Under the pieces are notes generated by a model that saw only the letters and a program-made list of their open reading frames with translations, was not told the origin of the DNA and searched no databases. This document shows, one piece after another, positions 1-40,834 of a stretch of 40,834 nt of DNA (positions are counted from its first letter, which is position 1; the number at the start of each line of letters is the position of its first letter). Position numbers and translations under genes: made by a program. Source of the stretch: Planctomycetia bacterium. Lineage in GTDB: Bacteria > Planctomycetota > Phycisphaerae > Phycisphaerales > SM1A02. The DNA lies in the NCBI GenBank assembly GCA_005787685.1, contig SYAC01000056.1, positions 1 to 40,834 of the forward strand. The letters run 5' to 3'.

Positions 1-1857
1 CTACCAGTGGATCAGATGGCGAACAATAAAAACATGGCGCCGGCCTTCGCGCAACTTGTGAAAGTTCGCAAGACGCTCGAGAAGCGCTTCGGCGATGTGC
101 AGGATTTTGAGTTCACCATTGAACGCAAAAAATTATGGATGCTGCAAACGCGCCGCGGCAAGCGCACGGCCTTGGCCTATGTGCGCATTGTGCATGACAT
201 GGTGCGCGAAGGTTTGATGAGCCCCGAGGACGCCATCGCATCCAGCGATCCAGAGGCCATGAATCAATTGTTGCAGCCTATTTTTGACCGCCACGCCTAT
301 GAGGCCGCGCGCGCGCAGGGGCGATTCTTGTGCAAGGGTTTGCCGGCAGGTCCAGGCGCGGCAAGCGGTGAAATTGTTTTAACCGCCGGCAAGGCCGAGG
401 AAATGGTCAAGCAAGGCAAGCGCGTTGTTTTGGTGCGCGTTGAAACAAGTCCCGAGGATTTGCGCGGCATGATCGCGGCCGATGGAATTCTCACCGCGCG
501 TGGTGGCGTGAGCAGTCACGCCGCGCTTGTGGCGCGTCAAATGGGCAAGGTGTGCGTGGTGGGCGCAGGCGCGCTTGAAGTGGATTATCACAAGGGCACC
601 GTTTCGTGCGCCGGAAAAGTATTGCGCGAAGGCGATTCACTTTCCATCGACGGCACCACGGGAGAAGTCTTCACTGGTTCCATTGACACCGCCGACAGCG
701 AGTTGAAGCAAGTCTTGATCGCCAAGACCATGAAGCCCGCCGACAGCGATATTTTCCGCTACTACTCCTTCGTGATGAAGTTGGCGGACAAGTATCGACG
801 ACTTGGAATTCGCACCAACGCCGACACGCCGGAGCAAACGCACAACGCGCTGGCCTTTGGCGCCGAGGGCATTGGTCTGTGCCGCACCGAGCACATGTTC
901 TTTGAGGGGCATCGCATTGACGTGATGCGCGAAATGATTTTGGCGCGCACGGAAGTGGCGCGTCGCGCGGCCCTGGCCAAGTTGCTGCCGTTTCAGCGCG
1001 GCGACTTTGAGGGAATCTTCCGTGCGCTTGATGGCGCGCCCGCGTGCATTCGCTTGCTCGATCCGCCGCTGCATGAATTCTTGCCCAATGATTCCGCAAC
1101 GCAGCAAGCGCTGGCGGCCAAACTTGGCGTGACCGCGGAGCAGGTGGCGGCGCGCGTGCATGAATTGCATGAGTTCAATCCCATGCTTGGTTTCCGCGGT
1201 TGCCGCCTTGGCACCGTGTATCCCGAGATCAGCGAAATGCAAGTGCGCTCCATCTTTGAGGCCGCGGCGCAAGTGCAATCCGAAGGCGTCAAGGTTCGAC
1301 CCGAGATCATGATTCCGCTAGTTGGTTTCGCCAAGGAGCTTGACATTCAAGTGGAGCTCACGCACCGCGTGGCCAAGGAAGTCATGGCTGCCACGAAGCA
1401 GAAGTTGCAATACATGGTTGGAACCATGATTGAAATTCCGCGTGGCGCGCTCACGGCCAACACGATCGCGCAAACCGCGGAGTTCTTTTCATTCGGCACC
1501 AACGATCTCACGCAAACATGCCTAGGCATGAGCCGCGATGATTCAGGAAGTTTCCTCCCCAAATATGCCGATTTGGAAATCATCGCCGACAATCCGTTCG
1601 CATCCATAGATGTCGCCGGCGTGGGCCAACTCGTTCGCACAGCGGTGCAACTTGGCCAGCAAACGCGTCCCGACATCAAGTTGGGAATTTGCGGCGAGCA
1701 TGGTGGTGATCCAGCCAGCATTACATTCTTTCATAATGTGGGTTTGGCGTATGTCAGTTGCTCGCCGTTTCGTGTTCCAGTTGCACGGCTTGCCGCCGCG
1801 CGCGCCGCGATCCTGGATCCCAAGCGCGCCAAGTCCGCAAAGGTCAAACGCAAGTGA
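1..1857 (+). CDS. ppdK: Pyruvate, phosphate dikinase, C-terminal part (5' end outside window)
   Basis: The reading frame is already open at base 1, so the N-terminal ATP-grasp part lies outside the window; about 618 codons remain of a protein usually near 870-900 residues. PPDK interconverts pyruvate, ATP and phosphate with PEP, AMP and pyrophosphate in the cytoplasm. The end of the nucleotide-binding domain is visible ([20 protein letters not shown]). The swivelling phosphohistidine domain follows, with [19 protein letters not shown]; the His codon is near 517, about residue 171 counted from base 7. The C-terminal TIM-barrel PEP domain has [22 protein letters not shown] and the ending [10 protein letters not shown]...[17 protein letters not shown], with the catalytic Cys in SCSPFRVP. 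The TGA stop overlaps the GTG of the next gene. The PPDK call, rather than PEP synthase, rests on the [13 protein letters not shown] tail and motif spacing. Confidence 0.95.
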
Positions 1858-2858
1858 GATTTTCTGCAGCCGGTTTACTCGCCGCATTGTGCGCCTTGAT
1901 CTCGTGTCAACACAGCGCCTATGCGCCGTGGCCTAGGGAATTGGCTCCCGGCACGGTGCGCCATTATTCATGCCGCAAAATATCCGACAGCACGCAACAG
2001 TTGTTGGCAAATGATATTTCCAAATTAAAGAAAGAGTTGGCCGCACTGCCCAAGACCGACGCGGGCAAGGTCCAAGGCGAAGACATTCAAAAAAAAATCT
2101 CCTCGCTCGAGTTTGAGCAGAGCCAGCGAGAGGGCATTCTGTTGGACGGAATATTGGATGAGGAGGAGTGGGACATCGCGCCTTGGAGCGAACACTTTGT
2201 GGATATTGAGGGCACTCACATCACAAATCCCCGCTTTGGGACATGGATGAAGATGCTGTGGGACAACGACTATTTGTATGTCGCAGCCTTTTTAGAAGAA
2301 CCCCATGTGTGGGGCACTTATAACAAGCGCGACATGGTTGTCTTTCACGAAAATGATTTTGAAATTTTCATTGATCCTCAATATGAAATATTCACTGGTC
2401 ATGAGGCAAATCACCAGTCCTATTATGAAATTGAATTTAATGTGATTGGGACAGTGTTCGATCTCTATTTGACCAAGGAATATCGTAAAGGTGGTATCGC
2501 GCATCACGAATGGAATTGCGAAGGTCTTGTTGGGGTGCTCAACAGTGTGGGTACTCAAAATAATCACAAGGATGAGGACACAGGCTGGTATGTGGAAATT
2601 GCAATTCCATTCAAGTGCTTGCGGCCTCCAAGCACAGTCCAAAATGATGTCACTGAAAATATCCGGGATGGGTTATCACCTCTTGAAGGCGACCGATGGC
2701 GCATCAATTTCTCACGTGTGGAATGGGAACTTGAAAAAGTTGGCACGGGCTATGTCAAGAAGCCAGGCACCAAAGAGGACAACTGGGTGTGGTCTCCTCA
2801 ATGGGCCATCGACATGCATCGTTTGGAGCACTGGGGTATCCTTACCTTTATTGATTGA
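1854..2858 (+). CDS. CBM9-like carbohydrate-binding lipoprotein carrying an inserted segment
   Basis: The GTG start at 1854 overlaps the ppdK stop (GTGA), giving 334 residues. The frame stays open further upstream, but this start gives a clean lipoprotein signal: [17 protein letters not shown], with lipobox LISC at about residue 20. From about residue 94 the protein resembles the CBM9-like family 9 sugar-binding fold found in many secreted planctomycete and Bacteroidetes proteins: [76 protein letters not shown]. An outer-envelope role in binding or sensing glycans is inferred. Residues 55-90 are nearly identical to a segment of the M16 peptidase at 15244-17247 and interrupt the usual strand leading into the LDG...LDE..W motif. 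No catalytic domain is present. Coupling to ppdK suggests co-translation but no obvious metabolic link. Confidence 0.8.
2016..2123 (+). repeat. In-frame coding repeat, copy 1 (inside CBM9-like gene)
   Basis: This 108-base segment encodes 36 residues starting [18 protein letters not shown] and ending EFEQS. It matches bases 16779-16672 (minus strand) inside the M16 peptidase gene. Counted by hand, 93 of 108 bases and 31 of 36 residues are identical, with no gaps. Eight of the 13 changed codons are synonymous, so both copies appear to have been kept as protein. Weak similarity continues for about 6 codons downstream (GGCATTCTG against AGCATTGTG); upstream similarity stops within two codons. The hosts are otherwise unrelated. 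Confidence 0.85.
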
Positions 2859-2967
2859 AAAAGCGCAACCTCTTTTCGAGCGATTTGCTCCACTTTTTCG
2901 AATATGGACACAAACTTGCAGCCCAAATGGCGGTTCTTGCGAATACATCACTTCGTAAAGGAATGGT

Positions 2968-4323
2968 ATGGCGCAACAAAAAATAAACACCGAATCGGAC
3001 TCATTTTCACTTGGGCACCCGCCACAAGATCAGCGTGTGTTGCTTGAGCACTTGGAAATCATTCCAGATTCGAAAAATTTATTTCACCAAGTGTTGCAGC
3101 AAGCTTTAACCGCCGCTCAACTCGCGGGCATGCGTCGTTCCCATCAACTCATGTTGGCGCAACCGAAGAACGAAATTGTGGTGCACTTTCCAGTGCTCAT
3201 GGATGACGGGCAACATCGTCTGTTTACGGGCTACCGAATTCAACATAACAACGCGCTTGGTCCATACAAGGGTGGTTTACGATTTCATCCACACATCACG
3301 TTGGATCAAATGAAGGGGTTGGCCATGGTCATGACCCTGAAATGCAGCCTTATGCGTCTTCCATTTGGCGGCGCTAAAGGGGGCGTGCGTTGTAATCCGC
3401 GCGAACTTAGTCGGGACGAACTCATGCGCGTCACGCGACGATACTGCTCCGCCATCAGCAATCAAATTGGTCCCGACTACGACATTCCAGGCCCAGGCGT
3501 TGGAACGGACTCGCAAGTGATGGCGTGGTTCGCCGACACATGCGCGCAGACCCATCCCGAATATGGTCGGCTAGATGTCACGCGCTCCGTCACTGGCAAA
3601 CCCATTGAACTTGGCGGTTGTCCTGGACGCGATCGCGCAAGCGCCATGGGCATGGTCACGGTGCTTGAGGAATTGCTTCCCGATTTTGATTTGTCACTTG
3701 AGGGTTTGCGTTTCAGCGTGCTTGGATTTGGCAAGGTTGGAAGCTGGACCGCGCGCATTTTGCAGGAGCGCGGTGCTTTAATGGTCGCGGTCTTAGACGA
3801 CACCGGCGCGGTACGCAATGACCGCGGTATTGACGCGCAAGAGTTGGCGCGCTACACGCAAACGCATGGTGGCGTGATTGGATTCACGCAGGCACAAGTT
3901 GTTGGTAAAAATGATTTTTATAGCGCACCTGTAGATCTGTTTATTCCCGCAGCCTTGGAGGGCATGCTGGACGCACAGGCGGCTTCGTTGATCACGGCGC
4001 GCGTTGTCGCGGAAGCGGCCAGTTTGCCAACGACCGCCGAGGGCGATGAAGTTTTTCTGCAGCGCGGCATTGAGGTGTTGCCAAGTATTTTGTGCAACGC
4101 TGGCGGTTTAGTGGCAAGTTATTTTGAATGGGTCATGAACAAAGGTTCCGAAATTTGGACCGCGACCGAGGTAGAGGAGCACTTGAGCCAGCAAATGATT
4201 TTGGCCGCGCGCCGAACGCGTTTGGCTCGGCATCGCTTTGAATGCGATTTACGCACGGCGGCTCTGTGCGCGGCGGTAGAGCAGATTGGCCGCGTGCATG
4301 AACTGCGTGGTGTGTTTCCGTAA
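2968..4323 (+). CDS. Glu/Leu/Phe/Val dehydrogenase family protein with altered active site
   Basis: This 451-residue protein has the length and architecture of hexameric NAD(P)-dependent glutamate dehydrogenases, which interconvert glutamate and 2-oxoglutarate plus ammonia. The start is supported by AAAGGA five bases before the ATG. Substrate-binding GPYKGGLRFHP (K101) and the catalytic-lysine motif LPFGGAKGGV (K137) are intact. The Rossmann nucleotide motif is present as VLGFGKVGSW, and the C-terminal ILCNAGGLVASYFEWV is well conserved. Three motifs depart from the family: DIPAPDVGT reads DIPGPGVGT, so the catalytic Asp is Gly177 (codon 3496-3498, one base from Asp); ATGRG reads ASAMG; and EGANxPTT reads EAASLPTT. 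It may therefore be a divergent paralogue with changed or lost activity. I leave the symbol empty for that reason. It lies convergent with the HIT gene, with 96 bases between them and no clear terminator. Confidence 0.85.
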   Translation: MAQQKINTESDSFSLGHPPQDQRVLLEHLEIIPDSKNLFHQVLQQALTAAQLAGMRRSHQLMLAQPKNEIVVHFPVLMDDGQHRLFTGYRIQHNNALGPYKGGLRFHPHITLDQMKGLAMVMTLKCSLMRLPFGGAKGGVRCNPRELSRDELMRVTRRYCSAISNQIGPDYDIPGPGVGTDSQVMAWFADTCAQTHPEYGRLDVTRSVTGKPIELGGCPGRDRASAMGMVTVLEELLPDFDLSLEGLRFSVLGFGKVGSWTARILQERGALMVAVLDDTGAVRNDRGIDAQELARYTQTHGGVIGFTQAQVVGKNDFYSAPVDLFIPAALEGMLDAQAASLITARVVAEAASLPTTAEGDEVFLQRGIEVLPSILCNAGGLVASYFEWVMNKGSEIWTATEVEEHLSQQMILAARRTRLARHRFECDLRTAALCAAVEQIGRVHELRGVFP

Positions 4324-4419
4324 TCACATCGCAACCGCATTCGGACTTCTCGTATGCGTGCATGTCGATAAGGGTGTCACGCATTGCCGCGACGAAACCC
4401 ATTTCACTGGCGCTGGAGT

Positions 4420-4836
4420 TCAGGCGCGCAGATCTTGTTTCACGCGCGTAGACAACTCAGCGGCGCTTGCATGATCAATGGGGCAAGGTTTCCAGGTGAT
4501 TCCCAAGCCGCGGCCATCGGCATACTTTGGAATAATGTGAAAGTGCACATGCATTACTTCTTGGTGAGCTAAGGCGCCATTATTTTGCAAAATGTTGTAG
4601 GCCGTGGCGCCCGTGGCATTTAAAATTGCCCTGGCGACCAAGGGCAAGGCCGCCCCCAACGCCGCCGCGCTTGCGGGTGAAAGCATGTGTAATTCAGGCA
4701 TTTCTTGCTTGGGAACCACAAGCGCGTGGCCAGGTGAAAGTGGGTTTACATCCAAAAATGAAATCACCAAGTCGTTTTCATAGAGAGTGTGGCAGGGAAT
4801 TTCGCCGCGAATGATGCGGGTAAATATGCTGGCCAT
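4420..4836 (-). CDS. HIT family nucleotide hydrolase/transferase
   Basis: A 138-residue histidine-triad protein. The chosen ATG at 4836 gives the typical beginning MASIFTRIIRGEIPCHTLYE; the frame runs further upstream, but that part overlaps nadC on the other strand and has no family similarity. The catalytic triad HVHFHIIPK lies near residues 98-106, preceded by the family's PLSPGHALVVPK strand and NILQNNGALAHQEV. Small HIT proteins of this type cleave adenosine phosphoramidates or related nucleotide conjugates in the cytoplasm; the actual substrate cannot be told from sequence. It is divergent from nadC, with only 24 bases between the two start codons, so the promoters must overlap the coding starts or lie inside the genes. 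Confidence 0.93.
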   Translation of the reverse strand: MASIFTRIIRGEIPCHTLYENDLVISFLDVNPLSPGHALVVPKQEMPELHMLSPASAAALGAALPLVARAILNATGATAYNILQNNGALAHQEVMHVHFHIIPKYADGRGLGITWKPCPIDHASAAELSTRVKQDLRA

Positions 4837-4860
4837 GCGCGCAAGCGTACCATCGGATAC

Positions 4861-5823
4861 ATGGCTCATACCCGCATGAAAAAAATCGCCAACCCAGCTG
4901 GTTCGAAGGTCGCCACTGGCGCGTCGTTGCCGCGGGACACCGCGCTTCAAAAAATGCTGGCCCAATTTCTGCATGAAGATCTTGGTGCCGCGGGCGATGT
5001 GACCAGCAACGCCATGATCGGCGCACGGCGCAAGGCAACCGCTGTGATTGTGGCGCGTACAGCTGGCGTGCTTGCGGGCGGGCGCCTGGTGCGGTTAATG
5101 GCAAACAGGGTCAAGCCCGCACTGACAGTCCGCGTCTTGGTGAGCGACGGAGAACACTTTCGTCAAGGTCAAAGCATCTTTCGTCTGTCGGGTTCGCTGC
5201 GCTCCATTCTTCGTTTGGAACGCACCATGTTGAATCTTGTTGGCAGATTGAGTGGCGTTGCCACATTCACCGACGCCTTCGCGCGGCAAGTGGCGCACAC
5301 GAAGGCGCGCATTCGTGACACACGCAAGACCACACCAGGTTTGCGCGCGTTGGAAAAATATGCGGTGGTATGCGGTGGGGGCGTTTCACATCGCGCCGGA
5401 TTGTTTGACGCGTTTCTGGCCAAGGACAATCATGTCGCAGGACTCAATCCGCGCGCTATGGCGCGTCAAATTCATGCAGGTATTGCGGCGGCGCGAAGAA
5501 AAAACAAATTGAAATTCGCAATGGTCGAGGTCGACAACCTGCGGCAACTTCAGGAATTGCTGCGCTTGCCAAAGGGGGTCATTGACGCCATTTTGCTGGA
5601 CAATATGAATGTTTCAACATTACGAAAGGCGGTCCAACTGCGCCATCAATTGGCTGCGCATATTCAACTTGAAGCCAGTGGAGGCGTGACCTTGGACACC
5701 GTGTTCGCCATTGCGAAAAGTGGCGTTGATTTTATAAGCGTGGGCGCCATCACCCATTCCGCAACGCAAATTGATTTTGCAATGGACATGCAATCCGCGC
5801 CGCAAAAGCGGGTGCGTCCGTGA
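4861..5823 (+). CDS. nadC: Nicotinate-nucleotide pyrophosphorylase (quinolinate phosphoribosyltransferase)
   Basis: A 320-residue NadC, which converts quinolinate and PRPP to nicotinate mononucleotide, CO2 and pyrophosphate in de novo NAD synthesis. Family motifs occur in order: FLHEDLGAAGDVTS, ERTMLNLVGRLSGVAT, RDTRKTTPGLRALEKYAV (substrate-binding Arg/Lys), HRAGLFDAFLAKDNH, VEVDN, ILLDNM, LEASGGV and GVDFISVGAITHS (phosphate site). The start at 4861 is the ATG nearest the divergent HIT gene; ATG 4876 is an alternative, and neither has a strong ribosome binding site. The stop overlaps the GTG of birA by 4 bases (GTGA), so the two cofactor genes are translationally coupled. No nadA or nadB is in the window. 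Confidence 0.95.
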   Translation: MAHTRMKKIANPAGSKVATGASLPRDTALQKMLAQFLHEDLGAAGDVTSNAMIGARRKATAVIVARTAGVLAGGRLVRLMANRVKPALTVRVLVSDGEHFRQGQSIFRLSGSLRSILRLERTMLNLVGRLSGVATFTDAFARQVAHTKARIRDTRKTTPGLRALEKYAVVCGGGVSHRAGLFDAFLAKDNHVAGLNPRAMARQIHAGIAAARRKNKLKFAMVEVDNLRQLQELLRLPKGVIDAILLDNMNVSTLRKAVQLRHQLAAHIQLEASGGVTLDTVFAIAKSGVDFISVGAITHSATQIDFAMDMQSAPQKRVRP

Positions 5824-6638
5824 ACGCCAATCACAATGACGCTGCCACGGGCGATGCGCGCCATGCCGCGGCCAGTCGTGATACAGCGCTCGAGCAGTGG
5901 AGCGATGCGATTGAACAAGCGTTGGCGGGACTGACGCACTTTCAATCCACCAAAGTATTGCGTGAAACGGATAGCACGCAAGATGTGGCCGCACACAGCG
6001 CGCTTGGTTGCGTGGTGGTCGCGAGCCGACAACGCGCCGGGCGCGGTCGTCTTGGAAATCTGTGGGCCGATACGGGTGAGCAAGGACTTGCGGTGACCTT
6101 TGTCGTGCGAACACAATCGCCCGATCGATTGGCCATGGCCGCCGCCGTTGCCACCGCCACAACACTTCGCACCCTAGTGCAGCACAATGTCGCCGCGCGC
6201 ATTGGAGTGAAATGGCCCAATGACATTGTGGTCGCGAATGCACAGGGCCACCCCCAAAAAATCGCGGGCATTTTAATCGAAGGCAATGACACCCGCGCGC
6301 TGATCGGTATTGGAATGAATGTTGCTCAATCCACATTTGAAAATGAAATCGCTCAGCGCGCCATCAGTTTGTTGCAATTGGGCCAACCATGCGACCGCCT
6401 CGCCGTGCTTCTTGAACTGACTCGCCAGTTGGATCACTTTCTTTCGGCAAGCAACCGCGTGATTGAGGAAACCTACGCAACGCTGGATCGAACCGCAGGC
6501 TTGCGCATGCGATTTCTCACGCCTCAAGGGGTTGTGGAGGGCGTTGTTCTGCGCTGCGACCCCGCGATTGGATTGCTGGTGCAAACCGCCACGGGAGTCA
6601 CAAATTTACCCGCTGCAACGACTCGCGTTCAACTTTAG
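5820..6638 (+). CDS. birA: Biotin--[acetyl-CoA-carboxylase] ligase
   Basis: A 272-residue biotin protein ligase, which activates biotin as biotinyl-AMP and attaches it to the carboxyl carrier protein of biotin-dependent carboxylases. Visible motifs are the biotinyl-AMP loop RQRAGRGRLGNLW, KWPNDIVV and QKIAGILIEG, then GIGMNV. There is no N-terminal winged-helix DNA-binding domain; about 45 residues of low similarity precede the catalytic core, so this is a class I, non-repressor ligase. The C-terminal SH3-like domain is present (GLRMRFLTPQGVVEGVVLR). The GTG start overlaps the nadC stop. The next gene begins 44 bases downstream. Confidence 0.93.
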   Translation: MNANHNDAATGDARHAAASRDTALEQWSDAIEQALAGLTHFQSTKVLRETDSTQDVAAHSALGCVVVASRQRAGRGRLGNLWADTGEQGLAVTFVVRTQSPDRLAMAAAVATATTLRTLVQHNVAARIGVKWPNDIVVANAQGHPQKIAGILIEGNDTRALIGIGMNVAQSTFENEIAQRAISLLQLGQPCDRLAVLLELTRQLDHFLSASNRVIEETYATLDRTAGLRMRFLTPQGVVEGVVLRCDPAIGLLVQTATGVTNLPAATTRVQL

Positions 6639-6682
6639 ATGGCATTGAGTCGATACTCATTTCAATCTACACTTGGCATTTC

Positions 6683-7405
6683 ATGTTCACGACCTTCACC
6701 ATTTTTGTTCTTGCGTTCGCTGCTCAGGACAATAGTCCAGGAACCTTGGTGCCTATTGAACAAGGAATGGTTGACCGATCCGCGAGCGCGACCACGCTTC
6801 GGGTGCAGCCAGTTGAATTATCTGAAACAACAAACTTTCAAAAGTTGTTCGGAGTGGCGGGGCGGCCTGATCTGTTTGTGCGTTCGCAAGGTGGTCTGTA
6901 TGCCGTGTTTGATCAAGGCTCATATAAAACCGTCCAAGGTAGAACGATGGTCTTGTGGCCCGCCGGAACAATTTATTACATCGGTCAGCCCAATTTCAGT
7001 GTGTTGAAAAGTAGCGGCGTGCGCATGAATCAAAGTGTCGTGAATCTCCCGCCTGGAATTGAGCCCCAAAAAACTTACAATAGTGGTGTCGACAAGCGAA
7101 TCGGAGCCACGCCCGAAAATAATTTGATCTCGGCTACGCCCATTGGTGAGCGCGCGGCGAATGAGCCCATCAATCATAAAACCAAGGCTCGTGTGCCCGC
7201 CAAGGACGCGGGGTATGGTCTTTCCAGCGCCGTCGCCGGCACATCCCAATCCACGCAATCCCAAGCGTCCGACACCACGGTGAAGCCTGCGCCAGCCAAA
7301 AAATCGGACACGGTTGATTCCGCAACGCCCGCATCCAGCGCGGGTGCGCCACCGCAAAACCAATCGGCTCCAAAAGCCGCGCCACCCTCGCCTGTCAAAC
7401 CATGA
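6683..7405 (+). CDS. Secreted protein of unknown function with Pro/Ala/Ser-rich tail
   Basis: 240 residues, not recognised. A short signal peptide is visible (MFTTFTIFVLAFAAQ, cleavage near AFA-AQ). Residues about 20-115 form a compact part rich in aromatic and hydrophobic residues (DLFVRSQGGLYAVFDQG, MVLWPAGTIYYIG). From about residue 160 the sequence becomes a low-complexity tail rich in Ala, Pro, Ser and Thr, typical of a flexible periplasmic or wall-spanning linker. The stop overlaps the next gene's ATG by 4 bases (ATGA), so both are probably made together and may act together in the envelope. The start is the first ATG giving a signal peptide; the ribosome binding site is weak. Confidence 0.7.
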   Translation: MFTTFTIFVLAFAAQDNSPGTLVPIEQGMVDRSASATTLRVQPVELSETTNFQKLFGVAGRPDLFVRSQGGLYAVFDQGSYKTVQGRTMVLWPAGTIYYIGQPNFSVLKSSGVRMNQSVVNLPPGIEPQKTYNSGVDKRIGATPENNLISATPIGERAANEPINHKTKARVPAKDAGYGLSSAVAGTSQSTQSQASDTTVKPAPAKKSDTVDSATPASSAGAPPQNQSAPKAAPPSPVKP

Positions 7406-9069
7406 TTCGACAGCGAATTGTTGGCTCCATTTTTGCAGCCCTTGTGTGTGCCGCCCATGCATCGAGCGCATTGGCGCAAATTTCTGCCGCGCTAGTCAAC
7501 CCCGCCGCGGCGCGCGCCGGCGTAATAGCTATTCCTCTTGTGCAACAAAATCCATTGGACAAGTGGCCATCGCATTGCGAACTAAAACCAACAAATGGAG
7601 CTCCACCATTTGATGGCGTGATCGCTTGGATTGGCGTCAAGCCAATTCAGATAGAGCGTGCGTGGACGCAATCACAGGAGCAACTTGACATTCGACCCAT
7701 TGCCATGGCACCCGTCAATCAAGCGCCGCAAGAATCTGGGTCCGTTGTATTGCTTGCAAAAACTCCCAGTGATATTCAAGGTGCGCTGAAGGTTGGAACA
7801 TCCACGGTCGAGCCCGCGTGGTTTGAATTGTCGGAGGTGGAACCTGACTCCGCAAAATTATCGCTGCCGCTAGACCACGCTTACGCCTTGCCAGACCCCA
7901 CGGCTCCCGCGGAGTGGTTTCGTTGGTGGCTACTTGCAGATCAAGCCGATCGAAAGCCGCCGCAACCCATGGGGGACCAAATACAGCAATTGTTCGCCTT
8001 GTACCGCGCGCAATTATGGCAAGCGGGCATTGAGCGAATTGAACGGCAAAGCCCTGGCGTGGCCGCGGAAATTCGCGAGCGGCTCACCTCCATATCCGTT
8101 GAATCCGACGCCGCAAGACCGGCGTCCCGCAAAGCCAGCTGGATTGCTGACGCCGATTCGTTGGCGCAAATTTTATCCATTTTAATTTCAAAAGATCGAA
8201 GCGATGAGACATGCATGCAATCCGCCCTGAGTTTGATTCGATCCATATCCACGGTCACCATTTGGCCTGAGTCCGATGATGGAAGGGCGCTGCATTTTAC
8301 GGCTTGCAACGCGGCTCCCGAGGAAATTGTCCTTCAATTTTCATGGGTCGAGTCTCCAAACTGGCCATCGTTGGCCATGCGATTGCCGCCGCACGGCATT
8401 GCGCGCATCACCATTGATCGCCCCGCAGAATTAATGCCTGATCCACTGAGCGGTGAGGCAAGTCCAATTATGGGCACGCTGCTCATGACTTGGCCAGAGC
8501 ATTCAAAACGCTTGCAAGTGGCGCCGGCGCGCTCCATTATTCGTCCACCGGGATATTCGCTGGGTTTGTTTCTTCCCGCGCTTTCACTTGCCGATGCGCA
8601 GGTTGGAAAAATTCAACCTGTGCCGTCTTCATGGAGCACGATTGCAAGCGTGCGACGCAAGTTTGGACACTGGGAAATTTTCGCGGAATGTCTGCGCCCG
8701 GAAGTCCGTATTGAAGACGAACTCGAAGTCACACTTGGTGACAGCGCGCGAGCAATGGCGCGCATCCAAATTGGCGAGGCCGGAGTGCGCAAGGTGCATT
8801 CATCAACTGGTTTAGGTCAGCCACAAGTTCGAACGGATTCTTTTTCCGACCGTTGGCGCTGCGTGATTGAAATTCCAGAGGAGTGGTTGCCCATGGAGGG
8901 CAACGGGCGGCCATTGGTGATCGGCGTTTCCAGGTTCATCAATGGTTCGGTCACGCGCCAAACCGCCATCGCTGCGGCGCCACCGTGGCAAGTGGGGCCT
9001 CCACTTGTTCAGTTAGAAGCCTCGAAATGGATCGATCCACCGATTCAACGCGTGAATGCGTCACCATGA
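7402..9069 (+). CDS. Secreted protein of unknown function, coupled to upstream secreted protein
   Basis: 555 residues, not recognised. The N-terminus has a clear Sec signal peptide (MIRQRIVGSIFAALVCAAHASSALAQ, cleavage after ALA). The mature part is globular, with many Trp and Pro residues and no membrane segment after the signal, no lipobox and no sorting tail. Its start overlaps the stop of the previous secreted protein by 4 bases, so the pair is very likely one translational unit. The ParA-like gene follows 19 bases later on the same strand. No enzyme motif could be identified. Confidence 0.72.
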   Translation: MIRQRIVGSIFAALVCAAHASSALAQISAALVNPAAARAGVIAIPLVQQNPLDKWPSHCELKPTNGAPPFDGVIAWIGVKPIQIERAWTQSQEQLDIRPIAMAPVNQAPQESGSVVLLAKTPSDIQGALKVGTSTVEPAWFELSEVEPDSAKLSLPLDHAYALPDPTAPAEWFRWWLLADQADRKPPQPMGDQIQQLFALYRAQLWQAGIERIERQSPGVAAEIRERLTSISVESDAARPASRKASWIADADSLAQILSILISKDRSDETCMQSALSLIRSISTVTIWPESDDGRALHFTACNAAPEEIVLQFSWVESPNWPSLAMRLPPHGIARITIDRPAELMPDPLSGEASPIMGTLLMTWPEHSKRLQVAPARSIIRPPGYSLGLFLPALSLADAQVGKIQPVPSSWSTIASVRRKFGHWEIFAECLRPEVRIEDELEVTLGDSARAMARIQIGEAGVRKVHSSTGLGQPQVRTDSFSDRWRCVIEIPEEWLPMEGNGRPLVIGVSRFINGSVTRQTAIAAAPPWQVGPPLVQLEASKWIDPPIQRVNASP

Positions 9070-9088
9070 TTCTCTATACTGACGAGTG

Positions 9089-9937
9089 ATGAACGGCGAG
9101 ACAAAAATGCGCGTGGTCGCATTGCTCAATCAAAAAGGCGGCGTGGGTAAAACCACCACCACCGTGAATCTTGGCGCGGCCTTTGCCGCCAGCGGTTTGC
9201 GAACATTGTTGATTGATCTTGATCCGCAATCCAACCTGAGTTTGCACTTTGGCGTGGAGGCATCCGGCGAAGATGCACGGCCAAGCACTACCAGTTTGTT
9301 CACCGATGCGCCGTTGTCCATTCAGCAATGTGTGACGCAAGCAAGCGACAAGCTTTGGTTTATTCCCGCCGATCAACAACTTGCGCTTGCCGAAGGACAA
9401 CAGGACGCGCAGCATATTTTGGCCAACGCATTGCAGGCCGTGCGCGAACACTACGATGTTGTCTTGTTGGATTGTCCACCAGGACTTGGCGTGCTCAGCG
9501 TGAACGCGCTGACCGCCGCCGACGAGGTGATTGTTCCAATGCAGGCGCAATATTTGGCGCTGCGTGGCCTTGAAAAGCTATTGCAGACCGTGTCCGACAT
9601 CACCGCGGGATTGAATCCCAAGTTGCGATGCACTGGCGTGGTGTTGTGCATGCATGAAAGCCAATCAAGCCATGGGCGCGCTGTGGTGGAGGAAATTCGC
9701 CAGCACTTTGAAAATGCCCGCGGCAGCGATGTGCCATGGAATAGCTGCCGTGTCTTGCAACCACCAATTCGTCGCAATATTAAATTGGCCGAGGCGCCAT
9801 CATTTGGCCAAACTATTTTTGACTATGACTCCAAGTGCGCCGGCGCCGATGACTACCGAGGTGTGGCCAACAGTTTATTGTCCATGTGGAATGAGCGCGC
9901 GGCCCAGGCGCAACAGTCGTCGGTTTCAACCACATGA
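9089..9937 (+). CDS. ParA/Soj-family ATPase without an adjacent ParB
   Basis: A 282-residue ParA/MinD superfamily ATPase. It has the deviant Walker A motif [16 protein letters not shown] (signature Lys and P-loop Lys both present), Walker A' [10 protein letters not shown], Walker [12 protein letters not shown] and the later [19 protein letters not shown] of chromosomal Soj-like proteins. There is no N-terminal DNA-binding helix-turn-helix. Members of this family position chromosomes, plasmids or protein cargo by ATP-dependent DNA or membrane binding. No parB gene or parS-like site was seen nearby, so the cargo is unknown. Possible starts are GTG 9086, ATG 9089 and ATG 9107 ([12 protein letters not shown]); the last would match the usual family N-terminus. 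The stop overlaps the start of the next gene (ATGA). Confidence 0.9.
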
Positions 9938-11202
9938 AGATCGCCATTCTTGGAGCGGGACTTGCAGGCTTAACGGCGGCGCGCGTCTTGCAGCAGGCTG
10001 GGCAACAGTTCACCCTGTTTGAAAGTTCCGACCGCGTGGGTGGCCGTGTGGCCACAGATCGAGTGGATGGATATCAAATTGACCGAGGATTCCAGGTGTA
10101 TTTGCCCGCCTATCCAGAGGCGGGGGCATGGCTTGATCCGAAGGCGTTGCGCTTACAACCACTCGCCTCGCAAGCGCGATTGTTCACTGGGAAAAAATGG
10201 ATTGGCATGGGGCATCCGCTGCATTGTCCAAGCGCGGCGCTGTCGGGTTTGTTTCACGGACTCATCACGCCATCCACTGCGGCGGGGTTATTGCCGCTCG
10301 CGGTCGCGGCTCTGCAAGGCAAGCATCCATTGCAACCCATCAGCCAAGGCGTGACGGCCGCGCAATGGATGGACGACCGATCGGTGTGCATTCGATTTCA
10401 AGAACTTTTTGCACGCGCATTTTTTGGCGGCGTGTTTTTGGACCGCTCGCTTGAAACCGACTCCTCAATGCTGGACTTCACGCTTTCCATGTTCATTCGT
10501 GGTGGCGCGGCCGTTCCACAATACGGCATGGGTGAAATACCCAGGTTACTTGCGCAACCATTGTCCGCCCAAAATATTCGATTGCGTTGTCCAGTTGCGT
10601 CCGTCACTCCCGCGGCGCATGGTTGGCGCGTGCAGCCGGTGACTGGCTCGATTGAACATTTTGACTGCGTGATTTCGGCCGTGAATCAACATGCCGCCGC
10701 CACATTGCTGCCCCATATTGGTACCGGATCGTGGCGCTGTACAACGCAACTTTCCTTCGCGTTGGCCAAGGACGCGCTTGCGCCAGCGTTGCACCAATCT
10801 GTTTTACATTTGGACGCCACAGGCAGTGGACCAGTGAACCATCTTATGTGCATGTCGAGCGCGGCAAGCCACTACGCGCCCCCAGGCATGGCGTTGATTA
10901 GCGCCAACTGCGTCCATGTTTCGCTGGCGCAACTTGGGCTGCGCCAACTTGAACAACTCGCGCGCGCGCAATTACGAACATGGTTTGGCGCAAGCGTGGA
11001 TGCGTGGAAACTTGTGCGCGCGCAGGACATCGCCCACGCATTGCCCCGCCAAACTCCGGGCGATTTTGCGGCGCGGCCACAACCACATCAAGGCAACGGA
11101 TTGTTTATCGCGGGCGACTTTGTCAGCGAAGGCTCTATTGACAGCGCTATGCGCTCGGGACGCTTGGCGGCGGAGTTGGCTCTGCAATTTGGCGCACAAT
11201 AA
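9934..11202 (+). CDS. FAD-dependent amine oxidase/phytoene-desaturase-like oxidoreductase
   Basis: 422 residues. The N-terminus is a classical FAD-binding Rossmann motif ([19 protein letters not shown]) followed by [14 protein letters not shown] and [11 protein letters not shown], the pattern of flavin amine oxidases and carotenoid or protoporphyrinogen-type oxidases. The C-terminus has the second FAD-contact motif, [26 protein letters not shown]. Such soluble oxidoreductases act on amines, carotenoid precursors or related hydrophobic substrates; which one is not decidable here. The ATG overlaps the ParA-like stop. Its last 56 bases overlap the end of the convergent lipoprotein ORF on the other strand. 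Confidence 0.88.
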
Positions 11203-11575
11203 TCGTGGCCTCGCTCATGGACGGATTTAAATGACCCGCCCTGAAATTCACCTCCACTTCACGGTTGTCTTTGCGAAATAAAAGGTCGCCTTTAGTCGGT
11301 TGCACCGCGCGCTTGGAGACTTTCCATCCGTTATTTTGAAACAGCGCCACGATTTCATTTGTGAAATACACAACGTCAGGAATGGAACCGCGAAATGTAA
11401 ATTTTCCGCCGTCCAGTTGCCCGCTGCGTTGATCAATATTGCTGCTATGGCGACCTTCCATTGCAGGCGGAGCAGGGATATCGCTTTCCAAAATCATGGC
11501 TGGACCCGAACCGCATCCAGTAAGAATCGTTGTCCATGCCGCCAGCAGAATCATTGCAGGAAGATTTCGGTTCAT
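11147..11575 (-). CDS. Small conserved-looking lipoprotein of unknown function
   Basis: 142 residues from the ATG at 11575, with a good lipoprotein signal peptide: [21 protein letters not shown], lipobox LTGC. The mature part contains a compact segment ([39 protein letters not shown]) ending in beta-strand-like [10 protein letters not shown] and ATIIVRQI. I do not recognise the family. It is divergent from murJ with 45 bases between starts, and its 3' end runs 56 bases into the 3' end of the flavoprotein gene on the opposite strand. An outer-membrane-attached periplasmic location is inferred from the lipobox. Confidence 0.75.
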
Positions 11576-11620
11576 GTCGATAGCCAAGGATACAGTCGCC
11601 TACTTCAAAGGGTATGGATC

Positions 11621-13219
11621 ATGTCGTTTGTCAAACACGCTCGAACCGTCTCCTTATTGACCTTGATCAGTCGATTTTCCGGTTTCGCCCGCGATGCCGC
11701 GCAAAGCCGTGTCTTCGGCGCGGGTCCCATCATGGATGCGTTCGCGATCGCGTTTCAATTGCCAAGTTTATTCCGCAGACTTTTTGGCGAAGGCGCGCTC
11801 AGCGCGTCGTTCACTCCGTTGTACGCCAAACTGCAGCAGGACAATCCGCTCAAAGCCAAGCTCCTTGCCTCGGTCACTATCTCGCTGCTCACGATTGTGC
11901 TGGCCGCGCTCACGCTTGTAGGCGAGGCCATCGTGCTGTCACTTCCAAGGACTGACGACAATCAACGGCTTGCATATCAACTCATGGCCACCATGCTGCC
12001 GTACATGCCGCTTATTTGCGTGGTCGCGCTCATGGGCAGCATTTTGAATGTGCATGGAAAATTCGCGGTCGCCGCGGCCAGTCCAATCATTTTGAACGCA
12101 GCCATTATCGCGGCCTCGATTGGCGTGTCCTACATGCATGGTGGCTTGGAGGTCTCACGGCATATTCAAATAGTCGCTTGGAGCGTGATTGTGGCGGGTC
12201 TGTTGCAGGTGGCGTGGATGATGTGGAGCACACGTGGATATGGGCTTCGTTTGACGCTGCAATGGCACGGTTGCCGCGATTCGCTTCGCACCATGCTGAC
12301 AACCATGTTGCCCATGATGATTGGTTTGGGTGTATTTCAAATCAACACATTTATTGACAGCATGATCGCGAGTTACCCCATCTTGGTTGGTCCCACTCTT
12401 TTTGGAATGCAATTCCCGTTAACCGAGGGTTCCAATGCGGCCATGAATTACGCCACGCGCCTTTACGAATTTCCTTTGGGCGTGTTTGGCATTGCCATTG
12501 CCACGGCCATTTTCCCAACACTTTCGCGCCAGGCATCCAATCCAACCATGTTCGCGCAGACCTTGCGCCGCGGATTGCGTTTGGCGTTATTCATTGGACT
12601 TCCCGCCAGCGCTGGCTTGATCGTGGTGCGGACACACTTGACCGCTGTGGTTTTTCAAGGCGGGCAATTCACCGCCGATGACACCATTCGCGTGGCCACC
12701 ATCTTGCTGGGCTTTGCGCCAGCGGTGGTCGCCTTCAGCATTATGCAAACCATGACCCGCGCTTTCTACGCCTTGGGTGACACCGCCACGCCGACCCGCG
12801 TGTCGCTCTGGATGGTGTGCTTGAATTTTATTTTAAATTGCACTTTGATTTGGACGCCCCTGAATACATCGGGCCTTGCGTGGAGCACAACCATTTGCGC
12901 TTTCTTGCAGGCCGCAATTTTAATTTTCATTCTGCATCGCCGCGTCAACAGCCTGTTCGACATTCAAACGCGTATGGCCAGCCTGAAAATATTCGCGGCA
13001 ACATTGATCATGACCGTGGTCATCACAGCCTTCGACCATGCGCTTCCAATCGTAATTGAAACAATCGCGCATATTTCATTACTGGGCACGGCTTGGGGAC
13101 AATCACTCATGCAACTTGCGGCGCTCACTTTGTGCGGCGTGGCGTGCATATTGATCCTTGCCAAATGGTGGCACATGTCCGAATGGAAGTGGGCTTTGGG
13201 GCAAACCGATGCGGAGTAG
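11621..13219 (+). CDS. murJ: Lipid II flippase MurJ (MviN family)
   Basis: A 532-residue integral membrane protein of the MOP/MATE-like exporter superfamily that flips lipid II across the cytoplasmic membrane for peptidoglycan synthesis. The ATG at 11621 has AAAGGG at 11607-11612 and gives the family N-terminus SFVKHARTVSLLTLISRFSGFARD. Diagnostic are FGAGPIMDAFAIAFQLPSLF, RRLFGEGALSASFTPLY and the later ATRLYEFPLGVFGIAIATAIFPTLSR. Hydrophobic segments across the whole length fit about 14 membrane helices. Its presence supports a peptidoglycan wall in this planctomycete. The open frame extends upstream over the divergent lipoprotein, but that part is not murJ-like. Confidence 0.95.
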   Translation: MSFVKHARTVSLLTLISRFSGFARDAAQSRVFGAGPIMDAFAIAFQLPSLFRRLFGEGALSASFTPLYAKLQQDNPLKAKLLASVTISLLTIVLAALTLVGEAIVLSLPRTDDNQRLAYQLMATMLPYMPLICVVALMGSILNVHGKFAVAAASPIILNAAIIAASIGVSYMHGGLEVSRHIQIVAWSVIVAGLLQVAWMMWSTRGYGLRLTLQWHGCRDSLRTMLTTMLPMMIGLGVFQINTFIDSMIASYPILVGPTLFGMQFPLTEGSNAAMNYATRLYEFPLGVFGIAIATAIFPTLSRQASNPTMFAQTLRRGLRLALFIGLPASAGLIVVRTHLTAVVFQGGQFTADDTIRVATILLGFAPAVVAFSIMQTMTRAFYALGDTATPTRVSLWMVCLNFILNCTLIWTPLNTSGLAWSTTICAFLQAAILIFILHRRVNSLFDIQTRMASLKIFAATLIMTVVITAFDHALPIVIETIAHISLLGTAWGQSLMQLAALTLCGVACILILAKWWHMSEWKWALGQTDAE

Positions 13220-13301
13220 CTCATAAATAGTGACAGTGCATTAGGAACACCTAAAAATCAATGAAATACAAAAAAATGGGTTTTCACACAAACGAATCGC
13301 A

Positions 13302-13398
13302 TGGACCATAGTCAAAGTGGTCCACTCGTCCGGGGGAGATTTCACATCTACACGCCGAGTGGACTGGCTGCGTCCACGGTGGGCGCAGCCCTTTTTTT
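13302..13398 (+). ncRNA. Candidate structured RNA or attenuator-like 3' region ending in a terminator
   Basis: Three hairpins can form. TGGACCA (13302-13308) pairs with TGGTCCA (13318-13324). GTCCACTCG (13320-13328) pairs with CGAGTGGAC (13356-13364). The terminator stem at 13366-13390 follows. The first two share bases 13320-13324 and cannot coexist, which resembles a switch. A possible promoter (GTGACA at 13230, 16-base spacer, TAAAAA at 13252) lies upstream. It could equally be the murJ 3' UTR. No known RNA family was recognised. Confidence 0.35.
13366..13398 (+). terminator. Rho-independent terminator downstream of murJ
   Basis: GGCTGCG and CGCAGCC form a perfect 7-base stem, extendable by TCC/GGG (one G-U pair) around a short loop. 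It is followed by C and seven T residues (13392-13398). This is the clearest intrinsic terminator in the window, 146 bases past the murJ stop. Confidence 0.85.
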
Positions 13399-13454
13399 AA
13401 ATTATTCATGGACACACAAACCAATTCCACTCCCCGTATGAGGAGTAAAGGTTG

Positions 13455-13538
13455 ATGACAATGAAAGGGATTGAGAATCAGCCTTCGAATGGAGTAAAGG
13501 TCGCCAGACCTCGTAGTAACGCGATGGCGGGAGAGTGA
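13455..13538 (+). CDS. Possible 27-codon small ORF in gene-poor interval
   Basis: ATG ACA ATG AAA ... ends in TGA at 13536. GAGGAG (13440-13445) lies nine bases upstream of the ATG and AAAGG lies closer. The predicted peptide begins MTMKGIENQPSNGVK and is basic in the middle, with no membrane segment. An 11-base direct repeat GGAGTAAAGGT occurs at 13442-13452, over the ribosome binding site, and at 13491-13501 inside the ORF. The same stretch contains hairpins (CGCCA 13502-13506 with TGGCG 13525-13529; ACGAGCG 13554-13560 with CGTTCGT 13569-13575), so an untranslated RNA is an equally good reading. Confidence 0.25.
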   Translation: MTMKGIENQPSNGVKVARPRSNAMAGE

Positions 13539-13581
13539 AAAGGAAAGTTGTTCACGAGCGCTGGGAAACGTTCGTTCAAAG

Positions 13582-13621
13582 AAAGACCTCGGATCGCAGG
13601 AGGGTGCGACCCGAGGTCTTT
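13582..13621. terminator. Long hairpin, probable terminator of the M16 peptidase operon
   Basis: AAAGACCTCGG (13582-13592) pairs perfectly with CCGAGGTCTTT (13611-13621). Inner TCGCA/TGCGA pairs extend it past one mismatch. It sits 27 bases beyond the stop of the minus-strand M16 gene and also after the plus-strand RNA/small ORF candidate, so it may work in both directions. The T-runs on either side are short. Confidence 0.6.
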
Positions 13622-13648
13622 CTGATCTTCATTTTAAAAAATAAATGA

Positions 13649-15247
13649 TTAACGCGAAGGAGCTAGGCCTTCGCCACCAGTTGTTGGTGCAGTCGGAGTG
13701 ACTTGATCCATCTTTACAACAGGCTGCATAGTCATAGGATCACGCAGGGGCAAATGCGTCACTTTGCCCCCTAGCAAATCGTCCATTTTAGCGCGCCCCG
13801 TGCTGTCGCCAGGACCCACGGTGTTCCAATCGCCGACAACCAAAAGCACCATTTCATTTGGAGTGATGTATTTTTTGGCTACCCGTTGCAAGTCGGCGGC
13901 TGTGACCGCCATCACTTTTTCACGGAAAGTCCTCCAATATTCCTTGGGTCTATTCGTCCACTCGTCGCCAACAAACACGCCAAGCATGGCTGGCTTGCTT
14001 TCGAATGTGCGTGGAAAAGTTTCAATGAACTGGCGCTTGGCGGTCTCCAATTCCTCGGCGGTGACTGGCTGATTGCGAACTTTGTCCAATTCTTCAAGTA
14101 CAATTTTTGCCGCCAACGCCACGGTTGGGTTCTTACTTTCATAACTGGCCGCGAACACGCCTGGGTAATACACCTTGGCCGCCAGGCGGCTTCCCGCGGA
14201 GTAGGCCAAGCCTTCATTGCTGCGCACTTGTTGCATGATGCGGCTGGTGAAACCACCGCCGCCTAAAATGTCATTCAGCAATAAATAGGGAATGTAATCA
14301 GGATCATCGCGTGTGATGGAGCGCATACCAATGCGAACCTTGCCTTGAGGAATGTCCTTTTGCACATGGTAAATGCCGGGAACAATCTTGGCGGTTGGAG
14401 CTGGTGGATCGGGCATCATTTCGCCGCGCGTCCAGCCATCAAATGCCGCGTTGAGCTTGGCAAGCATGGCCGTCGGTTCAAAATCTCCGCTGACCGCGAT
14501 AATGACATTACCAGGATGAAAGATGCGCTTCTGAAATGCGCGCATGTTGTCCGGCGTGATCGCCTTCAAACTAGCCTCGGTTGAATCAAGCGACTCAAAG
14601 TGGTCGCTTCCGTACATCAAGCGATTCCACTCGCGGCCCATGATGGAACCCGCGTCATCGTTGCGTTGCTTCATGCCCTCTAAGGCTTGGCCGCGGTTGG
14701 TTTCCAAACGCGCCGCGTCAAAGCCGGGATTGCGCAACATGTCCACGAACAACTTCAAGCTTTGATCAAAATTGCTGGACAAGCAATTCATGCTGGCGCT
14801 ACTTGTGGTGTCGCCGCAACTGGCGGAAATTTGCGTGGCCAGAAAATCAATCTCCTCGTCAAATTCAGCGGGTTTCATGTTGGTTGTCCCACCTTCTCGA
14901 ATCATGCGGCCGGTCATTGCAGCCAAACCAACCATGTCCTTGGGCTCAAGATAGTTGCCACCCTTAAAGGTCATGCTCAAGGCAATCAAAGGAAACTCCT
15001 TGGAGGGCGCCATGTACACGGCGGTTCCGTCTTTGAGCGTGAAACGAAATTGGGCGGCTTGCGGTGGCTCAAAGGTAAGCGGTCCATAGGTGATGTCCTC
15101 GGGGCGCTTGGGCAATTGAGAGGGCGCGGTTTGTTGTGCCGCAAAAAGTGGAAGAGCGACTGAGGCCAGCAGCAGTGTTGCGATTGTTGTTTTCATTGTG
15201 TTGTTTCCGTTGAAGAAATTGAAAGCGTTCAGTTTGGAATAATTCAT
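13649..15247 (-). CDS. Secreted M16-family zinc-peptidase homologue lacking the catalytic motif
   Basis: 532 residues. The ATG at 15247 overlaps the stop of the catalytic M16 gene (ATGA); the inner ATG at 15196 gives a cleaner signal peptide (MKTTIATLLLASVALPLFAA). Two M16 halves are visible: an N-terminal one with TFKGGNYLEPKDMVGLAAMT, where HxxEH is absent and replaced by GLAAMTGRMIREGG, and a C-terminal one with NDILGGGGFTSRIMQQVRSNEGLAYS. The latter is the substrate-closing subunit signature. In two-component M16B peptidases such a non-catalytic partner forms a heterodimer with the HxxEH subunit, and the operon order here fits that. A periplasmic or outer-membrane location is inferred from the signal peptide. 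A hairpin terminator follows the stop. Confidence 0.9.
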   Translation of the reverse strand: MNYSKLNAFNFFNGNNTMKTTIATLLLASVALPLFAAQQTAPSQLPKRPEDITYGPLTFEPPQAAQFRFTLKDGTAVYMAPSKEFPLIALSMTFKGGNYLEPKDMVGLAAMTGRMIREGGTTNMKPAEFDEEIDFLATQISASCGDTTSSASMNCLSSNFDQSLKLFVDMLRNPGFDAARLETNRGQALEGMKQRNDDAGSIMGREWNRLMYGSDHFESLDSTEASLKAITPDNMRAFQKRIFHPGNVIIAVSGDFEPTAMLAKLNAAFDGWTRGEMMPDPPAPTAKIVPGIYHVQKDIPQGKVRIGMRSITRDDPDYIPYLLLNDILGGGGFTSRIMQQVRSNEGLAYSAGSRLAAKVYYPGVFAASYESKNPTVALAAKIVLEELDKVRNQPVTAEELETAKRQFIETFPRTFESKPAMLGVFVGDEWTNRPKEYWRTFREKVMAVTAADLQRVAKKYITPNEMVLLVVGDWNTVGPGDSTGRAKMDDLLGGKVTHLPLRDPMTMQPVVKMDQVTPTAPTTGGEGLAPSR

Positions 15248-17247
15248 TGACCACCACTCTTTGTAGCCGACGCAGCCGCGGGGGATGCCGCGGGCGCGGT
15301 CTTTGCCGAGGTCTTTGGCTTGGCATTGGGTTCGGGAAGCGCGGCATCGGTTGGTGCCGCGGGCGCGGCGCCACCACCAGCTTCAAGTTCCGCAATGCGT
15401 CCTTGCAATTTCTTTTTCATGTAATCAAACATGGGTTTCATTTGCGGAGGAACTTGCGCACTTTGCGCCTCCATGGCGTCGAGTCCTTGACGAAGTTCCG
15501 CGGGATCCGTGGACTGCATCAACTGGGAAGCCATTTGCTTGGCGCGCGCGCGCATGGGGGCAGGCAATGCCGCCAAATCAGGATCGTCGCCTGCAGCCGC
15601 CGCGCCAGGCTTGCGCTTATATGTGGCAACGCTGCGGTTGCTTACATCAAAGTAGGTCTTGGCCACGCGTTGAATATCGGCAGCGGTAACAGCCTGCAAT
15701 TTCTTTGGCATTTCATTCAGTTCTTTCCATCCAACGGTGTTTTCGGCGTATGCCAATTGCACCAAGAGCATGAAATTACTTTGCAGTCGGCGATAGCTGT
15801 CGGCCGCAACTCCATTCTTCACCTTTTGCAATTCGCGATCGGAAACAAGCTCGTCCTGCAACTTCTTCAGTTCGCCGTACCACGCCTGCTCTAATTGCTC
15901 AGGCGTTGAATCGCCCTTGGTTTCGGCTCCAAACCCAAATGCACCTGCATATTTACGGCCGTCGTAATTAGCGCGCGCGCTCGAGGCAATGCTGCTGCCT
16001 TCGATCATGGTCTTGTACAAACGGCCAGTGCGGCCGTTGAGAATCTCGCTCATCATGTCGAGCGCGTAGCCATCCTTGTGGCCAAGCGGAACGGTGTGAT
16101 AGCGAACATCCACTTCGGGTTGGAAATCACCCTCGGCGTTCATGCGTTGCTCCGCCATTTGCTTGGTCTCCAGTGTGACCACGGGCGGCGGGTTCACTTT
16201 GCCTGGTTCAAGGCGGCCAAAATATTGCTCAATCTTGGCTTTCACTTCGGCGGGTTTGAAGTCGCCCACAATGACACCCACCAAATTGTTGGGGCGGTAG
16301 TAGGTGTTCCAATACTCCATTGCGCCATCCATGGTGTAACTGTTCAAATCGCTGGTCCAACCGATAATGGGCCACGAGTAGCCGCTGGAAATCCAGAACA
16401 TGGCTTCAAACTGCTCTTGAAAGCGTCCCGTAGGCGTGCTCTCTGTTCGAAGTCTGCGCTCCTCATGCACCACATCTCTCTCTGAATAAAATTCACGGAA
16501 CACGCTGTCCATTAAGCGGTCACTTTCCATCCAAGCCCATAATTCAAATTTATTGGATGGCACATTGATGAAATAAAATGTGAGATCGTGGCTCGTAAAC
16601 GCGTTCATTCCGCTGCCGCCAGCCTTCGTGTAAATCTGATCGAATTCATCCTTCACAATGCTGGCTTGCGCGCTCTGCTCAAGCTCCAGTCTGGAGATTT
16701 GCTTTTGAATGTCCTCGCCTTGGGCCTTACCCGCGTCGGTCTTTGGCAGCGCGGCCAAGTCCTTCTTTAACTTGGAAATAGCATCCGCAGATGAGCGACC
16801 CTGTTGCTGGTCCATGACTTTCTTCAATTGCGCGCGCAGATCCTTCAGCTCTGGAGTGTCGTTGTTTGGATTCCATGGATCATCAATTTCACCCTTGAAG
16901 AAACGCGTGTACTGGGTGGTCCACGCCATCTGATTGATTTGATTGCGCAGCATCTTTTGTTGCGCGCGGTACTCGGCGTCCTTCTGGGGATCGCGCGTGC
17001 CGATAGTGGTGGTCCCCTTGAACATCATGTGCTCAAAGAAGTGGCTGATGCCGGTAATGCTTGGGCGCTCATTCACCGATCCAACCTTGGCCAGCCAACC
17101 CGCGGCGATGACATTGGGTTGATCCGTTCGCGGCACCAGGAGAAACTTCATTCCGTTTGGAAGTGTGAATTCCTGAACATCCACTTGCTGTGCCGAAGCG
17201 GTGGTGGCGGCTACCAGCAGTGACAATAGAACGACAAGTAATCTCAT
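15244..17247 (-). CDS. Secreted M16-family zinc metallopeptidase, catalytic subunit, with inserted segment
   Basis: 667 residues from the ATG at 17247, which follows AAGGAG at ideal spacing; signal peptide MRLLVVLLSLLVAATTASAQ. The inverted zinc motif HFFEH is at residues 69-73 in GISHFFEHMMFKGT, and the third-ligand region is SERDVVHEERRLRTE around residue 262. Between them lies an unusually long stretch (about residues 90-197), including residues 157-192 that recur in the CBM9-like gene at 2016-2123. The C-terminal half has the M16 SEILNGRTGRLYKTMIE motif. The last 100 residues form an extension ending in an Ala/Pro/Lys-rich tail. The family normally runs near 420-480 residues, so this one is enlarged twice over. 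It is coupled to the non-catalytic partner downstream. The likely role is envelope proteolysis of peptides or unfolded proteins. Confidence 0.93.
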   Translation of the reverse strand: MRLLVVLLSLLVAATTASAQQVDVQEFTLPNGMKFLLVPRTDQPNVIAAGWLAKVGSVNERPSITGISHFFEHMMFKGTTTIGTRDPQKDAEYRAQQKMLRNQINQMAWTTQYTRFFKGEIDDPWNPNNDTPELKDLRAQLKKVMDQQQGRSSADAISKLKKDLAALPKTDAGKAQGEDIQKQISRLELEQSAQASIVKDEFDQIYTKAGGSGMNAFTSHDLTFYFINVPSNKFELWAWMESDRLMDSVFREFYSERDVVHEERRLRTESTPTGRFQEQFEAMFWISSGYSWPIIGWTSDLNSYTMDGAMEYWNTYYRPNNLVGVIVGDFKPAEVKAKIEQYFGRLEPGKVNPPPVVTLETKQMAEQRMNAEGDFQPEVDVRYHTVPLGHKDGYALDMMSEILNGRTGRLYKTMIEGSSIASSARANYDGRKYAGAFGFGAETKGDSTPEQLEQAWYGELKKLQDELVSDRELQKVKNGVAADSYRRLQSNFMLLVQLAYAENTVGWKELNEMPKKLQAVTAADIQRVAKTYFDVSNRSVATYKRKPGAAAAGDDPDLAALPAPMRARAKQMASQLMQSTDPAELRQGLDAMEAQSAQVPPQMKPMFDYMKKKLQGRIAELEAGGGAAPAAPTDAALPEPNAKPKTSAKTAPAASPAAASATKSGGQ
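16672..16779 (-). repeat. In-frame coding repeat, copy 2 (inside M16 peptidase gene)
   Basis: Encodes residues 157-192 of the M16 protein, from [18 protein letters not shown] to LELEQS. It aligns without gaps to 2016-2123 on the plus strand. It sits in the helical linker between the HxxEH motif and the KDEFDQIY...NAFTS segment. From memory of M16 relatives, this linker normally joins directly to the KDEFDxIY motif, so this copy may also be an insertion. Confidence 0.85.
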
Positions 17248-17400
17248 GGAAATCTCCTTCATGAACGTGATTGATAATTGAACAAGATCTGAACGCCTGA
17301 ATTAGGGACTATTCATGATATACGGACTTACATAGTGCTAATTTTCGATTTCTTGCTAGAGATTCTTGGACATTTCCTAGTGTTGGGGTAATCTTCACAT

Positions 17401-19248
17401 ATGCGTAAGGCCCACATGATTGCGATGCTCTTTATCGTTCTTGGCTGGGTTGCCCCTGCGCCCGCCCAAATACGAGTCATGCATTACAACATCGCCGGGT
17501 TTCAAGGCGACATCGGGGCCATGGAAGCAGTTCTGGAAGCCATGCATACGGACAACAAAATGGGCTGGGACCAACCCGTTGATATTTTTCTTTTTAACGA
17601 GGTCAACAACACCGCTAAGCCAAAAATTATTGCCGCGGTCAACGCGTCGGCACCGGCTGGCGTGACATATGTGCTCGCAACATACACCTCCGCCAGCGGT
17701 GAAACTTCCGCCTCGGGCGCGCAAGCCATGTTCTATCGTTCTGACACACTCACTGAAATTACAAGTGGTCATTTGGATATCTTCACCGGCGCAAGTCGCT
17801 ATGGAGATCGTTGGTACATGCAATTGAAAGGCTATACAAGCGCCATGTCAAAGTTTTATGTGTATGGCGCTCATTTGAAAGCCAGCACAGGTAGTTCCAA
17901 CGCCGCATTACGCAACACAGGTATGCAGGCACTGCGCGCCAACGCCGACGCGCTTGGCGCAGGCGTTCCTTGCATCTACACCGGCGATTTTAATTTTTAC
18001 AGCAACTCGGAACCTGGCTATGCAACGCTGATCGCCGCGGGAAATGGTCAAGGCGTTGATCCTTTTGGAAATGCAAATTGGACTGGTTCATCCAATTCAT
18101 TGAAGCACACACAGGCTCCATTGATTGATGGTTATAACGGAATGGTTGGCGGAGGATTGAACGATCGGTTTGACTTCATCGTGCCAAGTCTTGGCGCCTC
18201 AGATGGCAATGGTATTTCCGCCATGATGAGCACCTTGCGTTCTCCTGGAAACGATGGAAATCACTACAACATCGACATTAATTCCGGAAATAATACGTAT
18301 TACCCCATGGAAATTAGCCGTTCCAATCTTTTGGCGGACAACTTGGCAATAGCCAGCGACCACATTGCGCAACTGATGGAATTTCAAGTGCCGGCAAAAA
18401 TGTCAGCGATACTGGTCAACGCTCCAACGCGTGTTATCAAAAACGCCGGGGCTTCCATTGAGGTGAAAGTCCAAAATGTTGCGCCGTATTTCACCAGCAC
18501 AGGCATTGATCCATTGGACTTCACTCTGGCTTGCACAGGCAGCGTCATTGGCACCGCTTCAGGCATTGGTCCTTTGTTCCCAAGTTCGATCAGTAAATTT
18601 GTCACGCTCAACACCTCCGTAGTTGGAACGGCCACAGGCAATGTGAATGTCACCAGCCCCAACAAGGGCGTGGAAACTCCATCCATCACACTGCCTGTTT
18701 CCACGCAAGTGGTTCGTTCAAGCAATCCAACGCTCGAGCCAACCGGGGATGTTGACATGATCCAGTTGTCCATTGATTCACAACCCGACCTTGGATCTAT
18801 TTCCGTGGAGGCAGGGGTGCGAAATTATTTGTATGACTCCAGTCAAGCCAAGTTGGACATTGATAGCGTGAGTTTCACAGGCACAATGGCAAGTCGCATG
18901 TCTATGACGGCTGGACTGGGTTCTGGCTTGACCTCGGGCACGCGAATTCTGCGGTTTGCGTTCGACACCAATGGGGTCACGCCTGGTTCTTACACGGCGG
19001 CTGCCTCTGTGCGAACCAGCGATGAGGACATTATTGGCGCCGCCACTCGCTACATCACCGTGAACTTTGATATTGTTGTTGGCACCGGAGTCTTTGGCGA
19101 TGTCACGCAGGATGGCTTTGTGGATAGCGGCGATGTCAGCTTGGTTTTGCTTGATTTCGGTGCTTGCGACGGTTGCATCACGGATCTTGATGGCAGTGGG
19201 GATGTCGATGGTGGCGACGTCAGTTTAGTTCTTTTAGAACTTTCTTAA
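17401..19248 (+). CDS. Secreted endonuclease/exonuclease/phosphatase-fold protein with dockerin-like C-terminus
   Basis: 615 residues. The signal peptide is MRKAHMIAMLFIVLGWVAPAPAQ; no ribosome binding site precedes the ATG at 17401, though ATG 17416 has AAGG. Residues about 24-330 carry the EEP catalytic set: metal-binding Glu67 in FLFNEVNN, His158 in YGAHLK, Asp196/Asn198 in YTGDFNFY, and Asp320-His321 in ASDHIAQLMEF. This fold hydrolyses phosphodiesters of DNA, RNA or phospholipids; which one is unknown. Residues about 330-560 look like beta-sandwich domains. The C-terminus has two dockerin-like calcium loops, DVTQDGFVDSGDVSL and DLDGSGDVDGGDVSL, joined by a CDGC element. It is first in a three-gene plus-strand group and divergent from the M16 genes across 153 bases. 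Confidence 0.88.
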   Translation: MRKAHMIAMLFIVLGWVAPAPAQIRVMHYNIAGFQGDIGAMEAVLEAMHTDNKMGWDQPVDIFLFNEVNNTAKPKIIAAVNASAPAGVTYVLATYTSASGETSASGAQAMFYRSDTLTEITSGHLDIFTGASRYGDRWYMQLKGYTSAMSKFYVYGAHLKASTGSSNAALRNTGMQALRANADALGAGVPCIYTGDFNFYSNSEPGYATLIAAGNGQGVDPFGNANWTGSSNSLKHTQAPLIDGYNGMVGGGLNDRFDFIVPSLGASDGNGISAMMSTLRSPGNDGNHYNIDINSGNNTYYPMEISRSNLLADNLAIASDHIAQLMEFQVPAKMSAILVNAPTRVIKNAGASIEVKVQNVAPYFTSTGIDPLDFTLACTGSVIGTASGIGPLFPSSISKFVTLNTSVVGTATGNVNVTSPNKGVETPSITLPVSTQVVRSSNPTLEPTGDVDMIQLSIDSQPDLGSISVEAGVRNYLYDSSQAKLDIDSVSFTGTMASRMSMTAGLGSGLTSGTRILRFAFDTNGVTPGSYTAAASVRTSDEDIIGAATRYITVNFDIVVGTGVFGDVTQDGFVDSGDVSLVLLDFGACDGCITDLDGSGDVDGGDVSLVLLELS

Positions 19249-19260
19249 TTTTCACCCACG

Positions 19261-19290
19261 GATTGAGTTGATTGTGGTTCTCAATCAATT
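19261..19290 (+). terminator. Weak hairpin after the EEP-dockerin gene
   Basis: GATTGAG (19261-19267) can pair with CTCAATC (19280-19286), followed by AATTTT. It lies 12 bases after the stop at 19248. The stem is only seven AT-rich pairs, so a terminator is plausible but unproven. The rest of the 187-base gap shows no convincing gene. Confidence 0.35.
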
Positions 19291-19435
19291 TTGGATAAAG
19301 ATTGCCAGCCAGGCCGCTTAACAATTTCCAAACACAATCCACATTATCAATTGACCAAACCTAAATGGTTTCCTTTGTCTTTGAATTCAATATACCTCGA
19401 TACGGTATTGCTCAAATTCATTGAAAGGAACAGCC

Positions 19436-21163
19436 ATGAAAATAGATACGATCGCTTTTGTTCTTTCCATGTCATTATCGACGCAGGTATGTGCCGGTGG
19501 TCTGATCTTGAATGAGTACAACGGAGTTGGCTCCACTAAGTATTTGACCGAGGTTGTAGGCGATCCAGCCAAGGGGGTTGATTCTTTCTTTGGCCGCGTA
19601 CTCGGTAATGGCGGCAACTGGATGGAGTTCATTGTCACAGTGGATCATTTAGATATCCGCGGATATAAGTTACTTTGGGCGGAGACTTTGAACACCGCCA
19701 CCAATGGATCTGATCTCTGGTACGGCAGCGGCGGGATTGAGCAAGGCGTGATCACTTTTTCAAACAACATGGTTTGGAGCGACTTGCGGGCGGGAACAAT
19801 CATCACGGTCTGTGAATACGACGCAAGCACCTCAGGGGGCGCCAAGAACGACGACTTTACATTTGATCCATGCAACGGTGATTGGTGGATCAACGCGCAC
19901 ACTTTCAACAATCCAACATACTTCACGACAAGCACCAACAAAACTCTTGATATTCCAGGGAATTTCAGCACGGGAAATAACTCCTGGCTTATGGAAATTC
20001 GAGATGCGTCAAACGCACTCGTTACTCCAGCGGTTGGTGAAGGCGCGGCTTTGTATGGCGGTAGTGGAGTAAGCAGCACTGAGATTTGCAAGTTGGAGGG
20101 GCAAATCACCGCCGACGTCACCAACGCGCTGTTCGATGACGGAGATAACTCCACTTTTGGTTCGCCAAATTCCTGGAATAATCCGATCTTTGTGACATGC
20201 AAAGTCCATCAAGACTTCGCAACCATGCGCGCGCCAGTGCTTGCCGAGTGCGCAGCATGCACGCCAATATTTTTAAATGAATACAACGCGGTGGCGTCCG
20301 ATGGTTTTTTAAACGGAGGTACCGCCGTTGTTGACGCGAATGGTGGCGCCTCCGCGGACACCCACTTTGGCCGCGTGCTCGGCAATGGAGGCAATTGGAT
20401 GGAGTTTGTGATTGTGGTGGATAATCTTGATTTACGCGGCTGGACATTTGCCTGGCGTGAAGTGATTGCAAATGGAGGTTCTGGAAGCGTCACCTTGAGT
20501 GACTCCAGCGCGCTTGCAGCAATTCCATCGGGAACCATCTTGACCATCATTGAGAAAAACACTGCGGCTGGTGGATTGAACACAGATCTCACGGTTGACA
20601 TTGCTGGCGGCGATCGCTGGATGAACATTTATAGCGGCGACACCGCGGTCATCGCCAGCACCACAAGCACTCAAGTTGGCTCGTTCTTTGGCGCATTCAC
20701 CACCAGCAACGATGAATGGGAAATCACCATCAAAAATGCAAGCGCAGTCACCGTGGCTGGACCATTTGGCGAGGGCGCAATTGGCTATTTCATGGGCAAT
20801 GTGGGCAATGATGATGTGTGCCGGCTGAGGGAAGACCCATCGGCGCGCATTTCACAAGTAAGCCTCTTTGATGACACCGCGCGCGCCAGCACATTTGGCG
20901 GGAGCAATCAATGGACGAGTTGCCCAGATGATGTTTCCGTGATTTCACAAAATTTCTCCGCGCTTGGCGCTGGAGTGTGTGAAATTTCCGTCCCTTGCTT
21001 CGGTGATCTTGATGGCTCTCTTGAAGTTGACACCGGTGACGTGGCGTTGATTCTTCTTGACACGGGCCCCTGCTTAGGTTGCCAATCCGACTTGGATGGA
21101 TCTGGTGAAGTTGACTCAGGGGATGTTTCTCTAATTCTTTTAAGTACTGGTTCTTGCCAATGA
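19436..21163 (+). CDS. Secreted protein with two tandem lamin-tail-like domains and a dockerin-like C-terminus
   Basis: 575 residues; the ATG at 19436 is preceded by AAAGGAA at good spacing. The signal peptide is MKIDTIAFVLSMSLSTQVCA. Two homologous domains follow, starting at about residues 23 and 278. Each opens with LNEYN-(G/A)-V, then a block FGRVLGNGGNWMEF, then V-D-x-L-D-(I/L)-R-G, ending in a segment with EGA and a conserved CxL/CRL. The LNEYN...NWMEF layout recalls lamin-tail (LTD) domains, often found in extracellular nucleases and surface proteins; this is a tentative assignment. From about residue 521 come two dockerin-like loops (DLDGSLEVDTGDVAL, DLDGSGEVDSGDVSL) with CLGC between. 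The stop overlaps the ATG of the pilin-like gene. Confidence 0.8.
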   Translation: MKIDTIAFVLSMSLSTQVCAGGLILNEYNGVGSTKYLTEVVGDPAKGVDSFFGRVLGNGGNWMEFIVTVDHLDIRGYKLLWAETLNTATNGSDLWYGSGGIEQGVITFSNNMVWSDLRAGTIITVCEYDASTSGGAKNDDFTFDPCNGDWWINAHTFNNPTYFTTSTNKTLDIPGNFSTGNNSWLMEIRDASNALVTPAVGEGAALYGGSGVSSTEICKLEGQITADVTNALFDDGDNSTFGSPNSWNNPIFVTCKVHQDFATMRAPVLAECAACTPIFLNEYNAVASDGFLNGGTAVVDANGGASADTHFGRVLGNGGNWMEFVIVVDNLDLRGWTFAWREVIANGGSGSVTLSDSSALAAIPSGTILTIIEKNTAAGGLNTDLTVDIAGGDRWMNIYSGDTAVIASTTSTQVGSFFGAFTTSNDEWEITIKNASAVTVAGPFGEGAIGYFMGNVGNDDVCRLREDPSARISQVSLFDDTARASTFGGSNQWTSCPDDVSVISQNFSALGAGVCEISVPCFGDLDGSLEVDTGDVALILLDTGPCLGCQSDLDGSGEVDSGDVSLILLSTGSCQ

Positions 21164-22128
21164 AAAAAAATAACGCAGCGCATTTGGAAATTAAAAAAAC
21201 CGCATTTACATTAGTGGAGTTGTTAGTTGTTATTGCCATTGTGGCCCTCTTGCTTGGTTTGTTGATTCCTGGAATCAATAATGTTCGTTCGCGGGGCAAG
21301 GAAATGGTGAGTCAATCCAATATGAAGCAGTGGGGTGTTGGCTATGTCAACTTTGCATCCGAGCGCAAAGGCATGCTTCCTTGGGAGGGGGAGAGGGACG
21401 CCAATGCCTTCCCGCGTAATCTTGCTGATAAACAGCGTTATTGGGCCAATGTGGTTCCGCCGTATGTGGATCAATTGTCCTACGCGGATCTGGCACTTCC
21501 AAACAAGAATGTGCCAGTGCCGCCCGAAGCAAATTCTATTTTCATAGATCCCTCCGCCCAAATGCCATCCAATTTCAGCAGTGGTCAAAGCGTGTTCACG
21601 GGTTGGACCATTCCAAGTTCGAACCTGAAATTTTACTTCAACTATGTGCCAAACTCCAATTTAAACAACACCATAGAAATGGAAATGGACAAGCTTCCGT
21701 CAACTGATCCGCGTAGCACAGCCAAAAAAATTGATCCCACGACAATGGCTGTCACGGCGGATTGGATTGACGCGCGGCGTATGCGTATCAGTCGAATGAA
21801 GAAGCCATCCAGTACGGTTCTGCTCATGGAAATGCGATCCATTCCTGAAGAGCTCGATGGCGCGGGAATGAAGGATGGCAAGCAGCCGGAATTCTGGCAT
21901 CCGTACTACTCGGAACTTTTAAATCGCCATCGGGGCGATTGGCAACGCTTTGCAGCGCGTCATCGCAACGGAGGACACTTTGTCTATGGAGATGGACATG
22001 TGGATTGGTATGAAAATATTCTTGCCTGCACGCCCAAAGGTGGCTCCGAGCCGTCCAAAGCAAAAAATGTGGACTTTAATCGGGATGATTTAGCGTGGGA
22101 CCCACTTGGCCCATCTTTCAAAGATTGA
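21160..22128 (+). CDS. Type IV pilin-like (pseudopilin) protein with H-X9-DG-type C-terminus
   Basis: 322 residues. The ATG at 21160 overlaps the previous stop (ATGA). The N-terminus is a prepilin leader: 15 residues, then FTLVELLVVIAIVALLLGLL, the class III signal cut by PilD-type prepilin peptidase. The residue before the cleavage site is Ala (KKTA-F) rather than the usual Gly. The C-terminus has HFVYGDGHVDWYEN, resembling the H-X9-DG motif of the large planctomycete DUF1559-type pilin-like family. These are thought to be cell-surface or pseudopilus components of a type II secretion-like system. Coupling with a dockerin-bearing secreted protein suggests a shared assembly or export route. 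A GC-rich hairpin follows four bases after the stop. Confidence 0.88.
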   Translation: MKKNNAAHLEIKKTAFTLVELLVVIAIVALLLGLLIPGINNVRSRGKEMVSQSNMKQWGVGYVNFASERKGMLPWEGERDANAFPRNLADKQRYWANVVPPYVDQLSYADLALPNKNVPVPPEANSIFIDPSAQMPSNFSSGQSVFTGWTIPSSNLKFYFNYVPNSNLNNTIEMEMDKLPSTDPRSTAKKIDPTTMAVTADWIDARRMRISRMKKPSSTVLLMEMRSIPEELDGAGMKDGKQPEFWHPYYSELLNRHRGDWQRFAARHRNGGHFVYGDGHVDWYENILACTPKGGSEPSKAKNVDFNRDDLAWDPLGPSFKD

Positions 22129-22132
22129 TCAA

Positions 22133-22167
22133 GCGCCCGCGCGGGTCATGTCAACCCGCGCGGGCGC
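22133..22167. terminator. Strong GC-rich hairpin between pilin-like gene and tRNA-Cys
   Basis: GCGCCCGCGCGGGT (22133-22146) pairs perfectly with ACCCGCGCGGGCGC (22154-22167) around the 7-base loop CATGTCA. It begins four bases past the pilin-like stop and lies 48 bases past the 3' end of the convergent tRNA gene, so it can terminate both. Flanking T-runs are short (ATCATTTT on the plus side). Confidence 0.75.
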
Positions 22168-22215
22168 CAATCATTTTGCGGTGAAATTGCAAGCAATTCA
22201 CTCCGCGAGATAGAA

Positions 22216-22289
22216 AGGCCGAGGTGGGATTTGAACCCACGAATCACGGATTTGCAATCCGTTCCCTTAGGCCACTTGGGTACTCGGCC
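22216..22289 (-). tRNA. tRNA-Cys (anticodon GCA)
   Basis: Read on the minus strand, the gene has a perfect 7-base acceptor stem (GGCCGAG with CTCGGCC), an anticodon stem-loop CGGATTGCAAATCCG with anticodon GCA (22253-22255), a T arm GTGGGTTCAAATCCCAC, and discriminator base U, as expected for tRNA-Cys. CCA is not encoded. The variable loop is short. It is convergent with the pilin-like gene and sits just upstream of, and divergent from, the next secreted-protein gene. Confidence 0.96.
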
Positions 22290-22331
22290 AAGTACCGTAT
22301 CCTTGCATCGAACGCCGTTGGCGTCAACGCA

Positions 22332-23408
22332 ATGAGCACTCAAATTCCGAAATCTTTTGCAATGATCTGGTTCGCGGCACTTTGTACGCAATGTGCGCTT
22401 GCAAATCCACAAGCCGTAACGCCCACCAATGTGGCTCCCGCAAGCGCGCCACTGCCTGGGGTGCAACGCGAGACCAACGCAAGCGTGCTCAAATTATCGC
22501 AGCGACCGCCGCTTCTTCCAGAGGGCGCGTTTCTAACGCAAGTAGCGGGCACGCTGCTTGCAAGCGAGGGCGATCGGGGCTGGGTGTTTTCATTGCACGG
22601 TTCATTTGATTCTGAACCCGATCGTGTCGTGCATTTGCTGCCATCGATCACTTTGGCGGACATGATTCGAAACAGCGCGCAAATGAAATCGGGAGCCGTG
22701 GCTAAGTTTATGCTCACGGGCCAGGTGACTTTGTATGGCGGAGAAAATTATGTCATGCCACTTTTTGCCACGGTCATTTCGGAATTTCCGCCTCGACAAT
22801 CTCAACCAATATTGACGCCACCAGGCGCCTGGTATGGATCCAATCAAGCGCTTGCCATTCTGCAAAGCCAGAAAACCGCTCCAAAAGTTGCACCCCAGCA
22901 GGCGCCATTTGTCTTGATGCGTCGTTCGTTCATCTCGCTGGCTTCTCCACTTTCTTCGGAGTCGATTGCCGCGGAAAAGTCGCAGAAGCAAAGTTGGGCT
23001 GGGGGTATTTCCGCCGACGATATTGAGCAGGAACTTGTCGCGCGAGTTGGAGATATTCAAAGATCGTTAGATGCGCCGCGTTTGCCGGCGTTGGACCCCA
23101 ATTCCACCAACCAGTTGAAGTGGTTGCAACCAGGCAGACGCATACATGATCGACTTGGAACGGTCATGCGCGATCCTGTGAACGGAGTATGGCGATTTGT
23201 GTTTGAATCCAGTCGTGGTCGCGTGGGTGAACGCGAGGCGGAGTTGTTGCCCTGCACTTTGACGGAGTCACTGGTCACACAAGCGCAATCGGGTGGCGGT
23301 CTTGCTTCTGGCATTCTTTCAGGGGAAATCACGCTATTTGAGGGACGCTCCTACATCTTGCCAACCTCGTTTGGAACCTTGCGCACGGGCAAATTATTGT
23401 CGCGCTAA
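22332..23408 (+). CDS. Secreted protein of unknown function with two related domains
   Basis: 358 residues from the ATG at 22332; the longer open frame runs back through the tRNA gene and is rejected. The signal peptide is MSTQIPKSFAMIWFAALCTQ followed by CALA. Two segments, about residues 65-150 and 268-350, share one plan: a start with GT(L/V), then (W)xF, then LLPxxTLxxx(M/L), a Gly-containing helix, and FxLTGQVTLYGG.NYVMP in the first against ILSGEITLFEGRSYILP in the second. This looks like an internal duplication of an unrecognised, probably beta-rich domain. The linker between them is low in similarity. The location is periplasmic or extracellular by its signal. It begins 43 bases from the 5' end of the divergent tRNA. 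Confidence 0.75.
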   Translation: MSTQIPKSFAMIWFAALCTQCALANPQAVTPTNVAPASAPLPGVQRETNASVLKLSQRPPLLPEGAFLTQVAGTLLASEGDRGWVFSLHGSFDSEPDRVVHLLPSITLADMIRNSAQMKSGAVAKFMLTGQVTLYGGENYVMPLFATVISEFPPRQSQPILTPPGAWYGSNQALAILQSQKTAPKVAPQQAPFVLMRRSFISLASPLSSESIAAEKSQKQSWAGGISADDIEQELVARVGDIQRSLDAPRLPALDPNSTNQLKWLQPGRRIHDRLGTVMRDPVNGVWRFVFESSRGRVGEREAELLPCTLTESLVTQAQSGGGLASGILSGEITLFEGRSYILPTSFGTLRTGKLLSR

Positions 23409-23465
23409 TCAGGACCGCGTTTCCTTGCCGTGTGCACATTGAAATAGTGATATTGTCAGGCGAGC

Positions 23466-23945
23466 ATGCAATACCCAACAGCGATCATTGGAACCGACCT
23501 TGGCGACATTGAAGTGGAACTTTGGAACGATGTCGCGCCAGGTCACGCGGAGAATTTTCTGAAGTTAGCCAAAAAAGGTTTTTACGACGGACTTATTTTT
23601 CATCGTGTTCTTGCCGGATTTGTGATTCAGGGCGGTTGCCCCAAAGGCGATGGAACTGGTGGACCAGGTTGGCAAGTGAAGGCGGAGTTCAATAAGAAAG
23701 AACATATGCCTGGCACGCTCAGCATGGCTCGCAGCGCGCATCCGGACAGCGCAGGCAGCCAATTTTTTATCTGCCTCACGCGCCAGCAGTGCCAACATTT
23801 GGACAATCAATACACCGCGTTTGGACAAGTCACCAAAGGCATGGATGTTGTGGAACAAATTGCGGCCGCGCAAGTGGATCCCCGTTCTGGTCGCCCGCTC
23901 AAGCCAACCCACATGAGCCAGATCACCGTGACGTCGGCAAAGTAG
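23466..23945 (+). CDS. Cyclophilin-type peptidyl-prolyl cis-trans isomerase (cytoplasmic)
   Basis: 159 residues, a complete single-domain cyclophilin that speeds cis-trans isomerisation of Xaa-Pro bonds. It has the expected ENFLKLAKKGFYDGLIFHRV (active-site Phe and Arg in IFHRV), GFVIQGGCPKGDGTGGPGW, and AGSQFFICL followed by LDNQYTAFGQV. There is no signal peptide, so it is probably cytoplasmic. Its final 23 bases overlap the end of a second, convergent cyclophilin gene that encodes an exported version. Confidence 0.95.
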   Translation: MQYPTAIIGTDLGDIEVELWNDVAPGHAENFLKLAKKGFYDGLIFHRVLAGFVIQGGCPKGDGTGGPGWQVKAEFNKKEHMPGTLSMARSAHPDSAGSQFFICLTRQQCQHLDNQYTAFGQVTKGMDVVEQIAAAQVDPRSGRPLKPTHMSQITVTSAK

Positions 23946-25233
23946 TGGTGTCAATGGAACGGGGCTTTTCCAATTGAATGCGCTGATTTCTTCGGTTTTC
24001 GCCTGGAAATCGTGCGGGCGCTGCCACAAGAATCACTTCATGTATTTTGGGCGCGTCGCTTGGACGGCCAGTGGCCGCGTCGGCGATCTTCGATTGTGTA
24101 ATTGTATCCAAGGCGTCGCGCCCTGAAACAACATAGGCGAATGTGCAGTACTGATCATCCAAACGCGCCGTACCCGCGCGCGAAAGCGCAATGTAAAACT
24201 GGCTGCCCGCGGAGTTCGGATCGTCGCCGCGAGCCATGCCAACCACGCCAATATCGTGGGGTAAATCGCTGGGTTCGAGCGTCAGATTCCACCCAGGACC
24301 ACCATCGCCGGTTCCTGTTGGATCGCCACCTTGAACGACAAAGGGCTGTCCTTCGCGGGTCATAGGGACAATGCGGTGAAAAATAGTGTTGTTGTAAAAG
24401 CCCTGCTCCGCAAGCGTGATGAAATTGCGCACCGTGGCGGGCGCGGCGTCAGGAGCGAACGCCATACGAATTGGACCCGCGTCGGTTTGCACAATGGCGT
24501 CCACATCTAATTCGGTTCGAAATCCGCTTACAACGATGGGTTCTGAAGCGATCCACTGCGATGATGCCGCGACCACTTCTTGGTTGGCTGGATCCAGCAG
24601 GCGATCGCCCCACCCCACAATGCGCGTATAGGGATCATTGGTTCCGACCCGTTGCGCGCGCATGGTTCGTACTGATGGTGGACTGCGAAGCGGTTCAAGC
24701 ACAATGGGCGAGCCGATCGGTTTTGCATCCTCAAATAGTTGCACCCATACGGCCTTGGAAATATTTTCAATATCGGGAAAGAACGGTCGCACATCAATAA
24801 TGCCCGGCGTCACGCCAGCCGCACTAAGCGATTTTCCTTTGGTGTCCAATATTTGAAGGGTGAGTTGACCATGTGTTGTTGGAGCCACCACACGAATTTC
24901 AATCGGTTCTTGCGCGCGATGAAATCGACGCGCGCATTCAAGCGCGGCCGATGGAGCTAATGTGCCACGATCCAATGTGGTTTTTTTTTGCGCCACCGTG
25001 CTGGAAATTGATTGTGCGACAACGGGCTGCGCGGGCAACGCGGGTGCGGGCACACGAGTGGATTGATCAAGATTGTCAGGCGGGGAAGTTTTCGCTGGCT
25101 CGTTCGAGTTTGTGTATTGGGAGGAAGAATTTGTATTGGCGCTGGACGGCTTGTTGCTTTGACAGGCATTTCCACACAGGAGCGGCACAAGCAGGCACCA
25201 CGGCGCGAACCAGGTCAGGGGAAATGCTCGCAT
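23923..25233 (-). CDS. Exported cyclophilin-type peptidyl-prolyl isomerase with long N-terminal region, probable lipoprotein
   Basis: 436 residues from the ATG at 25233. The N-terminus is hydrophobic (MRAFPLTWFAPWCLLVPLLC) and followed by GNACQS; Cys24 could be lipidated, although GNAC is a poor lipobox. A Ser/Asn/Thr/Pro-rich linker follows (about residues 25-85), then an unassigned domain to about residue 240. The cyclophilin domain (about 246-405) has AAPATVRNFITLAEQGFYNN, TIFHRIVP, FVVQGGDPTGTGDGGPGW, AGSQFYIALS and LDDQYCTFAYVV. The longer frame to 25293 overlaps the gatB side and adds no signal sequence. A role in folding envelope proteins is inferred. The 3' end overlaps the plus-strand cyclophilin gene tail-to-tail. 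Confidence 0.9.
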   Translation of the reverse strand: MRAFPLTWFAPWCLLVPLLCGNACQSNKPSSANTNSSSQYTNSNEPAKTSPPDNLDQSTRVPAPALPAQPVVAQSISSTVAQKKTTLDRGTLAPSAALECARRFHRAQEPIEIRVVAPTTHGQLTLQILDTKGKSLSAAGVTPGIIDVRPFFPDIENISKAVWVQLFEDAKPIGSPIVLEPLRSPPSVRTMRAQRVGTNDPYTRIVGWGDRLLDPANQEVVAASSQWIASEPIVVSGFRTELDVDAIVQTDAGPIRMAFAPDAAPATVRNFITLAEQGFYNNTIFHRIVPMTREGQPFVVQGGDPTGTGDGGPGWNLTLEPSDLPHDIGVVGMARGDDPNSAGSQFYIALSRAGTARLDDQYCTFAYVVSGRDALDTITQSKIADAATGRPSDAPKIHEVILVAAPARFPGENRRNQRIQLEKPRSIDTTTLPTSR

Positions 25234-25312
25234 AGCGCGGCCGATGTGAGCCAATATGCAAGCGAATTCAAGGCGGTATTCATTCATTGTCAATCCACTT
25301 TATAGTGTTCCG

Positions 25313-26821
25313 ATGCCGAGTGCCATTGCCCACACCCGCCTGATTGTTGGACTTGAAATTCATGTGGAGTTGTGCACACGCAGCAAAATGTTCACGCGCG
25401 CGCCCAATCCAGCCCATGTGGACTTTGATGGCTCCGAGCCAAACTCGCTGGTGGACCCATTGGTGGCGGCTCTGCCTGGAACCTTGCCCGTCATGAACCG
25501 CGCCGCGGTGGAAATGTCCGCGCGCGTTGGTATGGCGCTGGGTTGTGAAATTGCCAAGCATTGTCGATGGGACAGAAAAAATTATTTTTATCCCGATCTT
25601 CCAAAGGGATATCAAATTAGCCAGTACGACCAGCCATTGTGCGGACAAGGAAAATTTGAATTGCCCATGGACGACGGCTCCACCAAGACCATTGGAATTA
25701 TTCGTGCGCACTTAGAGGAGGACACCGGCAAACTTGGGCATGAACTTCCAGGCGGACGCCATTACGACGGCAGTTTGGTGGATTTGAATCGCGCTGGCAC
25801 GCCACTGCTGGAAATTGTCACGGCCCCGGATTTTTCCAGCGCCGCAGAGGTGGTTGCATTCGCGCAAAATTTACGGGTTTTGTGCCGCTTTCTGGGAGTG
25901 ACTGAGGGCGTGATGCAGAAGGGGCACATGCGCTTTGAGCCCAATATCAATGTGGAGATCACGCTGGTGGATGGCACAACCGTGCGCACGCCAATCGTGG
26001 AAGTGAAGAACTTGAATTCGTTCAAGGCCGTCAAGGGCGCTATTGAATATGAGTTTGTGCGCCAAGTGGAGGCATGGCAACACGATGGGCGCGTGATGGG
26101 CCGCGGCATGAAGGCCACGCGCGGCTGGCTTGATGAAAAATTAGAGACCGTCTTGCAGCGTGAAAAAGAGGACGCGCATGACTACCGATATTTTCCAGAC
26201 CCCGATCTTGTTCCCGTGCAAATGGACGAGGCTTGGTTGCAAGAAATCCGCGCGTCGCTGACGGAGCAACCGCTGAGCCGCCAGCGTCGCTATCAACATG
26301 AGTGGGGCTTGCAGCCTGTTGATGCGGAAAATTTGGTGGCGGAGCGCGAGGATTGTTTTTATTTCGAGGCGTGCGTGGCCGCTGCGGGCGCAACGCCAGC
26401 AGCCGGATTTGCTGTTGGAAAATTATTGCTCAACGCGGGCTCAAAGCGCGCCAACGAGAAAAAATGTCTTATTCACCAATTGGGAGCAACGCCGCAGCAA
26501 GTGGCGCAATTAGTGAAACTGCGCGAAGCCAATGATGTTGGCCCGCAAGCCGCCGATCAATTATTTGGATTCATGTGTGATTCGGATGAGACGGTTCTTG
26601 CCTTGGCGCAAACGCACGGACTGCTGCAAGTGCGCGATGACTCCGCGCTTGACGCCTGGGTGGAGGAGGCCATTCTTGCCCAACCGCAAGCCGCCGCGGA
26701 TGTGGCCGCGGGCAAGGACGCCGCGACCGGCCGCTTGGTGGGGCACGTTATGAAACTTTCAAAAGGCAAGGCAGACGCCAAGAGCATCAACGAGCGCTTG
26801 ATCAAGCGACTGAGAAAATAA
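25313..26821 (+). CDS. gatB: Aspartyl/glutamyl-tRNA(Asn/Gln) amidotransferase subunit B
   Basis: 502 residues. GatB is the kinase/tRNA-binding subunit of GatCAB, which converts misacylated Glu-tRNA(Gln) and/or Asp-tRNA(Asn) to the amide form. Motifs are GLEIHVELCTRSKMF, PGTLPVMN, RKNYFYPDLPKGYQISQY, HLEEDTGKL, RAGTPLLEIVT, RFEPNINVEI, EVKNLNSF and YRYFPDPDL. The C-terminal tRNA-binding YqeY-like domain (GRLVGHVMKLSKGKADAKSI) is complete. The ATG at 25313 gives the conventional N-terminus; a longer frame to 25256 is open but unsupported. gatA and gatC are not in the window. Confidence 0.97.
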   Translation: MPSAIAHTRLIVGLEIHVELCTRSKMFTRAPNPAHVDFDGSEPNSLVDPLVAALPGTLPVMNRAAVEMSARVGMALGCEIAKHCRWDRKNYFYPDLPKGYQISQYDQPLCGQGKFELPMDDGSTKTIGIIRAHLEEDTGKLGHELPGGRHYDGSLVDLNRAGTPLLEIVTAPDFSSAAEVVAFAQNLRVLCRFLGVTEGVMQKGHMRFEPNINVEITLVDGTTVRTPIVEVKNLNSFKAVKGAIEYEFVRQVEAWQHDGRVMGRGMKATRGWLDEKLETVLQREKEDAHDYRYFPDPDLVPVQMDEAWLQEIRASLTEQPLSRQRRYQHEWGLQPVDAENLVAEREDCFYFEACVAAAGATPAAGFAVGKLLLNAGSKRANEKKCLIHQLGATPQQVAQLVKLREANDVGPQAADQLFGFMCDSDETVLALAQTHGLLQVRDDSALDAWVEEAILAQPQAAADVAAGKDAATGRLVGHVMKLSKGKADAKSINERLIKRLRK

Positions 26822-26912
26822 ATATGAACGTTCAAGCAAGCACATATCATTCCAAACTCAACCGCAAGAAATTGTGTGGCAATCACGCCGCGCGTTATCA
26901 ACGGAGCACAAT

Positions 26913-27476
26913 ATGAACAAGCCAAATCTAGAACCCGGCGAAGTGGTTGTGACGCGCGAGGCCATTGGGCGACGCATGCCCATGTTGGCTGCCGAAATCA
27001 CAGCATCGCTTGATGGCAATGTGGACGGCCTTGTGATCATGCCGGTGCTCACGGGCGCGTTGGTATTTGCAGCCGATCTTATTCGCTGCTTTCCCCAGCG
27101 ACTGCGCATTGATTTAATCGCCGCGCGTAGTTACGGCGCGGGCACGCATAGTCAGGGACCAAAACTCGAGGGCGGTGTTCCAGTAGGCGTGAAGGATCGC
27201 CATGTGTTAATTGTTGACGACATTCTTGACAGTGGCCGCACCATTCAATTTCTGCGCCAATGCGTGCTCGACAGCGGCGCGCGGAGCGTGCGAGCATGTG
27301 TGTTGTTGCGCAAGCAATTGCCCCAAGCCCTGGCCACACCGTGTGAATTCGTGGGCTTTGAAGTGCCGGATTTATTCGTGGCGGGTTACGGCCTTGATTA
27401 CGATGGTTGGTTTCGAAATCTTCCCGATGTGGTTGCGCTGCGGCCAGGCGGACAAGCTCACAATATTGTGCGCTGA
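26913..27476 (+). CDS. hpt: Hypoxanthine(-guanine) phosphoribosyltransferase
   Basis: 187 residues. It transfers phosphoribosyl from PRPP to hypoxanthine or guanine in purine salvage. The PRPP-binding motif VLIVDDILDSGRTI lies near residues 100-113. The flexible-loop Ser-Tyr region is ARSYGAGTHS, and the base-binding C-terminus has FEVPDLFVAGYGLDYDGWFRNLPDV, typical for this family. The ATG at 26913 has GGAG seven bases upstream; the frame is open earlier but lacks similarity. It is 91 bases after gatB with no terminator seen between, so co-transcription is possible. It is convergent with the DnaJ-family gene. Confidence 0.94.
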   Translation: MNKPNLEPGEVVVTREAIGRRMPMLAAEITASLDGNVDGLVIMPVLTGALVFAADLIRCFPQRLRIDLIAARSYGAGTHSQGPKLEGGVPVGVKDRHVLIVDDILDSGRTIQFLRQCVLDSGARSVRACVLLRKQLPQALATPCEFVGFEVPDLFVAGYGLDYDGWFRNLPDVVALRPGGQAHNIVR

Positions 27477-27493
27477 TCTTTGACCCATCTCAC

Positions 27494-27553
27494 GGCCACA
27501 TAATCGGTCGATGCACTGCGCTTGGCGGCGCCGATGTGGTTCACCATGTGGCC
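27494..27553. repeat. Inverted repeat between hpt and the DnaJ-family gene
   Basis: GGCCACAT (27494-27501) is inverted as ATGTGGCC (27546-27553). A second partner, CCGATGTGG (27531-27539), can pair with CCACATAATCGG with a 2-base bulge. It occupies the convergent gap between the two stop codons, where a bidirectional terminator is expected, but no T-run follows the outer stem except the weak AAAATTATTT at 27558-27567. Confidence 0.35.
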
Positions 27554-27561
27554 TTGCAAAA

Positions 27562-28464
27562 TTATTTCGTCTGGAGTTGAGCCCACGGTTCGCCCGCCCG
27601 CGGCGAAGGCAAGCGCTCACCCATGGCACGCATCAATTCAGAATCTTCTTTGGATAATGTTGTGGGGGGCTCAATGCGCACCATGGCGTAGAAATCACCC
27701 ACGCCTTGCGCGCCCTGAATTCCCTTGCCTTTTAAGCGAAGTTTGCGACCACTCGGTGTGCCGGCTTCTATGCGAATTTCCGCGCTGCCGTTCAATAGGG
27801 GAACAGAAACTTTTGCGCCCAGGCTCGCCTCCACAATTGAAATTGGAACATCAATAAGAATGTCGAGGTCGTCGCGACGAAACCACGGATGCGGCGCGAC
27901 CTTCACCGCTAACACCAGGTCGCCATTGGGGCCGCCGTTTGAACCTGCGCCACCCTTGCCGCGCACGCGCAATTGTCCATCGGATGAAATTCCCGGTGGT
28001 ATGCGCACATCAACCACAATGGCGCCGTTTGGTCCTTGCAAATCAATGTGATGCATTCCGCCAAGCGCCGCGGTCATGAACCCAATTTGAATTGTTGAGG
28101 TTAAATCCTCGCCCGGTTGCGGCCCACGCGCGCGCTTGCCTCGGCCGCGACCGCCACCGCCCATGAAGTTTCCAAAAATAGATTCAAGAGTGTCGGCATC
28201 CACGCCGCCGTAACCGCCAGCTTGACCGCCGCCCATATTGGGCTGCGATTCATTGACGTGTCCAAAGCGATCATATTTGGCGCGTTTTGCCGTGTCTGAA
28301 AGCACGTCGTAGGCATCCTGTATTTCTTTAAACATGGCCGAGGCGTTGGCCGCCTTATTCAAGTCTGGATGATATTTCCGCGCTAATTTGCGGTGCGCGC
28401 TTCGAATTTGATCCGCCGTTGCGTCGCGCGCAACCCCAAGAATTTCGTAGTAGTCACGCGCCAT
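27562..28464 (-). CDS. DnaJ-family (CbpA-type) co-chaperone without zinc finger
   Basis: 300 residues. The J domain at residues 3-70 begins RDYYEILGVARDATADQI and has the essential HPD in KYHPDLN, so it should stimulate DnaK ATPase. A Gly-rich linker follows (GGGQAGGYGGVD, FMGGGGRGRGKRARG). The C-terminal part has two substrate-binding beta domains (VRIPPGISSDGQLRVRGKGG, GDLVLAVKVAPHPWFRR, DLDILIDVPISIVEASLG). The CxxCxGxG zinc repeats of true DnaJ are absent, which marks it as CbpA/class B. It starts three bases after the ptsN-like stop and is last in a four-gene minus-strand run. Confidence 0.94.
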   Translation of the reverse strand: MARDYYEILGVARDATADQIRSAHRKLARKYHPDLNKAANASAMFKEIQDAYDVLSDTAKRAKYDRFGHVNESQPNMGGGQAGGYGGVDADTLESIFGNFMGGGGRGRGKRARGPQPGEDLTSTIQIGFMTAALGGMHHIDLQGPNGAIVVDVRIPPGISSDGQLRVRGKGGAGSNGGPNGDLVLAVKVAPHPWFRRDDLDILIDVPISIVEASLGAKVSVPLLNGSAEIRIEAGTPSGRKLRLKGKGIQGAQGVGDFYAMVRIEPPTTLSKEDSELMRAMGERLPSPRAGEPWAQLQTK

Positions 28465-28467
28465 GCG

Positions 28468-28929
28468 TCATTCCGCGGTTTCAGCTTTGCGAAACAATGT
28501 GTAAAGCTCTTGCGAACTTTTGGACGCATATAGACTTTCGCGAAACTCTGGATTGGTCATTAAACGACTCACCCTACCAAGGGCTTGAATGTGTTCAGAC
28601 ACGGCTTCGGGCGGACTCGTCAGCAGCACAATCAATCGCACTGGCTTCTTGTCTATGGAATCGTATTCCATAGGATGAGCGGGCTTGCCAATAGCCATGG
28701 CAACTCGTTTGACCGACGAACTTTTTCCGTGTGGCAACGCCAGGCCTTCACCAATCCCGGTGGAGCGCTGTGCCTCGCGCTGCCAAACAATTTGTTTCAC
28801 AACATCCGCGTCGCAAATCGCCCCAGATACCGCCAAAGCATCCACCAATTCGCCGATCACTCCACGCTTGTCGTGGGCAAGCAAAGGAACTTTGACACAA
28901 TCAATATTTAAGACTTCAAGGACATTCAT
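28468..28929 (-). CDS. PTS EIIA (fructose/nitrogen-type, PtsN-like) domain protein
   Basis: 153 residues from the ATG at 28929. It is a stand-alone EIIA domain of the mannitol/fructose/Ntr class, with the phosphorylatable His in GIGEGLALPHGKS (near residue 66). In other bacteria such proteins receive phosphate from NPr/HPr and regulate nitrogen, potassium or carbon functions rather than transport. No sugar permease (EIIBC) or HPr gene is in the window, which favours a regulatory role. It lies between rsmB (57 bases upstream) and the DnaJ-family gene (3 bases downstream) on the same strand. The frame stays open to 28986, but MNVLEVLN is the likely beginning. Confidence 0.88.
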   Translation of the reverse strand: MNVLEVLNIDCVKVPLLAHDKRGVIGELVDALAVSGAICDADVVKQIVWQREAQRSTGIGEGLALPHGKSSSVKRVAMAIGKPAHPMEYDSIDKKPVRLIVLLTSPPEAVSEHIQALGRVSRLMTNPEFRESLYASKSSQELYTLFRKAETAE

Positions 28930-28986
28930 TGTAAATTCTGGCGATTCGGTGCAGTATACCAAATGCAAGCCAAATTCGGTTAACAA

Positions 28987-30333
28987 TTATCCGTGATTTG
29001 CAAAGATTGCCGCAAAAGCCCCGTCTTGCCACATTGTGGGGGTTTCTCCAGGCAGTCCTTGAGGAATATTGCGCTCGCTGCGGCGCATTGGCGTCTTGAT
29101 TCGCTGCGAAATCCAAGCGGCCATGCGCTCATTCTCCTCTTGCTCCAAACTGCATGTGGCGTAAAGCAAGGTGCCATGTTCAGCCAGCAACGGTCGGTGA
29201 TCGTCCACAATTTTTCGCTGCAGCACAACCAGGCGATCCATCATCTTCAAGTCAAATCGATATTTGGCTTCTGGTCTGCGCGCGAACACGCCGCTATTGG
29301 AGCAAGGCACGTCAAGCACAAGCACGTCGGCTTTGCCAAACCACTGTCCAATGTCTTGCGGCGTGACCACTTGAATATTGTTCAAACCGGACACGCCAGC
29401 GCGGCGCGCGGCCTGGGTAAGCGAAGCGCGGCGGTTCGCATCGGGTTCGCTGGCGATAATGAGCGCGCCAGGAAATTTCGCTGCCAGTTGCAAGGTCTTG
29501 GTGCCGCGACCGGCGCAGGCGTCGATGATTATTTTAGGCGCTGACATTTCCAAAAGTGAAACCGCCAAAGCGCTGCCAACATCCTGCACGCGTGCCAGCG
29601 GATATTTTTCCAGCGCCGCAAGCAGCGCCGTGTGCGAGCCATTCCAAATGCGCGCTCCTGGCGCGCCGTGCGCCGCGGTCTCCGGCTCCTCGGCTGGAAG
29701 TCCGTACAGGACCAGCGGCGGATCTGTGAGTCCGTGAAAACAAATTCGGCGCGCGTCTTTCACGCTCATACGATTGGTCCAGCGCAACACCACATCCAGC
29801 GGGTGGCTTGATTGCTGCGACAAACGCTCGGGAGCGGAGCTGGCAAAGACATCCTCCGACAAACTCCACGCGCCGCCATCTTCAAGAGGCAGGTGATAGC
29901 GCAAGGGCGTTGGAAATTGAGCGAAGGCCTGCGCGGATAATTTCTGCACGCGCAGCGCGGCAATTTTGCGCAAAATGGCGTTCACCATTCCACCAGCGCC
30001 TACGCGCACCGCGCTCTTCGCCCACTCCACAGTTTCATCCAACACCGCATGATCAGGCACGCGGTCCATTAAAAGCAACTGTGCCGCGCCACCCAGCAAC
30101 GCCGCTTGCATTCCTGGTTGAATGGTGTGCCACGGTCGATCAAGCAGCGGCGCGATTACGGCTTGCAGTGTGAGCCAGCGGCGAACAACTTGTAATTCAA
30201 TGGTGCGACCAAGCGCGCGATCACGCGGCTCAATGGCGCTGTCTTGCGGAGCGTCAATCTTAAAATCAAATCGTGGCCACTCACGCGCGCACAACGCAAT
30301 GCGCTCGTAGGCAGCCACACGTCCAGGATTCAC
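28987..30333 (-). CDS. rsmB: 16S rRNA (cytosine-C5)-methyltransferase RsmB-like (NusB domain plus methylase)
   Basis: 448 residues; GTG start at 30333. The N-terminal ~140 residues form the NusB-like RNA-binding domain (DRALGRTIELQVVRRWLTL, DHAVLDETVEWAKS). The catalytic part has SAM-binding IIDACAGRGTKTLQLAA, the general motif DVLVLDVPCSNSGVFARRPE with one active-site Cys, and LLYATCSLEQEENE with the catalytic nucleophile Cys. This class methylates C967 of 16S rRNA in E. coli; the same position is assumed here. It follows metK by 58 bases on the same strand, so SAM synthesis and SAM use may share a transcript. Confidence 0.93.
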   Translation of the reverse strand: MNPGRVAAYERIALCAREWPRFDFKIDAPQDSAIEPRDRALGRTIELQVVRRWLTLQAVIAPLLDRPWHTIQPGMQAALLGGAAQLLLMDRVPDHAVLDETVEWAKSAVRVGAGGMVNAILRKIAALRVQKLSAQAFAQFPTPLRYHLPLEDGGAWSLSEDVFASSAPERLSQQSSHPLDVVLRWTNRMSVKDARRICFHGLTDPPLVLYGLPAEEPETAAHGAPGARIWNGSHTALLAALEKYPLARVQDVGSALAVSLLEMSAPKIIIDACAGRGTKTLQLAAKFPGALIIASEPDANRRASLTQAARRAGVSGLNNIQVVTPQDIGQWFGKADVLVLDVPCSNSGVFARRPEAKYRFDLKMMDRLVVLQRKIVDDHRPLLAEHGTLLYATCSLEQEENERMAAWISQRIKTPMRRSERNIPQGLPGETPTMWQDGAFAAIFANHG

Positions 30334-30391
30334 GAGCGGACCGCTTTCATTTGCAATTCTCTAAGCACCCGCAAACGCATCCGCCAACGCA

Positions 30392-31600
30392 TCAATGCTT
30401 GGACCGCAATCGTTGCGCGGCTTTGGCAAGGGCGGGGGCTTCCTCGGTTTTTTCCCAGGTGAATGTGCCTTTGCCACCTTCGCCAGGCTTGCGGCCAAAG
30501 TGGCCGTGCGCCGCCGTTGGCGTGTAGATGGGCTTGAGCAAATCCAAATGCTTGATGATGCCAGCGGGAGTCAGGTCAAAGAAATCCTGAACCAACTTGG
30601 AAATCTGCGAGTCGGCAATGGTGCCGGTGCCTTGCGTGTCAATATGCACGCTCACAGGTTCGGCCACTCCAATCGCGTATGAAAGTTGAACCTCGCACAC
30701 ATTGGCGAGCTTGGCGGCCACAACATTTTTGGCCATGTGACGCGCCATGTACGCCGCGCTGCGATCCACCTTGCTTGGATCCTTGCCGCTGAAAGCGCCG
30801 CCGCCGTGGCGACCGCGACCTCCGTATGTGTCAACGATAATTTTGCGGCCGGTCAATCCACAATCGCCGTGCGGACCGCCAATTTCAAAGCGGCCAGTTG
30901 GATTCACAAACACGCGGATATTTTTGTTCCACCAACGGCCAAGCGATGGCCGAATGATGTGCTGAATCACTTCTTGTTTCAGTCGATCCTGCTTCTCGTT
31001 CCACATGGGCGCGTGTTGCGTGGACAGAACAACTGTGTCAATGCGTATTGGATTGAGTCCGTCGTATTCCACAGTCACTTGGCTCTTGGCATCTGGGCGC
31101 AAGCCTGCAATCGCGCTCTGCTCGCGAATGATTGCTTGGCGACGCACCAAGTCGTGCGCCATTTGAATTGGTAACGGCATAAGCTCCGGAGTTTCGCCGC
31201 ACGCGAATCCAAACATCATTCCTTGATCACCAGCGCCTTGCGCTTTTTTCTTTTTGCTCTTGGCGTTCTTCGTGTTTACGCCGCGGGCAATGTCGGGGCT
31301 TTGTTTTCCAAGCGCAACGCTGACGCCGCAACTGCGGCCATCAAATCCCTTGTCGGCATCGTCATAGCCAGCCTTGAGCACCGTGTTGCGCACAACGCTT
31401 GGAATATCAACCCAACCCGTGGTGGTCACTTCGCCTGCGACCACGCACAAGCCGGTTGTCACAAGCGTTTCGCACGCCACGCGGCTCTTGGCGTCTTGCG
31501 CCAACATGGCGTCCAAAATGGCGTCTGAAATTTGGTCGGCCAGTTTGTCGGGGTGGCCCATGGAGACTGATTCACTTGTGAAAAGATGCCTGGAGGACAT
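30392..31600 (-). CDS. metK: S-adenosylmethionine synthetase
   Basis: 402 residues. It makes S-adenosylmethionine from methionine and ATP. Motifs are [20 protein letters not shown], the loop [53 protein letters not shown], and [20 protein letters not shown] Lys-rich insertion ([19 protein letters not shown]) lies just before the catalytic loop. The ATG at 31600 is preceded by AAGGAAA; an upstream frame to 31639 is unlikely. It is first in the minus-strand run metK-rsmB-ptsN-dnaJ and divergent from the bifunctional nuclease gene. No SAM riboswitch was recognised in the 116-base gap. Confidence 0.97.
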
Positions 31601-31716
31601 ACGAGTTTCCTTTTGTGAGATGTTTGAGATATTCCACATTCCTTGTGAATGAAGGCAAGTATGTTAGCGATACCTTTGGTTCCTGTGGCGTCCTACACTA
31701 TCGGTCGGAGAACCCT

Positions 31717-32205
31717 GTGAATATTCCAATGCAACTCTCGCGAATTTTTATTCGTGAAATGACGGACATGCAAATCATCGAACTTTCCGAAGTGGGTGGT
31801 ACGCGCGCGTTCCCCATTGTGATTGGTCTGCCAGAGGCGTTCGCCATTGAGCGACGCTTGAAGGGCGTGGAAATTCCCCGTCCGCAGACGCACGATTTGC
31901 TGGCGAGCACCATTGAAGCCCTTGGCGGAGAGTTGCTGCGCATAGAAATCACCCACTTTTCACAAGGAACATATTTTGCGCGCCTCGTTATTTCCAAAAA
32001 TGGCCAAGAGATTGAAATTGACTCACGTCCCTCCGACGCCATTGCGCTTGGCATTGCCAAGAGTGTTCCAATTTTAGTGGCCGAAGAAGTGTTGGAAGCC
32101 GCCAGTGTCCAAGCCGCGGCCGGTATGAATCCAGTGCCGGAAATGAGCCCCGACATGGAGGATGAAGACGACGATCAAGATGATGACCAAGATGAGAGTT
32201 TGTGA
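31717..32205 (+). CDS. Bifunctional nuclease (BFN/DUF151) domain protein
   Basis: 162 residues. The GTG at 31717 has GGAG six bases upstream (31707-31710) and gives the usual family N-terminus, VNIPMQLSRIFIREM. The BFN core shows IIELSEVGGTRAFPIVIGLPEA, RPQTHDLLASTIEALGG and EIDSRPSDAIALGIAKSVPI, with the characteristic SRPSDA. Proteins with this domain have been reported to have RNase and DNase activity in plants and Mycobacterium; function in planctomycetes is unknown. The C-terminus is a very acidic tail (MEDEDDDQDDDQDESL). The HAD gene starts directly after the stop. Confidence 0.93.
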   Translation: MNIPMQLSRIFIREMTDMQIIELSEVGGTRAFPIVIGLPEAFAIERRLKGVEIPRPQTHDLLASTIEALGGELLRIEITHFSQGTYFARLVISKNGQEIEIDSRPSDAIALGIAKSVPILVAEEVLEAASVQAAAGMNPVPEMSPDMEDEDDDQDDDQDESL

Positions 32206-32874
32206 GTGTCCACGCATTCACCTCGCACCAATTCCTGGGTTGTGTTTGATCTTGGTGGAGTTCTAATTCGTATTCACCACTCCTGGAAAGCCGCCGTCGC
32301 GGCGAACGTGACTGTCGCCGCCGCGCAGGACACAACCCCACATCCCGCCCTTGATATCCAGCATCACCACGCGCGGGAATTTGGCAAGCTTGTTTCAGAT
32401 CAGCAGTGCGGCCTTCTTTCGCACGATGATTTTTGTAAGCGGATGAGCGAGTTGACCACGGGCCTTGTCAGCCCGGCGAATGTTTCGCGCATTCACGCGT
32501 CGATCATTGTTGGGGTGTACGAAGGCGTGGAGCAATTGTTGCACGATTTACATATGCAAGGCGTATCCACGGCGTGTCTTTCCAATACCAATCAGCACCA
32601 TTGGGAAATCATGAGTCACATTCCCGCGTTCGCCGCAATTCAACATCGCCACGCTTCGCATGTGTTTCAGTTGGAGAAGCCAAATCCAGCCATTTTTCAG
32701 GCATTTGAGCGCGCCACGCAAGCGCGTCCCATGGACATTCTTTACTTTGACGATCTTGCCCCCAATATTCATGTAGCAATCCAAGTTGGTTGGCGCGCCA
32801 TTCTCATTGACCCTCAAAGTGAAACCGTGCCACAGATTCGGCGCGCGTTGGTGACGCATGGGGTGTTGCCATGA
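32206..32874 (+). CDS. HAD-superfamily hydrolase (YihX-like phosphatase)
   Basis: 222 residues; GTG start immediately after the BFN stop. HAD motif I is VVFDLGGVLI: the nucleophile Asp is present, and the second Asp is replaced by Gly, as in YihX/haloacid-dehalogenase-like subgroups. Motif II is CLSNTN, motif III the Lys in EKPNPAIFQAF, and motif IV LYFDDLAPNIHVA. The four-helix cap between motifs I and II fits subclass C1. Likely a sugar-phosphate or nucleotide phosphatase, but the substrate is not predictable. The stop overlaps truD's ATG (ATGA). Confidence 0.9.
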   Translation: MSTHSPRTNSWVVFDLGGVLIRIHHSWKAAVAANVTVAAAQDTTPHPALDIQHHHAREFGKLVSDQQCGLLSHDDFCKRMSELTTGLVSPANVSRIHASIIVGVYEGVEQLLHDLHMQGVSTACLSNTNQHHWEIMSHIPAFAAIQHRHASHVFQLEKPNPAIFQAFERATQARPMDILYFDDLAPNIHVAIQVGWRAILIDPQSETVPQIRRALVTHGVLP

Positions 32875-34169
32875 ACCAATCAACTTCTCGCGCGCCGCAT
32901 GAACGCATTCCAACGCCGTTATGCCAGAATTCGCTGCTTCAAGCCAAGCCTCTGGCGGGTAAAATAAAATTACGCCCCGAGGACTTTCTGGTGGAGGAAC
33001 TTCCACTTTTTAACTTGACCGGCGAAGGCGAGCATTTGCATTTGGGCATTCAGAAAATTGGTATTCGCCACGACGAACTCCTGGAGATTGTGGCGCGTCA
33101 CTGCGGCGTTTCTGTGCGCGCTATTGGCTACGCCGGTATGAAAGACAAGCATTCGGTGGCGCAACAATCACTATCCATTCACTTGCCAGGGAAACCCGAT
33201 CCGAGGCCGCTTGAGCATCCGAATGTGCACATTCTTTGGGCCAAACGCCATCAAGCCAAGTTGCGCCTTGGACAACTGCTTGGCAATCGTTTCGCCATCC
33301 GCGTGCGCGATATTGAACCCGCGCGTATTCCCATCATCCACCGCGACCTGTATCGCTTGTCACGTAGTGGTGTTCCCAACGCGTTTGGTGCTCAGAGATT
33401 TGGCTACCGATTGAATGGGCACATTCTTGGTCGACTGCTTGTGTTGCAGGATTGGCAAGGTTTTCTTGATGAGCTGTTGGGCCTCACGGGTACGCCATTT
33501 CCAGAGTGGCAACAAGATCGACGCGCAGCGTTTCATAAAAATGAATTTCGCGCGGCCATTGCTCACTGGGCTCAATCCGACTTCGCCGAGCGCTCCGCCT
33601 TGAAGGCGCTTTCCCAAGGCGCAACCGCCAAGGAAACCGTGAAAGCCATCAAGCCACCAATGCGCGATTTTTGGATTTGTGCTTTGCAGTCAGCCATATT
33701 CAACGCCGCGCTAGATCAACGCTTACAAGCCAACACCTTTGATCAATTCATCGCGGGTGACCTGGCGTTTCTACATCAAGGCGGTGCTATATTTCGTGTC
33801 ACGCCATCCATGCTTGCCAGGCTGCAAGAAGCCGCCGCATTGCAAACCCGCCTTGGGGCCGGTGAAATTTCGCCAAGCGCTCCACTTGCGGGTCCTGGGG
33901 TCATGTGGGGCGAAGATGCCGCGTTGCCAATTGAACTAAACGCCATTGCGCAATTCTCACTCACGCAGCAACACTTTCTCAATCCACAATTTCAGCCTCC
34001 CGGCTCACGCCGTCCGCTGCGTATAGCACTTACACATCCGCAAGCCGAGGCTGGTGTGGACGAACATGGAAACTTTGTTCGCGTTGCATTTGATCTTCCA
34101 AAAGGCGCCTACGCCACCAGCGTTTTACAGGAATTATTTGGTGGCGCAATTCTTCAAGACAACATTTAA
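32871..34169 (+). CDS. truD: tRNA pseudouridine(13) synthase
   Basis: 432 residues. TruD isomerises U13 of tRNA-Glu to pseudouridine in E. coli. The family signature with the catalytic Asp is GYAGMKDKHSVAQQ (Asp near residue 92). Other family blocks are DFLVEELPLF near the N-terminus, NRFAIRVRDIE, and GVPNAFGAQRFG. The middle holds the TruD-specific insertion domain (FWICALQSAIFNAALDQRL, GPGVMWGED), and the C-terminus ends with RVAFDLPKGAYATSVLQELF. Length and architecture are normal. Its ATG overlaps the HAD gene stop; a hairpin terminator follows. Confidence 0.95.
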   Translation: MNQSTSRAPHERIPTPLCQNSLLQAKPLAGKIKLRPEDFLVEELPLFNLTGEGEHLHLGIQKIGIRHDELLEIVARHCGVSVRAIGYAGMKDKHSVAQQSLSIHLPGKPDPRPLEHPNVHILWAKRHQAKLRLGQLLGNRFAIRVRDIEPARIPIIHRDLYRLSRSGVPNAFGAQRFGYRLNGHILGRLLVLQDWQGFLDELLGLTGTPFPEWQQDRRAAFHKNEFRAAIAHWAQSDFAERSALKALSQGATAKETVKAIKPPMRDFWICALQSAIFNAALDQRLQANTFDQFIAGDLAFLHQGGAIFRVTPSMLARLQEAAALQTRLGAGEISPSAPLAGPGVMWGEDAALPIELNAIAQFSLTQQHFLNPQFQPPGSRRPLRIALTHPQAEAGVDEHGNFVRVAFDLPKGAYATSVLQELFGGAILQDNI

Positions 34170-34174
34170 CAACC

Positions 34175-34210
34175 GTGCCCCTTTGCAAAATAGGAATGGC
34201 AAAGCGGCAC
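34175..34210. terminator. Bidirectional hairpin terminator between truD and the PEP-CTERM-like gene
   Basis: GTGCCCCTTTGC (34175-34186) pairs with GCAAAGCGGCAC (34199-34210), 11 of 12 positions matched, around the loop AAAATAGGAATG. It fills the convergent gap, five bases past the truD stop. On the plus side TAGGATTTTAG follows. Confidence 0.7.
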
Positions 34211-34238
34211 TAGGATTTTAGTGGTCCACAAATCGCAT

Positions 34239-35516
34239 TCATTTGGCGTGTTCACCGCGCGTGTGCGTATTTCTGCGCCGCGCAGCGAATCCCGCGGCAA
34301 GGACAAGAAGTGTGCTTGGGCCAGGAACGGGAGGGACCGGAGGACCAAAGGGCGTATTTGGAGCACCACCACCACCATCATCATAGGCTTCTGTGGCTCC
34401 AATTGATACTTCGCGTACGTCATTCACACTCAGTAAATTTTCGCCGCCATTTTGTTCAATCTTAAAAAGTGGCCCAATGCGCGATGTCAAAATAAGCTCG
34501 GTATTCCCAATAAAATTTGGTTCTTCTCCAAATACACCTGCGACCGCACTACCAAGATTCGCGACACTTGGAGAATTCGCCTGTGCATAAACAACAATGG
34601 AGGGTGATTCCACACTCTCAATGCTGCCTAATTCAATCAATGAAGCATCACTCGCGTACACATTTGATTCTTGAGTACCAACCGATACTAATTTGATGCC
34701 GGTATTCGAACCCGCGGGGCTTTCAAGTTGATAGCCAACCACTGTGTGTCCTTTTTCAACCTTCAAGTCGCCCGAAAGATCAAGCCCAACAACACACATC
34801 TTGAGCGGGTTGGACATCCCTTGTGGCATGATTGAAATTCCAGTGATTCCCGCAGCCAGGTCGCTTGGATTCAGTTCCAGCGTAGGACCAAATACAAGCG
34901 ATTCCAAAATATCGGAATTACCCGCAAGAATTGGAGTGATTTTGATGGTTCCATTTGGAATAGCGCCCATCAGAATGAGCTCGGGTGTTTTGTCATGGGT
35001 CGAATCGTTGTTGTCGCGCTCCGGGAGAGACATGAACATTTGAGTGCGAGTAGCGCGCATACCAGTTGGCGCGATCATTCGACCAAAGTCAGATGATTGT
35101 GAGACATCAAGGGCGGTCATGCCTGGAACTTGATTGATATCGTGGCTCAATGCAAATTGAAACGCACCATTCTTTGTGCCAATGTCGGCGTCGGTAACCG
35201 CGTCAAACTTTTGCGCGTCATCGTTGGATTGAGCGAATAGCTTCACGGCAATTGGCGCGTGCATGTCGGCGTCCTTGAGTTCAAATGTCTTTTCTCCAAG
35301 CGTGACTGACTTTATGCCCACATTGCAGTGAAAGAAGCCAGACACCGCGGTTGATTTGGTTCCATTCTCAAGAAGTAACAAATTTTTCGGAGTCATGCCA
35401 TCGGCCAATGCAATGCCAGCGGTGCATCCAATAGTTGCCGCAGATTGAAGGAAGGGACGAAGCGCAACCATGGCGCACAGACCTTTTTCCTGCCTCGAAC
35501 TGTTAAAAATAAACAT
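34239..35516 (-). CDS. Secreted protein with PEP-CTERM-like C-terminal sorting signal
   Basis: 425 residues if the ATG at 35516 is used (AAGGA five bases upstream); ATG 35471 would give a shorter n-region before the signal peptide, ending near CTAGIALADG. The body is a beta-rich, Ser/Asn/Gly-rich extracellular region without Cys-rich repeats or a known enzyme motif. The C-terminus has a Gly/Pro-rich stretch, then PVPGPSTLLVLAAGFAARRR: a VPGPS motif, a hydrophobic segment and an Arg cluster. This is the arrangement of PEP-CTERM-type signals handled by exosortase, with PGPS in place of PEPS. It is likely surface-anchored or surface-processed. No exosortase gene is in the window. It is the last gene of a minus-strand group but separated from tadA by 200 bases. 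Confidence 0.82.
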   Translation of the reverse strand: MFIFNSSRQEKGLCAMVALRPFLQSAATIGCTAGIALADGMTPKNLLLLENGTKSTAVSGFFHCNVGIKSVTLGEKTFELKDADMHAPIAVKLFAQSNDDAQKFDAVTDADIGTKNGAFQFALSHDINQVPGMTALDVSQSSDFGRMIAPTGMRATRTQMFMSLPERDNNDSTHDKTPELILMGAIPNGTIKITPILAGNSDILESLVFGPTLELNPSDLAAGITGISIMPQGMSNPLKMCVVGLDLSGDLKVEKGHTVVGYQLESPAGSNTGIKLVSVGTQESNVYASDASLIELGSIESVESPSIVVYAQANSPSVANLGSAVAGVFGEEPNFIGNTELILTSRIGPLFKIEQNGGENLLSVNDVREVSIGATEAYDDGGGGAPNTPFGPPVPPVPGPSTLLVLAAGFAARRRNTHTRGEHAK

Positions 35517-35716
35517 CTTTTTCCTTGCCTCTCTCAAATTTTTCAGCACAAATCAAGTCAGTGAATGCATTGTTGATCCACCTCATTTCAGTCTTGCGAT
35601 GAAATGGACAGAACTACTACTGAATTCAACCTATGATTCATCCGCAGGAATCAAAAGCCAGTTCCTGTGATTTGCCCTGATTTTCACTAATTATTAAGGC
35701 TTGGGCAGCCTATAAC

Positions 35717-36265
35717 TTAGGACGGTGCCTTTTGAAGACGCCGACGGGCGAAGAAATTTTTCAGAAGTCCAGCCGCTTCAGTTGCGTAAATACCTCCAGC
35801 ACAAGGAAGTCGGTGATTCAGGCGGGTGTCTTGGGGAATGTGATACAGCGAACCAACTGCGCCAGCTTTGGGGTCGCTTGCCCCAAACAGCAAAGCTTCT
35901 ATTCGTGCATTTACAATGGCGCCGGCGCACATGGGGCAGGGTTCCAGCGTGACCGCAAGCCGACAATCATTCAAACGCCAGCGGCCAAGTTTGGCGCCCG
36001 CAAGTCGCAGCGCCACAAGTTCGGCGTGGCCCGCGGGATCGTTGGAGGCCTCGCGGTCATTCGCTGCTTCAGAAATAATTTCTTGACCGCGGTACACGAT
36101 GGCGGCCACAGGAATTTCAGCGCGCAATCCAGCCGCCCGCGCCAAGTGCAGAGCGCGGCGCATCATCTTTAAATCCACCTGCGTCAGCCATTCATGATGT
36201 CGTTGATGCAGGGCAAGCGTTGCCGCAACTCTGCGACGATTGCGCGGCCACTTGGGCAATCGCAT
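35717..36265 (-). CDS. tadA: tRNA-specific adenosine(34) deaminase
   Basis: 182 residues. TadA converts A34 to inosine in the wobble position of tRNA-Arg(ACG). Zinc ligands and catalytic Glu are in PAGHAELVALR and LEPCPMCAGAIVNARI, followed by the family's FGASDPKAGAVGSLYHI and HRLPCAGGIYATEAAGLL. Compared with E. coli there are about 30 extra basic N-terminal residues before the usual M(M)RRALHLARAAG start; an inner ATG there is an alternative. The ATG at 36265 overlaps the tatC stop by one base (TGATG), so the two are coupled. Confidence 0.94.
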   Translation of the reverse strand: MRLPKWPRNRRRVAATLALHQRHHEWLTQVDLKMMRRALHLARAAGLRAEIPVAAIVYRGQEIISEAANDREASNDPAGHAELVALRLAGAKLGRWRLNDCRLAVTLEPCPMCAGAIVNARIEALLFGASDPKAGAVGSLYHIPQDTRLNHRLPCAGGIYATEAAGLLKNFFARRRLQKAPS

Positions 36266-37290
36266 CAACGCTCTCCACGCAGGAGTCGAGTGAAACGTTT
36301 GGAAACTTCACCGCCGGCAACGGCTTGCGGCGGGGCAATTCGCAGCAAAATAATTCCCAATTCATACAGCAGGTATAGCGGCACAAACATGATCAAGAGT
36401 GAGAAGGGATCGCCGGTTGGAGTGATGATGGCCGACAACATAATCGCCAAAAAAATGGCATAGCGGCGGAATTTGCCCAGCGCTTGTGCGTTGACTATGC
36501 CGACCCAGCCCAACAGAAGAACCACCAATGGCGCTTGAAACGCCACGCAAGTTCCCAAAATGAAAGTCAGCGTGAAATCAAGATAATCAGCCAGTCGAAA
36601 TTGCTGCGCTAGGCGCGTGGCGTGCATCAGGGGCACAGTGAACAGTTCAATGCCCGACGAATTGTGCGGCGCTGCGATGACCAGTTTGTGATCGGGTGTG
36701 AGCCACATTTGTCCCACCACCACCTGGTCGGGAGTTTGCGCCAGCATTGGAATAGTGAACGCGGATGTCACGGGAGCGCCGCTGCCTGAGGTTGCGCTTG
36801 CGGAATTGGAAGCGTTGATGATGTCGGGCTCCACGCTGCCAAAGCTCACAAGCACGTCAAGCATGATTGGCATGACAATAAAATAAAGCAGCGAGAAGCC
36901 GGCCAACGTGAGTAGGGAGCTGAGCGGAATTAAAAACCGCACAAAACGCTTTTCGTGCGCATATAAACCCGGCTCGATGAATTTCCATATTTGCCAAAAA
37001 ATCCACGGACTGCTGCCCACGATCGCGGTGATCAGGCTGAGATACATGTCGGTTGAAAGCGCCTCAATAGGGCTCAGCACTTGAAGTTGCGCTGGCAAAT
37101 CATGCGCCTTCAACGCGGCGATGGCGGGCGCGCAAAGAAAATCACGGATGACTTCCGCGTAGGAAAATGCCAGTATCGCCAGCGGAATTGGCAGGGCGAT
37201 GGACCACAACAATCGCCGGCGCAATTCCTCCAAATGATCCCCAAAGTTCATGGAGCCGTGCGTTGGATTGGGATCATGTTCAACAGTCAT
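36265..37290 (-). CDS. tatC: Sec-independent protein translocase TatC with long periplasmic insert
   Basis: 341 residues. TatC is the receptor for twin-arginine signal peptides in the cytoplasmic membrane. Family motifs are FGDHLEELRRRLLWS, SPWIFWQIWKFIEPGLYAHEKRF, and the late FILGTCVAFQAPLVVLLL...RYAIFLAIMLSAIITPTGDPFSLLIMFVPLYLLYELGI, read here as separate segments. Six membrane helices fit. About 80 residues (DVLVSFGSVEPDIINASNSA onward to HATRLAQQF) are inserted between helices 3 and 4 on the periplasmic side, making it longer than the usual ~250 residues; similar long inserts occur in planctomycete TatC as I recall. tatA/B are not in the window. Operon order tatD-tatC-tadA. Confidence 0.94.
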   Translation of the reverse strand: MTVEHDPNPTHGSMNFGDHLEELRRRLLWSIALPIPLAILAFSYAEVIRDFLCAPAIAALKAHDLPAQLQVLSPIEALSTDMYLSLITAIVGSSPWIFWQIWKFIEPGLYAHEKRFVRFLIPLSSLLTLAGFSLLYFIVMPIMLDVLVSFGSVEPDIINASNSASATSGSGAPVTSAFTIPMLAQTPDQVVVGQMWLTPDHKLVIAAPHNSSGIELFTVPLMHATRLAQQFRLADYLDFTLTFILGTCVAFQAPLVVLLLGWVGIVNAQALGKFRRYAIFLAIMLSAIITPTGDPFSLLIMFVPLYLLYELGIILLRIAPPQAVAGGEVSKRFTRLLRGER

Positions 37291-37299
37291 AACACCATT

Positions 37300-38103
37300 C
37301 TAGCCGCCGATTGGCGCATTTTTTTGCAAAGGCAAACTAAAAAACCGAACAGCGTTGTCGTCCAGAACATTTAAAAATGTCGCCTCATCCACGCCGCGAA
37401 GTTTGGCCAAATGACGCGCCACAACTATGGAGTGCGCAGGGCGATTGGGCTTGGCGGTACGCATGGGTTCGGGTGAAAGAAAGGGCGCGTCGGTTTCCGC
37501 CATGATGCGATCAGCGGGAACAAGCTTGGCGGCTTCGGCAACTTCCGGCGCGTTGCGATAGGTCACCACGCCCGTGAATGAAATACACGCACCAAAGTCC
37601 AATACTTTTCGCGCCTCGTCGGTATTGCCAGTGAAGCAATGAAAAACAAAGCGATCACTTGGCAAACCACTGGCGCGCAAAATTGGAATTAAATCATCGA
37701 AAGCTTTGCGGCAATGAATCACGATTGGTTTGGAAAGACCTTCGTCGGACCAGCGCACAATGCGATCAAGTTGCGCATCAAGCATGGAGCGCTGCAGCGA
37801 CGCGATGGGTTTTTCATAATGATTGTCAAGACCAAGTTCACCCCACGCCACACAACGCGGGTGCCCGGCGCACGCGCGCAACACGCCCCAATCAACCGGG
37901 TCATCCGTTGAAAGCGGATGAATGCCGGCCGTAAACCATAAGCGCGGGTCACTTTCGGCCAACACGCGCGCCGCATTGGAGTCTTCGCTATTGGTTCCTA
38001 TAGAAATGCACGCGCGCACCCCGGCGGCTTCGGCGGCATCTAATTCCTCCTTCAGGCGATTTCGAAATGGCGCATAGGTGAGATGGCAGTGGGTGTCGAT
38101 CAT
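37300..38103 (-). CDS. tatD: TatD-family metal-dependent hydrolase (DNase)
   Basis: 267 residues from ATG 38103 (MIDTHCHL); the open frame reaches 38127. All metal ligands of the TatD family are in place: DTHCHL, Glu in WGELGLDNHY, His in IVIHCRKA, His in VFHCFTG, and Asp in AETDAPFLSPEP. These enzymes act as 3'-5' DNases, RNases or deaminases of damaged ends in other bacteria. It is nine bases upstream of tatC on the same strand, a common association although TatD is not needed for Tat transport. Confidence 0.95.
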   Translation of the reverse strand: MIDTHCHLTYAPFRNRLKEELDAAEAAGVRACISIGTNSEDSNAARVLAESDPRLWFTAGIHPLSTDDPVDWGVLRACAGHPRCVAWGELGLDNHYEKPIASLQRSMLDAQLDRIVRWSDEGLSKPIVIHCRKAFDDLIPILRASGLPSDRFVFHCFTGNTDEARKVLDFGACISFTGVVTYRNAPEVAEAAKLVPADRIMAETDAPFLSPEPMRTAKPNRPAHSIVVARHLAKLRGVDEATFLNVLDDNAVRFFSLPLQKNAPIGG

Positions 38104-38356
38104 GTGCGAGTGGCTTGACCGTACCACCTTGAACCACTTGTGGCATTCAAAAACAAATCCAGTGCTATTAAAGTCTTATAACTATAAAAAAGGCGCATTT
38201 GAAGTTGGCAGGGTGTATTGTTTGGAAGTCTTTGTAAATAAACGACTAAGATATGTTTTCACCAGAATAATGGGAAACACGACAGACATACCTTAAAATG
38301 TGTCGAATGTAACAATTTTGAAGCCAGGCAAATTTTCCAGTTAGGCGCAGTGGCAT

Positions 38357-38391
38357 TAAGGGCAATTTCTGCAAGGTCCGAATTGCCCTTA
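38357..38391. repeat. Perfect 11-base inverted repeat (hairpin) in the tatD-actA gap
   Basis: TAAGGGCAATT (38357-38367) is inverted exactly as AATTGCCCTTA (38381-38391), with a 13-base spacer. No T-run follows on either strand, so it is not an ordinary terminator. It could be an operator, part of a leader RNA, or a small repeat element. Confidence 0.6.
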
Positions 38392-38552
38392 GGGGAACAA
38401 GCCCTAATTTGAGTCGCGTAAACACATTCAATGAATCTTTGAAATCTGAAACGCGTTGCCTGTGAACAATGATTCAAACCCAAGCAAGCGCGTAAATTAT
38501 TTTTCCGTTGTTGACGCACGCAGGTCAATCCCCTTAGGATTGTTTATCTACA

Positions 38553-38574
38553 CATTGTGAAACTTTTCACAATG
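38553..38574. promoter_or_regulatory. Perfect palindrome matching the Crp-family consensus, upstream of actA
   Basis: Ten-base arms CATTGTGAAA and TTTCACAATG flank CT. The core is TGTGA-N6-TCACA, the classical recognition pattern of Crp-type regulators of the Crp/Fnr family. It ends 34 bases before the actA GTG, so it would overlap or closely flank the promoter, where bound protein would more likely repress or act from a proximal position. As an RNA it could also form a hairpin. Confidence 0.55.
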
Positions 38575-38608
38575 TTTTACTTGCCTCTAACAGGAACACT
38601 TCTTACCC

Positions 38609-39262
38609 GTGAGTCGCTTCCTCTTTCCACGTTGGTCTAACGCATTTCTTCCCCTTGTGATTATTTTGGGGGCGATCGCTCCGCTGTATGTGGGATTATT
38701 TGTCGCCTATGGGTTCAGTCCAAAAACATTGGAAGCTGGCTATATGCCAACGCAACCTGTTCCATATAGCCACGCTTTGCATGCGGGCGCTTTGGGAATG
38801 GATTGTCGCTACTGCCACACCTCGGTTGAGAAGGCATCATTTGCCGCGGTGCCACCAACGCAGACTTGCATGAATTGCCACACGCAAATACACCGCGAAA
38901 GTCCCAAGCTTGCCAAAGTGCGATCGAGTTATGAAACTGGAATGCCCATTGAGTGGGTCAAGGTTCACAAACTTGCTGATTACTCCTATTTCAACCACGC
39001 CGCGCATGTTGTGCGTGGAGTTGGTTGCGTTGAATGCCACGGCCGCATTGATCAAATGGAGGTTGTGTACCGCGTGGCTCCGCTCTCAATGGGTTGGTGC
39101 TTGGAGTGCCACCGCAATCCAGTCGATCGCATTCGTCCGCCATCCAAGGTCACGCAAATGGCGTGGGATCAAAATAAAGAAATGACTCAGGAGCAACGCC
39201 TCGAGTTGCAAAAGCTCAACAACATTCACCCCAACGCGAATTGTTCAACATGCCATCGATGA
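38609..39262 (+). CDS. actA: Alternative Complex III pentahaem cytochrome c subunit ActA
   Basis: 217 residues; GTG start. One N-terminal membrane helix (FLPLVIILGAIAPLYVGLFV) anchors a periplasmic domain with five CxxCH haem motifs at residues 66-70 (CRYCH), 87-91 (CMNCH), 140-144 (CVECH), 164-168 (CLECH) and 212-216 (CSTCH). Alternative Complex III oxidises quinol and passes electrons to periplasmic cytochrome c or directly to an oxidase, replacing the bc1 complex. The block YSHALHAGALGMDCRYCHTS is typical for ActA. The stop overlaps the ATG of actB (ATGA). The upstream dyad suggests transcriptional control. Confidence 0.94.
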   Translation: MSRFLFPRWSNAFLPLVIILGAIAPLYVGLFVAYGFSPKTLEAGYMPTQPVPYSHALHAGALGMDCRYCHTSVEKASFAAVPPTQTCMNCHTQIHRESPKLAKVRSSYETGMPIEWVKVHKLADYSYFNHAAHVVRGVGCVECHGRIDQMEVVYRVAPLSMGWCLECHRNPVDRIRPPSKVTQMAWDQNKEMTQEQRLELQKLNNIHPNANCSTCHR

Positions 39263-40834
39263 GTTCATCAACAGATATTCCGCTGCCAGTCGCTGACATG
39301 CAAGGTGGCTGTGGTTGCGCTTCAACGCAAGGCGTGTCCGCGCAACAAAGTGGTTGTGGTTGCGCTTCAACGCAAGGCGTGTCCGCGCAACCCAAAGGTG
39401 CAGCGACGGGCCGATCACTGTGGCGCTCACTTGGCGCGCAATCCGCCGACGCGCAAACCAGCGAGTTTATTGCGCGCGAATTCTCCGCTGCCAGCGATGT
39501 GCTTGAAGGCGACGACCGCCGCAACTTCATCAAGATCATGGGCGCGGGTTTCGCGCTTGCGGGTCTTGGCCTGACTGGTTGCCGCCGATGGCCAGAATCA
39601 AAAATTGTTCCCAACGCTAGTCAGCCCGCCAACCGCACGCCTGGCGTGTCGGTGACCTATTCAACCGCCGTGGATTTCAGGGGCATTGGTTACGCGCTTG
39701 TGGCCACCAGTTACGACGGTCGCCCGATCAAGCTCGACGGCAACGCGGAGCATCCATATTGGGGCGGAACATCCACAAGTTGGATGCAGGCGCGCGTGCT
39801 TGAACTGTATGACCCCGATCGCAGCCGTCAGGTGTTCAAGGCCGGCAAGGCATCGAACATCGCGGAGTTCAACGCATGGCTGGGCGAGCGCGCGAAGGCG
39901 CTGTCGGCCAAGCAGGGCGAAGGGCTGGCCATCCTGACGCAGGCCACCTCGAGCCCGTCGATGAAGGACATGCTGGCCCGCGTGCAGCAGGCGTTCCCCA
40001 AGGCGAAGGTCGCGGCGTGGGAGGCACTCGCCGCAACCGCATCGCTGGATGGCACGCAGGTCGCGTTCGGCGCACCGATGCGTCTGGTGCCGCGGGTGGA
40101 GAAGGCCAGCGTGATCGTGGCCCTGGATTGGGACATGCTCGGAACCGACCCGATGGCGCTGCGTCACACGCGCATGTGGGCCGAGGGTCGTCGCCTGAAT
40201 GGCGCGGACCCGAGCAAGCAGACGCAGAACCGTCTGTACGCGTTCGAACCGCACGTGACCGTGACCGGCATGGCGGCCGACAGCCGCGTGGCCGTGCGTC
40301 GCGGCGACATCGCCGTGCTCGCCGCCATGATCGCGCAGGCGCTTGGCGTGGGTGGCGATGCGTCGCTCACGGCGGCCATCGGTCGCCTGGCTTCCAGCCC
40401 CGCTGCCAAGGGCATGCTCGATGAGCATTCGAAGGAAGTCTTCGATCAACTAGTGAAGGACCTGCAGGGAGCCAAGGGTGCCTGCTTCGTGATGTGCGGC
40501 ACCGGCCAGAGCGCCGAGGTGCACGCGCTGGTGGCGGCGATCAATCACGCGATCGGTGCCATGGGCAACACCGTGGGCGTGCATGCCGCCGATGCGGCTG
40601 CCATGCGCCTGCCCGAACTGGTGACGGCGATGAACGCCGGCCAGATGGACACGCTGCTGATCCTCGGCGCCAATCCCTGTTACGACGCTCCCGCCGATCT
40701 CGCCTTCGCGAAGGCGCTGGCGAAGGTGCCCAACGTGGCGCGTCTGGCGTACTACCGCGACGAGACCAGCGTGGATCCCGCGTGCACGTTCCATGTGCCG
40801 CAGGCCCACTTCCTGGAGTGCTGGGGCGATGTCA
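39259..40834 (+). CDS. actB: Alternative Complex III iron-sulfur/molybdopterin-like subunit ActB, N-terminal part (3' end outside window)
   Basis: 525 codons are visible, with no stop to the window end. The ATG overlaps the actA stop. Residues 16-45 are a 15-residue tandem duplication rich in Cys and Gly. Then comes LWRSLGAQS...SEFIAREF, a Tat-type signal DDRRNFIKIMGAGFALAGLGL (Arg87-Arg88), and CRRWPESKIVP...QPANRTPGV, all matching the usual ActB N-terminus. The following RPIKLDGNAEHPYWGGTS and ARVLELYDPDRSR continue the molybdopterin-oxidoreductase-like domain, which lacks cofactor in characterised complexes. Ferredoxin-type cysteine clusters expected near the C-terminus lie outside. From about 39840 the codon use changes sharply to GC-ending codons, though the protein stays ActB-like. 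tatC of this window could serve its export. Confidence 0.93.
   Translation, partial: MSSSTDIPLPVADMQGGCGCASTQGVSAQQSGCGCASTQGVSAQPKGAATGRSLWRSLGAQSADAQTSEFIAREFSAASDVLEGDDRRNFIKIMGAGFALAGLGLTGCRRWPESKIVPNASQPANRTPGVSVTYSTAVDFRGIGYALVATSYDGRPIKLDGNAEHPYWGGTSTSWMQARVLELYDPDRSRQVFKAGKASNIAEFNAWLGERAKALSAKQGEGLAILTQATSSPSMKDMLARVQQAFPKAKVAAWEALAATASLDGTQVAFGAPMRLVPRVEKASVIVALDWDMLGTDPMALRHTRMWAEGRRLNGADPSKQTQNRLYAFEPHVTVTGMAADSRVAVRRGDIAVLAAMIAQALGVGGDASLTAAIGRLASSPAAKGMLDEHSKEVFDQLVKDLQGAKGACFVMCGTGQSAEVHALVAAINHAIGAMGNTVGVHAADAAAMRLPELVTAMNAGQMDTLLILGANPCYDAPADLAFAKALAKVPNVARLAYYRDETSVDPACTFHVPQAHFLECWGDV
39304..39393 (+). repeat. 45-base tandem duplication in the 5' part of actB
   Basis: Units 39304-39348 and 39349-39393 match at 41 of 45 bases and include a run of identical bases starting TGTGGTTGCGCTTCAACGCA. 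Each unit encodes 15 residues, GGCGCASTQGVSAQQ and SGCGCASTQGVSAQP. The frame is kept. The high identity indicates a recent duplication. Confidence 0.95.

Follow-up and report, generated by a model that had tools for sequence, protein, structure and literature searches.

A helical hairpin of an M16 peptidase gene appears to have been copied in frame into a CBM9-like lipoprotein gene of a planctomycete

The window analyzed here, a stretch of 40,834 nucleotides from contig SYAC01000056.1 of a Planctomycetia bacterium, contains two otherwise unrelated genes, for a CBM9-like lipoprotein and an M16 peptidase, that share a closely similar protein-coding tract. Comparison of each gene with its relatives gives good support to the view that the DNA encoding a helical hairpin was copied from the M16 gene into the lipoprotein gene in the sense orientation and in frame. 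The case appears to be a one-off copying of a gene fragment and not the action of a mobile element. We consider it highly probable that the account as a whole is right, namely that an in-frame copy of the M16 hairpin arose on the branch of this species through a single illegitimate event and that it now has the role of a spacer.

The two genes align without gaps over positions 2016-2123 of the forward strand and 16779-16672 of the reverse strand, where 93 of 108 bases are identical and the encoded 36-residue strings agree at 31 positions and differ at 5. The 15 differing positions of this 108-nt core fall in 13 codons, 8 of which are silent on recount, and the Nei-Gojobori method apportions the differences as 8.8 silent and 6.2 amino-acid-changing. 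These values reproduce the base, residue and codon counts that a preliminary description of the DNA had obtained by hand. The coordinates given there hold for the core but are slightly short as a measure of its extent, given that a repeat finder returned an inverted, ungapped tract of 136 nt at 82% identity (2011-2146 on the forward strand versus 16649-16784) and that the net insertion in the lipoprotein gene occupies about 1992-2135. The match is not a matter of chance, since a DNA search found the second copy in the window's own genome at E 5.3e-32 and seven further matches at E values of at least 0.038.

The recipient gene (1854-2858, forward strand) encodes a protein of 334 residues if translation begins at a GTG codon that overlaps the stop codon of the upstream gene; this start and a lipobox-like ...ALISC motif were read by eye. 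The protein matches Pfam CBM9_1 (PF06452, E 1.1e-10), and a structure match of its model indicates that the predicted fold resembles the CBM9 structures 4jpq and 1i82. The donor gene (15244-17262, reverse strand) matches PF00675 (E 8e-12) and PF05193 (E 9.9e-27), and the earlier assignment of the two genes to the CBM9-like and M16 families is thus upheld. Orthologue comparison defines a net in-frame insertion of 48 codons (144 nt; TQQLLAND...QREG) between C-RKISDS and ILL-DG of the lipoprotein. The first 19 nt or so of the insertion (1992-2010, forward strand) have no clear match in the M16 gene and may be diverged donor sequence or filler. At the 3' end, GCATT.TG is common to the insertion and the M16 gene. 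At the 5' end, GCAACAG is shared near the expected place; when 1981-2012 was aligned locally with the M16 flank, the match was not significant (shuffle P 0.21). Both junctions are old.

The insertion site is empty in the relatives of the lipoprotein. We measured the spacer from the third residue of a Y-x-C motif, which is C in many members and other residues elsewhere, to the DG motif in 109 lipoprotein loci (30 + 79). We set aside the window itself and four loci that miss the site, leaving 104, of which 5 are contigs counted twice, to judge by their identical lengths. The spacer is 9 residues long in 103 of the 104 loci (98 by pattern and 5 by eye, the latter with one motif letter changed), the sole exception being locus L037 with 11 residues, and this near-constant length spans records titled Planctomycetota, Acidobacteria and Bacteroidota. 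The spacer of the window's lipoprotein is 57 residues long, which is 48 more than 9, and the other 33 proteins of the lipoprotein alignment have no insertion at that place. The preliminary description had proposed that CBM9 orthologues be checked for the segment, and the answer is that they lack it.

In the M16 protein, the shared tract belongs to a helical hairpin unit of 49 residues (QQGR...AQAS; 16660-16806, reverse strand) that is present or absent in different M16 genes. The M16 alignment includes 29 relatives with 61-94% identity, and the hairpin occupies the same place in 25 of the 30 best-scoring loci (the window's plus the 29 from relatives); the 5 more distant loci (L067-L071) lack about 45 residues at that site. 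A profile built from 24 of these 25 hairpins and searched in 301 genomes at E 0.001 matched 80 of them, with one match in each genome and two in the window's own. Of the 81 hairpin matches, 80 fall within M16 genes and the remaining one is the lipoprotein. When M16 genes were sought in as many relatives, 125 genomes gave matches at E 1e-40, and in 45 of these the profile did not detect a hairpin. A query with the lipoprotein copy matched 37 of 301 genomes, the window's included, at E 1; nine congeners did so at E 6.7e-12 or better, all at M16 genes by position, and the other matching genomes were weaker (E 3.5e-5 and above). Because the hairpin is old in M16 genes and the corresponding site is empty in the relatives of the lipoprotein, the M16 gene is the giver and the lipoprotein gene the receiver. 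An in-frame insertion that orthologues lack is seen in the lipoprotein only, and the copying of an M16 fragment into the lipoprotein gene, which the preliminary description had offered as an alternative, is supported. Two minor features concern M16 genes and their surroundings. The M16 orthologue of congener G011 (locus L045), from a draft genome, has one in-frame TAA at about codon 410, and a second open frame (13649-15247, reverse strand) directly downstream of the window's M16 gene weakly matches the protein of that gene, with 26% identity over part.

Structure models yield a two-helix hairpin in both proteins, as had been anticipated from the sequence. The M16 model (mean pLDDT 69, with block means of 85-89 over residues 151-190) has helices at residues 154-165 and 171-194, and the copied part corresponds to residues 157-192. 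The lipoprotein model (mean pLDDT 89, with block means of 82-96 over residues 21-70) has helices at residues 23-41 and 46-68, after the first strand. According to these models, what was moved from the enzyme into a loop of a beta-sandwich is a two-helix hairpin, which is predicted to fold independently in its new host. The description of both sites as surface linkers was imprecise in that the M16 segment is itself a two-helix hairpin in the model.

An obvious question is what mechanism could have moved the hairpin. Comparison gives good support to an event in which about 130-145 bp of the M16 gene (roughly 48 residues), encoding the hairpin, were copied in the sense orientation, with the reading frame kept, into the part of the lipoprotein gene that encodes the loop separating the first strand from the DG motif. 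The two sites are about 12 kb apart and on different strands. We infer that the copying was illegitimate and happened once, through a template switch at a replication fork or through the capture of a single-stranded piece of the chromosome at tiny homologies. The copy may have been kept because it landed in its sole open frame and orientation and because the hairpin folds independently and leaves the fold of its host intact. Read in all six frames, the donor tract is free of stop codons only in the native one. Since the other frames stop and would probably break the gene, the sense, in-frame outcome needs no special explanation.

The M16 and lipoprotein genes are on opposite strands at a distance of 12.4 kb, and seven congeners (G001, G002, G005, G006, G011, G013 and G014) likewise have them on opposite strands of one contig, 10.7-13.5 kb apart. 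In G007 the lipoprotein match is merely 33% identical, and in G031, which is outside the genus, both genes are on the same strand. We do not count the proximity of the two genes as evidence, since the first reading of the DNA could see pairs inside the window only. We also ran a self-comparison of about a fifth of the genome, made up of the window and 20 stretches totaling 400,000 bases (440,834 bases in all), and obtained 58 non-self pairs at E 1e-6. The four pairs that were inspected are what we take to be a dockerin-like domain, HlyD-like paralogues, an ABC signature and a CBM2-like domain. Apart from the lipoprotein/M16 pair of the window, the other pairs, assessed by position only, fall in a gene cluster of stretch L184, within individual open frames of L194, L199 and the window, and in a tandem overlap in L198. 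With four pairs inspected and the others judged by position, no second transplant was seen in this fifth of the genome.

The age and source of the copy were addressed by placing it on an M16 tree of 13 genomes, with 23 placements compared. The placement with the highest likelihood puts the copy on the branch of the M16 gene of the window itself. The next two placements are adjacent branches (delta lnL 4.0, AU P 0.16) and are not rejected, nor is the branch of G003 (AU P 0.23). An unconstrained tree of the 108 nt grouped the copy with the window's own M16 gene with a support of 79, and the number of identical bases over these 108 nt is highest for that gene (93 versus 79-90 for eight congeners). 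When the 15 differences between copy and donor were assigned by the majority of the eight congeners, 10 fell on the side of the copy, 4 on that of the donor and 1 was undecided. These data give moderate support to the branch of this species as the probable place of origin of the copy. Silent divergence between the copy and the window's M16 gene is 0.54 (dS), versus 0.67-0.84 between that M16 gene and those of seven congeners over the aligned gene, the eighth (G014) being saturated. Because of this difference, the event was probably not recent and yet took place within this lineage.

An alternative is that the donor was the M16 gene of another related species, which was transferred horizontally and joined illegitimately. 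Over the short stretch, the dS of the copy is indeed lower to G003 (0.39) and G006 (0.48) than to the window's own M16 gene, and the G003 branch survives the AU test as noted above. The best likelihood and the highest base identity nevertheless both point to the window's own gene, and we regard a foreign donor as unlikely. It could also be that the lipoprotein gene had acquired the insertion earlier and that the other species have since lost it, a reading with which the adjacent placements of the copy are compatible. The near-constant spacer argues against an older insertion; a clean loss in each congener is improbable, and we give this reading very little credence.

The other reading offered in the preliminary description was a mobile in-frame element resembling Rickettsia palindromic elements, which would have inserted into both genes. 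The repeat is in frame within two unrelated genes, the relatives of the lipoprotein lack the piece, and M16 genes, too, vary in whether they have the hairpin, with 80 of the 125 genomes that have an M16 match carrying it by profile. One 9-nt inverted pair was found within 1930-2200 (2071-2079 and 2179-2187), but only one of its arms lies within the insertion. On the other side, the genome of the window has only two copies, and the 79 positive relatives have one each, always in M16, short of the three or more unrelated genes that the preliminary description would have taken to establish an element. At E 0.01, a query with the lipoprotein copy found the window's genome alone among 298 sampled from the class. 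A protein search with E values up to 10 gave no third copy in the window's genome, which is 91% complete and could hold a further one. The insertion also lacks the marks of an element. There are no inverted repeats of at least 8 nt in 1990-2160 and no direct repeats of at least 8 nt in 1930-2200, where shorter or decayed ones are possible; there is no excess folding of the insertion (z 0.25); and no close relative was present in viral contigs in a scan that reaches close relatives only. It had been reasoned that a segment carried by all M16 orthologues and by no other gene would count against a mobile element. Within the genus the M16 orthologues do carry the hairpin, but more distant M16 genes are without it. 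On copy number, repeats and folding we reject the mobile element, which we consider about as improbable as the older insertion. That the contig is an assembly chimera has a negligible probability, for although the genome is a draft (2.37 Mb in 65 contigs), 15 of the 108 positions, and 5 of the residues, differ between the copy and its donor, the copy is in frame in an intact gene, and both genes are similarly arranged in congeners.

To return to the copied M16 hairpin, what does it do in its new host? The core of the lipoprotein has dN/dS values of 0.085-0.167 versus five congeners, for which silent sites are near saturation, and two more congeners are saturated. The M16 donor has values of 0.04-0.08 versus seven congeners over the aligned gene. 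Judged by these ratios, the lipoprotein core is still constrained, and likewise the donor. The copy/donor pair has a dN/dS of 0.14. On the branch of the copy, about 6 of 10-11 changes, assigned by hand, are amino-acid-changing, which is not clearly distinct from the neutral expectation (P 0.06-0.14), whereas for all 15 differences, with the donor branch included, 6 are amino-acid-changing, which does depart from it (P 0.0013). Our best guess is that the insert is most likely a neutral to mildly useful spacer, i.e., a passive or weakly useful one. A bolder possibility, which we consider rather doubtful, is that the hairpin, which some M16 proteins have and others lack, is a portable supersecondary module that was transplanted whole into an unrelated beta-sandwich and has acquired a role there, for example as a spacer or docking arm. 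If so, nature would here have built a fold by copying a sub-domain piece, in an event that can be dated. The sharing of such pieces between folds has been proposed before, but most of the proposed cases are very old and cannot be polarized. Here the donor, the recipient, the empty site and the likely branch are all in hand, together with about a hundred relatives with a near-constant site. The case reveals no novel type of element, and little can be learned about a general process from one event.

Several known systems invite comparison with the copied hairpin. Rickettsia palindromic elements are reportedly the subject of studies by Ogata in 2000 and 2002. They are about 150 bp long and lie in frame in unrelated protein-coding genes, and one Rickettsia genome has 44 integrations in ten families (PMC10969869). 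The present case resembles them in being in frame, in involving unrelated genes and in having relatives of the recipient that lack the piece, and differs from them in having two copies and no family and no palindrome inside the insertion. It differs further in that one of the two sites is old coding sequence of a gene family. Illegitimate recombination has an intragenomic short-patch variant, and intragenomic donors are possible. In naturally transforming Acinetobacter, illegitimate and double illegitimate recombination of short segments are described (PMC8116780, PMC13344027). Compared with such recombination, the hairpin is alike in that a short segment without long homology was relocated, and unlike in that it is known as an evolutionary outcome alone. 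The dockerin-like and CBM2-like modules shuffled in the same genome are likewise compact units common to otherwise different genes, but they recur as separate domains, whereas the hairpin is an internal part of an enzyme and occurs outside M16 once. A literature search of titles and abstract openings, in which family names were barely used and subscription papers lay mostly outside, yielded no report of the gene pair or the hairpin.

Two other features were noted in this genome. Stretch L184, on contig C8, has a cluster of mutually similar large open frames of about 500-670 codons with shorter ones interspersed, and positions 39301-39390 of the window consist of two tandem copies of a 45-nt unit that are 96% identical.
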